A stretch of 64,000 nucleotides of DNA, from contig NZ_RDBE01000006.1 in assembly GCF_003674065.1 (NCBI RefSeq), positions 1 to 64,000 on the forward strand, in the 5' to 3' direction. Below, piece after piece: positions 1 to 64,000 of this stretch. Under the pieces are notes generated by a model, which saw nothing but the letters and a program-made list of their open reading frames with translations, made no database searches and had not been told where the DNA came from. A program made the position numbers and the translations under genes. Each line of letters starts with the position of its first letter. Position 1 is the first letter of the stretch. This DNA is from Nocardioides mangrovicus (lineage in GTDB: Bacteria; Actinomycetota; Actinomycetes; Propionibacteriales; Nocardioidaceae).

Positions 1-120
1 GGCGGCCTAACCAACTGTCACAGAATCGTGCAGCAGCCCCGATCGGCCGCGATGCTCGTGTAAAGCCGCGGCGGTCGGCGAGAGGCCGGGGCGGACGCAA
101 CGGATCAACGTCGCCTATCG

Positions 121-222
121 GGCACGCGGGTGGAGGAAACCACCCTTCCGTGACCCGATTCGCCCCGGTTCGCCCCGGTTCGCAGGCCGCTTTCCCCGCC
201 TAGGCGGGGAAACCGCCCCCAC
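121..222. repeat. Composite intergenic repeat with 22-bp perfect palindrome (copy A)
   Basis: Downstream of parE. It holds the block GTGGAGGAAACC at 130-141 and, 49 bases later, a perfect 22-bp palindrome at 191-212 (arm TTTCCCCGCC, centre TA). A second copy in the opposite orientation lies at 60871-60965 with the same two blocks and the same palindrome. A direct doublet CGCCCCGGTT sits between the blocks here. Because the palindrome lies just past the parE stop it may act as a transcription terminator, but the conserved outer block suggests a dispersed repeat family. Confidence 0.7.
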
Positions 223-248
223 CGGAACCCGACACCCCGGCCGGCCCC

Positions 249-2366
249 TCAGAAGTCGATGTCCTCGACCGCGAGCCCGCCGCCCCCGGCGACGATGAAC
301 TCCTTGCGCGGCGCGACATCGGTGCCCATCAGCATCTCGAAGACGTCGGCCGCCGCCTCGGCGTCGGACAGCGACATCCGGCGCAGCGTGCGGCGGCGCG
401 GGTCCATGGTGGTCTCCGCGAGCTGGGAGGCGTCCATCTCGCCGAGTCCCTTGTAACGCTGCGGGGACTCCTTCCAACGGATGCCCTTCTTGGTCAGCTC
501 GGCCAGCTTCCGCTGCAGCTCGGGGTCGGAGTAGGTGTAGACGTACTTGTCCATCCCCTTCTTGGGGTTGCTCAGCTCGATGCGGTGCAGCGGCGGCACG
601 GCGGTGAACACCCGGCCGGCCTCCACCAGCGGCCGCATCTGCTGGAAGAACAGCGTGGCCAGCAGGCAGCGGATGTGTGCGCCGTCGGAGTCGGCGTCGG
701 CCATGAAGATGATCCGGCCGTAGCGGCACTGCTCGAGGTCGAAGGTGCGACCCGACCCCGCGCCGACGACCTGGATGATCGAGGAGCACTCGGCGTTCTT
801 CAGCACGTCGGCCACGCCGGCCTTCTGCACGTTGAGGATCTTGCCGCGGATCGGCAGCAGCGCCTGGAACTCGGAGTTGCGGGCGAGCTTGGCGGTGCCG
901 AGCGCGGAGTCGCCCTCGACGATGAACAGCTCGCTGCGGTCGACGTCGTTGGAGCGGCAGTCGGCCAGCTTGGCCGGCAGCGCGCTGGACTCGAGTGCGT
1001 TCTTGCGGCGCTGGGTCTCGCGGTGCTGGCGGGCGGCGATCCGGGTCTTCGAGGCCGAGAGCACCTTGTCCATCACCAGCCGCGCCTGGGCCTTCTCCGC
1101 GCGCTTGGTCGAGGTCAAGAAGCCCTTCAGCTCGGCCGAGACGACCTTGCGCACCACCGAGCGGGCGGCCGGCGTGCCGAGCACCTCCTTGGTCTGGCCC
1201 TCGAACTGCGGCTCGGCCAGCCGGACGGTGATCACGGCGGTCATGCCCTCGGTGACGTCGTCCTTGACCACGTCGTCGTCGTTGACCTTGAGCACCTTGG
1301 CGGCCTTCATGGCGTCGTTGAAGGTCTTGGTCAGCGCCGCCTCGAAGCCGGCCACGTGGCTGCCGCCCTTGGGCGTGGCGATGACGTTGACGAACGAGCG
1401 CAGCTCGGTGTCGTAGCCGGTGCCCCAGCGCACGGCGACGTCGACGGCGAGCTCGCGCTCGACGTCCTGCGGGGTCATGTGGCCCTGCTCGTCGAGCATC
1501 GGCACGGTCTCGGTGAACGTCTCGCTGCCCTGCAGCCGCAGCACGTCGGTGACCGGCTCGTCGGGGGCGAGGAAGTCGCAGAACTCGGTGATGCCGCCGT
1601 CGTGGCGGAACTTCTCCTCCACCGGCTGATCGCCGCGCAGGTCGCGGATGACCAGCTCGAGCCCGGGCACGATGAAGGAGGTCTGCCGGACGCGTCCGAT
1701 CAACTCGTCGAAGGAGAAGTCGGCGTCGCGCGTGAAGATCTGCCGGTCGGGCCAGAACCGGATGCGCGTACCCGTGATGCCCTTGCGCACCCGGCCGCCC
1801 TTGTGGAGCCCGGACTGCGGGGTGAACGTGGTCTCGGGGCCCTCGCCGGCGAAGACGCCGGGGACGCCGCGCTGGAAGCTCATGTGCTGGGTGGCGGGCG
1901 ACCGGTCGACCTCGACGTCCAGGCGCGAGGAGAGCGCGTTGACCACCGAGGAGCCGACCCCGTGCAGACCGCCGGTGGCGGTGTAGGAGCCGCCGCCGAA
2001 CTTGCCGCCGGCGTGCAGCTTGGTGAACACGACCTCGACGCCGGAGAGCCCCGTCTTGGGCTCCTTGTCGACCGGGATGCCGCGGCCGTCGTCGTGGACC
2101 TCGGCCGAGCCGTCGGCGTGCAGAGTGACCTCGACGTGGGTGCAGACACCGGCCAGCGCCTCGTCGACGGCGTTGTCGATGATCTCCCACAGGCAGTGGG
2201 TCAGGCCCCGGCCGTCGGTGGACCCGATGTACATGCCGGGACGCTTGCGCACCGCCTCCAGCCCCTCGAGGACGAGGAGGTGCTGGGCGTTGTAGGTGTT
2301 GTCGATCTCGGGCCCCCTGGGGTGCTCCCGGCTGGTCGTGACACGGGTCGTGGTGCTCGGGCCCAA
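249..2366 (-). CDS. parE: DNA topoisomerase IV subunit B (ParE / GyrB family)
   Basis: ATPase subunit of a type IIA topoisomerase that decatenates or relaxes DNA together with a ParC/GyrA partner, which is not in the window. The GHKL ATPase motifs are present: IIDNAVDEALAG (N box), DDGRGIPVD, and TGGLHGVGSSVVNAL. The TOPRIM domain shows IVEGDSALG and the acidic metal-binding motif DADSDGAH. Length is close to the usual 700 residues or so. The frame is open up to 2480. I place the start at the TTG at 2366, just before the region that resembles family N-termini, but no strong ribosome site is visible, so the start is uncertain. Location near sigA matches the second gyrB-like gene of actinobacteria and favours ParE over the dnaA-linked GyrB. 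Confidence 0.9.
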   Translation of the reverse strand: MGPSTTTRVTTSREHPRGPEIDNTYNAQHLLVLEGLEAVRKRPGMYIGSTDGRGLTHCLWEIIDNAVDEALAGVCTHVEVTLHADGSAEVHDDGRGIPVDKEPKTGLSGVEVVFTKLHAGGKFGGGSYTATGGLHGVGSSVVNALSSRLDVEVDRSPATQHMSFQRGVPGVFAGEGPETTFTPQSGLHKGGRVRKGITGTRIRFWPDRQIFTRDADFSFDELIGRVRQTSFIVPGLELVIRDLRGDQPVEEKFRHDGGITEFCDFLAPDEPVTDVLRLQGSETFTETVPMLDEQGHMTPQDVERELAVDVAVRWGTGYDTELRSFVNVIATPKGGSHVAGFEAALTKTFNDAMKAAKVLKVNDDDVVKDDVTEGMTAVITVRLAEPQFEGQTKEVLGTPAARSVVRKVVSAELKGFLTSTKRAEKAQARLVMDKVLSASKTRIAARQHRETQRRKNALESSALPAKLADCRSNDVDRSELFIVEGDSALGTAKLARNSEFQALLPIRGKILNVQKAGVADVLKNAECSSIIQVVGAGSGRTFDLEQCRYGRIIFMADADSDGAHIRCLLATLFFQQMRPLVEAGRVFTAVPPLHRIELSNPKKGMDKYVYTYSDPELQRKLAELTKKGIRWKESPQRYKGLGEMDASQLAETTMDPRRRTLRRMSLSDAEAAADVFEMLMGTDVAPRKEFIVAGGGGLAVEDIDF

Positions 2367-2727
2367 TCTACCGAGGAGCGCGGACCGAATCCCTCTGCGA
2401 CACCGCGCTCCGCGCGTTCGCAGGGTCCAGACCCTGCGTGTCGTGGCCGGCCCGTCGCGGGAGGAGGAGCAGGATCGCACCCATGAGGGCCCCGCTGATG
2501 TGGCCGAACGGACGAGATCGTGGCATTCGGCCCCCTGGTTTGGCCCCCGAGGTCACACTGAGGGTCCGCACGCAGCGGGGCGTCGTCCGAACACCGGATG
2601 CACCCACAGGGGTGCGGCAGCAGTGTGATTCGATGAACACGTCGATTCAACGGTGAGTTGACGGGGAATGAGCCCCGGCAGACCAAGCGTTGTCCTCGAT
2701 GAGCGAAGCCGAAGGGAAGTGAGTTCA
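2367..2727. other. Divergent intergenic region between parE and DUF7455 gene
   Basis: About 360 bases with no convincing gene. It should hold the promoters for parE (leftward) and the DUF7455 gene (rightward). At 2664-2669 there is GGGAAT followed 19 bases later by GTTG (2689-2692), resembling a SigR/SigH-type promoter but with one base more than the usual 18-base spacing. Open frames crossing this region are shadows. Confidence 0.5.
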
Positions 2728-2958
2728 GTGACCACAGCCGTTGCACCCAGCAGCCCGCTGAGCGCCGTCGACCGTTGTGACCGGTGCGGTGCGCAGGCCT
2801 ACCTTCGCGTCATGCTCCCCGGGGGCGGTGAGCTTCTGTTCTGCGCCCACCACGCTCGCGAGCACGGTCCCAAGCTGCGAGAGATCGCCACGGACATCCA
2901 CGACGAGACCGGGAAGCTGGCCGACACCCCGGCCACGACGCCTGACAGCGAAGACTGA
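2728..2958 (+). CDS. DUF7455-like small zinc-finger protein
   Basis: A 76-residue cytosolic protein with CDRC near residues 17-20 and FCAHH near residues 37-41, the spacing expected for a small zinc-binding fold. This arrangement is typical of an actinobacterial family (DUF7455) often found near sigma-factor genes; no function is established that I know of. The frame opens at 2668, but the GTG at 2728 is preceded by AGGGAAG and lies downstream of a possible promoter, so I chose it. It ends 14 bases before a strong terminator hairpin, so it looks monocistronic. Confidence 0.8.
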   Translation: MTTAVAPSSPLSAVDRCDRCGAQAYLRVMLPGGGELLFCAHHAREHGPKLREIATDIHDETGKLADTPATTPDSED

Positions 2959-2972
2959 CCCAGACTCCACTG

Positions 2973-3005
2973 CAGAGCCCCCGACCGCACCGGTCGGGGG
3001 CTCTG
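2973..3005. terminator. Intrinsic terminator-like hairpin after DUF7455 gene
   Basis: Perfect 14-bp stem: CAGAGCCCCCGACC at 2973-2986 pairs with 2992-3005 around a 5-base loop. Only a weak T-rich tail follows, as is usual in GC-rich actinobacteria. It directly precedes the EamA transporter start. Confidence 0.8.
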
Positions 3006-3018
3006 TTCATCTGTCTGC

Positions 3019-3867
3019 TTGTCTGTCCAGGTGATCGCCGTCCTGCTCTCGCTGGCCGCGGCGCTGGCCTACGGGATGTCGGACTTCGTCGGGGGCCTGG
3101 TCTCGCGGCGCACCTCGGCGTGGCCGGTCGCCGTCGTGGGCGGTCTGTCCTCGGCGCTGTGCGCCTCGGCGGTCGCGCTCGTGGTGCCCGGCAGCCCGCG
3201 TGCGGTCGACTTCGGCTGGGCGGTGCTGGCCGGCATCGCGGTCGGCTGCGGCGTGGCCTTCTTGTACCGCGGGTTCGCCGCCGGCCAGATCAGCATCGTC
3301 GCGCCGGTCTCGGCCGTGGGAGCCGCGCTGGTGCCCGTGGCGGTCGGCGTCGCCACCGGCGAGCGGCCCGGACTGCTGGTCTGGCTGGGCATCCTCGCCG
3401 CCGGGCCGGCGATCTGGCTGGTCTCGGCCGCCGGCGAGCTCGACGAGCACGGCTCGGTGCGCGCCGGACTGCTCGACGGGGTGCTGGCCGGCGCCGGGTT
3501 CGGTGTGCTCTTCGCCGCGATCGGCCAGGTCCCGCACTCCTCGGGGCTGTGGCCGCTGGCGGCGTCGCAGGCGATCTCGGTGCCCACGATCATCGCGCTG
3601 GCCACCGCACTGGGCGCCTCGTGGCGTCCGGGCGAGCCCGCCACGTGGTGGGCGCTGGCCTCGGGACCGTTCGGCAGCTCGGCCAGTGTCTTGTTCCTGC
3701 TCGCCACCCAGCACGGCTACCTCACCGTGGCCGGGGTGCTGACCTCGCTCTACCCCGCCCTCACCGTCGTGCTGGCCGTGCTCGTGCTCCACGAGCGCCT
3801 GACCCGCACCCAGGGGCTCGGGCTGCTGCTGTGCGCGGTGACGGTGGGACTGGTCGCGGGCGGCTAG
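3019..3867 (+). CDS. EamA-family (drug/metabolite transporter) membrane protein
   Basis: About 282 residues, almost entirely hydrophobic, with roughly ten predicted membrane helices arranged as two repeats of five, as in EamA/DMT exporters. The opening segment LAAALAYGMSDFVGG and the final helix near VTVGLVAGG are typical. The substrate cannot be read from the sequence. The frame begins with TTG at 3019; GTG at 3031 is an alternative start, and neither has a clear ribosome site, partly because the preceding terminator hairpin lies within 15 bases. Its TAG stop shares the four bases CTAG (3864-3867) with the stop of the convergent puuD-like gene. Confidence 0.8.
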   Translation: MSVQVIAVLLSLAAALAYGMSDFVGGLVSRRTSAWPVAVVGGLSSALCASAVALVVPGSPRAVDFGWAVLAGIAVGCGVAFLYRGFAAGQISIVAPVSAVGAALVPVAVGVATGERPGLLVWLGILAAGPAIWLVSAAGELDEHGSVRAGLLDGVLAGAGFGVLFAAIGQVPHSSGLWPLAASQAISVPTIIALATALGASWRPGEPATWWALASGPFGSSASVLFLLATQHGYLTVAGVLTSLYPALTVVLAVLVLHERLTRTQGLGLLLCAVTVGLVAGG

Positions 3868-4571
3868 GGCGCCCGGGCCGCCTCCACCAGGCCGCGGAAG
3901 AGCCCGACGTCGGCGACGACCTCCGGGTGCCACTGGACGCCGAGACGGAACCGGGAGGCGCCGCGCTCCATGGCCTCGACCGTGCCGTCGTCGGCCCACG
4001 CGACCGCGGTGTAGCCGGGGTGCGAGCGCACGGCCTGGTGATGGTGGCAGCTGACCTGCGCGGTCCCCGATCCCAGCAGCCGGCCGACCAGGCTCTCGGC
4101 GGCCACCTGCACCTCCACCTCGCCGAAGGAGTCGCCGCCGGGGTCGTGGGCCGTGGTGCCGACCAGGTCGGGCAGGTGCTGGTCGAGCACTCCCCCGGCG
4201 TGCACGGCCATCACCTGCATCCCCCGGCACACCCCGAGCACGGGCAGGTCGCGGGCCACGGCAGCGTCGAGCAGCGAGAGCTCCCAGGCGTCGCGATCGG
4301 CCCGCGGCGGACCCGTCCGCGGGTGCGGCAGCTCGCCGTACGCCGAGGAGGCCACGTCGGCGCCGCCCGCCACCACCAGCGCGTCCAGGCGGGCGACGAC
4401 GTCGGCGGCCGACTCCTCGAACGGTGCCGTGGGCGGCAGCAGCACGGGGGTCCCCCCGGCGAGCGCGACGGCGTCGGCGTAGGTGGTGGGCAACAGGTCG
4501 GCGCGCTGGCGCCACACCCCCCAGGCCGCCTCCTCGCGGTAGGTGCTGATCCCGATCAGCGGGCGCGTCAT
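3864..4571 (-). CDS. puuD: Gamma-glutamyl-gamma-aminobutyrate hydrolase-like peptidase C26 (PuuD-like)
   Basis: Class I glutamine-amidotransferase-fold hydrolase expected to remove glutamate from gamma-glutamylated intermediates such as gamma-glutamyl-GABA. The nucleophile Cys115 lies in GVCRGMQ and the catalytic His215/Glu217 in QWHPE; length 235 residues is normal. The ATG at 4571 is one base past the stop of the upstream SDR gene (4573), so the two are probably translationally coupled. It is the last gene of an operon running from the glutamine synthetase-like gene through aldehyde dehydrogenase and SDR, the order expected of a gamma-glutamylation amine pathway. The true substrate (putrescine, ethanolamine or another amine) is inferred only. 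Confidence 0.8.
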   Translation of the reverse strand: MTRPLIGISTYREEAAWGVWRQRADLLPTTYADAVALAGGTPVLLPPTAPFEESAADVVARLDALVVAGGADVASSAYGELPHPRTGPPRADRDAWELSLLDAAVARDLPVLGVCRGMQVMAVHAGGVLDQHLPDLVGTTAHDPGGDSFGEVEVQVAAESLVGRLLGSGTAQVSCHHHQAVRSHPGYTAVAWADDGTVEAMERGASRFRLGVQWHPEVVADVGLFRGLVEAARAP

Positions 4572-4572
4572 C

Positions 4573-5352
4573 TCACAGCGGCGTGACGTAGGCGCCCGAG
4601 ATGCCACCGTCGACCAGGAAGGTCGACGCGGTCATGAAGCTGGACTCGTCGGAGGCGAGGAACAGCACCGCGTTGGCCATCTCCTCCGGCTCGCCGAACC
4701 GGCCCATCGGCACGTGCACCAGTCGCCGGGCGGCCCGCTCGGCGTCCTTGGCGAAGAGCTCCTTGAGCAGCGGCGTGTTCACCGGGCCGGGGCACAGCGC
4801 ATTCACCCGCACGCCCTGCCGGGCGAACTGCACGCCGAGCTCGCGGGTCATCGAGAGCACCCCGCCCTTGGAGGCGGAGTAGCTGATCTGCGAGGTGGCG
4901 GCGCCCATCACCGCGACGAAGGAGGCGGTGTTGATGATCGAGCCGCGCTCCTGCTCGAGCATGTACGGCAGTGCCGCCTTGCAGCACAGGTAGACCGAGG
5001 TGAGGTTGACCTCCTGCACCCGGCGCCAGGCGTCGAGGTCGGTGTCGAGGATCGAGTCGTCGTCGGGCGGGGAGATCCCGGCGTTGTTGAAGGCGACGTC
5101 GACCGAGCCGTAGGTGTCCTTGGCCGTCGCGAAGAGGGCGTCGACCTCCTCCTTGGAGGTGACGTCGACGTGCACGTAGGTCGCCACCTCCGCGCCGCCG
5201 AGCTGCTCGGCCAGCGTCATCCCCTGCTGGTCGGAGATGTCGCCGATCACTACCTTGGCGCCCTCCTCGGTGAACCGCTGCACGGTCGCGAGTCCGATCC
5301 CGGAGACTCCCCCGGTGACCACTGCGACCTTGCCTGCCAGGCGTCCAGCCAT
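4573..5352 (-). CDS. Short-chain dehydrogenase/reductase (SDR)
   Basis: Classical 259-residue SDR that oxidises or reduces an alcohol/carbonyl with NAD(P)(H). The cofactor motif TGGVSGIG is at residues 13-20, NNAG at 89-92, the catalytic Ser is near 144 and Tyr158/Lys162 form YSASK. The ATG at 5352 has AGGAGG about 10 bases upstream, lying across the stop of the aldehyde dehydrogenase gene. In this operon it may handle an alcohol or semialdehyde intermediate; the substrate is not identifiable from sequence. Confidence 0.85.
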   Translation of the reverse strand: MAGRLAGKVAVVTGGVSGIGLATVQRFTEEGAKVVIGDISDQQGMTLAEQLGGAEVATYVHVDVTSKEEVDALFATAKDTYGSVDVAFNNAGISPPDDDSILDTDLDAWRRVQEVNLTSVYLCCKAALPYMLEQERGSIINTASFVAVMGAATSQISYSASKGGVLSMTRELGVQFARQGVRVNALCPGPVNTPLLKELFAKDAERAARRLVHVPMGRFGEPEEMANAVLFLASDESSFMTASTFLVDGGISGAYVTPL

Positions 5353-5366
5353 GCTCGTGCTGCCTC

Positions 5367-6752
5367 CTACTCGTTGCTGATGAAGACGTTCTTCTCCTCG
5401 GTGAACGCCTGCGGCGCGTCGGGGCCGAGCTCCCGGCCGAGGCCGGACTGCTTGAAGCCGCCGAACGGCGTCCAGTAGCGCACCGCGGAGTGGGAGTTGA
5501 TGCTCAGGTTGCCCGCCTCGACGCCGCGCGCGACGCGCAGCGCCCGTCCGACGTCGCGGGTGAAGATCGAGCCGGAGAGGCCGTACTCGGTGTCGTTGGC
5601 CTTGGCGACCGCGTCGGCCTCGTCGTCGAAGGCCATCACCGCGACGACGGGTCCGAAGACCTCCTCGCGCCACACCGGCGCGGTCACGTCGGAGGCCAGG
5701 ACCACCGTCGGCGGCACCCAGAACCCCGGGAGGTCCGGCGTCGGTCCGGTGAACGCGACGTCGGCCCCGGCCACGTAGCCCTGCACCTTCTCGTGCTGCA
5801 CGGCCGAGATGAGCGGGCCCATCTCGGAGTCCGGGTCCTCGTTCGGGTCGGTCACCCGCATCCCGGCGACGGCCCGCTCCAGCCCGGTGAGGAAGTCGTC
5901 GTAGGCCGAGCGCTCGACCAGAATCCGCGAGCGGGCGCAGCAGTCCTGGCCGGCGTTGTCGAAGACGGCGTACGGCGCCGAGGCGGCGGCCCGGTCGAGA
6001 TCGGCGTCGGCGAAGACGATGTTGGCGCTCTTGCCGCCCAGCTCGAGGGTGACCCGCTTGACCTGGTCGGCGCAGCCGGCCATCACCTGCTTGCCGACCC
6101 GCGTCGACCCGGTGAAGGCCACCTTGCGCACCAGCGGATGGGTGACGAACCGCTGCCCGACCACCGGGCCGGCACCGGGGATCACGGTGAACACGCCCTC
6201 GGGCAGCCCGGCCTCCAGGCCCAGCTCGGCCAGCCGCATCGCGGTCAGCGGAGTCAGCTCGGCCGGCTTGAGCACCACGCAGTTGCCGGCCGCCAGGGCG
6301 GGCGCGAACCCCCAGCCGGCGATCGGCATCGGGAAGTTCCAGGGCACGATGATGCCGACGACACCCAGGGGCTCGCGGAAGGTGACGTCGAGCCCGCCCG
6401 GCACGGGGATCTGCCGCCCGAACAGCCGCTCCGGCGTGGCCGAGTAGTAGGTCAGGCAGTCGCGGACGTTGCCCGCCTCCCACCGCGCGTTCCCCCGGGT
6501 GTGGCCGGCGTTGCGGACCTCGAGGTCGGCCAACTCCTCCACGTGGTCGTCGACGAGTTCGGCGAAGCGACGCAGCAGCCGGGCGCGGTCGGCGGGGGCG
6601 ACGTCGCGCCAGGCGGGGAAGGCGTCGGCGGCTCGCTCGATGAGGGCGTCGGTCTCCTCCACCGAGGCCAGGTGGACCTCGGTGACCGGCTCCGCGTAGG
6701 CCGGGTTGAGGACGGTGTAGGTGCTCCCCGAGCTGCTCACATCGACGCTCAC
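5367..6752 (-). CDS. NAD(P)-dependent aldehyde dehydrogenase (PuuC-like)
   Basis: 461-residue aldehyde dehydrogenase. The general base Glu237 is in LELGGKS and the catalytic Cys271 is in AGQDCCAR, matching the FxNxGQxC signature. VPWNFP (residues 136-141) and FTGSTRVG complete the cofactor-binding set. The GTG at 6752 overlaps the TGA stop of the glutamine synthetase-like gene as GTGA, so the frame upstream of this point is spurious and coupling is likely. In a puu-type route it would oxidise gamma-glutamyl-aminoaldehyde to the acid, which the downstream C26 hydrolase could deglutamylate. That role is inferred from context. Confidence 0.88.
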   Translation of the reverse strand: MSVDVSSSGSTYTVLNPAYAEPVTEVHLASVEETDALIERAADAFPAWRDVAPADRARLLRRFAELVDDHVEELADLEVRNAGHTRGNARWEAGNVRDCLTYYSATPERLFGRQIPVPGGLDVTFREPLGVVGIIVPWNFPMPIAGWGFAPALAAGNCVVLKPAELTPLTAMRLAELGLEAGLPEGVFTVIPGAGPVVGQRFVTHPLVRKVAFTGSTRVGKQVMAGCADQVKRVTLELGGKSANIVFADADLDRAAASAPYAVFDNAGQDCCARSRILVERSAYDDFLTGLERAVAGMRVTDPNEDPDSEMGPLISAVQHEKVQGYVAGADVAFTGPTPDLPGFWVPPTVVLASDVTAPVWREEVFGPVVAVMAFDDEADAVAKANDTEYGLSGSIFTRDVGRALRVARGVEAGNLSINSHSAVRYWTPFGGFKQSGLGRELGPDAPQAFTEEKNVFISNE

Positions 6753-8104
6753 AGCCGCTCGAACCCTCGTCGGAGCTCCCAGTCGGTGACGGCGGCCTCG
6801 TAGGCGGCGAGCTCCACGTCGGCCATGTTCGTGTAGTGGTCCACGACCTCCTCGCCCAGCGTCGCGCGCGCCAGCGGGGAGCTCGCGAAGACCTCGCGCG
6901 CCTCGCGCAGAGTGTGCGGCACCCGCGGCTTGTCCGAGGAGTAGGCGTTGCCCACCAGGGCCGGCTCCAGCTCCAGCTCCTGCTCGATGCCGTGGAGGCC
7001 CGCGGCCAGCATCGCGGCCAGTGCCAGGTAGGGGTTGACGTCGCCGCCGGGCACCCGGTTCTCCATCCGGGCACCGGCGCCGTGGCCGACCAGCCGGACG
7101 GCGCAGGTGCGGTTGTCCTCGCCCCATGCGATCGCGGTGGGCGCGAAGGAGCCGTCAGCGAAGCGCTTGTAGGAGTTGACGTTCGGCGCGAAGAGCAAGG
7201 TCAGCTCGGCCATCCCGGCCAGCACCCCGGCCACGAAGTGGTCGTAGAGCGGCGTACGAGCGCCATCGTCCCAGAACACGATGTCGCCGTCCTGGCCGCG
7301 CAACGAGAGGTGGATGTGGCAGGAGTTGCCCTCGCGCTCGTTGTACTTGGCCATGAACGTCAGCGACTTGCCGTGCTGGGCGGCGATCTCCTTGGCCACC
7401 GTCTTGTAGACGGCGTGGTTGTCGGCGGTGACCACGACGTCGTCGTAGAGGAAGCCGATCTCGTGCTGGCCGAAGTTGCACTCGCCCTTGGCGCCCTCGA
7501 CGTTCATCCCGGCGGCGTAGGTGGTGTTGCGGATGTCGCGCAGCACCCCCTCCACGCGCGAGGTGCCGAGGATGGAGTAGTCGACGTTGTACTGGTTGGC
7601 CGGCGTGAGGTGCTGGTAGTCGGCGTTGTGGGCGCTCTCGTAGCTGTCCTCGAAGAGGATGAACTCCAGCTCGGTGCCGGCCAGCGCGACGTAGCCCATC
7701 GAGGCGGCCTTCTCGACCTGCGCGGCCAGGATCGCGCGCGGTGACTGCACGACGGGCGTGCCGTCGGGCCAGGCCAGGTCGCACTGCACCATCGCGGTGG
7801 CGGGCAGATGGGTCAGCACCCGGATGGTGTCGAGGTCGAGCACGAACTCCATGTCGCCGTAGCCGCGCTCCCAGGAGGTGATGGCGTAGCCGTCGACGGT
7901 GTTCATCTCGACGTCCACGCCGAGCAGGTAGTTGCAGCCCTCCGTGCCGTGGCCCAGGACCTCGTCGCGGAAGTACGCGGCGTGCAGCCGCTTGCCCTGC
8001 AGCCGACCCTGCATGTCGGTGAAGGCGACCACGACGGTGTCGATCTCGCCGGAGTCGATCTTCGTGGTGAGCTGTTCGGCGCTCAGGTGCCGGTCGTTCC
8101 TCAT
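6749..8104 (-). CDS. Glutamine synthetase-family gamma-glutamyl-amine ligase (PuuA/GlnA3-like)
   Basis: 451-residue glutamine synthetase-fold enzyme. The metal/ATP-site region NSCHIHLSL and the substrate-loop region RVPGGDVNPYLALAAM are present, while the N-terminus lacks features of housekeeping GlnA. In this context (aldehyde dehydrogenase, C26 hydrolase, amine permease, GntR regulator) it most likely ligates glutamate to an amine at ATP cost. The ATG at 8104 is preceded by GGGAG overlapping the end of the GntR gene, 10 bases away. It is the first structural gene of the catabolic operon. Confidence 0.85.
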   Translation of the reverse strand: MRNDRHLSAEQLTTKIDSGEIDTVVVAFTDMQGRLQGKRLHAAYFRDEVLGHGTEGCNYLLGVDVEMNTVDGYAITSWERGYGDMEFVLDLDTIRVLTHLPATAMVQCDLAWPDGTPVVQSPRAILAAQVEKAASMGYVALAGTELEFILFEDSYESAHNADYQHLTPANQYNVDYSILGTSRVEGVLRDIRNTTYAAGMNVEGAKGECNFGQHEIGFLYDDVVVTADNHAVYKTVAKEIAAQHGKSLTFMAKYNEREGNSCHIHLSLRGQDGDIVFWDDGARTPLYDHFVAGVLAGMAELTLLFAPNVNSYKRFADGSFAPTAIAWGEDNRTCAVRLVGHGAGARMENRVPGGDVNPYLALAAMLAAGLHGIEQELELEPALVGNAYSSDKPRVPHTLREAREVFASSPLARATLGEEVVDHYTNMADVELAAYEAAVTDWELRRGFERL

Positions 8105-8114
8105 CTGCCGCTCC

Positions 8115-8861
8115 CTACTCCAGGAGTCCGCGCAGCAGCGCGGCCGTGTCGTCGCAGTGCTGCTCCATCGCCCGGCGGGCGGTGGCGGGGTCACCGGCGA
8201 GGACGGCGCGGACGATGCGCGCGTGCTGCCGGTCGGAGTGGTCGATGTTGGTGCCCAGCACCGGGATCGCGCCGAGCATCTCGTGCAGGCCGGCCTGCAC
8301 CGACGTCACGGCCTCGACCGCGCGCGCCGAGCCGGTCAGGGTGGCGATGGTGAGGTGGAAGCGGGAGTCGGCCTGCCGATGGGTGGCGGGCTTGGTCGCC
8401 CCCGCCACCACGGCGTGCGCCTTCTCCAGCGTCCTGCGCTGGGGGGCCGTCAGCTCACGCGACGCCGCCAGCGCCGCGGCGCCCGGCTCCACGATGCGTC
8501 GGAAGTCCAGGGTGTCGAGCCAGTCGGCGCGACGATCGGCGGTGCGGCGGGCGCTGCTGCGCGCCGGCAGCTTCGGCGTGAGCGTCACGACCGTGCCGCC
8601 GTGCCGGCCGCGGCGGGTCTCGACGAGGTCGGCCTCGCGCAGCGCCGCCATCGCCTCGCGCAGCGTCGCGCGCGAGACATTCATGCGAGTCGCCAGCTCG
8701 CGCTCGGGCGGCAGCGTGCTGCCGTGAGGGAACACCCCGAGGCGGATGGCGGTGCCCAGCTGCTCGACGCAGGCCTCGAACGCGTGCTGGCCGCGGACCG
8801 CGTGCAGCACGGCGACGCCCAGCTCTCCCGCGCTCTCCGCGGGTCGGGCGGCGGTGCTCAC
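8115..8861 (-). CDS. GntR/FadR-family transcriptional regulator
   Basis: 248-residue regulator with an N-terminal winged helix (about residues 27-95, LPPERELATRMNVSRATLREAMAAL split across it) and a C-terminal FCD-type all-helical domain containing the metal/ligand His residues (FHLTIA, HARIV). GTG at 8861 is chosen: TTGACA (8897-8892) and GAGACT (8873-8868) lie upstream with 18-base spacing, and GTG follows six bases later, which suggests a leaderless message. A TTG at 8897 would place the start inside the promoter. A TGGT-TGA/TCA-ACC operator abuts the -35, so autoregulation is likely, and a second operator faces the permease. Confidence 0.85.
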   Translation of the reverse strand: MSTAARPAESAGELGVAVLHAVRGQHAFEACVEQLGTAIRLGVFPHGSTLPPERELATRMNVSRATLREAMAALREADLVETRRGRHGGTVVTLTPKLPARSSARRTADRRADWLDTLDFRRIVEPGAAALAASRELTAPQRRTLEKAHAVVAGATKPATHRQADSRFHLTIATLTGSARAVEAVTSVQAGLHEMLGAIPVLGTNIDHSDRQHARIVRAVLAGDPATARRAMEQHCDDTAALLRGLLE

Positions 8862-8867
8862 CGGCGC

Positions 8868-8897
8868 AGTCTCACGACGGCGTCGGAGGTCTGTCAA
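8868..8897 (-). promoter_or_regulatory. Putative promoter of the GntR regulator and amine operon
   Basis: TTGACA (complement of 8892-8897), an 18-base spacer, and GAGACT (complement of 8868-8873), followed six bases later by the GTG start at 8861. The -35 is consensus and the -10 weak. Confidence 0.45.
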
Positions 8898-8915
8898 TGG
8901 TCTGAGTTCAAACCT
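8898..8915. promoter_or_regulatory. Operator copy 1 (FadR/GntR-type palindrome)
   Basis: TGGTCTGAGTTCAAACCT, the same 17 leading bases as the second copy at 9043-9060. The half sites TGGT-TGA and TCA-ACC(A) form an inverted repeat of the kind bound by FadR-subfamily GntR regulators. It touches the -35 of the regulator gene. Confidence 0.7.
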
Positions 8916-9042
8916 TTTTGTCCTGCCGCTGGGCCGTGACCTCGCCCGACCCAGGCGATCGAATCCTCAGCAGCCGATGCGCTCACCTGTCCAGACCAGC
9001 AACGCTGTGTAGAACCTCCCTGCCCAGCACCACCCCGGACAA

Positions 9043-9060
9043 TGGTCTGAGTTCAAACCA
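9043..9060. promoter_or_regulatory. Operator copy 2 (FadR/GntR-type palindrome)
   Basis: TGGTCTGAGTTCAAACCA, a complete TGGT-N-TGA-NN-TCA-N-ACCA palindrome, 145 bases from copy 1 and about 90 bases before the permease start. Two identical sites in one divergent region point to control of both transcription units by the neighbouring GntR protein. Confidence 0.75.
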
Positions 9061-9148
9061 TTTCGGGCTGGACCGTAGACGTCCACGGCGGGCCGGGTCT
9101 ACGTTCTGCGCCAACGTCCCCCCGTACGTGACCAGCACAGGAGTGCCC

Positions 9149-10717
9149 ATGTCCGACGCGACCCGTGACGCAGCCGCGGAGAACCCGAAGAGCCTCTCGG
9201 CCGACGACGAGCTGCTGGCCAAGCTGGGCTACAAGCAGGAGCTGAGCCGCTCCTGGTCGAGCTTCTCCAACTTCGCCATCTCGTTCTCCATCATCTCGAT
9301 CCTGGCCGGCTGCTTCACGACCTTCGGGCAGGCCTGGAACAACGGCGGCCCGGTGGCGATCAGCTGGGGTTGGCCGATCATCTCGGCCTTCATCTTGATC
9401 ATCGGCTTCACCATGAGCGAGCTGGTCTCGGCCTACCCGACCTCGGGCGGCATCTACTGGTGGGCGGCGAAGATGGGCGGACCCGCCGCGGGGTTCTTCA
9501 CCGGCTGGCTCAACCTGATCGGGCTGCTCGCGGTCACCGCCTCGGTCGCCTACGGCTGTGCGACGTTCCTGGACCTGACGCTGTCGACCATCAGCAAGGG
9601 CTGGGCCGACGGCTACTCGCTGACGCGGGTGTTCATCGAGTTCGTGGTCATCTTCGTGGTCGCCGCCCTGGCCAACATCTTCTCGGGCCACCTGCTGGCC
9701 ATCGTCAACAACATCTCGGTGTGGTGGCACGTCGCCGGCGCGGCCATCGTGATCTTGATCCTCATCTTCATCCCCAAGACCCACCAGAGCCTCAACTTCG
9801 TCTTCACCGACCGGATCAACAACTCCGGCTACTCCAACGGCCTCTACTGGTTCTTGGTGCTGCCGCTGGGGTTCCTGCTCACCCAGTACACGATCACCGG
9901 CTTCGACGCCTCCGCCCACCTCTCCGAGGAGACCCAGGGTGCGGCCGACGGCGCGGCCAAGGGCATCTGGCGCTCGATCTTCTACTCCGCCGTCGGCGGC
10001 TACGTGCTGCTGCTCGCGTTCGTCTTCGCCATCCAGGACGTGCCCGGCCTGAACAAGGGCTTCGGCGCGGTCGACGTCATCTTCGGGCAGGCGCTGCCCG
10101 AGGGCTGGCACTTCCTGGTGCTCCTGATCTCCACCAGCGGTCAGCTCTTCTGCACCGTCGCCTGCCTGACCAGCGCCTCGCGGATGACCTTCGCCTTCAG
10201 CCGCGACGGTGCGATCCCGGGTTCGTCGTGGCTCTCGACGGTGAACAAGACGACGCGGATCCCCGGCAACGCGGTCATCTTCGTGACCGTCGTCGGCATC
10301 GTCATCACGCTGCCCGCGCTCAAGAGCATCGGCGGCGTGCCGATCGCCTTCTACGCCGTCACCTCGGTCGCGGTCATCGGCCTCTACCTGGCCTTCGCCA
10401 TCCCGATCTTCCTGCGCTGGCGGATGGGCGACTCCTTCGAGCCGGGCTCGTGGACCCTGGGCTCGAAGTACAAGTGGATGAACCTGGTGGCCGTCGCCGA
10501 GATCGTCGTCATCTCGATCTACTTCATCCTGCCCTTCGTCCCCTCGGGCTGGATCTTCTCCGGTGACTTCGCCTGGGCGAGCGTCAACTACGCGCCGGTG
10601 CTGACCATCGGCTCGCTGGTGGTGCTGGCGATCTGGTGGAACGTCTCGGCCAAGAAGTGGTTCACCGGGCCCAAGCACACCATCGACACCGCGGTGATGG
10701 AGGCGTTCGAGGACTGA
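9149..10717 (+). CDS. APC-family amino acid/polyamine permease
   Basis: 522-residue integral membrane transporter with about twelve helices. Family hallmarks include SFSIISILAGC (first helix), SELVSAYPTSGGIYWW (helix 2/3 region), and GFDASAHLSEET in the centre. It resembles the amine/GABA permeases (BAT1/PuuP-like branch) of actinobacteria. ATG at 9149 has CAGGAG six bases upstream, so the longer open frame from 8918 is not used. It is divergent from the gamma-glutamylation operon and shares the operator region, so it is the likely importer for that pathway; the substrate is inferred. Confidence 0.88.
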   Translation: MSDATRDAAAENPKSLSADDELLAKLGYKQELSRSWSSFSNFAISFSIISILAGCFTTFGQAWNNGGPVAISWGWPIISAFILIIGFTMSELVSAYPTSGGIYWWAAKMGGPAAGFFTGWLNLIGLLAVTASVAYGCATFLDLTLSTISKGWADGYSLTRVFIEFVVIFVVAALANIFSGHLLAIVNNISVWWHVAGAAIVILILIFIPKTHQSLNFVFTDRINNSGYSNGLYWFLVLPLGFLLTQYTITGFDASAHLSEETQGAADGAAKGIWRSIFYSAVGGYVLLLAFVFAIQDVPGLNKGFGAVDVIFGQALPEGWHFLVLLISTSGQLFCTVACLTSASRMTFAFSRDGAIPGSSWLSTVNKTTRIPGNAVIFVTVVGIVITLPALKSIGGVPIAFYAVTSVAVIGLYLAFAIPIFLRWRMGDSFEPGSWTLGSKYKWMNLVAVAEIVVISIYFILPFVPSGWIFSGDFAWASVNYAPVLTIGSLVVLAIWWNVSAKKWFTGPKHTIDTAVMEAFED

Positions 10718-10741
10718 CGGGCCGCAGGCCCGGGACACCGG

Positions 10742-11383
10742 TCAGCCGGAGGCGCCCCGCAGGAGCAGCAGGCGGCCGATCGTGCGCTGGAGCACGAACG
10801 TGAACAGCAGGATGTACAACGCAGAGTAGTCGAGACCGGGCACCACCAGCGCCAGCACCAGCGCCAACGCGAACATCACGGGTGTGGCGATCGAGTTCGC
10901 CAGCGAGCTCAACGTAGGCGGCTGGTGGCGACCCGTCAGCCGACGATCGGCGCGGACGAGAACATTCATGACCGCCATCACCAGGCTGCTGGCGAGCATG
11001 GTGCCGATGTAGATCACCAGCTGCAGCGAGTCGGTCCTCATGGCGCCGCTCATCGCCGTCGGGACGGGCAGGAAGACGATGGTTAGCATCCAGGCGACGT
11101 TGAGCAGTCGCAGCCGTGGGCTGCAGTACTCGACGCGGTCGAACATCCGCTCGTGGTTGACCCAGAACTGCGCGATGACCAGGAACGAGATGACGAACGT
11201 CAGCAGCTGGTCGCGGTGCTCGTGCAGGAACGCCGACGTCGACAGGTCGCGACCGGCCTCGGCCACGCTCTCGATCAGCGGCAGGATCAGCAGCGTCATC
11301 GCGATGGCGACGACGGCGTCGGTGAAGAACTTGGTCCGCTCCGCGTCGCGCACATCGACGTCGCGGTCGTCCTCGTCAGCCAT
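10742..11383 (-). CDS. TMEM175-family (DUF1211) potassium channel-like membrane protein
   Basis: 213 residues with about six helices. The first helix carries FFTDAVVAIAMTLLILPL, the bacterial form of the TMEM175 signature (R/K-F-S-D-A-V-x-A-I-x-x-T). Proteins of this family conduct K+ in some bacteria; the role here is unknown. The charged N-terminus DEDDRDVDVRD is cytosolic. ATG at 11383 begins 70 bases past the end of egtD, same strand, so co-transcription is possible but not required. Confidence 0.82.
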   Translation of the reverse strand: MADEDDRDVDVRDAERTKFFTDAVVAIAMTLLILPLIESVAEAGRDLSTSAFLHEHRDQLLTFVISFLVIAQFWVNHERMFDRVEYCSPRLRLLNVAWMLTIVFLPVPTAMSGAMRTDSLQLVIYIGTMLASSLVMAVMNVLVRADRRLTGRHQPPTLSSLANSIATPVMFALALVLALVVPGLDYSALYILLFTFVLQRTIGRLLLLRGASG

Positions 11384-11452
11384 GGCCGAGAGGCTAGCCG
11401 CGACTCTTCGTGAACCCGCCGGCGCTCGCGCGCGTCACACGGCCAGGCCCGC

Positions 11453-12424
11453 TCATCCGGGGACGGACAGACTCACCGCGAAGTCGCCCGGCCCGTCGGT
11501 CCACCACTGCCTCAGCTCCAGCCCGGCATCGTGCAGCTCGGCGGTCACCCTCTCGCGCCGGAACTTCGAGGAGATCTCCGTGCGCATCTGCTCGCCGGCC
11601 GCGAAGCCGACCGTGAGGTCGAGGTCGCGCACGCGCACCGTCTGCTCGCGCAGCGACTCCAGCCGCATCTCGATCCACTCCGACTCAGGGACCCAGACGG
11701 CGCGGTGGGCGAAGGCGTCGACGTCGAAACCGCCGCCCAGCGAGCCGTTGATGACCCGCAGCACGTTGCGGTTGAACTCGGCGGTGACGCCGGCGGTGTC
11801 GTCGTAGGCCGCCACCAGCCGGTCGGTGTCCTTGACCAGGTCGGTACCCAGCAGCAGCGCGTCGCCCTCGCCCATCGTCGAGCGGACGTCGGCCAGGAAG
11901 CGGGCGCGCTGGTCGGGGGTCAGGTTGCCGATGGTGGAGCCCAGGAAGGCCACCAGCCGGCGTGGGTGGCGCGGCAGCAGGCCCAGGTGCTGCTCGAAGT
12001 CGCCGACCTCGGCCGCGATGGCGATGTCGGGGAACTCCTCGCCCACCGCGCGCGAGGCGTCCTCGAGCACCACCGGGTCGACGTCGAAGGGCACGAACCG
12101 GCGCAGCGTCCCGGCCTCGGCCAGCGCGGTGAGCAGCAGCCGGGTCTTCTCCGAGGTGCCGCTGCCGATCTCGACCAGCGTCTCGGCACCGGTCAGGTCG
12201 GCGATCTCGGCGGCCCGCTCGGCGAGGATGGCCCGCTCCGCGCGGGTCGGGTAGTACTCCTCGAGCCGGGTGATCTGGTCGAACAGCTCGCTGCCGCGGC
12301 CGTCGTAGAAGTACTTGGGAGCCAGCCACTTGGGCGTAGCGGTCAGCCCCTCGCGCACGTCGTCGGCCAGCTGTCGCGCCAGCGCATCGGGGTTGAGGTG
12401 GACGTCGAGCTCGATGTGCGGCAC
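11453..12424 (-). CDS. egtD: L-histidine N-alpha-methyltransferase, ergothioneine synthesis
   Basis: 323-residue SAM-dependent enzyme that trimethylates histidine to hercynine. [17 protein letters not shown] (residues 35-51) and the SAM-binding IGSGTSEKT (residues 86-94) are typical. GTG at 12424 lies four bases after the egtC stop with GGAG in the egtC tail as ribosome site. Fourth gene of an egtA-B-C-D run. Confidence 0.93.
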
Positions 12425-12428
12425 TGCA

Positions 12429-13121
12429 CTACTCCAGGGAGGTCACGGTGACGCCGCGGTCGCGGGTCACCTCGATGAGGTGTCGGTCGGGGACGTCGAC
12501 CCAGCGCGGGTCGTCGTCCCAGGGCTCGCTGGCCACGGCGACGCCGTCGGGCTCGACCAGGTAGCTCAGCGGGTCGCCCCAGGTGATCGCGACGATGCGC
12601 TCGCCGTCGGTCAGCAGCAGGTTGAGGTAGGCGCCAGGGTCGGCAGCCGCCACCTTGCCCACCACCTCGCCGATCCGGTCGACTCCCTCGGCGAACACGT
12701 GGGCCGCCAGCACCGCGGAGTCGCACACCGACTCTGCCTCGTGCGTGGCCGGCAGCACGCCGACGTCGACCTTGCCGTTGTGGGAGAGCAGCCAGCGACC
12801 GCCGTCGCTGAACGGAGCGGCAGCCGACTCCTCCAGCGGCATGCCGACGGTGGCCGAACGGACGGCGGCCAGCACCGCGCCGCTGCGCAGCACCGGGGCC
12901 ACCGAGGCGAACGACGGCTCGGCCCACAGCGGACGCGCCGAGCGCCAGCGCCGCACCTGACCCTGCTCGTCGTGGAAGCCGACGCCCCAGCCGTCGGCGT
13001 TCATCAGCCCCCGCTCCTGCCGGCGCGGGGCGTAGGACTGCCGCTCCAGGCCGTGCTCGGGCTCGAGCACGAGCGAGGACAGCGAGCGCGGCTCGCCCAG
13101 CCAGGCCAGGTGCCTACACAT
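12429..13121 (-). CDS. egtC: Gamma-glutamyl-hercynylcysteine S-oxide hydrolase
   Basis: 230-residue class II (Ntn-type) amidohydrolase that removes glutamate during ergothioneine synthesis. The nucleophile Cys2 follows the initiator Met (MCRHLAWLG), and NADGWGVGF and LLSHNGKV are the conserved class II glutaminase motifs. Its ATG at 13121 overlaps the egtB stop (13114) by eight bases, so translation is coupled. Confidence 0.92.
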
Positions 13122-14388
13122 CCCAGGCCAGCCTGAGGCCGCAGAAGATCTGGCGCCGGATCGGCAGGTCCCAGTTGCGGAACGAGGGCCGGACGGCGTT
13201 GCTGCCCACCGACCACGCGCCACCACGCAGCACTCGGTAGTCGCCGCCGAAGAAGGGCGCGCTGTAGGTCGCGTAGAGCATCGGCTCGAAGCCCGGCCAC
13301 GCCTCGAAGCCCGAGGAGGTCCACTCCCAGACGTCGCCCATCATCTGCTCAGCGCCGTAGGCCGAGGCGCCGGCCGGGTAGGCGCCCACGGCGGCGGGCC
13401 GCAGCCCCTCACCGCCCAGGTTGGCCAGCGCCGGCGTCCACTCCGAGTCGCCCCAGGGCCAGCGGCGACGGCGCCCCAGCGCCGGGTCCCAGACGCAGGC
13501 CTTCTCCCACTCCTGCTCGGTGGGCAGCCGGGCGCCGGCCCAGGCGGCGTAGGCCTGCGCCTCGTGGAAACAGACGTGCTGCACCGGCTCGTCGTCGGGG
13601 ATCTCCTCCACCAGGTTGAACCGGCGCCGCGAGCCGTCCGCCGACCAGAACAACGGTCGCCGCAGGTCGGCCTGCTGCCGGTACTCCCACCCCGTCGCCG
13701 ACCACCAGCGCGGCTCGTCGTAGCCGCCGGCCTCGACGAAGCGGCGCCACTCGCCGTTGGTGACGGGGAACCGGCCGATCCGGAACGCCGGCAGGTCGAC
13801 CACGTGCGCGGGCCGCTCGTTGTCCAGCGACCACGGCTCGGCGTCGCCGTCGACCCCGAGCACGAACTCCCCGGCCGGCACCAGCACCGAGTCGTGGGCG
13901 ACGTCGCGACCGGCGGGCAGCGCGGCACCGCCGCCGAGCACCGGCTCGCCGCGCCGCAGCTGATGGGTGGCCAGCATCGTCTCGACGTGCTGCTGCTCGT
14001 GCTGCTCGACCATCACGTAGGGGAACGGGTCGCCGTCGCCGAGCCGCTCCAGACCCTCCAGCACGCGGCCGCGCACGTCGGCGATGTAGCGGCGCGACTC
14101 CGTGGGCGAGAGCAACGGCAGCGTGACCCGCTCCGCACGCGGGTGCTCGAAGGCGTCGTAGAGCTGCTCGACCTTGCACGAGAGCAGGCCCTGGGCGGCG
14201 GCGTTGCCCCCGCGCAGCAGCCAGAGGTCCTCCTGCTGCCCGATATGGGCGAGGTCCCAGACCAGGGGGCTCATCAGCACGTTGTGCTGCTTGGTCAGCT
14301 CGGCCTCCTCCAGCGTGGTGAGGCCGTGCGTACGCACCCTGGCCGCCTCGAGGCCGTCGGCGATGGCCTGTGTCGTCAGCTCAGGCAA
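13114..14388 (-). CDS. egtB: Hercynine oxygenase (sulfoxide synthase)
   Basis: 424-residue non-haem iron enzyme that joins gamma-glutamylcysteine to hercynine with O2. The DinB-like N-terminal domain shows the iron ligands His48 (LAHIGQ) and His130/His134 in HEQQHVE; the C-terminal formylglycine-generating-enzyme-like domain has [11 protein letters not shown] and ends with [10 protein letters not shown]...FCGLRLA. TTG at 14388 is the start: it has AGGAGGAG upstream and overlaps the egtA stop by eight bases. The open frame further upstream is inside egtA. Confidence 0.93.
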
Positions 14389-15646
14389 CGGACTCCTCCT
14401 CCAGCACGCGCAACGGTCCGTACGTCTCGGCGGTGGCCCGCAGCTCCTGGCTCGGGCTGCTCCCCGAGGCCAGCAGCTCGGCGAACGCCTCGACCTCCGT
14501 CCGCAGGCCCGCCGGGGCACGCAGCACCGCCACGTCGAGGCAGCCCAGCACGGCCCGGCGGACGCCGAGGTCGGCCAGACCGACGCGGGCCGCGGCGTCC
14601 CAGGCGTCGGCGACCGGCTCGCACCAGGCCGCCGCCTCGTCGGCGGCCACCGGGTCGTCGACCAGGGTGGCGGTGACGGCGGCCAGAGCCGGCCACCAGC
14701 GATCGGGCATCGCGTCGCCGGCGCGCAGCTCGAGGTAGCCGCGCGGACGGACCGGCGGGAACAGGGTGGTCAGGTGGTAGTCGAGGTCCACCAGGGTGGG
14801 CGCCCGGTGGAGCCCACCCTCGCCGCGCAGCCACTCGCGGAACGTCACGCGCCTGGTCAACGGGGTCGCGGTGTCGCCATCGCGCACCAGCATCACCGGG
14901 GCGTCGAGGGCGTAGGTGGCCCAGGCCTCGGCCGGCTCGCCGTCGGGGACGGCGTCGGATCGGCCGTGGTCGATGCCCTGCCAGGTGCCCTGCCGCATCG
15001 AGTGCCAGCCCGAGCTGCGACCGCCCAGATAGGGCGAGGTGCTCGACATCGCGACCAGCACCGGCACAAGCGCCTTCACCAGGTCGACCCGCTGCCGCCA
15101 GCCCGACGCCGGTCCGGCGTCGAGGTTGACCTGCAGCGCGGCCGTGGCGGTCATCATCTCCATGCCGCAGCCCGCGCAGCCGGCGGCGTCGAAGTGGGTC
15201 TCCATCGCCGCGTAGCGCGCGCCAGGGTTGATGCGCCGGATCTCGCGCGCCGGATCGGTGCCCAGCGGTGCGGCGCCGAAACCGGCCTCGCGCAGCGCCC
15301 TGCGGAGCACCGCCTCGTCGGCACGCAGGGCCGCGACCGCGGCGACGACGTCGTCGGCGGGCGGGGTGCTGATCTCGATCTGCCCGCCCGGCTCGAGGGT
15401 GACGGGGCTTCCCGAGGGCAGCGGCGGCACGCTGGCGGCCAGCGTCTCGACCTGCTCCCAGGTGGGACGCTGCAGCGGCTGCGCCAGGTCGACGAGGTGG
15501 AGCTCGAGCTCCAGGCCGACGCGCCCGACGGGGCCGTCGGACAGGGCGCGGGCAGCCACGTGCTCGAAGGCGACGGTCTCGCGGTCGACGCCGAGCGTGC
15601 CGGCGATGAGCGGGTCGTCGGGAACGACGAGGTGCGATGCGGTCAT
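14381..15646 (-). CDS. egtA: Glutamate-cysteine ligase for ergothioneine synthesis
   Basis: 421-residue GCS2-like ligase making gamma-glutamylcysteine. The glutamate/ATP region [19 protein letters not shown] is split over residues 139-157 and [19 protein letters not shown] follows. ATG at 15646 opens the egtA-B-C-D run. A separate, more distant GCS2-family ligase is encoded at 37340-38809. The gap of 166 bases to egtE probably holds a promoter for this run. Confidence 0.9.
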
Positions 15647-15812
15647 CGGTGAGATGCCCCCTCCAGGTCCGGACCGGTCGAGTCTCGACCGCGGGTCGGT
15701 GCGGGGGCGGTCCTGGTCGACCGTCCTCGATCGTGCAGCGGGAAGTACGGGGTGTGACGGGGTGGTGCTGGTTCCTGTGGACCACCTAACCCGACCCCAC
15801 CGACAATCCCAA

Positions 15813-16847
15813 CTACCCGAGCGAAGGTTTCCGCAACCGTAAGGACCCCGTCAGCCGCTCGACGTCCGCCTCCGCGAGCTCGGCGGGGGCGAGGCGCAGC
15901 AGCGGCTCGGCCATGTCGTCCGGTGCCCGCCAGGTCAGGCAGGCGGTGGTGAGCACGCGGTGCTCCTGGTGCAACCGACGCTGCACGGCCTCGACGTCCT
16001 GGTCCGCGGTGGGGCGCAGCCCGACCAGGGCGCCGGTGGCGCCCGGCGGGTCGGCCACTTCCCAGCCCTCGACGTCGGCCACCGCCTCGCGCAGTCGCCG
16101 TCCGACGGCGGCGAGCCGATCGACGTGGTCGGTGGGCAGCTCGGCGAGCGCCTGGGCCGCACCGACTCGTGAGGCCACCGAGCACTCCTCGTCGTCCAGG
16201 CCGCTGAACCGGTCGCGCCACGGCGCCGCGACGGCGAGGAAGCCGACGCCGCGCGGTGCGGCCAGCCATTTGCGCGCCGGCGCGTAGACCGCGTCGGCGC
16301 CGAACCCGGTGGGCAGGTGGGCGAGCGCCTGTGCGGCGTCGACCCACAGCGGCACCCCGGCCTCCCCGCACAGGCGCAGCGCCTCGGCCACCGGCTGGGC
16401 CAGCGCGCGGTGCGAGGCGAGCGAGACCAGGTGGACCAGCGCGGGCGGGTCGATGCGCAGCTCGCGTTGCAGCTCGGCCAGGTCGAGCCGGCCGTGCGCG
16501 TCGACTGCCGCGGTACGCACGCGCAGGCCGTGCGCGAGGAAGCGGTCGCGGTTCGGTCCCCACTCCCCCGCCGCCACCAGCACGTCGGCGTCCTCGGGCA
16601 GCGGCCAGCGTCGCAGCAGCTGCTCGAGGCCGTCGGTGGCGCTGGTGGTGAAGCAGACCGCATCGGCGTCGTGGCCCAGCAGCCGGCCCACGCCGGCCTT
16701 CAGCCGCCGCAGCCGCGGTGCCGCCTGCTCCTCCGCGACGTAGCCGCCCTCGGCCGCCTCGAGCTCCAGGTGCTGGCGCACCGCGTCGATGGTGGCCGGC
16801 GAGGGACGTCCGCAGGCGGCGGTCTGCAGGTGCAGCAGGTCGCTCAC
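15813..16847 (-). CDS. egtE: PLP-dependent hercynylcysteine sulfoxide lyase
   Basis: 344-residue class V aminotransferase-fold enzyme that cleaves the C-S bond to yield ergothioneine. PLP Lys193 is in YAPARKWLAAPRG with Asp170 and Gln173 (VDAAQA) in the usual places. GTG at 16847 overlaps the P450 TGA stop as GTGA, so it is translated from the P450 message. The gene lies upstream of egtA on the same strand, not after egtD as in mycobacteria. Confidence 0.88.
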   Translation of the reverse strand: MSDLLHLQTAACGRPSPATIDAVRQHLELEAAEGGYVAEEQAAPRLRRLKAGVGRLLGHDADAVCFTTSATDGLEQLLRRWPLPEDADVLVAAGEWGPNRDRFLAHGLRVRTAAVDAHGRLDLAELQRELRIDPPALVHLVSLASHRALAQPVAEALRLCGEAGVPLWVDAAQALAHLPTGFGADAVYAPARKWLAAPRGVGFLAVAAPWRDRFSGLDDEECSVASRVGAAQALAELPTDHVDRLAAVGRRLREAVADVEGWEVADPPGATGALVGLRPTADQDVEAVQRRLHQEHRVLTTACLTWRAPDDMAEPLLRLAPAELAEADVERLTGSLRLRKPSLG

Positions 16848-18076
16848 GCGGCCACCGGCAGGTGCAGCGGGCCGCGGATGAGCGTGGCCGGGCGCAGTCG
16901 TACGGGTCCGGCGCGGCGCAGCCGCGGCAGCCGCTCGGCCAGCACCCGCAGCGCGATCTCGGCCTCCAGCTCGGCCAGCGGCCGGCCCAGGCAGTGGTGG
17001 GCGCCGCTGCCGAAGGCCAGGTGCTCGCCGGCGTCGGGGCGGGTCAGGTCGAAGCGGTCGGGCTCGGTGAAGACGGCCGGGTCGCGGTTGGCGCCGCCCA
17101 GCAGCACGTGGACGACCTGGTGGGACGCCACCGGCCGCCCGGCGACCTCGACCTCGTCGAAGCTGACCCGGGCGGTGCGCTGCACCGGCGGGTCGAAGCG
17201 CAGCGTCTCCGCCGCGGCCCGCCCGGCCTGCGATGGGTCCTCGCACAGCAGCGCCCACTGGTCGGGGTGGTCGAGCAGTGCCCCGACGGCGTTGCCGATC
17301 AGGTTCACGGTGGTCTCGAAGCCGGCGATGAGCAGCAGGGTGCACATCGGCACCAGCTCACCGGGGCGCAACGCGTCGCCCTCGGCGGCCGCGAGCCGGC
17401 TGACCAGGTCGTCGGCGGGCCGGCGCCGGCGCTCCTCGACCAGCCGCTCGAAGATCTGCTCGAGGTCGGCGTTGGCGCGCATCAACGCGCGCGCGTGGCC
17501 CAGCGACCGGATGCCGCCCAGCGCCGAGCCGACGACCTCGCCGTACGCCGCGAACGCCGTCGCGTCGGCGTCGGGGATCCCGAGCAGCTCGGTGATGACC
17601 GCGATCGGCAGCGGTGCGGCCAGGTCGTCGACCAGGTCGAAGCGGGACCCGGCGCGGTCGAGCAACTCGGCCACGACGCGCTCGATGCGGGGCCGGTAGC
17701 CGGCCACCTGCCGGGCGCCGAAGGCCGGCGCGGCCAGTCGCCGCAGCCGGCCGTGGTCGGGCGGGTTCTCGTTGAGGAAGGACAGCCCGCCGGTCTCGTC
17801 GGCGCCGGACTCGCCCTCGGGCCGCACGCCGAACCGGCGACTGCGCAGGATCTGGTCGCAGGCGGCATGGTCGACGGTGGCGAGGTTGCCCAGCCGCGTG
17901 CCGACCCAGCCGCCGCGGGCGCGGATGTGCTCGTAGACCGGGTAGGGATCCACCCGGCCCGGTCGCTGCCGCAGCCGGCTGAACGGGTCGCGCTGCACGT
18001 AGGCGCCGACGGCCGTGCGCAACCGGTCGCCGTACAGAGCGGTCGCGAAGCCGACCGCCTGGCGCACCCTGTCCAT
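16844..18076 (-). CDS. Cytochrome P450
   Basis: 410-residue soluble bacterial P450. The I-helix oxygen-activation motif is AGFETT (251-256), the ExxR pair is Glu290/Arg293, and the haem-ligand loop FGSGAHHCLG contains Cys362. Substrate unknown. Its stop overlaps the egtE start by four bases, so it is co-translated with the last ergothioneine enzyme. Electron-transfer partners are not adjacent. This coupling is unusual: ergothioneine synthesis needs no P450, so it may act on ergothioneine or a related thiol, or the overlap may be incidental. Confidence 0.88.
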   Translation of the reverse strand: MDRVRQAVGFATALYGDRLRTAVGAYVQRDPFSRLRQRPGRVDPYPVYEHIRARGGWVGTRLGNLATVDHAACDQILRSRRFGVRPEGESGADETGGLSFLNENPPDHGRLRRLAAPAFGARQVAGYRPRIERVVAELLDRAGSRFDLVDDLAAPLPIAVITELLGIPDADATAFAAYGEVVGSALGGIRSLGHARALMRANADLEQIFERLVEERRRRPADDLVSRLAAAEGDALRPGELVPMCTLLLIAGFETTVNLIGNAVGALLDHPDQWALLCEDPSQAGRAAAETLRFDPPVQRTARVSFDEVEVAGRPVASHQVVHVLLGGANRDPAVFTEPDRFDLTRPDAGEHLAFGSGAHHCLGRPLAELEAEIALRVLAERLPRLRRAGPVRLRPATLIRGPLHLPVAA

Positions 18077-18119
18077 GCGCTCCAGTCTCGTACGACCGGG
18101 GCGCGCGGCGACGCGTGGG

Positions 18120-18389
18120 TCAGGCGGCGCGGACGGCGCGGAGCCGGTTGACCATGCGGCGCAGCCGCGAGTCCGGGCGGGTGCCCTCGAGGCGGCCCAG
18201 CGCCTCGAGCACGGGCTGGACCAGGTCGGGGCGGTTCTCGTGCTCGGCCATCAGCCGTACGGCGGCCACGTCGTAGTCGGCGGCGAGCTGGTCGGCACGG
18301 GCCAGGTCGTCGTCGGCCACCGCGGCGTTCACCGCGGCGACGTAGCCCGCGTGCAGGCGGTCGAGCTCCTTGACAAGGGTGAGCGTCAT
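18120..18389 (-). CDS. Small helical protein of unknown function
   Basis: 89 residues, predicted almost entirely alpha-helical, rich in Ala, Asp, Leu and Arg (ELDRLHAGYVAAVNAAVADDD near the N-terminus). No signal peptide or membrane segment. ATG at 18389 is followed upstream by an AT-rich stretch (GATTTTATCGATCC) that could be a promoter. It lies 43 bases before the P450 on the same strand and could lead that operon. I do not recognise the family with confidence. Confidence 0.65.
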   Translation of the reverse strand: MTLTLVKELDRLHAGYVAAVNAAVADDDLARADQLAADYDVAAVRLMAEHENRPDLVQPVLEALGRLEGTRPDSRLRRMVNRLRAVRAA

Positions 18390-18482
18390 GGCTCGATTTT
18401 ATCGATCCAAGAGCGCAGATGCACGCGATTCGCATGAGATGTCGCGCACGGGCGAGCTCGACAGAGGGGCCGCGGACATGAA

Positions 18483-18516
18483 GGAACCGCTGGCGTCTCG
18501 GGTCACCAGCGGTTCC
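18483..18516. terminator. Terminator-like hairpin
   Basis: Perfect 11-bp stem GGAACCGCTGG (18483-18493) with 18506-18516 around a 12-base loop, between two minus-strand genes. It probably ends transcription of the DUF4145-like gene. The surrounding 18390-18618 holds no other gene. Confidence 0.65.
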
Positions 18517-18618
18517 AAGACCGACTCTAGCGGCTGCATCCAAGCCCGTTGGGCGAAATCGCGGAATCCGCGCCCGAAGATCGACGAACCTTGCGAGCGG
18601 GTCGGCAGCGGCGGCCAC

Positions 18619-19269
18619 TCAGGAGTCGGCGCTGCCCTCCCCCATGACCTCGTCGAGCTCGTAGAAGGCCTCCAGCGTGCGCAGTGTGAACGACGCGACA
18701 TCGCGCGCAGTGGCCGGCTCGAGTGTCACCGCGAGGTCGTCCGCCGCGTCGACCGCCGGCGCCAGCCGCTCGGCCCAGACCTTCATCCGCGCGGTCAGGT
18801 AGCCCTCGGCGACCAGGTGCTCGACCAGCCCCACCAGACCCGTGCACCGCTCCGTCCCCGGCTCCGCCGCCTGGTCGGCGGCATCGGCGCCGGCCGCGAG
18901 CCGACGCAGGATCGCCCGACTGACGAGCACGGTCGCGGTGGGCGCGCCCACCTGCAGGCACTGCCGCACCTGCGACCACGCCGCGGCGACGTCGGCGGGT
19001 AGCCCGCCCGGCTCACGCAGCGGCACCGGCGCCGGGTGCATGGTGCCGCGGTCCAGCAGCGAACCGCGCAGGCAGTGCGGACACCGCAACCACCGGGTGC
19101 GCTGGTTCGGGTCGACGTTGATGTTGCCGTCGAGCGCCGTCGCCACCACGAAGAGCGGGCTCGACCCGCAGTGAGGGCACTCGACCTGCTCCCAGGAGAT
19201 CCCGTCGTCCAGCGACACCGTCTTGACGGTCTTCATCGTGTAGATGTCGTCGGTCAGTTGGTTCGCCAC
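18619..19269 (-). CDS. DUF4145-like protein with two CPHC zinc knuckles
   Basis: 216 residues. Two CPHC motifs near residues 32-35 and 63-66 form a probable zinc ribbon, followed by a helical domain (LPADVAAAWSQVRQCLQVGA... SRAILRRLA) typical of DUF4145, a domain found in phage-defence and restriction-associated proteins as well as stand-alone. No membrane segment. No partner gene that would mark a defence system is adjacent. The ATG at 19269 is supported by a conserved-looking N-terminus only. Confidence 0.65.
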   Translation of the reverse strand: MANQLTDDIYTMKTVKTVSLDDGISWEQVECPHCGSSPLFVVATALDGNINVDPNQRTRWLRCPHCLRGSLLDRGTMHPAPVPLREPGGLPADVAAAWSQVRQCLQVGAPTATVLVSRAILRRLAAGADAADQAAEPGTERCTGLVGLVEHLVAEGYLTARMKVWAERLAPAVDAADDLAVTLEPATARDVASFTLRTLEAFYELDEVMGEGSADS

Positions 19270-19430
19270 GTCGGCTCAGCGTAGACACACCTCCGGGTGG
19301 GCGCCGCCTCGACACCCCTTTCGCGAGACGCGATGGGCGATGTCGGTCCGCTATCGATGCTTCTGCCCGCCGATGTCGTCGAGGTGCGGTCTAGCCAGGT
19401 CGCGCCCCGGCGCACCGCGCCGACCGGCAG

Positions 19431-19679
19431 TCAGGCGCGCGGCGTGATGCCGGAGGCACCCAGCCACCCCTGTCGCACGAAGGGTCCGGCGTCATGGGCG
19501 GGCGGTCCGAGCTCGACGTAGATCACCCAGCCCTCCCACCGCGCCCGCCGGCCCTCGGTCCCGGCGCGGCGCCAGGCGAGGAGCAGTCCGGGCAGCTGGG
19601 GCTGGTCGACGCTGTGGTGGCGGATCCACACGTGCTCGGCCCGCGGCAGCCACCCGTCGCGCCGCGGTGCTCCCTCCAC
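19431..19679 (-). CDS. LexA-controlled small protein, paralogue 1
   Basis: 82 residues, unrecognised family, basic and Trp-rich. It shares EHVWI, P-x-LPG-x-LL, a double Arg, RWEGWV and QGW with the 29851-30126 protein, so the two are paralogues. GTG at 19679 is chosen because TATGCT (19689-19684) ends four bases upstream of it and a LexA box overlaps that promoter, implying a leaderless or near-leaderless SOS-induced message. The longer open frame upstream would read through the operator. No membrane segment, signal or catalytic motif is evident. Confidence 0.65.
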   Translation of the reverse strand: MEGAPRRDGWLPRAEHVWIRHHSVDQPQLPGLLLAWRRAGTEGRRARWEGWVIYVELGPPAHDAGPFVRQGWLGASGITPRA

Positions 19680-19689
19680 GCACCCAGCA

Positions 19690-19705
19690 TAGAACGCATG
19701 TTCGA
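19690..19705. promoter_or_regulatory. LexA (SOS) box of small paralogue 1
   Basis: GAACGCATGTTC core at 19692-19703, matching the actinobacterial/Bacillus LexA consensus GAAC-N4-GTTC. On the minus strand it is followed at once by TATGCT (-10-like). Confidence 0.75.
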
Positions 19706-19800
19706 GGGGTCGGTGGAGCTCGGTCCCGACCGCGTTTGGATCGCGTGGGAACGGGGCACAGTTCCCTGCGATCTCGGATCCTTCGACCAGGGAGTCGCAC

Positions 19801-20040
19801 ATGGGTTACGGAGCAGGCGGATTTCTCGTAGTGGTGGGGTTGATCCTCGCTCTCGCGGTGAACACCTCGGTCAGCGGCATCGACCTGCAGACGGTCGGTT
19901 GGATCATGACCGTGGTCGGGGTGCTGCTCATCGCGCTGACCGCGTTCACCCTTAACCGCGGTCGCGGCGCTCGCAGCACCAGCACGGTGACGCACGGCGA
20001 CGGCACGCAGACCGTGCGCGAGACGCGCACCGACATCTAG
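19801..20040 (+). CDS. DUF6458-like small membrane protein
   Basis: 79 residues: two membrane helices (about 6-24 and 32-50, the latter VGWIMTVVGVLLIALTAF) and a short basic-polar tail with Thr/Arg repeats. Matches the pattern of actinobacterial DUF6458 proteins; function unknown. A GGGAAC-N8-GTTCCC inverted repeat at 19747-19766 upstream could be an operator. ATG at 19801 follows CCAGGGAG. Confidence 0.75.
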   Translation: MGYGAGGFLVVVGLILALAVNTSVSGIDLQTVGWIMTVVGVLLIALTAFTLNRGRGARSTSTVTHGDGTQTVRETRTDI

Positions 20041-20156
20041 GTCGCCGCTCGCAGGCGCATGAAGCTCGGCCCGTTGGGCACAGGTGTCGTGAAGGCCATC
20101 AGCCCCCCGGGCTGACGTCCATCGAACGGCGCCAGCTCATGGGCTGAAGCCAGAGG

Positions 20157-20189
20157 GAAGCCCCGGCACAGGCTACGTGCCGGGGCTTC
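20157..20189. terminator. Intrinsic terminator-like hairpin
   Basis: Perfect 13-bp stem GAAGCCCCGGCAC (20157-20169) with 20177-20189, loop of seven bases, followed by TCTC. Ends the DUF6458 gene. Confidence 0.75.
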
Positions 20190-20285
20190 TCGACGTCCGG
20201 GGACAGCGCAGGGGGCGGCCCTGACCACCGTCGGGGGCCGATACACCCTTGCCGGGGCAGCGAGGGCGCCGGCGACCCCGGCACA

Positions 20286-21131
20286 GTGGGCGGGGTGAGT
20301 CGTCTGCGCAGTCTCGTCACCCCCCACCGCGACCGCCCGTTGCTGGACCGGGACAACCTCCTGCGTGTCTCGGCCGCCGCCGCGGGCGTCGTCGGCCTCG
20401 TGCAGGCCGGCGCGGCCACCGTCGCCGTCCGCACCGGTCGTCGCGACGCCGCCGACGTCGTCTGGGGGCCCGGCCTGGCCGCCGTCGCCGTCAGCAGTGC
20501 GCTGGTCGGCAGCGGCGACCCGGTACGCCGCTGGACGCTGGCCGGACTGACCAGCGCCTGGGCCACCCGGTTGGGACGGCTGATCGTCCAGCGCGTCGCG
20601 GGCAGCGACGAGGAGGACCCGCGCTACACCGAGTTCCTCGAGGGCGACCCGGTGCCCGTGGTGATCGGCAAGGTCTTCCTCACCCAGGGCCTGGCGCAGC
20701 TGCTGGTCTCCGCGCCGCTGCAGGTCGCCGCCGCCACCCGCCTGCCCGACTCGGCCCGGCGCTGGCTGTTCCCCGCCGGCGTGGCCGTGATGGCGGGCGG
20801 TGCCGTGGTCGAGGCTCTCGCCGACCGGCAGAAGGCGCAGTACCAGGAGCGCGACGACGAGGACAAGCCCGACGTGCTCGACACCGGGCTGTGGGCCTGG
20901 TCGCGTCATCCCAACTACTTCGGCGACTCCTGCGTGTGGGCCGGCGCGTGGCTGGCCTCGGCCGCCTCTCCGCCGGCGGGCCTCACCGCCCCCGCACCGA
21001 TCGCGATGGCCTACCTGCTCGTCTACGCCACCGGCGCCAAGCGCACCGAGAAGCGCATGGAGAAGCGTGAGGCCTACCGCGACTACCAGCGTCGTGTCGC
21101 GTTCTTCCTGCCCCGGCCGCCCAAGTCGTAG
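20286..21131 (+). CDS. DUF1295 / steroid 5-alpha-reductase-like membrane protein
   Basis: 281 residues with about six membrane segments and the C-terminal signature GLWAWSRHPNYFGDSCVWAG followed by EKRMEKREAYRDYQRR, typical of DUF1295 and isoprenylcysteine methyltransferase-like enzymes that bind NADPH or SAM. No defined substrate. The GTG at 20286 or 20295 begins it; neither has a strong ribosome site. The long antiparallel frame across it is a shadow. Confidence 0.8.
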   Translation: MGGVSRLRSLVTPHRDRPLLDRDNLLRVSAAAAGVVGLVQAGAATVAVRTGRRDAADVVWGPGLAAVAVSSALVGSGDPVRRWTLAGLTSAWATRLGRLIVQRVAGSDEEDPRYTEFLEGDPVPVVIGKVFLTQGLAQLLVSAPLQVAAATRLPDSARRWLFPAGVAVMAGGAVVEALADRQKAQYQERDDEDKPDVLDTGLWAWSRHPNYFGDSCVWAGAWLASAASPPAGLTAPAPIAMAYLLVYATGAKRTEKRMEKREAYRDYQRRVAFFLPRPPKS

Positions 21132-21189
21132 CCCGCCCCGCATCGAACCGCCACCGCATCGAACCGGCGCTCGGGGGCACCGGCACAGC

Positions 21190-21375
21190 ATGAGCGGAAC
21201 CGCACCCCAGGACCCGGTCGTCGAACCGGGCGACGTGGCCCAGAGCCCGGCCGACACCAGCGACGAGCCGTCGGTCGATCCCGACGACTCACCGGTCGAG
21301 GAGACGCCCCGGTTCGACGTCGAGCAGGGCGACATCGAACCCGAGGACGAGACCGGGGACGCCGACCCCACCTAG
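21190..21375 (+). CDS. Short acidic Pro/Asp/Glu-rich protein, copy 1
   Basis: 61 residues, almost only Asp, Glu, Pro, Ser, Thr and Val (EPEDETGDADPT at the end); predicted disordered. The first of three similar short ORFs in tandem. ATG at 21190 follows GGCACCGGCACAGC without an obvious ribosome site. Function unknown. Confidence 0.55.
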   Translation: MSGTAPQDPVVEPGDVAQSPADTSDEPSVDPDDSPVEETPRFDVEQGDIEPEDETGDADPT

Positions 21376-21488
21376 CCCCAGGGTCGTCGCCCGGCTGCTG
21401 ATGCCCGGGCCGCGCCTCGTCCGGCTCTGTCGCGCCCAGCGGTCCAGACCGACGCGTATCCCGCGCCCGGCTGGCTACCGGCACGCCT

Positions 21489-21620
21489 ATGACCACCACA
21501 CCTGACGAACCCGCCGTCGAGCCCGAGCAGCTCCCCGACGACACCCCGGACGCCACCCCGGACACCGAGCCCGTCGGCGACCCCGAGCAGGCCCCGGGAC
21601 CCGCGGAGGAGTCGAGCTGA
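21489..21620 (+). CDS. Short acidic Pro/Asp/Glu-rich protein, copy 2
   Basis: 43 residues beginning MTTTPDEPAVEPEQLPDD, predicted disordered and strongly acidic. Its MTTTP-EP start matches the next ORF, so they probably arose by duplication. The upstream bases GGCTACCGGCACGCC resemble those before copy 1. Confidence 0.5.
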   Translation: MTTTPDEPAVEPEQLPDDTPDATPDTEPVGDPEQAPGPAEESS

Positions 21621-21654
21621 CGCTACGACTCCTCGAGGTGGGTACCTCCCGGGC

Positions 21655-21783
21655 ATGACCACCACTCCGAACGAGCCGGATCCCACCGACCCCGACATCA
21701 GCCCCGACGGCAACCCGAACCAAGGCGCGCCGGAGGACCCGCCGATCGTCGGCCCCGACCACGCCGACCCGCTCGAGCCGTAA
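21655..21783 (+). CDS. Short acidic Pro/Asp/Glu-rich protein, copy 3
   Basis: 42 residues beginning MTTTPNEPDPTDPDISPD, disordered and acidic. Codon usage is GC3-rich like real genes in the window, and the protein composition is conserved between copies although the DNA differs, which supports it being coding. Function unknown. Confidence 0.5.
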   Translation: MTTTPNEPDPTDPDISPDGNPNQGAPEDPPIVGPDHADPLEP

Positions 21784-21817
21784 CCCGCGAGGTCAGCGTC
21801 ACGCCCGACCGACCTCC

Positions 21818-22264
21818 TCAGGCGACGCCCGGCTGCACCTCGAACACGGCGATCCTCTCGGCCGCTGCGGCCACGCCTTCCGGTGTGGAGTCGTCGACCA
21901 GACCGCTCTTGACCAAGAGCTTGGCTGTGTCCGGTTCCGTACGGAGCTGGTGCAGCAGGAGCTGGCGGCGAGTCTCGACGGGCTGCTCCACCAGCACCAC
22001 CTCACGCACCCGGCGCCCCGAAGCCAGCGATGCCGCCGGTGTCTGTCGTGCGTTGGCCACCCACGCCGCGCGCGGGTAGGCCTGGAAGATGTACTCCTTC
22101 CCGTCGATCGGCACGACACCGACGGGTTGGCTTTGCGCCTGTCCGCTCTTGCGACCGGTCGTGGTCAGGATCTGTGCGCGACCGGTCCGCACGCCCACGC
22201 GCTGCAACACGTGGAAGATCCGGCTCAGCCGGTTGACCCAGCGCCTGCGCACGTCCGTGTCCAT
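21818..22264 (-). CDS. Deazaflavin (F420)-dependent nitroreductase-family protein
   Basis: 148 residues with the split beta-barrel motif TTTGRKSGQ followed by QPVGVVPIDGKEYIFQAYPRAAWVANAR split across it, characteristic of the DDN/FDOR family that uses F420H2 or binds related cofactors. ATG at 22264 is the best start; the longer frame upstream has no family similarity. Substrate unknown. Confidence 0.78.
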   Translation of the reverse strand: MDTDVRRRWVNRLSRIFHVLQRVGVRTGRAQILTTTGRKSGQAQSQPVGVVPIDGKEYIFQAYPRAAWVANARQTPAASLASGRRVREVVLVEQPVETRRQLLLHQLRTEPDTAKLLVKSGLVDDSTPEGVAAAAERIAVFEVQPGVA

Positions 22265-22418
22265 ACCTCGCCCGTACCCATGCGCTCCCCGTGCAGCGCG
22301 ATCGTGGATCGCGATCAGCGCGGCGACCGGGAGCCGCTCCTCGCGCCGTGCGCGAGCAAGGAACACTTCCGGGCCGCTTCGACACATGCGGCCCCACGCC
22401 CTGTCAGAGCGCGGGTAC

Positions 22419-23612
<1,194 letters not shown>

Positions 23613-23764
23613 GAAGTACCTCTCCACGCGGGCTGGTCGGGGTCGCCGGCGGTTCCGGGCGCAACAAGAGCCGCACCTGTCAACCACCCGCGTCACATTG
23701 TGGCACGGTGAGCCTCATACCCAAGAACCGGCTGAGGAACACTCCCACGATTCGCCAGCCGGCG

Positions 23765-26700
23765 TCAGCGGAAGTCGCGAGAGCGGTGCCGCTCGCGCAG
23801 GGCACGACCGGCCTCGGGATGGATCCGGTCGAGGGGGGCCAGCTCGTCGGCGACGAGGTTGACCACGCCGTCGCGACGCTCCAGCACCCCCCGCACGACC
23901 ATCGCCGCCGCTGACCTCGCGGTGACGCGGTGCCGGCGCCACAGCCCTGGTGAGCAGACGACGTTGAGCATGCCGGTCTCGTCCTCGAGGTTGAGGAAGG
24001 TGATGCCGCTGGCGGTGCCCGGCCGCTGCCGGTGGGTGACCAGCCCCGCCACGTGCATCCGCCGGCCGGGCTCGGCACGGGCCAGGTCGGCGACCGAGCG
24101 GATCCCGTGGGAGGTCAGCATCGGACGCAGGTGCTCGACGGGGTGGCTGTCGGGTGAGACCTGGGTGGCCCACAGGTCGGCCAGCGTCACCTCGACGGGG
24201 TCCAGCCCGGGCAGCGACGGCGCCGCAGCGGGCACGACGACGCCCGGCAGCTGCTCGTCGGTCTCGGTGAACCCGGCCTGCCACAGCGCCTCGCGGCGCC
24301 CTAGTCCCAGCCCTTCGCAGGCCCCGGAGGTGGCCAGCGCCTCGAGCTGACGAGAGTCCAGCCCGGCGCGCCGGGAGAGGTCGACCAGGTCGGTGAAGAC
24401 CCGCTCCTCCCGGGCGGCGACGATGCGCCGGGCGACGTCGGCGCCGATGCCGCGTACCGAGTCCAGGCCCAGTCTCACCGCGAAGCCGGTGTCGCGGCGA
24501 TGGGTCGGGCACGGGTCGGGGGCGGTGGGGTCGTACGTCGTGGGGCCCTGGTCGTGGTCGTGCAGGCAGGCCTCGAGACCCGGCGTGATGAGGGCGGGCG
24601 CGGTGGGGTGGTCTCGACGCGCCGGCTCGCAGGGCTCGCCGAGCTGCTCGACCACCGGGTCGCCGACGCTTCCCCCGACCGGCTCCAGGTCGGCGGTGGC
24701 GGCCGAGCGCAGCAGATCGGGGCGGCGTACCTCGACGCCGTGGCGGCGGGCGTCCTGCAGCAGCGACTGCGGGGCGTAGAAGCCCATCGGCTGGGATCGC
24801 AGCAGCGCGGCCAGGAACGCGGCCGGGTAGTGCAGCTTGAACCAGGAGCTGGCGTAGACGAGCTTGGCGAAGGACAGCGAGTGGCTCTCGGCGAACCCGA
24901 AGTTGGCGAAGGAGAGGATCTGGGTGTAGATCGTGTCGGCGACCGCACCGGTGATGCCGCGCCGCGACATCCCCACGTACAGCTGGGCCTTGACGCTCTC
25001 GATGCGCTCGACGCCGCGCTTGGAGCCCATGGCGCGGCGCAGCAGGTCGGCCTCGTCCTCGGTGCAGTCGCCCAGGGTGCGGGCCATGTCCATCAGCTGC
25101 TCCTGGAACAGCGGGACGCCCAGGGTGCGGGCGAGCACGGGCTCGAGGTCTGGGTGGGCGTAGGTGACCTCCTCCTCCCCCGTCGCGCGGCGGATGTAGG
25201 GGTGCACCGCACCGCCCTGGATCGGGCCGGGACGGATGAGGGCGATCTCGATGGCCAGGTCGTAGAAGCAGCGCGGCTGCAGCCGCGGCAGGGTGCCGAT
25301 CTGGGCCCGGCTCTCCACCTGGAACACCCCGACCGAGTCGGCCCGGCACAACATGTCGTAGACGGCCGGCTCCTCCTTCGGGATGCCGGCCAGCGTCCAG
25401 CGCTCCCCCAGGTGGTCGCCGGCGAGGGTGATCATGTGGTCCAGCGCGGCCAGCATGCCCAGCCCGAGCAGGTCGAACTTGACCAGCCCCATGAACTCAG
25501 CACCGTCCTTGTCCCACTGCAAGACGGTGCGCCTGTCCATCCGGGCGCGCTCGATGGGGCAGACCTCGCCGATCGGCTGGTGGGTGAGGATCATCCCGCC
25601 GGAGTGGATGCCCAGGTGGCGCGGCGCCCCCATCAGCTGGTTGGCCAGCTCGACGACCGGCGCGGGCACGTCGTGCTCGCCGCCGTCCTCGCCGGTCGGG
25701 ACGTGGGTCCAGCTGCTGATCTGCTTGGACCAGGCGTCCTGCTGGCCCGGGGAGTGACCCAGCGCCTTGGCGGCGTCGCGCACCGCCATCTTGGGCCGGT
25801 AGCCGATGATGTTGGCCACCTGGGCGGCGTTGCGGCGGCCGTAGCGGTCGTAGACCCACTGGATCACCTCCTCACGGCGGTCGGAGTCGAAGTCGACGTC
25901 GATGTCGGGCTCCTCGTCGCGGTGCTCGGAGATGAAGCGGGCGAACGGCAGCTGGTAGAAGACCGGGTCGATGGCGGTGACGCCGAGGGCGTAGCAGACC
26001 GCCGACGCCGCCGCCGATCCCCTGCCCTGGCAGAGGATCTGCTGCTCACGGGCGAACGCGACGATGTCGTGGACGATGACGAAGTACCCCGCGAAGTCCT
26101 TGCGGTCGATGATCTCCAGCTCGCGCGCCACCCGCTCGCGGGCCCGCTCGGCCAGCGGTGTGCCGGCGTACCGCTCGGCGAAGCCCCGCTGGGTGAGCAC
26201 GCGCAGCCAGCTGGAGGCCGTGTGGCCCTCGGGGATGTGCCGCTTGGGCAGCTCGGGCTTCGCCTTCTGCAGGTCGAAGGCCAGCCCGGCGGCCAGCTCG
26301 ACGCTGCGCGCCACCGCGTGGGGGTAGCGGGCGAACCGGGCCGCCATCTCCTCCCCCGATCGCAGGCAGGCCCCACCCCACGGTGGCAGCCAGCCCGCCA
26401 TCTCGGACAGGCTGCGCCGGGCCCGGACCGCGGCCATCGCCGAGGAGAGCCGGTGGCCCTCGGGTCGGGCGTAGTGGACGTTGCCCGTGGCGACCGTGGC
26501 CAACCCCTGGTCGGCGGCGAGCGCGACGAGGGCGTCGTTGCGACCGGAGTCGTCGGGGTGGCCGTGGTCGGTGAGCTCGACGACGACGTCGTCGCGGCCG
26601 AAGCGGCTCACCAGCTCGGCCACCTCGGCGGCACCGCGCCAGCCCTTGCGGCAGCCGGTGAGCACCAGCCAGTGGCCACGACCGCGGTCGGTGAGCTCGT

Positions 26701-27226
26701 CGAGGTCGTAGACCGGTCGCCCCTTCTCGTCACCGCGCAGGTGGGCGTCGGTCAGGGCGCCGGCCAACCGGGAGTAGCCCTCGACCCCCTTGGCGAGCAC
26801 CAGCAGGTGACGGCCCTCGGGGTCGGGCACGCCGAGCTGCGGGCGGGTCAGGTCGAGGGAGAGCTCGGCCCCGTAGACGGTGTCCAGTCCCCCACCCTGC
26901 TGCCGGTACCGCTGGGCCGCCTCGGCGAACAGCGGAGCACCGTAGAAGCCGTCGTGGTCGGTCAGCGCGAGACCGTCCAGCCCCAGCCGCACGCCCTCCT
27001 CGACCAGGTGGCGCGGGTCGCTGGCGCCGTCGAGGAAGCTGAAGTTGCTGTGGCAGTGCAGCTCGACGTACGGCGTGGTCCGCTCGGGGGCGCGGACCTC
27101 CGGACGTGCCTGGTAGCGGCGTCGCTTGCGGCTGCCCGGGCCGTCGTCGGGCGCCGTGGGCAGCGGACGTCCCGACATCCGCCGCTCGAGCTCCGACCAG
27201 GGCATCGCGGGGTTGCTGAACCCCAT
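23765..27226 (-). CDS. dnaE2: Error-prone DNA polymerase III alpha subunit (mutasome)
   Basis: 1153-residue C-family polymerase that performs mutagenic translesion synthesis with ImuA' and ImuB. N-terminal PHP domain: YVELHCHSNFSFLDGAS and LTDHDGFYG; polymerase palm motifs include EPDIDVDFDSDRREEVI and LQWDKDGAEFMGLVKFDLLGLG (split); a C-terminal OB-fold follows. ATG at 27226 overlaps the imuB stop as TAATG, giving strict coupling. Controlled by the LexA box before imuA'. Confidence 0.94.
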   Translation of the reverse strand: MGFSNPAMPWSELERRMSGRPLPTAPDDGPGSRKRRRYQARPEVRAPERTTPYVELHCHSNFSFLDGASDPRHLVEEGVRLGLDGLALTDHDGFYGAPLFAEAAQRYRQQGGGLDTVYGAELSLDLTRPQLGVPDPEGRHLLVLAKGVEGYSRLAGALTDAHLRGDEKGRPVYDLDELTDRGRGHWLVLTGCRKGWRGAAEVAELVSRFGRDDVVVELTDHGHPDDSGRNDALVALAADQGLATVATGNVHYARPEGHRLSSAMAAVRARRSLSEMAGWLPPWGGACLRSGEEMAARFARYPHAVARSVELAAGLAFDLQKAKPELPKRHIPEGHTASSWLRVLTQRGFAERYAGTPLAERARERVARELEIIDRKDFAGYFVIVHDIVAFAREQQILCQGRGSAAASAVCYALGVTAIDPVFYQLPFARFISEHRDEEPDIDVDFDSDRREEVIQWVYDRYGRRNAAQVANIIGYRPKMAVRDAAKALGHSPGQQDAWSKQISSWTHVPTGEDGGEHDVPAPVVELANQLMGAPRHLGIHSGGMILTHQPIGEVCPIERARMDRRTVLQWDKDGAEFMGLVKFDLLGLGMLAALDHMITLAGDHLGERWTLAGIPKEEPAVYDMLCRADSVGVFQVESRAQIGTLPRLQPRCFYDLAIEIALIRPGPIQGGAVHPYIRRATGEEEVTYAHPDLEPVLARTLGVPLFQEQLMDMARTLGDCTEDEADLLRRAMGSKRGVERIESVKAQLYVGMSRRGITGAVADTIYTQILSFANFGFAESHSLSFAKLVYASSWFKLHYPAAFLAALLRSQPMGFYAPQSLLQDARRHGVEVRRPDLLRSAATADLEPVGGSVGDPVVEQLGEPCEPARRDHPTAPALITPGLEACLHDHDQGPTTYDPTAPDPCPTHRRDTGFAVRLGLDSVRGIGADVARRIVAAREERVFTDLVDLSRRAGLDSRQLEALATSGACEGLGLGRREALWQAGFTETDEQLPGVVVPAAAPSLPGLDPVEVTLADLWATQVSPDSHPVEHLRPMLTSHGIRSVADLARAEPGRRMHVAGLVTHRQRPGTASGITFLNLEDETGMLNVVCSPGLWRRHRVTARSAAAMVVRGVLERRDGVVNLVADELAPLDRIHPEAGRALRERHRSRDFR

Positions 27227-28806
27227 TACTCGTAGCCTGCCTCGGTCCACCAGCGGCCGTCACCGCTGGTCATGGTGCAGCTCATCAGCCACGCCCGGCC
27301 GTCGGCTCCGACCACCTGGAACCGCGCCACCCGGCGGGTCTCTGCGTGGGATGGGTCCGGTTCCCACCACAGCTCGTCCACCGGCCACGGTCCGGCCCAC
27401 GCGGCGACCGTCTGCCACGCCTCCCCCTCCCGGGCGCGGAACCGGGTGGGCTCCCCGCTCATCACCCCGCGCTCGCTCACCACCGCCACCCGGCCGGCGG
27501 CGTCCTCGACGACCGCCGGCCACGGCTCGGCCAGCACCACCGACGGCGCCGGACCGGGGATGCTGCCGGGCCAGGGCAGAGCGCGGTCGCGGCCCCCCGG
27601 GGCCCGGTCGCCCCACGGCACCAATCGCTGCCGGTCGGCGGGCGAACGGCCGCCCTGGAGCACCGGGACGACGACGCCGTCGTGCCCCAGCAGGGCTCGG
27701 ACCTTGGCCACCTGCCGGTCGACCAGCTCCTCCGCACCGCCCCACAGTCCCTCGCCGAAACCCGGCTCGACGGTCTCGGGCACCAGCCGGACCAGGCTCA
27801 CCGGGCTGCCCAGCCCCTGGGTCGATGCGGCGCCCAGCTGCCAGCGGACCCGGTCGATGAGATCGCCCGGGCCGAACCAGCGCACGTGCGCCCAGGACCG
27901 CTCGGCGTAGGTGGTGCCGATGCTCGCCTCGCACTCGACCTCGACGCGCACCCGGGTGCACACCAGCTGCCGGGTCGCGATCTGCTCGACGAAGGCCTCC
28001 GCGGTGCGCCGCAGGCTGAAGCAGACCGCCTCGACGGTCTCCAGCGGCGGCTCGAAGGCGACCTCGCGGACCAGGTCGGGAGGCGGCTCGCGCAGCACCG
28101 GCAGCTGCGCGTCGGTGCCGCCGGCCAGTCGGTGGACGCGCGCCCCCAGCGGTCCGAACCGCTGGTGGACGTCGCGGGCGGGCAGCCGGGCCAGGTCGGC
28201 CAGCGTCCGCACACCCAGCCGTCGCAGCAGGCCGACCAGCTGCGTGGTCTCCTCCCCCTCCTCCAGCATCCCCTCGAGCACCTCGACGGCCAGCGGTCCC
28301 ACGAACCCCGGCGACCCACCCGGGGCGACCACCACGCACTCCTGGCGCGGGGCGGTGCGGGCGGCCTGCTCGGCGGTGAACAGGTCGTCGGCGACGCCGG
28401 TCCGGCAGTCGCGCACCCCCTCGGCGACCAGGGCCTCGATGAGGACGGCCGCCGCCGGCGCCTCCCCGCCGTAGTAGGCCGCGGGCACCGGGAGGGCGGC
28501 CAGCCCCGGGCGGACGGCGGCCACTCCCGGCCGCAGCGCCTCGATGGTGGTGAGCACCTGCTCGAAGGCACGGGCGTCGCGGTCGGGGTCGTCGGGCAGC
28601 ACGGCCACCTCGGGGCAGCGGCCCTGGGCGTCGCGGCGCCGCATGCCCCGGCGGATGCCGTAGCGCCGTGCCGCGGCGTTGCCCGCGGTGACCAGGTTGG
28701 CGCGGAACACCGCGGCCGGCGCGCGGGTGCCGACCCCGGCCTCGGCGCAGGCGGCGACGACCGGCCAGTCCGGGCACCACACCGCGAGAGTGCGGGAGGG
28801 GCTCAT
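27226..28806 (-). CDS. imuB: ImuB, Y-family polymerase homologue (mutasome adaptor)
   Basis: 526 residues. Begins RTLAVWCPDWPVVAA where active Y-family polymerases have catalytic Asp residues; the acidic catalytic set is missing, as expected for ImuB, which serves as a hub linking DnaE2 and the beta clamp. RRLGVRTLADLARLPARDV is the helix-hairpin-helix thumb. ATG at 28806 overlaps the imuA' TGA stop as ATGA. Confidence 0.92.
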   Translation of the reverse strand: MSPSRTLAVWCPDWPVVAACAEAGVGTRAPAAVFRANLVTAGNAAARRYGIRRGMRRRDAQGRCPEVAVLPDDPDRDARAFEQVLTTIEALRPGVAAVRPGLAALPVPAAYYGGEAPAAAVLIEALVAEGVRDCRTGVADDLFTAEQAARTAPRQECVVVAPGGSPGFVGPLAVEVLEGMLEEGEETTQLVGLLRRLGVRTLADLARLPARDVHQRFGPLGARVHRLAGGTDAQLPVLREPPPDLVREVAFEPPLETVEAVCFSLRRTAEAFVEQIATRQLVCTRVRVEVECEASIGTTYAERSWAHVRWFGPGDLIDRVRWQLGAASTQGLGSPVSLVRLVPETVEPGFGEGLWGGAEELVDRQVAKVRALLGHDGVVVPVLQGGRSPADRQRLVPWGDRAPGGRDRALPWPGSIPGPAPSVVLAEPWPAVVEDAAGRVAVVSERGVMSGEPTRFRAREGEAWQTVAAWAGPWPVDELWWEPDPSHAETRRVARFQVVGADGRAWLMSCTMTSGDGRWWTEAGYE

Positions 28807-29468
28807 GAGGCGGTGAGGATGCGGGGCTCGTGCTCGTGCTCGGGTCTCACCTCCCCGTCGTCCCCCGGCAGCCACAGCGCGCGTCGTCGCTCGGGCCCGG
28901 CGCCGCGGCGCACCAAAACCTGGGTGCGCCGCGAGCGCAGCCGGCCCTCACCGTGCCCCGCCCCCAGCCACTGCGAGCCGGCCAGCCTCAGCTCGGCGTC
29001 GCAGCGCGGCCACTCCCCCCACACCACCAGCGCCGCCTCGCGGGTGCGCAGCCGCGCCGCCAGCCGGCTCACGGCGTGCGCGGAGACGCGGGGCGGCGGA
29101 CGCAGCACCACCAGCGCCGCCACCTCGACCAGCGCCGCGGTGACCTCGACCCAGTGCTCGGCGGCGTCGGGGACGACCAGGGTGCGGTCCAGGTCGAGGC
29201 CGAGGCCCGCGGCCGCCTCCAGCCCGGTGTCGCGGGTGTTGACCAGCGCCGTCCAGGCCCCCTCCCGCGAGGGCCCGGCCATGAGCAGGAAGGCCAGGCT
29301 GGCGGTGTCGACCCGGTAGGTGCCGCCCGCGCGCAGCCGGACGACGTCGGCCAGGGCCGGGTGGGTGGCCAGCTCGCGCCGGGCGGTGGGCTCGCCCAGC
29401 CGGCGCATCCGCTCGCGCAGCATCGCCACGGTGTGGGCGGTGGTGCTCTCGAGGGGCTGGGCGGTCAC
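28803..29468 (-). CDS. imuA': ImuA'-like mutasome protein
   Basis: About 221 residues, a RecA-like-fold remnant of the ImuA' type (LVVWGEWPRCDAELRLAG and VLVRRGAGP near the C-terminus). Needed with ImuB and DnaE2 for damage-induced mutagenesis in mycobacteria. GTG at 29468 is chosen because the promoter -10 GATCAT ends six bases upstream, implying a leaderless message; the longer frame upstream reads through the LexA box. First gene of the mutasome operon. Confidence 0.85.
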   Translation of the reverse strand: MTAQPLESTTAHTVAMLRERMRRLGEPTARRELATHPALADVVRLRAGGTYRVDTASLAFLLMAGPSREGAWTALVNTRDTGLEAAAGLGLDLDRTLVVPDAAEHWVEVTAALVEVAALVVLRPPPRVSAHAVSRLAARLRTREAALVVWGEWPRCDAELRLAGSQWLGAGHGEGRLRSRRTQVLVRRGAGPERRRALWLPGDDGEVRPEHEHEPRILTAS

Positions 29469-29474
29469 TTGACG

Positions 29475-29503
29475 ATGATCGAACACCTGTTCGATGTTGT
29501 CAA
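29475..29503 (-). promoter_or_regulatory. Promoter of the imuA'-imuB-dnaE2 operon
   Basis: Consensus TTGACA (complement of 29498-29503), 17-base spacer, then GATCAT (complement of 29475-29480); the GTG start follows after six bases. The LexA box fills the spacer, which would block RNA polymerase until SOS induction. Confidence 0.75.
29479..29494. promoter_or_regulatory. LexA (SOS) box of the mutasome operon
   Basis: TCGAACACCTGTTCGA, an almost perfect match to the actinobacterial LexA consensus TCGAAC-N4-GTTCGA, placed between the -35 and -10 of the imuA' promoter. Confidence 0.88.
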
Positions 29504-29560
29504 TCGGGTGGTCGCCCGATGCCCCGGGTTGGATCACGCACCGACGGGTAAGTGATCACC

Positions 29561-29830
29561 ATGGGCACCGGAAGCATCTTCAGCGCCATCCTCGCCGGCA
29601 TCGTCATCGGCATCCTCGGCCGTCTCATCATCCCCGGCCGGCAGGCGATCGGCTGGATCCTGACCTTCGTCCTCGGCCTCGTCGGCGCCTTCCTCGGCGG
29701 CTTCCTCGCCAAGGGGCTCAGCATCGACCGGTGGTGGGTGGTCCTGATCATCCAGGCCGTCGTCGCGGCGATCCTCGTCGCCGTCGTCGCCGGACCCTGG
29801 CGTGCGCGACACCACCGGTCGCAGGCCTGA
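29561..29830 (+). CDS. GlsB/YeaQ/YmgE-family small membrane protein
   Basis: 89 residues with three membrane helices rich in Gly, Ile and Val (ILAGIVIGILGRLIIPGRQ, FVLGLVGAFLGGFLA, then a final helix), the pattern of transglycosylase-associated/YeaQ stress proteins. ATG at 29561 is preferred over GTG at 29552. Divergent from the imu operon with only about 58 bases between the LexA box and its start, so the two promoters are close. Confidence 0.82.
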   Translation: MGTGSIFSAILAGIVIGILGRLIIPGRQAIGWILTFVLGLVGAFLGGFLAKGLSIDRWWVVLIIQAVVAAILVAVVAGPWRARHHRSQA

Positions 29831-29850
29831 GGAGCCGATCGGCGCCACCG

Positions 29851-30126
29851 CTAGGTCAACACCTGCTCGATGCGCTCGGCGTCAACCCACCCCTGCTGCA
29901 GGTGCGCCTCGTCCACGTCCACCGAGACGTCGGGCGCGGCCCAGACGACCCAGCCCTCCCAGCGTCCGCGGCCGTTCCTGCGAAACGACAGCAGGATGCC
30001 GGGCAGGCGGGGCCGGTCTGCGGCCTGCTGGAGTATCCAGACGTGCTCGCAGCGAGGGTGAGGACGACCGACCGCCAGCGGCGCGGCGACGTCCCCGATG
30101 CCGAACTTGTCTTCGCGTGGGCCCAC
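29851..30126 (-). CDS. LexA-controlled small protein, paralogue 2
   Basis: 91 residues of unrecognised family: CEHVWI, RPRLPGILLSFRR, RWEGWV and QQGWVDAERI match the 19431-19679 protein in the same order. GTG at 30126 has TATCCT ending seven bases upstream and a perfect GAAC-ACGT-GTTC LexA box overlapping the promoter. It is convergent with the YeaQ-like gene and lies 33 bases after the HhH-GPD gene on the same strand, but the SOS promoter indicates independent induction. Confidence 0.7.
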   Translation of the reverse strand: MGPREDKFGIGDVAAPLAVGRPHPRCEHVWILQQAADRPRLPGILLSFRRNGRGRWEGWVVWAAPDVSVDVDEAHLQQGWVDAERIEQVLT

Positions 30127-30137
30127 CTCGCCGAGGA

Positions 30138-30153
30138 TAGAACACGTGTTCGC
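30138..30153. promoter_or_regulatory. LexA (SOS) box of small paralogue 2
   Basis: GAACACGTGTTC at 30140-30151, a perfect 12-bp palindrome matching GAAC-N4-GTTC. On the minus strand it is followed directly by TATCCT (-10-like), the same arrangement as at 19690. Confidence 0.82.
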
Positions 30154-30159
30154 ACGAGG

Positions 30160-30723
30160 TCAGGTCGCCGAGGCCTTCATCGCCTTCTTGTGGTCGCGCA
30201 CCCGCTGCAGCGAGTCGGGGTCGACGACGTCGGCCACCGAGCGGTAGCCCTCCAGGGCGTAGTCGCCGACAGCCTTCTCCCAGCCCCCCGGACGCACGCC
30301 CGCCTGCTTGGCCACCAGCGCGGTGAAGATCTTTGCCTTCTGCCGGCCGAACCCCGGCAACGCCTCGACCCGCTCGACCAGGTCCGCACCCGAGGCGGCC
30401 TCGGTCCAGATCCGCTCCGCGTGCCCGCCGTACTGCTCGACCACGATCCGCGCGACGGCCTGCACCTTGGTCGCCATCGACCCCGGGAACCGGTGGATCG
30501 CCGGCGTCGTGCTCGCCATCGCGGCGAACTCCTCAGGGTCGGCCGCGGCGATGGCCGCCGGGTCGATCGTGCCGAAGCGGTCCAGGATCTTCGCCGGCCC
30601 CCGGAACGCGTGCTCCATGGGGTACTGCTGGTCCAGCAGCATGCCCAGCAGCAGCCCGAACGGCTCCTCGAGCGCCTGGTCGGCCTTCGGGTCGCCGGTG
30701 ATGTGGAAGGGCATGCCGGTCAT
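30160..30723 (-). CDS. HhH-GPD-type base-excision repair protein
   Basis: 187 residues. The helix-hairpin-helix motif VEALPGFGRQKAKIFTAL (residues 119-136) is clear and a glycosylase-type helical fold precedes it (LLLGMLLDQQYPMEHAF). Shorter than full Nth/AlkA enzymes. A single Asp near the HhH, needed for catalysis in the superfamily, cannot be assigned with certainty. Its end lies just before the LexA box of the next gene. Confidence 0.82.
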   Translation of the reverse strand: MTGMPFHITGDPKADQALEEPFGLLLGMLLDQQYPMEHAFRGPAKILDRFGTIDPAAIAAADPEEFAAMASTTPAIHRFPGSMATKVQAVARIVVEQYGGHAERIWTEAASGADLVERVEALPGFGRQKAKIFTALVAKQAGVRPGGWEKAVGDYALEGYRSVADVVDPDSLQRVRDHKKAMKASAT

Positions 30724-30818
30724 CGTCGCATTCGGACGTAGTTAAGGCTCCTTGAAATCGGACACACCTCGACGTCTCGGGCACAGGAGCGCCCTTTGCT
30801 ACGTCGCAATGCGAGGGC

Positions 30819-31112
30819 TCAGGAGAGCCGCTCGAGGAGGTGGATGGTCACCTCGTCGCCGGCCTGCTTGCCGATCCTCGCGCGCAGCTTCGCGGCCAGC
30901 GGCAGCTTGTGGGTGCCGTCACCGAGGGCCATGAAGGAGCTGGTGAACTCCTCGCCGTCGGCGCTCGCGCGGACCTTCACCAGGCCGCGGGTCCCGAAGA
31001 AGGTGGCCGAGTCGGGCATGACGGCGTACGTCCAGCCGCCCGGGGCGTCGCTCTTGAGCAGGACGCAGCTGAAGGTGCGGTCGAGCGGTGTCGGCGAGAT
31101 CGATGTGGTCAC
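30819..31112 (-). CDS. DUF1905 domain protein
   Basis: 97 residues with the beta-barrel pattern [40 protein letters not shown] and [14 protein letters not shown] found in DUF1905. Function unknown. GTG at 31112 has AGGAGG six bases upstream, so this start is firm. It overlaps the downstream part of the open frame of the next gene upstream by 194 bases. Confidence 0.8.
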
Positions 31113-31443
31113 GGAGCGCCTCCTGGTCGTTGCGATGACCAGACTGACCCGACTCGAGGGCGGGAGTCATCGCCGCGCGCGACTGCCGCCGCTGGGTGAG
31201 CGTCGCCGTGAGCAGCGCCTGGGAGCCGATGGCCATCCACACCAGGTTGCTCGCCGCCGAGGACCAGTTGCCGTGGCACGTCGCACTGAGGCCGAGCATC
31301 GCCGCACCGACGGCGTTGACGCCCTGGAAGGTGCGCGAGGTGGCGTCGAGACGACGTCGGGAGACCAGGGCGTAGGCGATGACGGTACCGACCGCGCCGA
31401 CCCAGCCCAGGGTCGAGGCGGCGACGAGCTCACTGCTGTTCAC
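30919..31443 (-). CDS. CBU_0592-like small membrane protein with abnormally long 3' extension
   Basis: The first 90 residues or so form three or four membrane helices ([53 protein letters not shown]) like CBU_0592-domain proteins. After about residue 95 the sequence becomes Arg/His/Pro-rich and shares DNA with the DUF1905 gene in another frame, so the extension to 30919 is probably not functional protein and may reflect a lost stop or an indel. GTG start at 31443; divergent from the LysR gene. Confidence 0.55.
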
Positions 31444-31515
31444 GTGGGCAATCGTCCCGATTCAGACCATCAAGCACAATTGAACTGACATGCATCAGGG
31501 ATTAACTTGTACTGA

Positions 31516-32439
31516 ATGCAGACCCTTGATCCGCGCCGGCTGGCGGTCCTGCTGGCCGTGCACCGCTACGGCGGCGTTCTCGCGGCCGCCGACGAGACCG
31601 ACGTCACGGCGTCGGCGGTGTCGCAGCAGATCTCCAAGCTGGAGTCCGAGGTCGGCGTCGCCGTGCTCGACCGACGCCCCGGCGGCGCGGTGCTCACCGA
31701 TGCCGGACGAGTGCTGGTGGAGACCGCCGAACGCATCGAGGCCGAGCTCACCGACGCCCGTCGGGCGATGGCGACACTGCTCGACGAGGTGACCGGGACC
31801 GTCGCGGTCGGCGGTTTCCAGAGCGTCATCCAGGCGGTGCTGGTGCCGCTGGCCACCGACCTCGCCGACCGGCTGCCGGGGCTGCGCGTGGTGATCCAGG
31901 ACATCGACCCCGAGGAGGGCATGCGGTCACTGCGCGATGGCACGCTCGACCTCCTGCTGCTGGAGGCCGACAGCCCGGTGGGGCGCTCGACGCCGCGGGG
32001 CATGCGCGACCTTACGGTGCTCGAGGACCCGTGGCTGCTGGCGCTGCCCCAGGGCCTGCCGGCCCCGACGTCGCTGGAGGACCTGGTGCACCAGACCTGG
32101 CTCGGCGTCGACCCGACGGCGGCCGCCCACAGCGCCACCGAGCGCGTGATGTCGCTGCTGCCGCATCGTCCCGACGTCGAGCACCAGCACAGCAACAGTG
32201 ACGTCGCCATCTCGATGGTCGGCGGCGGCCTAGGGATCGCGCTGCTGCCCTCGCTGGCGCTGCGCGGTGCGATCCGGCACGACGGTGTCCAGGCCGTCTC
32301 ACTGCCCGGTCTCGGCGCGCGCCAGCTGGTGGCACGACGCCGGCACACCCGGGCCGCGCCCCGTCGCGAGGTGATCGCCGTGCTCGACGAGATCGTCGCC
32401 GCAGCAGGGTCGCTGGAGCCGCTAGACGCGCTTGAATAG
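31516..32439 (+). CDS. LysR-family transcriptional regulator
   Basis: 307 residues: N-terminal winged helix (DPRRLAVLLAVHRYGGVLAA, SAVSQQISKLESEVG) and a periplasmic-binding-fold effector domain (VAVGGFQSVIQAVLVPLA; GGGLGIALLPSLAL). ATG at 31516. It is divergent from the small membrane gene, with ATGCAT and CAATTG palindromes in the 70-base gap that could be the LysR site, and it runs into the molybdopterin oxidoreductase gene four bases later, so it may control that pair. Confidence 0.9.
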   Translation: MQTLDPRRLAVLLAVHRYGGVLAAADETDVTASAVSQQISKLESEVGVAVLDRRPGGAVLTDAGRVLVETAERIEAELTDARRAMATLLDEVTGTVAVGGFQSVIQAVLVPLATDLADRLPGLRVVIQDIDPEEGMRSLRDGTLDLLLLEADSPVGRSTPRGMRDLTVLEDPWLLALPQGLPAPTSLEDLVHQTWLGVDPTAAAHSATERVMSLLPHRPDVEHQHSNSDVAISMVGGGLGIALLPSLALRGAIRHDGVQAVSLPGLGARQLVARRRHTRAAPRREVIAVLDEIVAAAGSLEPLDALE

Positions 32440-32443
32440 CACC

Positions 32444-33052
32444 ATGCCCGTCACCCGCGGCTTCTTCCGCAAGCGCCCCGAGGGACCGGCCGGGCGCCTG
32501 CCGCCCGGTCAGTACGACACCGGCAGCGGCTGGCCGGTGCTGACCGCAGAGGCGACCCCGCGCATCGAGCCCGAGACGTGGTCGATCACCGTCGACGGGC
32601 TCGTGGACCGGCCGACCACCTGGACCTGGGCCGACGCCCATCAGCTGCCGGCCTCGACCTACACCGGCGACATCCACTGCGTGACGACCTGGTCGAAGTT
32701 CGACGTCGCGTTCACCGGCGTGAGCGTCGATGTGCTGCTCGACGCCGCCGGCCCGCAGGTCGACGCCCGCTACGTGCTGGTGCACTCCAGCACCGGCTAC
32801 ACCACCAACCTGCCGCTGTCCGACCTCGTCGGTGGCCGGGCCTGGGTGGTCTGGGACTACGCGGGCCGGCCGCTCCCGGTCGAGCACGGCGGTCCGGTGC
32901 GGCTGCTGGTGCCGCACCTGTACTTCTGGAAGTCGGCCAAGTGGGTCTCGCGGCTCGAGCTGCTGGCAGAGGACCGGCCGGGGTTCTGGGAGCGCAACGG
33001 CTACCACGACCGCGGCGACCCCTGGCTCGAGCAGCGCTACCAGGGCGACTGA
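32444..33052 (+). CDS. Sulfite oxidase-like molybdopterin oxidoreductase (SUOX fold)
   Basis: 202 residues, the short catalytic-domain-only form. The molybdenum-ligating Cys79 is in DIHCVTTWSKFD, and FWKSAKWVSRLEL near the end is typical. No twin-arginine signal is seen, so it is probably cytosolic. ATG at 32444 is used; TTG at 32432 is possible. It overlaps the flavin reductase start as TGATG, forming a two-component oxidoreductase pair. Substrate unknown. Confidence 0.86.
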   Translation: MPVTRGFFRKRPEGPAGRLPPGQYDTGSGWPVLTAEATPRIEPETWSITVDGLVDRPTTWTWADAHQLPASTYTGDIHCVTTWSKFDVAFTGVSVDVLLDAAGPQVDARYVLVHSSTGYTTNLPLSDLVGGRAWVVWDYAGRPLPVEHGGPVRLLVPHLYFWKSAKWVSRLELLAEDRPGFWERNGYHDRGDPWLEQRYQGD

Positions 33053-33765
33053 TGGCCTCGATGGAGGACGTCGTCCCCACGGTCACCACCTGGTCGACGG
33101 GCAGGATCATCGAGAAGGAGCTGCCGAGGCCCGACCAGGTTCGGCTGCGGCTGCTGGTGGAGGACCGCCAGCACCACGCGCCCGGACAGCACTACGTGAT
33201 CCGGTTGCGCGCGCCCGACGACTACACCGCCCAACGCTCGTACTCGCTCGCCTCGGCCGACCACGAGCCACTGGTCGAGCTGCTGGTGGAGCGACTGCCG
33301 GGCGGGGAGGTCTCGGAGTTCCTGGCCGACGTCGCCGAGGTCGGCGACGTGCTGGAGGTGCGCGGGCCGATCGGGCGCTGGTTCGTCTGGGACAGGCGGA
33401 CGCCGTCGCTGGCCCTGGTGGGCGGGACCGGCGTCGTGCCCGCGATCTCCATGCTGCGCGCGGCTGCCCACCTGCGACGCCCGGACCTGTTGCGGGTGCT
33501 GGCCGTCGGCCGCGACCCGGCCTCGCTCCCCTACCGCGACGAGCTCGCCAGGTCCGGCGCCACGCTGCTCTACACCCGCCACGACGCCGGCGGCCGTGCC
33601 CACGGTGCGCCCACCGCCGAGGAGGTCCGGCCGCTGCTCGACGGCGTGGAACGGTTCTTCGTGTGCGGGTCACCGCGCTTCGCCACGCTGGCCGAGGGGC
33701 TGCTGGCCGAGTGCGGTGTCGAGCCGGGTGCGGTGCGAGTGGAGCAGTTCGGGGCGTCCGGCTGA
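33052..33765 (+). CDS. Ferredoxin-NADP reductase-like flavin oxidoreductase
   Basis: 237 residues. FAD-binding RSYSLASA (RxYS motif) and NAD(P)-binding VGGTGVVPAISML are followed by the C-terminal FVCGSPRF motif. No iron-sulfur domain. Its start is fused by TGATG with the molybdopterin protein, so it is the likely electron donor to it. A strong hairpin follows five bases after the stop. Confidence 0.87.
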   Translation: MASMEDVVPTVTTWSTGRIIEKELPRPDQVRLRLLVEDRQHHAPGQHYVIRLRAPDDYTAQRSYSLASADHEPLVELLVERLPGGEVSEFLADVAEVGDVLEVRGPIGRWFVWDRRTPSLALVGGTGVVPAISMLRAAAHLRRPDLLRVLAVGRDPASLPYRDELARSGATLLYTRHDAGGRAHGAPTAEEVRPLLDGVERFFVCGSPRFATLAEGLLAECGVEPGAVRVEQFGASG

Positions 33766-33769
33766 GCGG

Positions 33770-33803
33770 CGGGGGTTTTGCCGGGTGCCCGGCAAAACCC
33801 CCG
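33770..33803. terminator. Perfect 16-bp hairpin between convergent genes
   Basis: CGGGGGTTTTGCCGGG (33770-33785) pairs perfectly with 33788-33803 across a 2-base loop. Placed five bases past the reductase stop and 65 bases from the phospholipase D-like gene end; acts as a likely bidirectional terminator, or belongs to a palindrome repeat family. Confidence 0.7.
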
Positions 33804-33867
33804 GGAATTCGCTCCAGAATCGGTCGCGGGGACGAGTTTCATGACGTCGTCACCCGAGATGCCCGGT

Positions 33868-35454
33868 TCAGAACCTACGGCGGATCTTGAGGCGGCGCGG
33901 TCGGCCGTCGGGGTCGTGGATCAGCAGGTACTGGGGCAGCGCGAACAGTCGCTGGCGGCGGCTGAGCTCGGGCGGGCGCATCCGGCGCAGCCGTCCCGGC
34001 GGGCGCTCGCCCACCTGGCCGCCGTCGTGCCAGGCGTCCAGGGCCGCCGCGGCGTCGCGGTAGGCGCGGAACATCCCCGCCGGGCTCTCGCAGTCGGCCA
34101 TCGTCTCCAGCAGCGAGTCCTCGTCCACCTCGCGGTCGAGGTGCTCGGCGGCCAGGGTGAGGCGCAGCCGTCGCGGCAGCTCGCCCTCGGTGTCGACGAT
34201 GGCCGCCGACAGCTCGGAGTCGTGGGTCCACGAGCGCCGGTTGAAGTTGTCCGAGCCGATGGTGACCCACTGGTCGTCCACGTTGCAGGTCTTGGCGTGC
34301 ACGTAGACCGGGGTGCCGGCGTGGTTCTCGATGCCGTAGAACGCCACCCGGCCGGGCGCGGCGCGCAGCATGTCGAGCATCGCCCGGCGCCGGCCGAGCA
34401 GCTGCGGCGCGCGCGAGGAGCCCGCCTTGTCCGGATGCAGCGGCACGACCACGATCACCCGCAGCTCCGGCTCGCGGCGCAGCGCCTGGGTGAAGACGTC
34501 GCCGACGCGGTGGCCCCACAGGTACTGGTCCTCCACGTACACCAGGCCCTGCGCGCGAGTCAGCGCCTTGGAGTAGCCGCGCGCCACGCTGCGCTCGCCG
34601 CCGTCGGCGAACTCGTAGTCCAGCCCGACGCGCAGGTCGGGGTAGGTACGCAGCAGCTGGACGCTGTGGGTGCCGCCCTCCACCGCCGGCGGCGGGGGGT
34701 GCTGCTCGGGCAGCGGATCGGGCTCGCGGTCCAGGCGCAGCAGGTGGTCCTGGGTCCAGGAGATCGGGTTGCTCGAGAGCGGGGTCGGGTCCAGCCAGCG
34801 CTCACGGAACACCGTCTCGACGTCGTGGACCGCCGGGCCCTCGATGGCAGCCTGGATGTCGTGCCAGGGCGGGGTGTCGCCGTACTCCGAGGCCATCTCC
34901 AGCGCCTGCGGGTCGCCGTGGTGGTCGGCGTCGTCGCGCCGGGAGTGGCACAGGTCGATGCCGCCGACGAAGGCGATGTCGCGGCTGGGGTCGTCACGGT
35001 GGCGGATGACCACGAACTTCTGATGGTGCGAGCCACCGGTCCGCACGCGCATGTCCAGCAGGGCCTCCGCCCCGCGCGACTGCAGCTCGGCGCCGAGCCG
35101 GCGGTTCTCCCCCGCGGTGAAGCCGAGCCTCTCCCAGTGCGAGCGCCAGATCAGGCCGCGGACGTCGACACCTCGCTCGTCTGCGCTGGCCAGCACCTCG
35201 GCCACCTCGCTGCCGGGCTCGCCGGTCAGCCGTTCGTCGGCGTCGCCCTGCCAGTCCGTGAACAGCACCAGGTCGCCCTCGCGGGTCGCCTGCAGCCGTT
35301 CGTACAGCTCGGCGAAGTAGGTGGCGCCGTGCACCAGCGGCCGGACGCGGTTGCCCACCGACCATGCCTGGTCGTCGGGGTGGCGGTCGTCGAGACGGGT
35401 CGAGGGGTTGCCCCGTTCGGAGGCAGAGAGGAACCAGGCGGCGGGATCGGTCAC
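33868..35454 (-). CDS. Phospholipase D-family protein
   Basis: 528 residues with two HKD regions: HHQKFVVIRHRDD (residues near 147) and VHAKTCNVDDQWVTIGSDN (near 395). The second fits H-x-K-x4-D exactly; in the first the Asp is displaced, as often in this actinobacterial subfamily. No signal peptide, so probably cytosolic or membrane-associated; the C-terminus is very basic (RRLKIRRRF). Third gene of a usp-VOC-PLD operon; the GTG at 35454 is 10 bases past the VOC stop. Could be a cardiolipin synthase-like or phosphodiesterase enzyme. Confidence 0.85.
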   Translation of the reverse strand: MTDPAAWFLSASERGNPSTRLDDRHPDDQAWSVGNRVRPLVHGATYFAELYERLQATREGDLVLFTDWQGDADERLTGEPGSEVAEVLASADERGVDVRGLIWRSHWERLGFTAGENRRLGAELQSRGAEALLDMRVRTGGSHHQKFVVIRHRDDPSRDIAFVGGIDLCHSRRDDADHHGDPQALEMASEYGDTPPWHDIQAAIEGPAVHDVETVFRERWLDPTPLSSNPISWTQDHLLRLDREPDPLPEQHPPPPAVEGGTHSVQLLRTYPDLRVGLDYEFADGGERSVARGYSKALTRAQGLVYVEDQYLWGHRVGDVFTQALRREPELRVIVVVPLHPDKAGSSRAPQLLGRRRAMLDMLRAAPGRVAFYGIENHAGTPVYVHAKTCNVDDQWVTIGSDNFNRRSWTHDSELSAAIVDTEGELPRRLRLTLAAEHLDREVDEDSLLETMADCESPAGMFRAYRDAAAALDAWHDGGQVGERPPGRLRRMRPPELSRRQRLFALPQYLLIHDPDGRPRRLKIRRRF

Positions 35455-35464
35455 CGGACTGCGC

Positions 35465-36274
35465 TCACCATCCCTCGTGCGGGGTGAATTGGCTCAGCAC
35501 GAGCTCGGCGCCCTGCGGATCGCGGATGCTCGCGGTCCGGGTCCATTCCGACTCAGCTGTGGTGAGGACGGTGGCGCCCAACCGCTCGGCGCGTGCGGCG
35601 GCGTCGTCGCGGTCGGCGACCGCGAACGTGACCCGCCAACCCGTCGGACCTCCGTTGGCCACACTGACCGACCCGACGACGTCGGCGAACCCGGGCGGCG
35701 CACTCGCCTGTCGGGTGCGGATGCCGGGGTCGACGGTCGACTCGAGGTGATCGCCGTAGCCCGGCACCTCGATGGCCGTGCTCGGGCCGGGTTCGGCGAA
35801 GCGCCATCCGAACGCGGATCCGTAGAAGGCCCGGGCCGCCTCCGGGTCGGCGGTGTGGAGGTCGCTGAAGTTCCAGGCACCGGGCTCGTTGACCGCCTGC
35901 GCGCCCGGGCGGCGCCGGGCCTGCCAGAGGTGGAAGAGATGACCCTCGGGGTCGCGCGCGGACGCCGCCCGGCCACCGGGGCCGGCGTCCACCGGCTCGG
36001 CCTCGATCGTGGCCCCCAGCTCGCGCAGCCGGGCCGTCGTCTCGTCGGCGTCGTCGACCGCGACGAAGGTGTGCCACCGCGCCTGCGGCCCCGAGCCGAT
36101 CGCCGCGGCGTCACGCCCCCCGAGCGAGGCGATCAGGTAGCGGACAGCGGCGCCGGCCGGGGTGACCTCCTCGAAGGTCCATCCCAGCAGCTCGCCGTAG
36201 AAGGCGGCCCCGGCGGCAGCGTCGGGCTGCTCGACGTCGACCCAGCAGGGGACGCCGTGGGGGTACCGCCTCAT
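35465..36274 (-). CDS. VOC-family protein with two glyoxalase domains
   Basis: 269 residues: two tandem VOC modules, the first starting GVPCWVDVEQPDAAAGAAFYGELLGW and the second PGAWNFSDLHTADPEAARAFYGSAFGW (each quoted over about one strand-helix unit). Such two-module proteins bind small ligands or metals, and some are hydroxylases or resistance proteins; function unknown. ATG at 36274 overlaps the usp stop as ATGA. Confidence 0.82.
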   Translation of the reverse strand: MRRYPHGVPCWVDVEQPDAAAGAAFYGELLGWTFEEVTPAGAAVRYLIASLGGRDAAAIGSGPQARWHTFVAVDDADETTARLRELGATIEAEPVDAGPGGRAASARDPEGHLFHLWQARRRPGAQAVNEPGAWNFSDLHTADPEAARAFYGSAFGWRFAEPGPSTAIEVPGYGDHLESTVDPGIRTRQASAPPGFADVVGSVSVANGGPTGWRVTFAVADRDDAAARAERLGATVLTTAESEWTRTASIRDPQGAELVLSQFTPHEGW

Positions 36275-36669
36275 GCCTTGACGGCCAGCACCGGGCAGGA
36301 GGCGTCGAGCAGGATCCGCTGCGCGTTGCTGCCCAGGATCAGCTTTCCGACCGGCGTACGGCGGCGCAGGCCGATGACGATGAGGTCGGCCGCCACCTCC
36401 TCGGCGATCGAGATCAGGTCCTCGGCGGGCTCCAGACCACGCACGAAGTGCCGCACCTCGTGCTCGACCTCGGCGGCCTCCAGCTCGTGGCGGACGTCGT
36501 CGAGCAGGTGCTCGATGGAGTCGTTGTCCTCGCCGGTGAGCTCGCGGCCGCCCCGGTTGGAGTTCACCACCACGAGCCGCAGCCCGCGCAGGCGCGCCTC
36601 ATCGATGGCGCGCTGCAGCGCGGCCTTCCCCTCGGGCTTGGGGACGTAGCCCACGACGATCGCTCCCAC
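36271..36669 (-). CDS. Universal stress protein
   Basis: 132 residues of the UspA fold. VGAIVVGYVPKPEG opens the first strand and the ATP-binding motif G-x2-G-x9-G-S is approximated by GLRRRTPVGKLILGSNAQR before SCPVLAV. GTG at 36669. First gene of a three-gene operon (usp, VOC, PLD). Confidence 0.85.
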   Translation of the reverse strand: MGAIVVGYVPKPEGKAALQRAIDEARLRGLRLVVVNSNRGGRELTGEDNDSIEHLLDDVRHELEAAEVEHEVRHFVRGLEPAEDLISIAEEVAADLIVIGLRRRTPVGKLILGSNAQRILLDASCPVLAVKA

Positions 36670-36810
36670 ACCAGCCGCCTTCCCTCGTCCCTGCCGGATC
36701 CCTGACCGGACTACCGGCCGGACTCGTGCGCCCGAGGCTACAAGCAATGCACCGCCGGAGCCTGTGGACGACCGTTCGCACGGGCGGCGCCGACCCCGCA
36801 CGCTGGAGGC

Positions 36811-37293
36811 GTGGCCCTCGACGTCCCCGCCCCGCTGGCCGACCGACTGCAGGGCGAGGTGCGTCGCCTCAAGACCCAGGCGGGCCGGACCCGCTCCCTG
36901 CCCACCCTGCTCCACGTCGGCAGTCTCGGCTCCGAGCGGATCGTGCTGCCGGTCGCGGCGGTGCCCGACGACGCGGGGTCGCGAGCCGACGTGGTGACCC
37001 GGGCGCTGGATCGGCTGGCCGATCCGGTGCTGCGCTCGGTCTGGCTGACCCGCGGCGGCGTGCTGGTCGTCGGCGAGGCCGACCTGGCCTGGCGCGCGGC
37101 GGCCGAGGCCGGGTTCGCCCGGCACGGGGTGGCCGAGCCGGGACGATGGGCGTGTTTCGTGGTCACCCGCCACGGTTGGCTCGACGTCGGCGGCGGTGCC
37201 GTGCGCAGCTGGCCGCGGCTGCGGCCGGGACCCGAGCCGGCGCCCCTCGCACCGTCGCGCGACGAGGACCGCGTCTGGCGGGTCCTGCGGTGA
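36811..37293 (+). CDS. Hypothetical protein
   Basis: 160 residues, mixed alpha/beta, no signal or membrane segment. Contains VWLTRGGVLVVGEADLAW and WACFVVTRHGWLDVG. It ends with a charged tail. GTG at 36811 follows TGGAGGC closely. I do not recognise the family. Convergent with the GCS2-type ligase. Confidence 0.6.
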   Translation: MALDVPAPLADRLQGEVRRLKTQAGRTRSLPTLLHVGSLGSERIVLPVAAVPDDAGSRADVVTRALDRLADPVLRSVWLTRGGVLVVGEADLAWRAAAEAGFARHGVAEPGRWACFVVTRHGWLDVGGGAVRSWPRLRPGPEPAPLAPSRDEDRVWRVLR

Positions 37294-37339
37294 GCGGTCG
37301 GGCGGCGGCCGCTCGGTGCGTCGGCCCCGTCTCCGGCCG

Positions 37340-38809
37340 CTACTCCCAGGTGTGCACCGGCTCGTTGGCGTGCATCCGCTCGCGGTACTCCTGCAGCGCC
37401 GCCGTCAGCGCCGTGTGCCGGTCCTCCCCCGACCGCTCCACGTCGTGCACGCGGTCGACGAACCAGGAGGCACCGTTCTGCGTGGCCAGGCAGCGCTGCT
37501 CGATGATGTCGAGCAGCCGGCCGCTCTCCTCCTCGGGTGCGCCCCAGGCCGCGAGACCCTCCCGCGCCAGGGGCAGCAGCCGACGCAGCACCAGCTCGAC
37601 GGCCGGCACCTGACCGACCCCGGGCCAGTACACCTGCGCATCGATGCCCTGGAGGGCGGCGGCGTGGAAGTTGTCCTCGGCCGCCGAGAACGACATCTGC
37701 GACCACAGCGGCCGCTCACTGGTGGCCAGGGCGCGCACCAGGCCGAAGTAGAAGGCGGCGTTGGCCATGGTGTCGGCCATCGTCGGGCCCGCGGCGAGCA
37801 CGCGGTTCTCCACCCGCAGGTGCGGCATCCCCTCGACCACGTCGTACACCGGCCGGTTCCAGCGGTAGATGGTGCCGTTGTGCAGGCGCAGCTCCGCGAG
37901 CGACGGCGTGCGGCCGGCCTCGAGCACGGCCAGCGGGTCCTCGTCGTCGGTGATCGGCAGGAGCGCGCTGAAGTAGCGCACGTTTTCCTCGAACAGGTCG
38001 AAGATCGAGGTCACCCACCGCTCCCCGAACCAGACCCGGGGCCGGACGCCTTGCGCCTTGAGCTCCTCGCTGCGGACGTCGGTGGCCTGCTCGAAGAGCG
38101 GGATGCGCGTCTCGCGCCACAGCTCCTTGCCCAGCAGGTACGGGGAGTTGGCGCCCAGGGCCAGCTGGATCGACGCCACCGCCTGCGAGGCGTTCCAGTA
38201 CGCCGGGAACTGCTCGGGGCTGACCTGCACGTGCAGCTGCGTGCTGGTGCACGCCGCCTCCGGCATGATCGTCTCCGAGGTGGCGGTGAGCCGTTCGGGG
38301 CCGGAGATGTCGATAGCGAGGTCCTCGCCGCGCGCGGCCAGGATCTGGTCGCTGAGCAGCCGGTAGCGCGGGTTGGCGCTCAGCGCCGCCGGACCCATGT
38401 GACCGTGGTCGAGGGTGGGCAGGATCCCGATCATCACCAGGTGGGCGCCCTGCGCCGCCGCCTTCTCCTCGGCGTCGTTGAGGCTGGCGCGCAGGCTCTC
38501 CTCGAAGGCGTGGAGACCACCCTGGCCGATCCGGCGCGGCTCGGCGTTGATCTCCAGGTTGAACAGGCCTAGCTCGGTCTGGAAGGCGGGGTCGGCGATG
38601 GCCTCGAGCACCTCGGCGTTGCGCAGCGCCGGCTGGGCCTGCTCGTCGACCAGGTTGAGCTCGATCTCCATCCCGGTCATCGGGTCGTCGGCCTCGAACC
38701 GGGACTCGCGCAGCATCCGGGCCAGTACGTCGAGGTTGCGGCGTACCTTCTCGCGGTGGCGCGTGCGGTCGGCGCGGGTGAACTCCTGGTGCTCCACCTC
38801 TTCGCCCAT
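37340..38809 (-). CDS. GCS2-family carboxylate-amine (glutamate-cysteine ligase-like) ligase
   Basis: 489 residues of the glutamate-cysteine ligase 2 fold: MTGMEIELNLVDEQ (ATP/metal), NLEINAEPRR, STQLHVQVSPEQFP and LGANSPYLLGKELWRETRI. It is longer than and distinct from EgtA in this window. The family contains GshA-like enzymes and ligases of unknown substrate. ATG at 38809; no co-transcribed neighbour. Confidence 0.82.
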   Translation of the reverse strand: MGEEVEHQEFTRADRTRHREKVRRNLDVLARMLRESRFEADDPMTGMEIELNLVDEQAQPALRNAEVLEAIADPAFQTELGLFNLEINAEPRRIGQGGLHAFEESLRASLNDAEEKAAAQGAHLVMIGILPTLDHGHMGPAALSANPRYRLLSDQILAARGEDLAIDISGPERLTATSETIMPEAACTSTQLHVQVSPEQFPAYWNASQAVASIQLALGANSPYLLGKELWRETRIPLFEQATDVRSEELKAQGVRPRVWFGERWVTSIFDLFEENVRYFSALLPITDDEDPLAVLEAGRTPSLAELRLHNGTIYRWNRPVYDVVEGMPHLRVENRVLAAGPTMADTMANAAFYFGLVRALATSERPLWSQMSFSAAEDNFHAAALQGIDAQVYWPGVGQVPAVELVLRRLLPLAREGLAAWGAPEEESGRLLDIIEQRCLATQNGASWFVDRVHDVERSGEDRHTALTAALQEYRERMHANEPVHTWE

Positions 38810-38863
38810 GGCCCGACCCTAGTGTCACGCGCGGAGCCCCTCCTAGCGCTCGGGTCGGGCGCG

Positions 38864-39895
38864 TCACGACGCGCGTCCCGCGAGGTCCCAGGCCGACGGC
38901 GGCACCGCGTGCTGCAGGGCGAGGGCCATCTGGTGGGCGAGCCCGTTGTCGGGATCGACCTCCTGGCAGCGGTCGACGGCACACCAGGCCAGCGCCCCGT
39001 CGCCGGCCAGCCAGGCCACCAGGGCGAGCACGGCCGCAGCCTCGCCGACGACGACCGGCGGCGCGCGGTGCACCACCTCGCGCCACACCGGCAGCTGGGC
39101 CAGCGCCACGTGACGGGTGAGCTGCCGGCAGACCCGCTCGCGCACGGAGCTCATCTGCGTCAGCGCGAGCACGCGTCCGACGTCCTCGACGCTGAGCGGC
39201 CCACCCCCCATCAACCGGTGCTGCAGCCAGCGAGCCTCGCTCGTCGACACCTCGGCGGCGGCCCAGCCGTCCAGGTGCCCGGCCAGCCGTTCGGCGGCGA
39301 GGACGACGGCAGCCGAGACCGCAGCGGCGTCGACCGGGTCCGACCCGCGCAACGAGTCGACCAGCGCCTGTCGGCTCTGCAGCACGACGTGCCCGGCGAA
39401 GATCCGCTCGGCCAGCATCGGGTGGGCGGTGATGTCGGCCTCGTGCCGTTCGGGTCGCCATCGTCGCGGCGCTCGCACCGTGCGCGGCAGCTCCCACCAC
39501 TGCGTCCCGTCGACCTGCACCACCTCGAGCAGCTCGATCCGCTCCGGCTCGAGGAGCCGGGCGGCCGTGGCGCCGGCCACGCGGCCGAGCTCCACGTCGG
39601 CGCTGTAGACCACCACGGCGCCGAGCTGCGGACGGTGCGTGTGCACCGCCTGCCGGATGGGCTCGATCACCGCCGGGACGTCGCGGACGTCGGCGGGCAG
39701 GTCGGCGCGGGCGTTGAACTCACCGCGCAGGCCACCGGCGGGCATGCCGACCGGCATGTTCGTGGCCCGGCTGAAGGTGAGCAGCACCAGCGAGTCGGTC
39801 GGGAAGAAGCCCAGCACGATCGGCACCAGCGCCAGCACGTCCTCGGTGGTGCGGGCGGTGAACGTCATCGGCGGGGCGGGGAGCGAGTCGGCCAT
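38864..39895 (-). CDS. DUF4192 domain protein
   Basis: 343 residues. TTEDVLALVPIVLGFFPTDSLVLLTF at the start is the DUF4192 signature, widespread and uncharacterised in actinobacteria. ATG at 39895. Divergent from dinB with about 147 bases between them. Confidence 0.82.
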   Translation of the reverse strand: MADSLPAPPMTFTARTTEDVLALVPIVLGFFPTDSLVLLTFSRATNMPVGMPAGGLRGEFNARADLPADVRDVPAVIEPIRQAVHTHRPQLGAVVVYSADVELGRVAGATAARLLEPERIELLEVVQVDGTQWWELPRTVRAPRRWRPERHEADITAHPMLAERIFAGHVVLQSRQALVDSLRGSDPVDAAAVSAAVVLAAERLAGHLDGWAAAEVSTSEARWLQHRLMGGGPLSVEDVGRVLALTQMSSVRERVCRQLTRHVALAQLPVWREVVHRAPPVVVGEAAAVLALVAWLAGDGALAWCAVDRCQEVDPDNGLAHQMALALQHAVPPSAWDLAGRAS

Positions 39896-40042
39896 GGCGT
39901 CACGCTCGCCGGTGCCGGGCAGCCGGACCAGCCCCACCGTCACGGCCTGTGGACAACCCGGCGAGACGGTCGCCTGTGCACGCGGAACTACCCCGGCCCG
40001 CCGACCCAGGGTCCTGTCGGCGGCGGGTGCGAGCATGAGCAG

Positions 40043-41353
40043 GTGCGAGGCGAGGCGACGGTGCTGCACCTGGACCTCGATGCCTTCTTCGCCTCGGTCG
40101 AGCAGCGCGACAAGCCCTCGCTGCGCGGCAAGCCGGTGGTGGTGGGCGGCGTCGGCGGCCGGGGCGTGGTGGCCACCGCGTCCTACGAGGCGCGGGCTTT
40201 CGGCGTCCACTCGGCCATGCCCACGGCCGAGGCGCGGCGCCGCTGTCCGCACGCGGCTTTCCTGACCGGCCGCTTCCACGCCTACCAGGAAGCCAGCGCC
40301 ACCGTCATGGCGCTGCTGCGCGAGCTCAGCCCGCTGGTCGAGCCGCTCTCGCTCGACGAGGCGTTCGTCGACCTCGCCGCCGGCGGGCTGGCCGAGACCT
40401 CCGTCGACGCCGTGGCCGCGCTGGCGCGCCGCCTCAAGGACGACGTCGCGCAGGCCACCGGCGGCATCACGGGCTCGGTCGGGGTGGCCACCTCCAAGCT
40501 GGTGGCCAAGATCGCCAGCGACCTCGACAAGCCCGACGGCCTCGTCGTGGTCGCGCCGGGCAGCGAGCTGGACCTGCTGCGCCCCATGCAGGTGACGGTG
40601 ATCCCCGGCGTGGGGCCCGCCACCGCCGAGCGGCTGCGGCGCATCGGCGTCCACACCGTCGCCGACCTGCTCGAGATCAGCGAGGAGGAGCTGGTGCGAG
40701 TGGTGGGGCAGGCGCACGGCCGCGGGCTGTTCTGGCTGGCCCGGGCCGAGGACGACCGGCCGGTCGTGGCCGAGCGCGAGACGAAGTCGGTCAGCATCGA
40801 GGACACCTACGAGACCGACCACGTCGACCGGCGCGTGCTCGACGGGCTGATCGGCCGGCAGGCGGCCAAGGTCGCCGAGCGGCTGCGTGCGGCCAAGCTG
40901 TCGGGACGCACCGTGACGGTGAAGATCCGGCTGCACGACTTCTCCACCCACACCCGCTCCAGCACGTTGCCGGCCCCCACCGACGACGGCCGCGTCGTGT
41001 CCCGGCTGGCGCGGTCGCTGCTGGGCGAGGTCGACACCTCCGGCGGCGTACGACTGCTCGGCGTGGGCGTCTCGGGGCTCGCAGACTGGATCCAGGAGGA
41101 CCTCTTCGCCGACGAGTCGAGCGCCGAGGAGGAGGCCGCGGGGGACCTGCTGCCCACTTCACCCCCGATGAGCGCGGAGTGGCGACCGGGGATGGACGTC
41201 GAGCACGAGGCCCACGGCCGAGGCTGGGTCTGGGGATCGGGCAAGGGAGTGGTGACGGTCCGGTTCGAGACCGCCCTGTCCGGTCCGGGCAAGGTGCTCT
41301 CCTTCGCCGTCGACGACCCCGCGCTCACCTCGCTCCACCGCCCGCGGCGGTGA
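40043..41353 (+). CDS. dinB: DNA polymerase IV (Y-family translesion polymerase)
   Basis: 436 residues. Catalytic residues are present: Asp11/Asp13 in HLDLDAFFASVE and Asp105/Glu106 in LSLDEAFVDL, unlike ImuB. HhH thumb near VIPGVGPATAERLRRIGV. After the little-finger domain there is a C-terminal extension of about 65 residues (WRPGMDVEHEAHGRGWVWG) like the beta-barrel tail of several actinobacterial DinB proteins. GTG at 40043 matches family N-termini. No LexA box is visible upstream, in contrast to the imu operon. Confidence 0.92.
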   Translation: MRGEATVLHLDLDAFFASVEQRDKPSLRGKPVVVGGVGGRGVVATASYEARAFGVHSAMPTAEARRRCPHAAFLTGRFHAYQEASATVMALLRELSPLVEPLSLDEAFVDLAAGGLAETSVDAVAALARRLKDDVAQATGGITGSVGVATSKLVAKIASDLDKPDGLVVVAPGSELDLLRPMQVTVIPGVGPATAERLRRIGVHTVADLLEISEEELVRVVGQAHGRGLFWLARAEDDRPVVAERETKSVSIEDTYETDHVDRRVLDGLIGRQAAKVAERLRAAKLSGRTVTVKIRLHDFSTHTRSSTLPAPTDDGRVVSRLARSLLGEVDTSGGVRLLGVGVSGLADWIQEDLFADESSAEEEAAGDLLPTSPPMSAEWRPGMDVEHEAHGRGWVWGSGKGVVTVRFETALSGPGKVLSFAVDDPALTSLHRPRR

Positions 41354-41385
41354 GGCGTGTGCGTCGCGGTGTCACGATGTCGACC

Positions 41386-41712
41386 ATGAGCGTCATCAAG
41401 ATCAACGCCATCACCGTCCGGGCCGGCAGCGGCGACGAGCTGGCCCACCGCTTCGCCGCTCGAGCCGGTGCCGTGGACGACGCCGACGGCTTCGAGGGGT
41501 TCGAGCTGCTCAAGCCGACCGACGAGCGCGACCAGTGGCTGGTCCTCACCCGGTGGCGCGACGAGGCGGCCTTCGAGGCCTGGACCAGCTCCGCGGCGTT
41601 CGCGCACGGCCACCGCTCGCAGCAGGAGCGCGACGGCGGCGAGGCGCCCCCGGAGCCCGTCGGCGTCCACAGCGAGGTCTGGAGCTACGAGGTCGCCGTC
41701 ACGAACCGATGA
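41386..41712 (+). CDS. MhuD-like haem-degrading monooxygenase (ABM fold)
   Basis: 108 residues. Residues matching the haem-site set of mycobacterial MhuD are visible: Asn7 (KINAI), Trp66 (FEAWTSSA), and His76 (AHGHR), with the same overall order and length, so haem breakdown is plausible; another antibiotic biosynthesis-type monooxygenase cannot be excluded. ATG at 41386 (an in-frame ATG lies at 41377). Its stop overlaps the end of pxpC by 14 bases tail to tail. No iron-uptake genes are adjacent. Confidence 0.78.
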   Translation: MSVIKINAITVRAGSGDELAHRFAARAGAVDDADGFEGFELLKPTDERDQWLVLTRWRDEAAFEAWTSSAAFAHGHRSQQERDGGEAPPEPVGVHSEVWSYEVAVTNR

Positions 41713-42553
41713 TCCGCAGCCGGACCCGCTCCCCGGGTCGCAGCTGCGCGCACACCGCGAGGTCGGCCTCCTCGACCACGCCGACCACGGGGTAGCCGCC
41801 GGTCACCGGGTGGTCGTGGAGGAACAGGACCGGCTGCCCGTCGGGCGGCACCTGCACCGCACCGAGCACCATCCCCTCGCTGGGCAGCTCCTCGGCGCCG
41901 CGCCAGCCGATCGGCGCTCCCTCCAGCCGCAGCCCGATGCGGTTCGACCGCTCCCCGACCGCGTAGGTCGCGCCGTCGAGCGAGTCGATCGCGCGCGGCT
42001 CGAACCAGTCCTCGCGCGGCCCGAGCCGCAACCGGAGCTCGCGCCGTCCCGGAGTCGGCGGTGCGATCTCCGCGGCGCTCGGGCGTCCCGACGCCGGCCC
42101 GACCGGCAGCGTGTCGGCGTCGGCCAGCGGCGCCGGCCCGACGCCGGAGAGCACGTCGCCCGACCGCGACCCCAGCACCGGTGCGACGTCGATGCCGCCG
42201 GCGATCCCGACGTAGGCCCGCAGCCCGACGGTCACCGGCCCGAGCGCCACCTCCTCGTGCGCGCGGACACTCACCGCGCTCCCCCACGGTGCCGCTCGCC
42301 CCGCGACGCTGACCTGCGCGAGGCCACCGGTGACCGCGACGGTCACGGCGTGGTCGACGGTGAACCGCAGACCGCCGAGCAGGCACTCCAGCGCGGCCGC
42401 CGTCGCGTCGTTGCCCACGAGCAGGTTGGCCTGCCGCAGCGCGCCCTGGTCGAGCGCTCCCGAGCGCGGCACACCCAGGTGCGCGTGCCCGGGACGGCCG
42501 CGGTCCTGCACGGTCGTCTGCGGTCCGGCGGCCACCACCCGCAGCTCAGGCAC
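41699..42553 (-). CDS. pxpC: 5-oxoprolinase subunit C (biotin-dependent carboxyltransferase-fold)
   Basis: 284 residues of the KipA/AHS2 fold: GPQTTVQDRGRPGHAHLGVPRSGALD near the N-terminus (quoted in part), and SEGMVLGAVQVPPDGQP. With PxpA and PxpB it hydrolyses 5-oxoproline to glutamate with ATP. GTG at 42553 overlaps pxpB by eight bases. Confidence 0.9.
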   Translation of the reverse strand: MPELRVVAAGPQTTVQDRGRPGHAHLGVPRSGALDQGALRQANLLVGNDATAAALECLLGGLRFTVDHAVTVAVTGGLAQVSVAGRAAPWGSAVSVRAHEEVALGPVTVGLRAYVGIAGGIDVAPVLGSRSGDVLSGVGPAPLADADTLPVGPASGRPSAAEIAPPTPGRRELRLRLGPREDWFEPRAIDSLDGATYAVGERSNRIGLRLEGAPIGWRGAEELPSEGMVLGAVQVPPDGQPVLFLHDHPVTGGYPVVGVVEEADLAVCAQLRPGERVRLRIIGS

Positions 42554-43142
42554 GGACGAACCTGACGGGCGTGCCCGGCGCCAGCAGCGCGGGCGCCTCG
42601 CGCGAGGGGTCCCACAGCACGGCGTCGGTGCGGCCGATGAGCTGCCAGCCGCCGGGCGAGGCGGTCGGATACGCGCCGGTGAAGGCGCCGGCCAGTCCCA
42701 CCGATCCGGCCGGCACCGAGGCGCGTGGGCTCTCCAGGCGCGGCACGGCGAGCTCCTCGGGCAGTCCGACGCAGTAGCCGAACCCGGGCGCGAACCCGCA
42801 GAAGGCGACGGTGAACCGGGTACCGGTGTGGGTGGCGACGACCTCCTGGCTGCTCATGTCCCACCGCCGCGCCACGGCGTCCAGGTCCGGGCCGTCGTAG
42901 ACCGTCGCCAGCTCCACGGGATCGACGCTCGGCGCCTCGTGCACGGCCAGTGGCCAGGACGTCAGATCGGCGGCGAGCCGCTCGCGGTCCGCGACGCCGT
43001 CGAGCAGCACCGTCCGAGCGCCCGGCACCAGGTCGCGCACGTCGATCCTGCGCCGCTCCACCTCGGCGCGCAGCGCCATCGCCTCGGCCAGGTCGGCGCA
43101 CTCGACCAGGAGCGCGTCGACGCCGAGCCGGTGGACCTGCAC
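42546..43142 (-). CDS. pxpB: 5-oxoprolinase subunit B
   Basis: 198 residues of the KipI/AHS1 fold: FCGFAPGFGYCVGLPEELAVP and RASVPAGSVGLAG are diagnostic. GTG at 43142 is preceded by TAGGCT and six bases (GGAGCC), either a leaderless -10 arrangement or a GGAG ribosome site. Separated from pxpA by 360 bases that contain a terminator, unlike the usual contiguous pxpABC. Confidence 0.9.
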   Translation of the reverse strand: MQVHRLGVDALLVECADLAEAMALRAEVERRRIDVRDLVPGARTVLLDGVADRERLAADLTSWPLAVHEAPSVDPVELATVYDGPDLDAVARRWDMSSQEVVATHTGTRFTVAFCGFAPGFGYCVGLPEELAVPRLESPRASVPAGSVGLAGAFTGAYPTASPGGWQLIGRTDAVLWDPSREAPALLAPGTPVRFVRA

Positions 43143-43502
43143 GGCTCCAGCCTAGAAAACACCGGTGCGCCTCGGAAAAGATGAAGGCCCCCAGCAGTAT
43201 GAGTGCTGGGGGCCTTCGGTTGGTGCGGCCACGATGGTCCACACCGAGCCGGAGCCTCCCCGATCCCGTCCGCCCCATCGCTGGCGTCCGCCTCTGGCCA
43301 AAGCCCGAGGTCTGGATCGGTCCTACTCCGCCTCCCCGTGAACCTTGCGGTCCGCGGTGAGAGATTTCTATCCCGCTGCCGATCGGCCGCGCAAGGGCCT
43401 CTTGGCAATCCCCAGGGCACTCCACCGAAGTGGCATCGATGTCCACAGGAAAGCGCTCGGCTCCACAGGAAGTGGTCTGATCGTGTGCACATCGATGTGG
43501 AT
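43143..43502. other. Gene-free structured region between pxpA and pxpB
   Basis: 360 bases without a convincing gene and less GC-rich than the surroundings. It contains a strong terminator near the pxpB end and, near pxpA, a cluster of short repeats: TCCACAGGAA twice (43441-43477), ATCGATG twice, and CACATCGATGTG. It could be the 3' untranslated part of pxpA, an attenuator, or an unrecognised small RNA on the minus strand. No RNase P, tmRNA or SRP RNA signature is present. Confidence 0.45.
43183..43217 (-). terminator. Intrinsic terminator between pxpA and pxpB
   Basis: Perfect 14-bp stem GAAGGCCCCCAGCA (43183-43196) with 43204-43217, loop of seven bases; on the minus strand it is followed by ATCTTTTCC, a real T-tract. 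It would stop transcripts coming from pxpA. Confidence 0.85.
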
Positions 43503-44204
43503 TCATACCCACGGTGCGATGCGGTAGTGCGCACCCTCCAGCGCCGCCCGCACCCGGCGGGCGGCCTCGACGGCGCCGGGTGAGTCGCCGTGCACGCACA
43601 CCGAGTCGACCCCGGCCGCCAGCACGACGGCGTTCGCGGCGACGTCGACGGCGTCCTCGACCAGGGCGCCGGGCCGGTCCCGCGGCATCAGGGTGCCCTG
43701 ACCCGGCCGGCCGCCCGTGTAACCGCGGTCGGGGAACCCCTCCCTCACCGTGCGGCGGCCGGCGGCCGCGGCCAGGCGCAGCACGACCGAGCCGGGCAGC
43801 CCGAGCACCGGTAGGTCACCCGAACCGGCGAGCACGGCGTCGGCCTGCTCCTCGTCCTCGACGACCCGGTTGTACAGCGCGCCGTGAGGCTTGACGTAGC
43901 GCACCCGGGTGCCGGCGGCGACGGCGATGCGCGAGAGCACGTCCACCTGGTCGGCCACCTGGTCGCGCAGCAGGTCGTGCTCGACGTCGAGCCGGCGCCG
44001 GCCGAAGCCCTCACGGTCGTCGTAGGAGACCTGGGCGCCGACGACCACACCGCGCTCGGCCGCCCGCTCGCACACCGCGCGCATCGTGGCCTCGTCGCCG
44101 GCGTGGTAGCCGCAGGCCACATTCGCGCTGGTCACCACCGCCAGCAGGCCCTCGTCGTCGGTGACGCCCTCGCCGAGGTCGGCGTTCAGGTCGATGGTCC
44201 TCAT
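43503..44204 (-). CDS. pxpA: 5-oxoprolinase subunit A (LamB/YcsF family)
   Basis: 233 residues. MRTIDLNADLGEG, SANVACGYHAGDEATM and RYVKPHGALYN are the family motifs. Slightly shorter than many PxpA proteins (about 250). ATG at 44204; divergent from the group 2 sigma gene. Confidence 0.92.
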   Translation of the reverse strand: MRTIDLNADLGEGVTDDEGLLAVVTSANVACGYHAGDEATMRAVCERAAERGVVVGAQVSYDDREGFGRRRLDVEHDLLRDQVADQVDVLSRIAVAAGTRVRYVKPHGALYNRVVEDEEQADAVLAGSGDLPVLGLPGSVVLRLAAAAGRRTVREGFPDRGYTGGRPGQGTLMPRDRPGALVEDAVDVAANAVVLAAGVDSVCVHGDSPGAVEAARRVRAALEGAHYRIAPWV

Positions 44205-44360
44205 GGCTCCATCCTCGGCCCGCGGATGAGAAGTGCCTGAGAACTGGTAGTTCTGGGCAACTTCGGGTACGGCACGTTCGTCTGACCTGGTGCACGAGGA
44301 GCCCGATCGCTGGAGCCTCCGGTGTCCACACGGACATCGACGGGGTCCGAACACACTTTC

Positions 44361-44388
44361 GGGAATCCCTTCGTCGACCCGAACGTTG
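44361..44388 (+). promoter_or_regulatory. SigR/SigH-type ECF promoter for the group 2 sigma gene
   Basis: GGGAAT (44361-44366), exactly 18 bases, then GTTG (44385-44388): the consensus of promoters read by the thiol-stress sigma factors SigR (Streptomyces) and SigH (Mycobacterium). The ATG lies 54 bases downstream. Within the leader CAGGTCC (44398-44404) can pair with 44418-44424, a short hairpin before the ribosome site. Confidence 0.7.
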
Positions 44389-44441
44389 GTACCAGTGCAG
44401 GTCCCGATCCCCCGGTCGGACCTGGCTAGGAAGGGAGCACC

Positions 44442-45389
44442 ATGACTGCGACTCGCACCGAGCGTGAGATCGAGGGCCGCGACTCGGTCGGCCTGTACCT
44501 CGACGAGATCGCGCGCACCCCGCTGCTCGACGCCGCCACCGAGGTGGAGCTGTCCAAGACCATCGAGGCCGGACTCTTCGCCCAGGCGCTGCTCGACGAG
44601 GGCCGCGTCGGCCGCCGCAAGGGCGGCGCGCCCGGCAACGCCAGCGCCGAGGAGCTGGAGTGGCTGGCCGCCGAGGGAGAGCGCGCCGTCCGCCAGTTCA
44701 TCAACGCCAACCTGCGACTGGTCGTCTCCATCGCCCGCAAGTACGGGCGCAGCGCGATGCCGATGCTCGACCTCATCCAGGAGGGCAACACCGGCCTGAT
44801 CCGTGCGGTGGAGAAGTTCGACTACGCCAAGGGCTACAAGTTCTCCACCTACGCCACGTGGTGGGTCCGCCAGGCCATCACCCGCGGCATCGCCCAGCAG
44901 GCTCGCGTCGTGCGACTGCCGGTGCACGTGGTGGAGGAGCTCAACCAGGTCTCCGGCGCCCGTCGGCTGCTCGAGCGTCAGCTGGGCCGCGACCCGGAGC
45001 CCGAGGAGATCGCCGCCGAGCTCGGCATGGACTACGACCGGGTGCTCGACCTGCTCTCCTGGGGTCGCGACCACGTCAGCCTCGACACCCCCATCGACGA
45101 GGACGGCGACACCTCGCTCGGCGACCTCATCGCTCAGGAGAGCTCTCCCGGGCCGGACCTGACGGTGCTCGACGTCGAGTCCCGTGACCGGCTCAGCGCA
45201 CTGGTGGGTCTGCTCGACGACCGTTCGGCCGACATCGTCCGCTCGCGCTACGGGCTGGTCGACGGTCGGCAGCACAAGCTGGCCGACATCGGCGCCAAGC
45301 ACGGCATCTCCGCCGAGCGCGTCCGTCAGCTCGAGCGGGAGGCGATCAACCGGCTGCGCAAGCTGGCCGATCCCGACCTGGCCGCCTGA
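44442..45389 (+). CDS. Group 2 (SigB/HrdD-like) RNA polymerase sigma factor
   Basis: 315 residues, lacking the long basic N-terminus of SigA. Region 1.2 DSVGLYLDEIARTPLL, region 2 ([54 protein letters not shown]), region 3 (RLPVHVVEELNQVSG) and region 4 (KLADIGAKHGISAERVRQLE) are intact. ATG at 44442 follows GGAAGGGAG. The upstream GGGAAT-N18-GTTG promoter indicates induction by a disulfide-stress ECF sigma factor, as known for group 2 sigma genes in related actinobacteria. Confidence 0.9.
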   Translation: MTATRTEREIEGRDSVGLYLDEIARTPLLDAATEVELSKTIEAGLFAQALLDEGRVGRRKGGAPGNASAEELEWLAAEGERAVRQFINANLRLVVSIARKYGRSAMPMLDLIQEGNTGLIRAVEKFDYAKGYKFSTYATWWVRQAITRGIAQQARVVRLPVHVVEELNQVSGARRLLERQLGRDPEPEEIAAELGMDYDRVLDLLSWGRDHVSLDTPIDEDGDTSLGDLIAQESSPGPDLTVLDVESRDRLSALVGLLDDRSADIVRSRYGLVDGRQHKLADIGAKHGISAERVRQLEREAINRLRKLADPDLAA

Positions 45390-45423
45390 CGCCGCAGCTG
45401 CGCCGGGGACCCCACCCCGCCGG

Positions 45424-46035
45424 TCAGTGAGGAGCTCGTCCCTCTCGCTCCTCACCGCGCAGCTCCTCGAGGACCTCCGACACCCGGTGTCGGAGGTCCT
45501 CGCGCGTTCCGGTGTTCTCGATGACGACGGTGGCGGCGGCGAGCCGACGCTCCCGCGCCACCTGGGCCGCGATGCGGGCCCGGGCGTCGCCGGCGCTCCA
45601 GCCCCGGTCGCGCACCATCCGCTCGACTTGCACCTCCTCGGGCGCATCGACGACGAGCACCGCGTCGAAGTCGCCGGCCCGGTCGTTCTCCACCAGGAGC
45701 GGGATGTCGTGCACGACCAGCTCGCCGGGCGCCAGCTGCGCTTCGAGCGCCGCGATCCGCTCGTAGACCAGCGGGTGCACGATGGCCTCGAGACGACGTC
45801 GGGCGCTCTTGTCGGCGAAGACCAGCCGCCCCAGGGCCACACGATCCAGCGAGCCGTCGGCCGTGAGCAGATGGTCGCCGAACTCCTCGACGACCTGCGC
45901 CAACCCCGGCGTCCCCGGCTCGACGACCTCGCGCGCCAGCAGGTCGGCGTCGATCACCGTCACGCCGGCCTCGCGCAGCAGCGCGCTGACGCTGCTCTTG
46001 CCCGAGGCCACTCCCCCGGTCAGCCCCACGCGCAC
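45424..46035 (-). CDS. coaE: Dephospho-CoA kinase
   Basis: 203 residues; last step of CoA synthesis. P-loop GLTGGVASGKSS (residues 4-15), DADLLAREVV, and HPLVYERI with IPLLVEN are diagnostic. GTG at 46035 gives VRVGLTGG. Near the 3' end the DNA contains a perfect 17-bp inverted repeat with a one-base centre (45468-45502) that still reads in frame. Confidence 0.92.
   Translation of the reverse strand: MRVGLTGGVASGKSSVSALLREAGVTVIDADLLAREVVEPGTPGLAQVVEEFGDHLLTADGSLDRVALGRLVFADKSARRRLEAIVHPLVYERIAALEAQLAPGELVVHDIPLLVENDRAGDFDAVLVVDAPEEVQVERMVRDRGWSAGDARARIAAQVARERRLAAATVVIENTGTREDLRHRVSEVLEELRGEEREGRAPH
45468..45502. repeat. 35-bp near-perfect palindrome inside coaE
   Basis: CGAGGACCTCCGACACC (45468-45484) and its exact complement at 45486-45502 around one base. 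It codes for REDLRHRVSEVLE near the CoaE C-terminus. Could serve as a terminator within the gene end or be chance codon choice. Confidence 0.7.
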
Positions 46036-46045
46036 AGCGCGCAGG

Positions 46046-46294
46046 CTACTTCCCCAGCTTCTGCTGCAGCCGGTCGATGTGCTCGGAGGCCTCGGCCTTG
46101 GTGATGTCGGCCGGGATCTCCTCACCGGCCTCACGGGCCAAGGAGTCCAGGTAGCTGCGCTGCGGGCCGGTGATCGGGTCGTCGCCGGTGACCCAGTCGT
46201 CCGGGTCGCGCTCGACGCCCGTCTCCGGTGTCGAGCTGCCCAGGGTCTCCGCGTGCTCGGGGTCGCGTGCCGAGCTGGTGTCGTCGTCGCTCAT
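46046..46294 (-). CDS. DUF3072 domain protein
   Basis: 82 residues: an acidic disordered N-terminus, then WVTGDDPITGPQRSYLDSLA and DITKAEASEHIDRLQQK, the DUF3072 core resembling a small SAP/helix-turn-like fold. Function unknown. ATG at 46294. Confidence 0.8.
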   Translation of the reverse strand: MSDDDTSSARDPEHAETLGSSTPETGVERDPDDWVTGDDPITGPQRSYLDSLAREAGEEIPADITKAEASEHIDRLQQKLGK

Positions 46295-46326
46295 GCGTTC
46301 GAACCTACGTCATGGGCGAGCGCGAC

Positions 46327-46719
46327 TCAACCCTCGTCGGGGTGCCCCTGGCCGCTTTGGCCGCCCTGGCCGCCCTGCTGCTCGCGGTAGCGGCGGCGTT
46401 GCTCGTCGGCCCGCTCGCGGACCTGGCGCAAGAACGCCTCGTCGTCCTCGGGGTTGGCTGCCGCCGCGCGCCCGGGCCGGTCGTACTCGGGGAACGCGGG
46501 CGCGGCGCGCTCGTAGGCGGACGGGACCGGTGCGGTCTGGGGCCGGCCCGCGACCAGCCAGGCGATCGATCCGGCCAGGGGGAAGAACAGCACGATGAGG
46601 ATCCACATCGACTTCGGCAGGTGCCGGATCAGCCCCTCGTCCGCCCCGATCACGTCGACCAGGCTGTAGACCCAGAGCGCCAACGTCACGACCCCGAAGA
46701 ACGCCTCGACCCTGATCAC
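46327..46719 (-). CDS. PLDc_N (phospholipase D N-terminal-type) membrane protein
   Basis: 130 residues: two membrane helices (FFGVVTLALWVYSLVDVIG and KSMWILIVLFFPLAGSIAWLVAGRP, quoted in part) forming the PLDc_N module, then a charged Gln/Gly-rich tail. No catalytic HKD. GTG at 46719 lies only eight bases from the divergent ligase frame start, so the two promoters must overlap the neighbouring coding regions unless the ligase starts later. Confidence 0.8.
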   Translation of the reverse strand: MIRVEAFFGVVTLALWVYSLVDVIGADEGLIRHLPKSMWILIVLFFPLAGSIAWLVAGRPQTAPVPSAYERAAPAFPEYDRPGRAAAANPEDDEAFLRQVRERADEQRRRYREQQGGQGGQSGQGHPDEG

Positions 46720-46727
46720 GTCGAGAA

Positions 46728-48050
46728 GTGTCGCTGCTCGCGGCCGTCCGGTCAGCAGTTCGCGAAAGATCGGGCTGGTTGGATGACGACATGGACCTGC
46801 GTGCCGGCGACCGCGTGGCCCTCCTGGTGCCCGGCTCGCCCGCCTACCCGCGCTTGGTCGTGGCCCTGCTGCGGCACGGGGTGTTCCCGGTCCCGATGGA
46901 CCCCTCGCTCACCTCGCACGAGCGTGCCCGGCTGCTGGCCGACCTCGAGCCGACGCTCGTGATCGACGACCCGGGTGGGGTCGACTCGCTGCTCGCCGAG
47001 GTGCCGGCGGCGTCCGGTCCGCCGCTGGGGCGGCCGATTCACGTCACCAGCGGCACCACCGGACGTCCCAAGGGGGTGTGGTCGGGCCTGCTGGGGCCCG
47101 CCGATGCCGCGGCGCTGGCCGCCGAGGAGCGCGACCTGTGGGACTTCGGGCCCGGCGACGTCAACCTGGTGCTCAGCCCGCTGCACCACTCCGCGCCGCT
47201 GCGCTTCGCCACTGGGACACTGCTGGCCGGAGGGCGGGTGGTCGTCGGGGAGCCGCCGGGCTTCGACCCGGCCCGGGTCACCGCGGCGATCGCCTCCGAA
47301 CGGCCCACCACGATGTTCTGCGTGCCGGCGCACCTGCAGCGGCTCTTCGCCCACTGGGACGACGTCGGCGTCCCCGACCTGTCCTGCTTCCGGCTGGTCG
47401 CGCACGCCGGCGCCGCCTGCCCGCCGTCGCTGAAGCAGCGGTTGGTCGAGCTGTTCCCTGACGCGAGCACCTGGGAGTTCTACGGGTCCACCGAGGGCCA
47501 GTTCACCGCCTGCCGCAGCGAGGAGTGGCAGCAGCGGCCGGGCACCGTCGGGCGGGCGCGGCCGGGCCGGACCATCAGCGTCGACGACGACGGCACCATC
47601 TGGTGCGTCGTGCCCTCCTTCGCCCGGTTCAGCTACCTCGACGCCCCCGAGAAGACCGCCGCCGCCTGGCGGGAGACCGACGCCGGACCGGCGTTCACCG
47701 TCGGCGACCTGGGCCGCATGGACGAGGACGGCTACGTCTACCTCGACGGCCGCCGCGAGGACCTGGTCATCAGCGGCGGCGTGAACGTCTACCCCGCGGA
47801 GGTCGAGGCGGTGCTGACCGAGGCCGACGGAGTCCTCGACGTGGCGGTCTTCGGCGTCGACGACGACCGCTGGGGCCAGCGGGTCTGCGCAGCGGTCGTG
47901 GGCTCCGCCTCCCCCGACGCGTTGGAGGCCTTCGCGCGCGAGCGGCTGGCCCCGGCCAAGCGGCCCAAGCAGTACTACCGGCTCGAGGAGCTCCCCCGGA
48001 CCGCGACCGGCAAGGTCCGCCGGCTCGACCTGCCGGGTCTGGTGGGCTGA
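46728..48050 (+). CDS. AMP-dependent fatty acid-CoA ligase-like enzyme
   Basis: 440 residues, ANL superfamily. P-loop-like SGTTGRPKG (residues near 108), EFYGSTEGQF, YLDGRREDLVISGGVNVYP (A8 hinge) and the C-terminal catalytic Lys in RTATGKVRR are present. Somewhat shorter than standard acyl-CoA ligases (about 500). GTG at 46728 or ATG at 46791 may start it. Substrate unknown; no pathway neighbours. Confidence 0.85.
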   Translation: MSLLAAVRSAVRERSGWLDDDMDLRAGDRVALLVPGSPAYPRLVVALLRHGVFPVPMDPSLTSHERARLLADLEPTLVIDDPGGVDSLLAEVPAASGPPLGRPIHVTSGTTGRPKGVWSGLLGPADAAALAAEERDLWDFGPGDVNLVLSPLHHSAPLRFATGTLLAGGRVVVGEPPGFDPARVTAAIASERPTTMFCVPAHLQRLFAHWDDVGVPDLSCFRLVAHAGAACPPSLKQRLVELFPDASTWEFYGSTEGQFTACRSEEWQQRPGTVGRARPGRTISVDDDGTIWCVVPSFARFSYLDAPEKTAAAWRETDAGPAFTVGDLGRMDEDGYVYLDGRREDLVISGGVNVYPAEVEAVLTEADGVLDVAVFGVDDDRWGQRVCAAVVGSASPDALEAFARERLAPAKRPKQYYRLEELPRTATGKVRRLDLPGLVG

Positions 48051-48073
48051 CGAGGCGACCGGCCGGCCTCGGG

Positions 48074-48212
48074 GTGGCGGTACCTCAGACCGCGTCCCAG
48101 CACCCGAAACCCGGCCTCCCGTACCGCCACCCGGCCGACCCCCGGCAGCGGTACCCCAGACCGCGTCCCAGCACCCGAAACCCGGCCACACACACCGCCA
48201 CCCGGCCGACCC
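48074..48212. repeat. Two tandem palindromic repeat units, left of DUF559-like gene
   Basis: A 31-base block (48086-48116) recurs exactly at 48157-48187, 71 bases on. Unit 1 has 10-bp arms GTGGCGGTAC (48074-48083) and GTACCGCCAC (48121-48130); unit 2 has shorter arms. CACCCGGCCGACCC follows each unit. A related unit lies on the other side of the neighbouring gene at 49359-49411. Confidence 0.8.
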
Positions 48213-48313
48213 GTGCGGTCGTTTCGCGTCCACAGCCGCGCCTCGCACGAACTTCTCCACAGCTCGACCAGCTGGCGGGCGCATGGTCGCCTGGACGAGG
48301 GTCTGATCGGGCC

Positions 48314-49279
48314 ATGCGAGCGATACCCGAGGTCTTGCACACCGGCCCGTTCACCCGCAGCCGCGCTCTCGAGCTGGGTGTCAGCCGGCACATGTTCGAG
48401 GGGCAACGGTTCGTCAGGATCCATCCGAAGGTGTGGCGCTTGAACGCGTACGAGATGACCGACGCCGACTGGATCCTGGCCGCCGCGCTCGGCTTGCCGG
48501 ACGACGCGCGACTGACTGGCATGACCCGGATCCAGCAGCTCGGCCTCGACGCCGGTCCGCACTTCCCCCTCAGGTTCGTTCTCGCCCGTGATCACCACCA
48601 ACGGCTCGACGGCGTCTTCCTGCACCGAACGAAGCAGCTCGCGCCCCACGACGCCTACGCCGTCGAGCCGGCCGGGGCCTTCATCGCCTACTGCGCGACG
48701 GCGCGCACCATCGAGGCCATCGGGGTCGGCGACTGGCTGCTGCACCACGGCCATCTCACCCTCGGGCAGCTGCGCGAGCTGGCCCTGCGTGACCTCTGGC
48801 GGCTGGGTGCGCAGGAGGCACTCTGGATCAGCCACCACCTCGACGGCCTGTCCCGGTCTTTGCCGGAGTCACAGCTGCGCGCCATGATCACGTTCTCAGG
48901 GCTTCCCGCACCGATCGTCAACCAGCCGGTTCGCGGAGCAGTGCAGCGGGTCGCTCTGGCCGACCTGGAGATCCGACCGCCTGGCTTGGCGATCGAGTAC
49001 GAGGGCGAGCAGCACCAGGTCGATCGCGACCAGTACCTCGCGGACCTCGATCGCTATGCGGACCTGCGGCGCGCCGACCAGCCCTACCTCCAGGTGACCA
49101 AGGAACTGCTGCGCCGCCCGCGACAGTTGCTGGGTCGGATCCATCGCGAGCTGGTCCGGCTGGGATACGCCGGGCCCGCGCCCGACCTGGCCACCGACCG
49201 TTGGCACCAGCTGATCTGTCCGCTGCGGGCCGCCGTGGGCGACAGGGGCCGGCGAACCGTCGACGTCAACGAGCGCTGA
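48314..49279 (+). CDS. DUF559 / AbiEi-antitoxin-like protein with Vsr-type endonuclease domain
   Basis: 321 residues. The N-terminus (GPFTRSRALELGVSRHMFEG) is a winged-helix AbiEi-like antitoxin domain; the C-terminus (LEIRPPGLAIEYEGEQH ... YLQVTKELLRRPRQLL) fits the DUF559/Vsr-like PD-(D/E)XK fold with the E-Y-E-G-x-x-H core. No AbiEii toxin partner is adjacent. Such genes are numerous in actinobacterial genomes and variable in position. ATG at 48314. Palindromic repeats lie on both sides. Confidence 0.7.
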   Translation: MRAIPEVLHTGPFTRSRALELGVSRHMFEGQRFVRIHPKVWRLNAYEMTDADWILAAALGLPDDARLTGMTRIQQLGLDAGPHFPLRFVLARDHHQRLDGVFLHRTKQLAPHDAYAVEPAGAFIAYCATARTIEAIGVGDWLLHHGHLTLGQLRELALRDLWRLGAQEALWISHHLDGLSRSLPESQLRAMITFSGLPAPIVNQPVRGAVQRVALADLEIRPPGLAIEYEGEQHQVDRDQYLADLDRYADLRRADQPYLQVTKELLRRPRQLLGRIHRELVRLGYAGPAPDLATDRWHQLICPLRAAVGDRGRRTVDVNER

Positions 49280-49358
49280 TGCGGCACTGGTACGCAGGAC
49301 CGGGAACCACCCACCACCACCCGGCCCCACGTACCGCCGCCCGGTCGAGAACGACAGC

Positions 49359-49411
49359 AGCGGTGCCGCAGACCGCTTTCGCGCGAGCGAAACCCGGTCT
49401 GCCGCACCGCT
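49359..49411. repeat. Palindromic repeat unit, right of DUF559-like gene
   Basis: 17-base arms 49359-49375 (AGCGGTGCCGCAGACCG) and 49395-49411 pair with one mismatch; inside is a second hairpin TTTCGC/GCGAAA. Shares the CAGACCGC and GAAACCCGG boxes with the units at 48074-48212. GTACCGCC at 49331 repeats the left-unit arm. Confidence 0.75.
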
Positions 49412-49434
49412 GCCGGTCGGCGTGAGGCGGAGGC

Positions 49435-49815
49435 CTACGGAGTGAAGTTGTAGGCCGAGACCAGAGTGCCGTTCTTGTACACCTGGATCTGGCGGGTGCT
49501 CAGGGTGGTGGGGAAGGTGTAGTTCCAGTCCACCGTCTCGCCGGCGCCCATGGTGGTCGCGAGCCGCTGGTGGAGCGTGTGGCCCGCCGGGCCGACGAGG
49601 ATCTTCCAGGCGACGGGGTCGCCCTCGGTGTCGCCGGTGGCGATGGGGTCGGTCTTGAGGGTGACGAAGGTGCTGTTGCGCACCACCGAGTGGGTCTCGG
49701 TGCCGGTCACCGGGACGACGGCCCCGGGGGCGGCGTCGGAGGAGGCGGCGACGCCGGCCACGACCATGGTCGCGACCGAGGCCGTGGCCAGACCGAGAGT
49801 GAGCGATGTCTTCAT
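49435..49815 (-). CDS. Secreted protein of unknown function
   Basis: 126 residues with a signal peptide (MKTSLTLGLATASVATMVVAGVAA) and likely cleavage near ASSDAA, then a beta-rich domain with DPVAWKILVGPAGHTLHQRL and ending VYKNGTLVSAYNFTP. No catalytic motif. ATG at 49815; AAAGGGG precedes it. Function unknown. Confidence 0.75.
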   Translation of the reverse strand: MKTSLTLGLATASVATMVVAGVAASSDAAPGAVVPVTGTETHSVVRNSTFVTLKTDPIATGDTEGDPVAWKILVGPAGHTLHQRLATTMGAGETVDWNYTFPTTLSTRQIQVYKNGTLVSAYNFTP

Positions 49816-49957
49816 GGTGGGAGATGCCCCTTTGCAGCGTGATACGGAACTGGACGTCTCACGATAGGTCGCACGCGTCACACCCGTCACGGGCCGTTCG
49901 GGTACTCCGAACACAACCCGTACACGGCGCACAGGTCCCCACCCGGCCCTCCACGCA

Positions 49958-49992
49958 CTCGAGCCCGGACCCTGTGCGGGTCCGGGCTCGAG
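49958..49992 (-). terminator. Intrinsic terminator of rpsA
   Basis: Perfect 14-bp stem CTCGAGCCCGGACC (49958-49971) with 49979-49992, seven-base loop, 27 bases past the rpsA stop. Confidence 0.8.
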
Positions 49993-50018
49993 ATCGCCGG
50001 TGGTGCCGGCCGATGGCG

Positions 50019-51491
50019 TCAGTTGCCGCCGGTGAGCTTCTCGCGGAGCGCCTGCAGCGCCTCGTCGGAGGCCAGCGAACCGGAGTCGCCGCCGGTCGTG
50101 CTGCCCTCGGAGTCCGAGCCGCCCGAGGAGTACGAGGTGGCCTCGCCCGCCTCGACCTCGGCCTGCTTGGCCTCGGCCTGCTGCTTGACGTGGGCCTCCC
50201 AGCGGGCGTGCGCCTTGGCGTACTGGTCCTCCCAGGTCTTGCGCTGCTCGTCGAAGCCCTCGAGCCACTCACCCGTGTCGGGGTCGAAGCCCTCGGGGTA
50301 GATGTAGTTGCCCTGCTCGTCGTAGGAGGCGGTCATGCCGTAGAGCGTCGGGTCGAAGTCCTCGGCCTCGGTGGCCGCGGCGGTCTCGTTGGCCTGCTTC
50401 AGCGACAGCGAGATCCGGCGACGCTCGAGGTCGATGTCGATGATCTTGACCATGACGTCGTCGTTGACCTGGACGACCTGCTCGGGGATCTCCACGTGGC
50501 GCTCGGCCAGCTCGGAGATGTGGACCAGGCCCTCGATGCCCTCCTCGACGCGGACGAACGCACCAAACGGCACCAGCTTGGTGACCTTGCCCGGCACGAT
50601 CTGACCGATCTGGTGAGTCCGGGCGAAGTGCTGCCAGGGGTCCTCCTGCGTCGCCTTGAGCGACAGCGAGACCCGCTCGCGGTCCATGTCGACGTCGAGC
50701 ACCTCGACGGTGACCTCGTCACCGACGGCCACGACCTCGCTGGGGTGGTCGATGTGCTTCCACGACAGCTCCGACACGTGCACCAGACCGTCGACGCCGC
50801 CGAGGTCCACGAACGCGCCGAAGTTGACGATCGAGGACACGACGCCCTTGCGGATCTGGCCCTTCTGCAGCTGGGTCAAGAAGCCCTGGCGCACCTCGGA
50901 CTGGGTCTGCTCGAGCCACGCACGGCGCGAGAGCACGACGTTGTTGCGGTTCTTGTCCAGCTCGATGATCTTGGCCTCGAGCTCCTTGCCGACGTACGGC
51001 TGGAGGTCGCGCACGCGGCGCATCTCGACCAGCGAGGCCGGCAGGAAGCCGCGCAGCCCGATGTCGAGGATCAGACCGCCCTTGACCACCTCGATGACGG
51101 TGCCGGTGACGACGCCGTCCTCCTCCTTGACCTGCTCGATCGTGCCCCAGGCGCGCTCGTACTGGGCGCGCTTCTTGGACAGGATCAGCCGACCCTCCTT
51201 GTCCTCCTTCTGGAGGACCAGGGCCTCGACCTGGTCGCCGACCTCGACGACCTCGTTGGGGTCGACGTCGTGCTTGATGGAGAGCTCGCGCGAGGGGATG
51301 ACGCCCTCGGTCTTGTAGCCGATGTCGAGCAGGACCTCGTCGCGGTCGACCTTGACGATGGTGCCGTCGACGATGTCGCCGTCGTTGAAGTACTTGATCG
51401 TCTCGTCGATGGCGGCGAGGAAGTCCTCGGCCGACCCGATGTCGTTGATGGCGACCTGGGGGGCCTCGGAGATGTCGGAAGTGAGGGTCAT
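50019..51491 (-). CDS. rpsA: 30S ribosomal protein S1
   Basis: 490 residues with four S1 RNA-binding repeats (about 35-105, 122-190, 207-277 and 294-364), e.g. GDIVDGTIVKVDRDEVLLDIGYK and GAFVDLGGVDGLVHVSELSW (quoted in parts). The C-terminal 100 residues are Gln/Glu/Ala/Ser/Gly-rich and disordered, as usual in actinobacterial S1. ATG at 51491 has AAGGAA about ten bases upstream. The region 51492-51683 holds its promoter. Confidence 0.95.
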   Translation of the reverse strand: MTLTSDISEAPQVAINDIGSAEDFLAAIDETIKYFNDGDIVDGTIVKVDRDEVLLDIGYKTEGVIPSRELSIKHDVDPNEVVEVGDQVEALVLQKEDKEGRLILSKKRAQYERAWGTIEQVKEEDGVVTGTVIEVVKGGLILDIGLRGFLPASLVEMRRVRDLQPYVGKELEAKIIELDKNRNNVVLSRRAWLEQTQSEVRQGFLTQLQKGQIRKGVVSSIVNFGAFVDLGGVDGLVHVSELSWKHIDHPSEVVAVGDEVTVEVLDVDMDRERVSLSLKATQEDPWQHFARTHQIGQIVPGKVTKLVPFGAFVRVEEGIEGLVHISELAERHVEIPEQVVQVNDDVMVKIIDIDLERRRISLSLKQANETAAATEAEDFDPTLYGMTASYDEQGNYIYPEGFDPDTGEWLEGFDEQRKTWEDQYAKAHARWEAHVKQQAEAKQAEVEAGEATSYSSGGSDSEGSTTGGDSGSLASDEALQALREKLTGGN

Positions 51492-51683
51492 GGAGGAGGT
51501 GGGTTCCTTGGCGGATGGGATCGGGACTGGGCGCACGCCGAGACCGGTTTCACTGCCGAGGAGAGTTCACGTCGCCTTGACCAGCGAGCGAGAGGCTGCT
51601 CCGTACGAGACTCGCGCAGACCTCAGGTGCTTACCCCATGGTATCCCGCCCGGCCGACAACGCGCCAACCGGCGGGCGCGGGA

Positions 51684-52328
51684 TCAGGTCGTCGTGCGGT
51701 CGCGGTCGAGGTGGTCGCGGGCCCACAGCGCGGCGCTGGTGCGGTCGGCCACGCCGATCTGGCGGAACACCCGCCCCAGGTGGGCCTTGACGGTGCGCTC
51801 GCTGATGCCCAGGTGGCGGGCGATCTGCTTGTTGGCCAGCCCCTGCGCGACCAGTCGCAGCACCTCGACCTCGCGGGCGCTCATCGAGTCGCCGGGGCGC
51901 CCCGAGCTATCGGGCAGCAGGACCCGCGCCACCCGCGGGTCCAGCGGCACGTGCCCCTCGGCGGCGGCGCGGATCGCGGCGAGCAGGTCGGCGGGCTCGC
52001 AGTCCTTGAGCTGGTAGCCGACCGCGCCGGCGGCCAGCGCCTCGGAGACGCGGTCGCGGTCGGAGAAGGAGGTCAGCACCACCACCCGCACCTCGGGGTG
52101 CTCGGCCAGGATCCGGCGGGTGGCCTCGACCCCGTCGACGCCGGGCATCGAGAGGTCCATCAAGACGACGTCGGGTCGGTGCTCGGCGACCATCGCGACG
52201 GCCGCCTCGCCGTCACCGGCCTGGCCGACGACCTCGAGCCCGTCGGCGGCCGAGATCAGCGCCGTCAGCCCCAGGCGGACCATCTGGTGGTCGTCGACCA
52301 GCAGGACGCCGATGGACGGCTCGCTCAT
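51684..52328 (-). CDS. NarL/LuxR-family response regulator
   Basis: 214 residues: receiver domain with Asp12/Asp13 and phospho-acceptor Asp58 (VVLMDLSMPG), and a LuxR helix-turn-helix (SAREVEVLRLVAQGLANKQIA; TVKAHLGRVFRQIGV). ATG at 52328 overlaps the kinase stop as ATGA, so the pair is coupled. Confidence 0.92.
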   Translation of the reverse strand: MSEPSIGVLLVDDHQMVRLGLTALISAADGLEVVGQAGDGEAAVAMVAEHRPDVVLMDLSMPGVDGVEATRRILAEHPEVRVVVLTSFSDRDRVSEALAAGAVGYQLKDCEPADLLAAIRAAAEGHVPLDPRVARVLLPDSSGRPGDSMSAREVEVLRLVAQGLANKQIARHLGISERTVKAHLGRVFRQIGVADRTSAALWARDHLDRDRTTT

Positions 52329-53809
52329 GCGCGGGGCTCCTCGTGATCGGGGACCGTGAGCCGCCAGTGTGTGCCCGCCCCGGGCGCGGTGGCCACCTCC
52401 AAGGTGGCGCCGGCGTCGGCGGCCAGGTCGCACAGCAGCTGCAGGCCCAGGTGGCCGGGCGCGGGCTCGCGGAGCCGCTCGGCGACGTCGAACCCGGGGC
52501 CGTCGTCGACGACCTCGAGCTTGACGGCGTGGTCGTGGCGTCGCAGCGTGAGGGTGACGGTGCCGGGTGCGGCGTGCTTGGCGGCGTTGCGCAGCGTCTC
52601 CTCGGCGACGCGGTAGACCAGCCGCTCCTGGGCGCCGTCGAGGCCCAGCGCGTCGTCGGCGTCGGGCAGCAGGCGCACCTGCAGCCCCTCAGCGCGCACG
52701 GTCTGACCCAGGTCGGCCAGTGCCGCGCCGAGGCCGGCGCGAGACAGGCTCGGGGGATAGATCTCCACCAGCAGGGTGCGCAGAGCGCGGATGCTGGTGC
52801 GCACGGAGGCGGAGACGGTGCGCAGGTCCTCGGCCAGGGCGCCGTTGCCGCCGTTCTCCGCCGACGCCGTCGCTCCCGCCACGACGAACGAGGTGGCCGC
52901 GAGGTCCTGCACCGGTCCGTCGTGCAGCGTCGCCGCGATCCGGCGCCGCTCGGCCGAGGAGGCGTCGACGGCGCGGCGCAGCAGGTGCTCCCGCTGCTCC
53001 TGCGCGCGACGCGCGCGGCCGAGCAGGTGCACGACGACCGGGGCCAGCAGCACCACGAACAGCAGCAGGGTGCTCAGGGTGACCCCGGCGAATCCGCGCC
53101 ACAGCTGCCCCGAGCGCCGCGAGACCTGGTCGTAGGACTCGTAGATCTCGAACAGGGCCGTGCGCCCGTCGGGGGTCCACACCGGCCGGTAGACCTCCAC
53201 CAGCTTCTCGCCCTTGATCCGGTCCAGCGCGTTCTCGGGCCGGCTGAGGTCGGAGATCTCGGCCTCGGTGCGCGGCGAGGCCAGCGCCTCGCGCTCCTCG
53301 TCCTCCAGGCCGAAGTGCTTGCCCTCCAAGGAGGCCTGGTCGGCATAGGCGATGGTGCCGTCGGAGCGCCACAGCCGCACGCGCACCACGATGCCGCCCA
53401 GAATCTGGCGGCGGACGACGGCGTCGAAGGCGGCGCGGGCGTCGGGATCGCCGTCGATCAGCGCGTCGGTGATCGCGGGCTGGACGATGCCCTCGGCGAG
53501 CACGTCGGCGGTGTCGGCCGCGTCGGCGACCGCTTCGCGCTCGGCCAGCCGACGCGCGGCCAGCGACCCGCCGATGGTGACCACCGCGAGCACGGCGATG
53601 ACGGCTACGACCAGCTGCAGCAGCAGTCGCCGCGAGGACAGCGGCGGCTCGGCGACGGCGACCGGGTCGGCCGCGCCGAGCAGCGTCCACGGCGCACGCG
53701 GCAGCGGGGCCGTGGGCGTCTCGTCGGCGCCGGCACGGTCCCGGCCGAGCGGCCCGTGGTCGACGGACCGGGTCTGCTCGCTGCTCTCAGTCGTCCGAGT
53801 GGTGTCCAC
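52325..53809 (-). CDS. Sensor histidine kinase (HisKA_3 type)
   Basis: 494 residues. An Asp/Pro-rich cytosolic N-terminus, membrane helix about 62-82, an extracytoplasmic sensor of about 155 residues (sCache-like, 84-238), second helix about 240-262, then HisKA_3 with phospho-acceptor His296 in ATLHDGPVQDLAA and the ATPase N box EETLRNAAKHA and DDGPGFD. GTG at 53809 overlaps the His-rich protein gene by 23 bases. Confidence 0.9.
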   Translation of the reverse strand: MDTTRTTESSEQTRSVDHGPLGRDRAGADETPTAPLPRAPWTLLGAADPVAVAEPPLSSRRLLLQLVVAVIAVLAVVTIGGSLAARRLAEREAVADAADTADVLAEGIVQPAITDALIDGDPDARAAFDAVVRRQILGGIVVRVRLWRSDGTIAYADQASLEGKHFGLEDEEREALASPRTEAEISDLSRPENALDRIKGEKLVEVYRPVWTPDGRTALFEIYESYDQVSRRSGQLWRGFAGVTLSTLLLFVVLLAPVVVHLLGRARRAQEQREHLLRRAVDASSAERRRIAATLHDGPVQDLAATSFVVAGATASAENGGNGALAEDLRTVSASVRTSIRALRTLLVEIYPPSLSRAGLGAALADLGQTVRAEGLQVRLLPDADDALGLDGAQERLVYRVAEETLRNAAKHAAPGTVTLTLRRHDHAVKLEVVDDGPGFDVAERLREPAPGHLGLQLLCDLAADAGATLEVATAPGAGTHWRLTVPDHEEPRA

Positions 53810-54332
53810 CTGAGCCCTTGTCGTCCCCGGACCCAGTGCCGGTGCCGCCGTCGTCCTGGCCGGACTGGCCGTGGTCGTCGCTGCTCGCCTCGTGCTGACC
53901 GTGGTCGTCCGCGCTCGCGGCGTCGTGGCTCTTGTCGTCGGTCCCGTGCGACTGGTGCGCCTGGTGCGACTGGTGCGACTGGTGCGACTGGTCGTCCGTG
54001 CTCGCCGTGTGGTGCGGCCGATCCTCGGCAGCCGACGTGTGATGGCCGCTGTCGTGGGCGTGGTCGTCGGTGCCTGCGGCGTGCCGGCCGTGGTCGTCGC
54101 CGGCCTCGGAGTGCCGGCCGTGGTCGTCACCGGCCTCGTGGCGCCGGCCCTCGGCGGCCCCTTGGCGAGCCCCTTCGGCCGCACCGTCGTCGACGCCCGC
54201 GCCGGCAGCCACCAGCGGCCGCACGATGTCGTGGCTGACGCCCCGCGCGAACGACGCGCTCCCCCACAGCCCGAAGGCGGCCGGCACGAGGGCCGCCGCC
54301 ACCGCGACCAGGTAGATGGTGATGCGCTTCAT
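53787..54332 (-). CDS. Exported or membrane-anchored His/Asp-rich (metal-binding-like) protein
   Basis: 181 residues. An N-terminal hydrophobic helix (ITIYLVAVAAALVPAAFGLWG) acts as signal or anchor; beyond residue 50 it is dominated by His, Asp, Ser and Gly with repeats such as GDDHGRH (two copies) and SHQSHQSHQAHQSH. More than 20 His residues occur in the C-terminal half. Such sequences chelate Zn, Ni, Co or Cu. ATG at 54332 has GGAGG seven bases upstream. It is the first gene of the operon with the sensor kinase and regulator, hinting that it feeds or buffers the sensed metal. Confidence 0.75.
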   Translation of the reverse strand: MKRITIYLVAVAAALVPAAFGLWGSASFARGVSHDIVRPLVAAGAGVDDGAAEGARQGAAEGRRHEAGDDHGRHSEAGDDHGRHAAGTDDHAHDSGHHTSAAEDRPHHTASTDDQSHQSHQSHQAHQSHGTDDKSHDAASADDHGQHEASSDDHGQSGQDDGGTGTGSGDDKGSGGHHSDD

Positions 54333-54429
54333 GAAGGTGCCTCCGCAGCTCGATTGTGTCCCAACCCGCGATCGGTCGTCGCCGATACGTCCGATCCGCC
54401 TGACACCAGGGTGTGGGCGCCGAGGTGCC

Positions 54430-55332
54430 TCACGCCATCGGGCTTTGGTCGTAGTACCCGTGCACGTCGCGCGCGGCCACGACGGCCCGCAGCTGACCGG
54501 TCGCCCGGGCCGCGACCGGGTCCTGCTCGGCCCGGGCGGCCAGGTCGAGCAGCGCGAAGAGGTCGGCGGCGCGGGCGCGATCGAGTGCGTCAGGGCGCTG
54601 ATCGGGCACCAGCCGGCCCCGCGCCTCGAGCACCGCCTCGACGTAGGCGGGCGCGCGGTCGAAGCGGAGCAGGTTGCCCAGGTCGGCGTAGGGCGATCCG
54701 GCGTGGGCGAACTCCCAGTCCACCAGCCCCGTCACCTCGAGGGTGTCGGGGTCGACGAGCACGTTCTCGGCGTTGACGTCGCCGTGCACCAGGCAGGTAC
54801 GGGAGACGGTGTCGAGCAACGCCTGGGCGTCGGTGAGCACCTCGCCCAGCGCCGACAGGTCGGCCTCGGGCCAGTCCAGGTCGACGTGGTCGGCGAAGCT
54901 CGGCAGGTCGGCGTACGCCGGGGGCAGCGGCGCGATGGCCAGGTCCGGTCCGTCGAGCAGGCCCGGCCGGGGCGTGGCGATCAGCGCCAGCCGGCCGAGC
55001 ATCGTGCCGAGCTGGTCGCCCACGCGGCCTAGCGCGGCGTCGTCGAGGTCGGGCAGCACCTGCTCGAGTCGTACGCCGGGCAGCAGGGAGGTGACCAGCA
55101 ACCCGGGCGCCTCGTGCTCGGGGTCGGCGCGGCGGACCTCGAGCACCTCGGCCACCGGCAGGAGTCCGCGCACCCACGACAGCACCGCCGCATCCACCTC
55201 GGGAGCCTTCGGCCCGCGCCGGACCGAGCGGCCGCCGTAGATCCGGACGACCACGTCCTCCCCCGCGACACGGGCCCGGAAGGTCTCGCCGCTCATCCCA
55301 CCGGGGAGCGGGGTCGGCTCACCGATCTCCAC
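54430..55332 (-). CDS. Aminoglycoside phosphotransferase-fold kinase
   Basis: 300 residues of the APH/choline kinase fold. Catalytic loop LVHGDVNAENVLVD and metal motif GLVDWEFA are intact; the Gly-rich N-lobe is PGGMSGETFRARV. Substrate unknown; these proteins phosphorylate sugars, choline-like compounds or antibiotics. ATG at 55332. Divergent from the methyltransferase gene with 20 bases between starts. Confidence 0.85.
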   Translation of the reverse strand: MEIGEPTPLPGGMSGETFRARVAGEDVVVRIYGGRSVRRGPKAPEVDAAVLSWVRGLLPVAEVLEVRRADPEHEAPGLLVTSLLPGVRLEQVLPDLDDAALGRVGDQLGTMLGRLALIATPRPGLLDGPDLAIAPLPPAYADLPSFADHVDLDWPEADLSALGEVLTDAQALLDTVSRTCLVHGDVNAENVLVDPDTLEVTGLVDWEFAHAGSPYADLGNLLRFDRAPAYVEAVLEARGRLVPDQRPDALDRARAADLFALLDLAARAEQDPVAARATGQLRAVVAARDVHGYYDQSPMA

Positions 55333-55352
55333 GGGGTCTATCTTCGAGCACC

Positions 55353-56159
55353 ATGGACACCCCGGTGCGTCCGGAGCGGCGCGCGGTCGGGCAGGACGAG
55401 ACCGATCGGGTCAACCGCGGCGAGTGGGACCGCTACTCCGACGAGTACCAAGCCACCCACGGCCCCTTCCTCGGCGACAGCGGCTTCGTCTGGTCACCCG
55501 AGGGCACCGACGAGTCCGAGCTGCGTCTGCTCGGCGACGTGAGCGGTGCCGACGTGCTCGAGATCGGCTGCGGCGCGGGGCAGTGCTCGCGCTGGGTGCT
55601 GGCCCACGGTGGCCGGCCCGTCGGGCTGGACCTCTCGTGGCGCCAGCTCCAGCACAGCCGGCGCATCGACGACGCCACGGGGCTGGTGGTGCCGGTCGTG
55701 CTCGGCACCGGTACGCGCCTGCCCTTCGCCGACGACTCCTTCGACGTCGTCTTCTCCGCGTTCGGCGCGCTGCAGTTCGTCGCGCAGGAGCAGGTGGTGG
55801 TCGACGAGGCGGCGCGCGTGATGCGCCCCGGCGGCCGCTTCGCCTTCTCCATCACCCACCCGACGCGGTGGATGTTCCAGGACGACCCGTCGGAGGCCGG
55901 GCTGGTCGCCGACATGTCCTACTGGGACCGCACGCCCTACGTCGAGGTCTCCGAGGACACCGGTCGCCCGACGTACGTGGAGCACCACCGCACCATCGGC
56001 GACTGGGTCCGGGCGCTGGCCCGCGCCGGGTTCGTGCTCGACGACCTCGTCGAGCCGGAGTGGCCGCCCGAGCACGACCGCACCTGGGGCGGATGGAGCC
56101 GCACGCGCGGCCTGCTCACCCCGGGGACCGCCATCTACGTGGCGCATCTCCCGAGATGA
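55353..56159 (+). CDS. Class I SAM-dependent methyltransferase
   Basis: 268 residues. SAM-binding motif VLEIGCGAGQCSRWV (about residues 69-83), followed by acidic LDLSW, and the post-motif FDVVFSAFGALQFV. ATG at 55353. Substrate unknown. Convergent with the heptad-repeat gene. Confidence 0.88.
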   Translation: MDTPVRPERRAVGQDETDRVNRGEWDRYSDEYQATHGPFLGDSGFVWSPEGTDESELRLLGDVSGADVLEIGCGAGQCSRWVLAHGGRPVGLDLSWRQLQHSRRIDDATGLVVPVVLGTGTRLPFADDSFDVVFSAFGALQFVAQEQVVVDEAARVMRPGGRFAFSITHPTRWMFQDDPSEAGLVADMSYWDRTPYVEVSEDTGRPTYVEHHRTIGDWVRALARAGFVLDDLVEPEWPPEHDRTWGGWSRTRGLLTPGTAIYVAHLPR

Positions 56160-56172
56160 GCAGGCCGGCGAC

Positions 56173-58746
56173 TCAGACCAGCCGGCGCCGCAGCAGCACC
56201 ACTCCGCCACCGGCCAGCAGCACGCCGGCGCCGGTGAGGGCCCGAGCCAAGTTGCGACCGTTCTGCCCGTCGTCGCCCTGGATGACGTAGCTGTAAGCGG
56301 TCAGGCCCTGGGCACCCTTCGGCGCGCCGTAGGCCATGTCCTCGGTGGAGGCCAGCCGAGCTCCCGCTTTCATCACCGCGACGTTCTCGCCGTAGGTCTG
56401 CGCCGTGGACTCGCCCTTGCCGACCAGCTTCTTGGTGCCCTCGTTCGACAGCTTGGTGGCACCCTCGGGCAGCGCAGGAGCCGAGCCGGCGGCGGTCTTG
56501 AGACCGTCGGCGAGCTTGCTCGAACCGGTCGCGGCGGCCGTCAGGCCACCGGAGAGCTTGGTCGCGCCCGCCGAGATCTTCCTGGAGCCGTCGGAGGCGG
56601 TCTCCGCACCGTCGGCGACCTTGGTAGCGCCATCGGAGAGGGCGACCGAGCCGTCGGAGGCCGTGGTGGCGCCGTCGGCGAGCTGCGCGGCACCGGTCTC
56701 GAGTCGGCCGGCGCCGTCGTCGAGCTGGTTCGCACCGGTGTCGAGCTTGCCCAAGCCCGCGGTCAGGTCCGAGCTGCCGCTGTAGGCCGAACCGGCGCCG
56801 CTCTGCAGCTGCGCGATCCCGGAGACGGCGGCCTCGACCCCCTCGGCCAGCTCGTTGAGACCGGACCTGACCTGCCCGAGGCCGCCCTTGACCGTGCCGG
56901 CACCGGTCTGCAGCGACCCCACGCCGGTGATCGCCTGGGCCAGGCCCCCCGCGATCTGCGCCGCCCCGCTGTTGAGCGCACCGCCCGAGGCCAGTGCCGT
57001 CTGCGCCGAGTCCAGACCGCCGGAGACCTGGCCCAGAGCGCTGACGGCCGTCGTGAGACCGGACTTGAGATCGGCGAGGTTTCCCTTCGCGGCGCTCAGC
57101 CCACCCAGGACGTTGGTGGCATAGCCCACGCAGGTGGGGTCACCGTTGCAGTAGCCCTTGAGCACGGTGACCCCGCCGCTGAGTGCGTCGATGCCCGACG
57201 GGTCGATGGAGCCCGCTGCGCCGCTCAGGCTGGACTTGACCTGGTCGACGCCGCCCCTCGCCGTGCCGATGCCGCCGGCTGCCTGCGAGAGACCGCCCTG
57301 CAGGTTCTGCGCACCGGTCTTGAGCTGGCCGAGCGCACCGTTCAGCGATGACAGACCGCCCAGAATGGTGGTGGGTGAGGCGTTGTCGCCCATGCCGGCG
57401 ATCAGCTGGTCGATGCCGGCCTTGAGTTGCGCGATGGCGTCGTTGGCGGACGGCAGTCCGCTCTGTGCGTCGTTGAGCTGGCCGAGGCCACCGCTGATCT
57501 GCTTCAGGCCCGCCGTGAGCTGGGTGCTCCCGGCCAGCGCCGATCCGGTGCCGTCGGCAAGCGAAGCGGTGCCCGAGGCGAGGTCGGAGCTGCCCGCCGC
57601 GAGCTTGCGCGCACCGGTGTCAAGTTTGCCCAGACCGGCGCGCAGGGCAACCGCTCCGGCGGCCACCTTGCCGGACCCGGTGTCGAGCTGGCCCAGACCG
57701 GTCTTGAGCGTCAGTGCGCCGGCGGCGAGCTTCTCGGCCCCCGGAGCGGCGTCGTCGCTCAGGCCGTCGTCGAGCCGGCTCGCGCCGTCGCGCAGCTTGA
57801 TCAGGCCGGCCAGCAGCTGGGCCGAGCCGTCGCGCAGCTGGAGGAGGTGGGCGTCGATCTTGACCGCGCCGTCGGTCAGCTCCGCGCCGCTGTCGGCGCC
57901 GCCCTGGTAGGAGGTCGAGGCCGACTTGAAGGTGGGGCTCTCGAGCGGGTTGACCGGCAGCGCGGAGATCTCGACGCGGGGCACCACGCCGTTCTTGACG
58001 TCAGCGGTGTAGCCGAAGGTGGAGGTGGTCGAGCCGACCGGCTTGAACAGCGTCATCGTGAACGACAGCTGGGTGCCGCCCTCTCCATCGCCGGCCATGT
58101 TGGCGGCCTGGGAGCGGATGTTGGTGAAGCTGCTGGGCAGCGTCGTGTCGACCGACCCGACGATCGGCATGACGACGTTCACCTCGCGAGTCACGGTGCC
58201 GCCGTTGCCGTCGGCGATCTGGACCTTCTCGGTGCGACCCGTGCGGTTGGTGACGGTGAAGGTCACCTGGAGCTTGCCGGACCTGCCGACGACGTCGCCG
58301 GGCCGGACCGTCTTGCCGTCGAGGCTGTAGTGGACGGCGACGTCGAGCGGCAGCTTCTTGGTGTAGGTGCTCACCGTGCGGGTCTTCTTGGTGCCGTCGA
58401 CGGTGGTGCGCACGACCTGGTCGCCGCCCTTGGTCGAGATGTGGGCGAAGCCGTCGAGGTTGCGCAGTCCCCGGGTGGAGACGGGGTTGAGGAGGTCGAC
58501 CGACCCGTGACCGGTCATGGCCAGCTGCTCGTAGACCCGCTGGCTCTCGATCTTCGCCTCGGGCGACATGTAGACCTGCACGGTCTCGGTGTTGACGACG
58601 TCGACGTGGCCGCTGCTGCCGATGGTGCCTGCAGCCATCGCCGGGGTGGCCCCGGCCAGCGCGAGCAGTCCGAGCGCCCCGCTCAGCGCGGCGCCCCGTC
58701 GCAGGTGGGGTCGCAGGTGGGGTCGCAGATGGGTGCGCGACGTCAT
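56173..58746 (-). CDS. Large exported L-x-x-G heptad-repeat protein
   Basis: 857 residues: signal peptide (GLLALAGATPAMAAG), an N-terminal beta domain (about 40-290), then about 500 residues of repeating L-x-x-G heptads (for example KLDTGARKLAAGSSDLASG), forming a long coiled or helical rod, and a C-terminal membrane helix (ALTGAGVLLAGGGVVLL) with basic tail. Two Cys lie in the rod centre (YCNGDPTCVG), probably a disulfide. The repeat class matches YhgE/Pip-like and related surface proteins of Gram-positives. Function unknown. Its ATG overlaps the stop of the upstream membrane protein (TGATG). Confidence 0.82.
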   Translation of the reverse strand: MTSRTHLRPHLRPHLRRGAALSGALGLLALAGATPAMAAGTIGSSGHVDVVNTETVQVYMSPEAKIESQRVYEQLAMTGHGSVDLLNPVSTRGLRNLDGFAHISTKGGDQVVRTTVDGTKKTRTVSTYTKKLPLDVAVHYSLDGKTVRPGDVVGRSGKLQVTFTVTNRTGRTEKVQIADGNGGTVTREVNVVMPIVGSVDTTLPSSFTNIRSQAANMAGDGEGGTQLSFTMTLFKPVGSTTSTFGYTADVKNGVVPRVEISALPVNPLESPTFKSASTSYQGGADSGAELTDGAVKIDAHLLQLRDGSAQLLAGLIKLRDGASRLDDGLSDDAAPGAEKLAAGALTLKTGLGQLDTGSGKVAAGAVALRAGLGKLDTGARKLAAGSSDLASGTASLADGTGSALAGSTQLTAGLKQISGGLGQLNDAQSGLPSANDAIAQLKAGIDQLIAGMGDNASPTTILGGLSSLNGALGQLKTGAQNLQGGLSQAAGGIGTARGGVDQVKSSLSGAAGSIDPSGIDALSGGVTVLKGYCNGDPTCVGYATNVLGGLSAAKGNLADLKSGLTTAVSALGQVSGGLDSAQTALASGGALNSGAAQIAGGLAQAITGVGSLQTGAGTVKGGLGQVRSGLNELAEGVEAAVSGIAQLQSGAGSAYSGSSDLTAGLGKLDTGANQLDDGAGRLETGAAQLADGATTASDGSVALSDGATKVADGAETASDGSRKISAGATKLSGGLTAAATGSSKLADGLKTAAGSAPALPEGATKLSNEGTKKLVGKGESTAQTYGENVAVMKAGARLASTEDMAYGAPKGAQGLTAYSYVIQGDDGQNGRNLARALTGAGVLLAGGGVVLLRRRLV

Positions 58747-59270
58747 CAGGCCACCTCCGCCATCTCGGTGCGGGTGTCGGCCTCGTCGACCGACTCAGGG
58801 ACCAGGGAACCGGCGAAGAAGCCGATGGCCAGGTCGAGCAGCAGGGTGGTGGCCGTGGCCACGGAGGTGCTCATCACCTCGGGCGGGGCGGCGTCGAAGG
58901 TGAACTCGTAGCCGCCGGCGAAGGCCGCGGTACCGAGCAGCAGCGACCACAGCGGAAGGCGTCCGCCGGACACGGCGGTGGCCACCACGCAGACCAGCAC
59001 GACACCCATCACCGCGGCGGAGCGCCCGCCGGCCGAGTCCGGCAGCATGCCCGCCCGCAGCAGGTAGCCGACCCAGGCCGCGACGAAGCCGACGGCGAAC
59101 CCGCCGAGCCGGGCCCCGGGCGAGCGGTCGGGCACCAACGCGACGACGGCGCCCAGCGCCCCGCCGAGCAGAGCGGCGGACTCCAGCCCGAGGTCCAGGG
59201 CCGAGCTGACGAGGACGACAACCCCGGCGGCGACCGCCAAGACGACGCCGGTGACGAGACTTCTGCGCAT
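58746..59270 (-). CDS. Small integral membrane protein (partner of heptad-repeat protein)
   Basis: 174 residues, about five membrane helices (SLVTGVVLAVAAGVVVLVSS, SAALLGGALGAVVALV, LGGFAVGFVAAWVGYLL among them) and a charged C-terminus. ATG at 59270 preferred over GTG at 59282 because GGGAGG abuts the latter. Co-translated with the heptad protein. Upstream, a TTAACTGGCCGGTAA palindrome (59341-59355) could be an operator. Confidence 0.72.
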   Translation of the reverse strand: MRRSLVTGVVLAVAAGVVVLVSSALDLGLESAALLGGALGAVVALVPDRSPGARLGGFAVGFVAAWVGYLLRAGMLPDSAGGRSAAVMGVVLVCVVATAVSGGRLPLWSLLLGTAAFAGGYEFTFDAAPPEVMSTSVATATTLLLDLAIGFFAGSLVPESVDEADTRTEMAEVA

Positions 59271-59340
59271 GCGGACGCTCACCCTCCCGTGAGACGAGCC
59301 GGTCGCGAGCGACCGGCGAACGACGAAGCCTTCCGCTTCG

Positions 59341-59355
59341 TTAACTGGCCGGTAA
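59341..59355. promoter_or_regulatory. Possible TetR-type operator upstream of the membrane protein pair
   Basis: TTAACTGGCCGGTAA, an imperfect palindrome centred on GGCC, between the divergent membrane-protein and flippase genes. A further CGGTAACT half-site occurs near 59393. The regulator is not adjacent. Confidence 0.4.
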
Positions 59356-59493
59356 CTTAGGGCCGAGTGGTCCATACCACGAGTACGTGCCGGTAACTGT
59401 CCGGAATGCACCTGTTGTCGGCAGGCTTGGTCTAGTCCGGTGCCCCTGCGCGCCCGTCGCCGTCTCGTCCGGGGCGACATCTAGGGTGGCGAC

Positions 59494-60753
59494 GTGACCC
59501 GCCTCGACCCCCGCCCGGTGCTGCGCCGCAGCGCCGGGATCGCCGTCGCGATGGCAGTGATGAACCTGGGGACCTACGGCGCGACCATCGTCGCGGCCCG
59601 GCTGCTGGGCCCGCGCAGCTATGGCGGGTTCGCCGCCGTGATGGGACTGCTGCTGGTCGTCGGCGTGGTCCAGCTGGGCATCCAGGCGACCGGTGCACGC
59701 CGGGTCGCGGCCACGCCGGGCGACGTCGGCGAGATCGAGCGCGCCATCGTCACGGTCACCTACCGCACTGCCACCGTGCTCGGACTGGCGCTGCTCGCGC
59801 TCTCCCCCGTGCTGAACCGGGCGCTCCACCTCGAGAGCATCTGGACCGCCCTGCTCGTCGGCCTTTGCGCCTGGCCGATGACCGTGATGGGGGGACAGGC
59901 CGGGATCTTGCAGGGCGAGCGCCGGTGGTACCCGCTGGCGGTGCTGTACATGTCCTCCGGCGTGAGCCGGCTGGCGGTCGCGAGCATCCTCCTGCTCCTC
60001 AAGCCGACCGAGACGATGGCGATGGTCGGCGTGACGGTCAGCTTCGTGCTGCCGGCGATCGTCGGCTGGGCCGCACTGCGACGCTCGGCGGTCCACCGCT
60101 CGACGGAGACCTCGGGCGACCACGACGTGCGCACCGTGTTCGGCGAGACCGCCCGCAACTCCCACGCGCTACTGGCCTTCTTCGCCCTCTCCAACGCCGA
60201 CATCATCTTGGCCCGAGCCCTCCTCCCCCCACACCAGGCCGGTCTCTACGCCGGTGGCCTGATCCTGGTGAAGGCCGTGCTGTTCCTGCCCCAGTTCGTA
60301 GTCATCGTGGCCTTCCCCAGCATGTCCAGCGACACCGAGCGACAAGGCGCCTTGGTCAAGAGCGTCCTCCTGGTGCTCGGCCTGGGCGCGCTGGCCACGA
60401 TCGCGGCCTCGGTGCTCAGCGGCCTTGCGCTGATCTTCGTCGGCGGTCAGGAGTACGTCGGCGTCCAGCACCGGCTGTGGCTGTTCGCGATCCTCGGCAC
60501 CCTGCTCTCCATGCTCCAGCTGCTGGTCTACAGCGTCGTGGCCCGCCAGTCCCAGCGCTCGGTGTACCTGATCTGGGGTGCACTGGCGCTGCTGGTGCTC
60601 GCCGCCACCCGCGCCGACGGCGCCACCTCGCTGGTCACCTTGGTCAGCGGGGTCGACGCGGCGCTGTTCCTGGTCCTGCTCGCCGTCAGCCTGTGGCGGA
60701 TCCGGACGACGGGGCTGGTCGAGGAGCCGGAGCCGGCGGTACGGGCGGGGTGA
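59494..60753 (+). CDS. Polysaccharide flippase-like membrane protein (MATE/Wzx superfamily)
   Basis: 419 residues with about twelve membrane helices (SAGIAVAMAVMNLGTYGATIVAARLLGPRSYGGFAAV as the first two, in part) and YAGGLILVKAVLFLPQF mid-protein, the pattern of oligosaccharide flippases. No glycosyltransferases are adjacent. GTG at 59494. Substrate unknown. Confidence 0.8.
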   Translation: MTRLDPRPVLRRSAGIAVAMAVMNLGTYGATIVAARLLGPRSYGGFAAVMGLLLVVGVVQLGIQATGARRVAATPGDVGEIERAIVTVTYRTATVLGLALLALSPVLNRALHLESIWTALLVGLCAWPMTVMGGQAGILQGERRWYPLAVLYMSSGVSRLAVASILLLLKPTETMAMVGVTVSFVLPAIVGWAALRRSAVHRSTETSGDHDVRTVFGETARNSHALLAFFALSNADIILARALLPPHQAGLYAGGLILVKAVLFLPQFVVIVAFPSMSSDTERQGALVKSVLLVLGLGALATIAASVLSGLALIFVGGQEYVGVQHRLWLFAILGTLLSMLQLLVYSVVARQSQRSVYLIWGALALLVLAATRADGATSLVTLVSGVDAALFLVLLAVSLWRIRTTGLVEEPEPAVRAG

Positions 60754-60770
60754 GCTGGTCCGCGGCGGGC

Positions 60771-60800
60771 CCGGTTTCACCGGCCGGCGGGTGAAACCGG
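60771..60800. terminator. Hairpin after flippase gene
   Basis: CCGGTTTCACC (60771-60781) pairs with 60790-60800 around an eight-base loop, 17 bases past the flippase stop. Similar in style to the nearby larger palindrome. Confidence 0.6.
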
Positions 60801-60870
60801 GGGACGAAGCCGGGCAGAACGGGTGCGAAACGTCCGGGAACGCGCGCCCGTTGTCGGGTACGTCCGGTTG

Positions 60871-60965
60871 GAGCGGGCGGGTCGGTTTCCCCGCCTAGGC
60901 GGGGAAACCGACCAAAAACCCGGACGAACCGACCCCCACCAGGGCGGTTTCCTCCACTTGCGCGT
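60871..60965. repeat. Composite intergenic repeat with 34-bp perfect palindrome (copy B)
   Basis: A perfect palindrome at 60878-60911 contains the same 22-bp core (60884-60905) as copy A at 191-212, and GGTTTCCTCCAC at 60944-60955 is the complement of its outer block. The copy is inverted relative to copy A. It sits between the convergent flippase and polA genes; the rest of 60754-61016 holds no gene. Confidence 0.75.
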
Positions 60966-61016
60966 CCGTTGTGTCGCCGGTGCCCATTGTGTCACGAGCG
61001 CCCGCGGCGGCCCAGA

Positions 61017-63701
61017 TCAGTGGGCGGCTTCGTGCCAGCTGCGTCCGGTGCCCACCGAGACGTCGAGCGGGACGGCCAGCGAGGCCGCGGAGCCCATCTC
61101 GCCGCGGACCAGTGCCTCGAGCTGCTCCTCCTCCCCCGGCGCCACCTCCAGCACGAGCTCGTCGTGCACCTGCAGCAGCATCCGCGAGGTCAGTCCGGTC
61201 TCCCGCAACGCGGCGTCGACGCGCAGCATCGCGACCTTGATGATGTCGGCCGCCGAGCCCTGGATCGGGGCGTTGAGCGCCATCCGCTCGGCCATCTCGC
61301 GACGCTGCCGGTTGTCGCTGGTCAGGTCGGGCAGGTAGCGCCGACGACCCAAGATGGTCTCGGTGTAGCCGGTGCGGCGGGCCTCGTCGACGATGCCGGT
61401 CAGGTAGTCGCGCACGCCGCCGAAGGTCTCGAAGTACTCATCCATCAGCGCGCGCGCCTCGCCGGTGGAGATGCGCAGCTGGGCGGAGAGTCCGTAGGCG
61501 GAGAGTCCGTAGGCCAGCCCGTAGTTCATCGCCTTGATCCGCGCCCGCATCTCGGGGGTCACGTCGGCGGCCTCGACCCCGAAGACCCTCGCGGCGGTGA
61601 CCGAGTGGAAGTCGCGGCCCGAGCGGAAGGCCTCGATCAGGCCGGCGTCCTCGGAGAGGTCGGCCATGATCCGCATCTCGATCTGGCTGTAGTCGGCGGT
61701 CATCAGCGTCGCGTAGTCCTTGCCCACGACGAACGCCTCCCGGATCCGGCGCCCCTCCTCGGTGCGGACCGGGATGTTCTGCAGGTTCGGGTCGGTGCTG
61801 GAGAGCCGCCCGGTGGCCGCGATCAGCTGGTTGAAGGTGGTGTGGATGCGGCCGTCGGGCTGCACGGTCTTGAGCAGCCCCTGCACCGTCTGCTGCAGCC
61901 GGATGACGTCGCGGTGGCGCAGCAGGTGGCCCAGGAACGGGTGCTCGGTCTTCTCGAACAGCCCCTGAAGCGCGTCGGCGTCGGTGGTGTAGCCGGTCTT
62001 GGTGCGCTTGGTCTTCGGCATCTCCAGCTCGTCGAACAGCACCACCTGCAGCTGCTTGGGCGAGCCGAGGTTGATCTCCTTGCCGATCACCGCGTACGCC
62101 TGCTCGGCGGCGTCGCGCACGCCGACCGCGAACTCCTCCTCGAGCGCCTCGAGGTGGTCGGTGTCGACGGCGATGCCGGTCTGCTCCATCCGTCCTAGCA
62201 CCATCTCCAGCGGCAGCTCGACGTCGCTGAGCAGTGCGGTGCCGCCGCGGTCGGCGAGCTCGTCGTCGAGCGCCTCGGCCAGGTCGAGCACCGCGCGGGC
62301 GTGCAGCATCGGCGCCTCGCCCGGATCGTCGTCGTTGAGCCCCTCCAGGCTCAGCTGGTCGGCGTCGCCGACGGCCGAGGCCCCGCGCAGCTCGCGCTTG
62401 AGGTAGCGGACGGTGAGGTCGGCCAGGTCGTAGGAGCGCTGGTCGGGTCGCGCCAGGTACGCCGAGAGCGCGGTGTCGCGCTCCAGCCCGGCCAGCGGCC
62501 AGCCGCGCGCACCCAGCGCGAGCATCGGGCCGTTGGCGTCGTGGAGCACCTTGCGACGTTGCGGATCGGCCAGCCAGCCGGCCATCGCGGCATCGTCGTC
62601 AGGGGTCAGCCCCGACGGCACGACGTACGCCGCGGCCCCGGAGTCGGTGGCCAGCGCGAGCCCGGTGACCTCGCCGGTGCCGGCTCGCCAGCTGCCCTCC
62701 ACCCACAGCCCCACGCGGCCCTCGACTGCCTGCTCGGCCAGCCACGGGGCGAGCTCGTCGTCGCCGAGCCGGACGCCCTCGAGCTCGAAGCCGGAGTCGT
62801 CGATCTCCTCCGCCGACTCCAGGGTCTCGAAGAGCCGGTCGCGCAGCACCCTGAACTCCAGGCTGTCGAAGAGGGTGTGCACCTCCTGGCGGTCCCAGGG
62901 GCGCAGCCCGAGGTCGGCGGGCTTGAGCGGCAGGTCGAGATCGGTGACCAGCGCGTTGAGCTGCCGGTTGCGCAGCACGTCGTCGAGGTGCTCGCGCAGC
63001 GACTCACCCTTCTTGCCGGTGACCTCGTCGGCCCGGTTGATCAGGTTGGTGAGCCCGTCGAACTGGTTGATCCACTTGGCGGCGTAACCCTGTCCGACCC
63101 CGGGCACCCCGGGCAGGTTGTCGGAGGTCTCGCCTACCAGTGCGGCGAGCTCGGGATAGCGGGTCGGCGGCACGCCGTAGCGCTCCTCGACCGCCTCCGG
63201 AGTCATCCGCTTCATCTCCGAGACTCCGCGCATCGGGTAGATGACGGTGGTGTGGTCGTCGACCAGCTGGAAGGAGTCGCGGTCACCGGAGCAGATCAGC
63301 ACCTCGAAGCCGTCGCCCTTGGCCTGGGTGGCGAGCGTGCCGATGATGTCGTCGGCCTCGAAGCCGTCCTTCTCCACGAAGGGGACGCGCAGCGCGTCGA
63401 GCACCTCCTTGATCAGCGAGACCTGGCCGGAGAACTCCGCGGGCGAGGTGGACCGGTTGGCCTTGTACTCCGCGTAGGCCTCGCTGCGGAACGTCTGCCG
63501 GGAGACGTCGAAGGCCACCGCGAGGTGGGTCGGCTGCTCGTCGCGCAGCACGTTGATGAGCATGGCCGTGAACCCGTAGACCGCGTTGGTGTGCTGCCCG
63601 GTGGTGGTGGAGAAGTTCTCGACCGGGAGGGCGAAGAAGGCGCGGTAGGCCAGCGAGTGGCCGTCGAGCAGGAGCAGCCGGGGGCGGTCATCAGCGGACA
63701 C
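61017..63701 (-). CDS. polA: DNA polymerase I
   Basis: 894 residues. N-terminal 5' nuclease (LLLDGHSLAYRAFFAL, FEADDIIGTLA, ICSGDRDSFQLVDD), a central 3'-5' exonuclease-like domain lacking an obvious full set of metal-binding acidic residues (as usual in actinobacterial PolA), and the polymerase domain (MTADYSQIEMRIMADLS, YGLAYGLSAYGLS, LLQVHDELVLEV). GTG at 63701. Divergent from the DUF554 gene. Confidence 0.95.
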   Translation of the reverse strand: MSADDRPRLLLLDGHSLAYRAFFALPVENFSTTTGQHTNAVYGFTAMLINVLRDEQPTHLAVAFDVSRQTFRSEAYAEYKANRSTSPAEFSGQVSLIKEVLDALRVPFVEKDGFEADDIIGTLATQAKGDGFEVLICSGDRDSFQLVDDHTTVIYPMRGVSEMKRMTPEAVEERYGVPPTRYPELAALVGETSDNLPGVPGVGQGYAAKWINQFDGLTNLINRADEVTGKKGESLREHLDDVLRNRQLNALVTDLDLPLKPADLGLRPWDRQEVHTLFDSLEFRVLRDRLFETLESAEEIDDSGFELEGVRLGDDELAPWLAEQAVEGRVGLWVEGSWRAGTGEVTGLALATDSGAAAYVVPSGLTPDDDAAMAGWLADPQRRKVLHDANGPMLALGARGWPLAGLERDTALSAYLARPDQRSYDLADLTVRYLKRELRGASAVGDADQLSLEGLNDDDPGEAPMLHARAVLDLAEALDDELADRGGTALLSDVELPLEMVLGRMEQTGIAVDTDHLEALEEEFAVGVRDAAEQAYAVIGKEINLGSPKQLQVVLFDELEMPKTKRTKTGYTTDADALQGLFEKTEHPFLGHLLRHRDVIRLQQTVQGLLKTVQPDGRIHTTFNQLIAATGRLSSTDPNLQNIPVRTEEGRRIREAFVVGKDYATLMTADYSQIEMRIMADLSEDAGLIEAFRSGRDFHSVTAARVFGVEAADVTPEMRARIKAMNYGLAYGLSAYGLSAQLRISTGEARALMDEYFETFGGVRDYLTGIVDEARRTGYTETILGRRRYLPDLTSDNRQRREMAERMALNAPIQGSAADIIKVAMLRVDAALRETGLTSRMLLQVHDELVLEVAPGEEEQLEALVRGEMGSAASLAVPLDVSVGTGRSWHEAAH

Positions 63702-63740
63702 GTGGCGACCCTAGTCGCCCCCTGGGACATAGTGACGCCC

Positions 63741-64000
63741 GTGTTCATCGGTGCCGGCACGCTGGTCAACGTCCTCGCCGTCCTGGTCGGCGGAACAGTC
63801 GGTGTGCTGGTCGGCGAGCGGCTGCCCGAGCGCACCCGCCGCGTGGTCACCGACGGCCTCGGCCTGGTCACCCTGCTCATCGCCGGCACCAACCTGACCT
63901 CGATCGGCGACCCGGACTGGCGCCGCGCGGTCGGCTCCAGCGCACCGCTGCTGATCGTGCTCGGCGCGTTGCTCATCGGCGGCATCACCGGCTCGCTGCT
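63741..64000 (+). CDS. DUF554 family membrane protein (truncated by window end)
   Basis: The first 86 residues or so are seen: FIGAGTLVNVLAVLVGGTVGVLVG, then RLPERTRRVVTDGLGLVTLLIAG, and a further hydrophobic helix, as in DUF554 (YdfK/YqgA) proteins. The rest lies outside the window. GTG at 63741, or at 63732 three codons earlier. Function unknown. Confidence 0.8.
   Translation, partial: MFIGAGTLVNVLAVLVGGTVGVLVGERLPERTRRVVTDGLGLVTLLIAGTNLTSIGDPDWRRAVGSSAPLLIVLGALLIGGITGSL

Follow-up and report, generated by a model that had tools for sequence, protein, structure and literature searches.

An overlapping operon with an exported first product

What does a His-rich exported protein do when its gene leads an operon that also encodes a sensor kinase with its response regulator? 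The operon in question lies on the minus strand (positions 51684-54332) of a 64,000-nucleotide stretch of Nocardioides mangrovicus DNA, hereafter the window, and comprises three overlapping genes for an exported protein, a sensor kinase and a NarL-type regulator. A preliminary description read these genes as a metal-responsive module in which a chelating protein and an extracytoplasmic sensor act together. The features of the operon are as follows:

53787..54332 (-): exported protein of the family termed class A here, 181 aa (ORF, profile match)
53787..53809 (-): 23-bp overlap of the class A gene with the kinase gene
52325..53809 (-): sensor histidine kinase, 494 aa (domain matches, model)
52922..52924 (-): kinase H296, predicted phospho-acceptor in the motif LHDGPVQ
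51684..52328 (-): NarL-type response regulator, 214 aa, with receiver and GerE helix-turn-helix (domain matches)

Both gene overlaps mentioned in the preliminary description are confirmed; they measure 23 bases between the class A and kinase genes and 4 bases where the regulator start overlaps the kinase stop. The class A gene has a GGAGG ribosome site before its ATG, and the kinase starts with a GTG at 53809 that has AAGGG ahead of it. Downstream of 54130 this GTG is the sole remaining start codon in the kinase frame, all other start codons of that frame lying within the class A gene; a longer kinase ORF reaching 54184 is an artefact of the open frame. Scans of the operon for promoters, terminators and Rfam families gave no match. 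An APH-family phosphotransferase is encoded on the same strand (54430-55332, minus strand), with 97 bp between its gene and the class A gene downstream, and window positions 56173-58746 (minus strand) encode an exported protein of 857 aa that has a C-terminal anchor and long repeats of the L-x-x-G type, and for which Pfam has no significant match.

Examination of the second and third products shows that they constitute a HisKA_3/NarL-type two-component system. The kinase contains a HisKA_3 domain (residues 287-354; PF07730, 35.2 bits against a cut-off of 24) and a HATPase_c domain (395-488; PF02518, 42.2 bits against a cut-off of 26.4), and the regulator matches PF00072 (102.1 bits) and PF00196 (73.9 bits). 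The sensor region of the kinase (about 87-232), which lies between TM1 (about 57-89) and TM2 (about 236-267), has no match in Pfam, Cache families included. Its structural model (pLDDT 92) matches the fold of the single-Cache domains of WalK, CitA and DcuS (Foldseek E 1e-5 to 1e-4; TM-score 0.60-0.67 on the target), which bears out the earlier suggestion of a Cache-like sensor; the region is thus predicted to be a single α/β PAS-like (single-Cache) domain between two TM helices.

Class A as a family

The class A protein of the window has 23 His in its 181 residues and a single N-terminal hydrophobic stretch (19-residue hydropathy maximum of 2.24 at residue 4), in agreement with the initial report of more than 20 His residues in repeats behind a membrane helix. 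Residues 1-29 form the export segment or anchor, and the remainder is a disordered, acidic, His-rich tail with a net charge of -22. Part of the His excess of this protein stems from two tandem repeats in the gene, listed here with the conserved segment:

54246..54332 (-): conserved N-terminal segment MKRITIYLVAVAAALVPAAFGLWGSASFA (family comparison)
54059..54149 (-): 30-bp tandem repeat, 3.0 copies, encoding HEAGDDHGR-like units
53946..53992 (-): 9-bp tandem repeat, 5.2 copies, encoding the QSHQSHQSHQAHQSH stretch

Searches of Pfam with the window protein and four relatives recovered no family, and NCBIfam gave just a weak match to the window protein, far under the cut-off. Of the 843 six-frame ORFs in the window, a profile of 47 relatives, built without the window protein, recovers only that of class A (E = 1.2e-12), with the match confined to profile positions 1-32. 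This conservation of the N-terminus rules out a low-complexity chance ORF.

Among the relatives compared there are 70 distinct class A members, which share the N-terminal consensus MKRI..A..AAVPAxxGLxGNASFxxxVPVRVP. What is conserved is the export segment VPAxxGLxGNASFxxxVPVRVP, followed by a disordered acidic Asp/Gly tail that is net negative in 69 of the 70 (median -18), lacks Cys in all of them, and carries DDxGG units, often with a GGHG(S/G)DD end. In the window protein VPVRVP, which in relatives comes next after MKRITIYLVAVAAALVPAAFGLWGSASFA, has been lost, and RGVSHDIVRP stands in its place. Class A precedes the kinase in eight named families, namely Nocardioidaceae, Intrasporangiaceae, Microbacteriaceae, Cellulomonadaceae, Promicromonosporaceae, Propionibacteriaceae, Nakamurellaceae and Jatrophihabitantaceae, and in unplaced actinomycete MAGs, among about ten families compared. 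On sequence grounds, class A is an unnamed family of small exported actinomycete proteins; it is new with respect to the largely open-access literature searched, in which no description of it was found.

Genomic linkage of class A with the kinase

The 299 Nocardioidaceae genomes searched contain 22 class A matches, and in 20 of these the kinase gene follows directly; of the remaining two, one runs into a contig edge, and the other is an unlinked second copy that shares its genome with a linked one. This unlinked copy (L247, G060:C3:72956-73081, in a genome matching Marmoricola sp. URHB0036) adjoins no kinase of this family. A phylum-wide search of 397 genomes found class A in the window genome only, and since its first look scores few candidates, absence in that search is weak evidence.

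Among 120 homologues of the kinase in Nocardioidaceae, the regulator is next to the kinase on its 3' side in 111. The exported partners are class B (72 cases), class A alone (14), B with A (3), C with A (3), C alone (3) and C with B (1), with none of A, B or C in 24. These counts indicate that the slot before the kinase is usually occupied by some exported protein, and the kind of partner tracks the kinase tree, with 13 changes where shuffles give 45. As to whether homologous kinases regularly lack the His-rich gene, a point on which the preliminary description had staked its proposal, class A is indeed absent beside 100 of the 120 but present in 20 of about 26 members of the window's own kinase clade. 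The wider kinase family can evidently do without class A, which linkage and the co-variation described below tie, by comparison of these genomes, to one kinase clade.

Class B, a secreted all-β protein, is about 95 aa long and has two invariant Cys (for example, L107:2712-3110 and L067:3709-4098). It occurs in the upstream regions of loci L064-L155, some of which also adjoin class A or C, has no Pfam or NCBIfam family, and in a fold search gave just weak matches to all-β, mostly Ig-like, domains. Class C is a secreted protein of about 290 aa with the motifs NGTTYNPAxGKDxKL ... LGVYDYSLTGA, which adjoins the same kinase operon, sometimes divergently (L060:2130-3035, L042:4584-5444, L190:2444-3295). 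Its hosts are Aeromicrobium, Nocardioides, Microbacterium and Nakamurella; Pfam has no family for it, and it was not found in the window genome. A separate kinase clade (L114, L129, L130, L144 and relatives) is without any small exported gene of classes A-C, and in part of this clade a SARP/BTAD-like regulator ORF lies upstream of the kinase. In the neighbour survey, which consists of noisy, uncurated ORF clusters read by eye, exported classes B and C were the only recurrent neighbours, and metal, transport and biosynthesis genes were not seen.

Co-variation of extracytoplasmic kinase residues with class A

Comparison of the kinases points to two sites outside the cytosol that co-vary with the presence of class A:

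53084..53098 (-): RGFAG motif, kinase residues 238-242, outer end of TM2
53177..53179 (-): kinase W211

The outer end of TM2 reads LWRGFAG(V/I)T in kinases of the class A clade, and LWRGFAGVT in the window kinase directly downstream of class A. Counting every distinct close kinase whose upstream sequence is long enough, 82 of the 84 that have class A carry RGFxG, as do none of the 21 that lack it, counts that are to be read with the motif having been chosen after the fact, many of the kinase sequences being related, and the named-family set having been partly seeded with RGFxG. Two kinases (L188, L254) have class A and lack the motif. W211 shows a similar distribution (82/84 with class A, 1/21 without). 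In the motif-blind part of this set, from genomes drawn by kinase query alone from the taxonomic class and two families, RGFxG is present in 14/15 kinases with class A vs 0/11 without (Fisher 1.6e-6, a value that ignores kinship). Ten of the class-A-less genomes in this sample were searched whole and yielded no class A, with four positive controls recovered; in the eleventh the only match is marginal (E 5e-4) and lies within a long open frame, and we take it as chance. In the family-wide search, too, class A was found nowhere in the Nocardioidaceae genomes of class-A-less kinases.

Some class-A-less kinases nest within the class A clade, and kinases of this clade without class A have WKGFLAI, WRGFAAI, WRGFTAI, WGGFAVI or WRAFAGV at the motif. 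In the nested kinases the largest losses among 135 conserved columns are those of G242 (frequency 1.00 to 0.12), N95 (0.87 to 0.00) and W211 (0.98 to 0.12), all of them extracytoplasmic; the catalytic columns are hardly altered (mean drop of 0.02 in HisKA_3 and 0.05 in HATPase). The kinase tree holds about seven class A changes. A kinship-aware independent-pairs test gives the expected direction in 4.4 of 5 supported pairs and the opposite one never (p 0.06-0.25); this direction agrees with the co-variation, but the pairs are too few. The window kinase has A95 in place of N95; given this substitution and the absence of VPVRVP from its class A partner, the window system may be a derived case.

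A proposed role for class A and its alternatives

We propose, as the probable reading of this locus, a three-component signalling operon whose class A product binds the kinase outside the cytosol as a co-sensor, that is, as an accessory subunit. Class A would remain at the outer face of the membrane, either anchored or secreted, where its conserved segment would touch the outer surface of the kinase close to the membrane (N95, W211 and RGFxG at the start of TM2). The disordered acidic tail with its variable His would sample the envelope, responding to cations, pH, cationic peptides or wall polymers, and the state of the tail would bias the single-Cache kinase, which would in turn phosphorylate the NarL-type regulator. 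Loss of class A would then free the contact residues of the kinase to change. The operon layout, the conservation of the family, its linkage to this kinase and the residue co-variation are observed; what we infer is a physical contact between class A and the kinase, a direction of effect from the former to the latter, and a kind of signal. In a more general form, to which we give slightly less than an even chance, class A proteins might be widespread exported subunits dedicated to their kinases, with a segment that docks and a polyanionic tail that acts as an antenna, and the partner in the slot might be exchangeable (A, the β-sandwich B, or C). The notion that the exported protein and the sensor act together survives as a functional tie, supported by linkage and residue co-variation, and metal chelation as their shared role does not.

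The same facts are accounted for by a rival in which class A hands a ligand to the Cache domain. Alternatively, class A could be output rather than input, an envelope protein that is co-transcribed with and regulated by the system and leaves the kinase unbound. The class A gene leads the operon, classes B and C are encoded within such operons or next to them, sometimes divergently, as members of a local regulon would be, and an unlinked second copy of class A exists, all of which would fit such a role. However, it does not predict that extracytoplasmic, membrane-proximal residues of the kinase change when class A is absent, and we regard it as unlikely.

Decidedly unlikely is the metal-responsive module originally proposed, with a His/Asp tail that would capture Zn, Ni, Co or Cu outside the membrane and present or buffer the metal for the Cache sensor in the manner of SilE or ZraP. 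The 23 His of the window protein, the DDHGG present in 47/70 class A relatives and the HG(S/G)DD-like C-terminal end in 50/70 are consistent with it, as is the precedent of SilE, a disordered, His-rich exported metal sponge for which direct signaling to SilS has been proposed (PMC5008109). However, tail His across the 70 members ranges from 0, in one Microbacterium protein, to 15.1% (median 5.2%), with the window protein being the highest of all, and at position x of DDxGG (182 cases) His (107) gives way to Arg (37) and Lys (15). In SilE and PcoE ten His are all conserved (PMC5008109), unlike class A, whose 70 members show no such conserved metal-ligand His positions. Furthermore, no conserved His or Cys is seen in the sensor domain among kinase relatives, and no metal transport gene was seen to recur near the kinase operons. 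Because tail His varies in this way, the metal module is rejected as the common function of the family, a verdict that covers the family and not the window protein.

Finally, it is highly improbable that class A is the precursor of an autoinducer, an exported signaling peptide that the Cache kinase would detect. Class A is small and exported, it precedes the kinase, and its C-terminal end is conserved (GGHGSDD in 26/70, GGHGGDD in 10/70), but this end is identical in distant families and would therefore provide no signaling specificity, no processing enzyme or transporter recurs among the neighbours, and conservation peaks in the N-terminal segment rather than in a peptide core.

Comparison with known systems

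The preliminary description knew of no described system of such composition; similar ones are in fact known. In the HbpS-SenS-SenR system of Streptomyces a secreted protein modulates a membrane sensor kinase (PMC4991794, PMC3754957), and the window operon resembles it as an actinomycete trio of secreted protein, sensor kinase and response regulator. HbpS is folded, forms octamers and binds haem/iron (PMC3754957), whereas class A is disordered-looking, acidic and Pfam-less and falls outside the HbpS family. YycH and YycI are membrane-anchored extracytoplasmic accessory proteins that act on WalK (PMC7355866). The outer domain of WalK is also the best fold match to the window sensor. WalK belongs to a HisKA/OmpR-type system, unlike the HisKA_3, NarL-type system of the window, and YycH/I are folded, unlike class A; no sequence relation between the two systems was found. 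The likeness to SilE/PcoE, in which a disordered exported His-rich protein likewise belongs to a system with a sensor kinase (SilRS/PcoRS), is superficial: SilE binds Ag+ and the His of SilE/PcoE are fully conserved, whereas those of class A are variable in tails dominated by Asp and Gly, and no linked efflux genes are seen with class A. At the level of sequence, the class A system belongs to none of the HbpS, WalK-YycH/I and SilE systems. Overall, the operon is real and its outline ordinary, and its parts are new.

Implications

The variation of the class A tails cautions that His-rich low-complexity tails should not be called metal sites before their relatives have been checked. To our knowledge, the signal is known for only a minority of two-component systems. 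In the class A systems, co-variation marks N95, W211 and RGFxG as likely points of contact between the exported protein and the kinase, and with these residues named, single mutations can test whether a disordered protein tunes a Cache kinase. The relatives with such systems include members of Microbacterium, Cellulomonas, Knoellia and Nocardioides, cultured strains among them.
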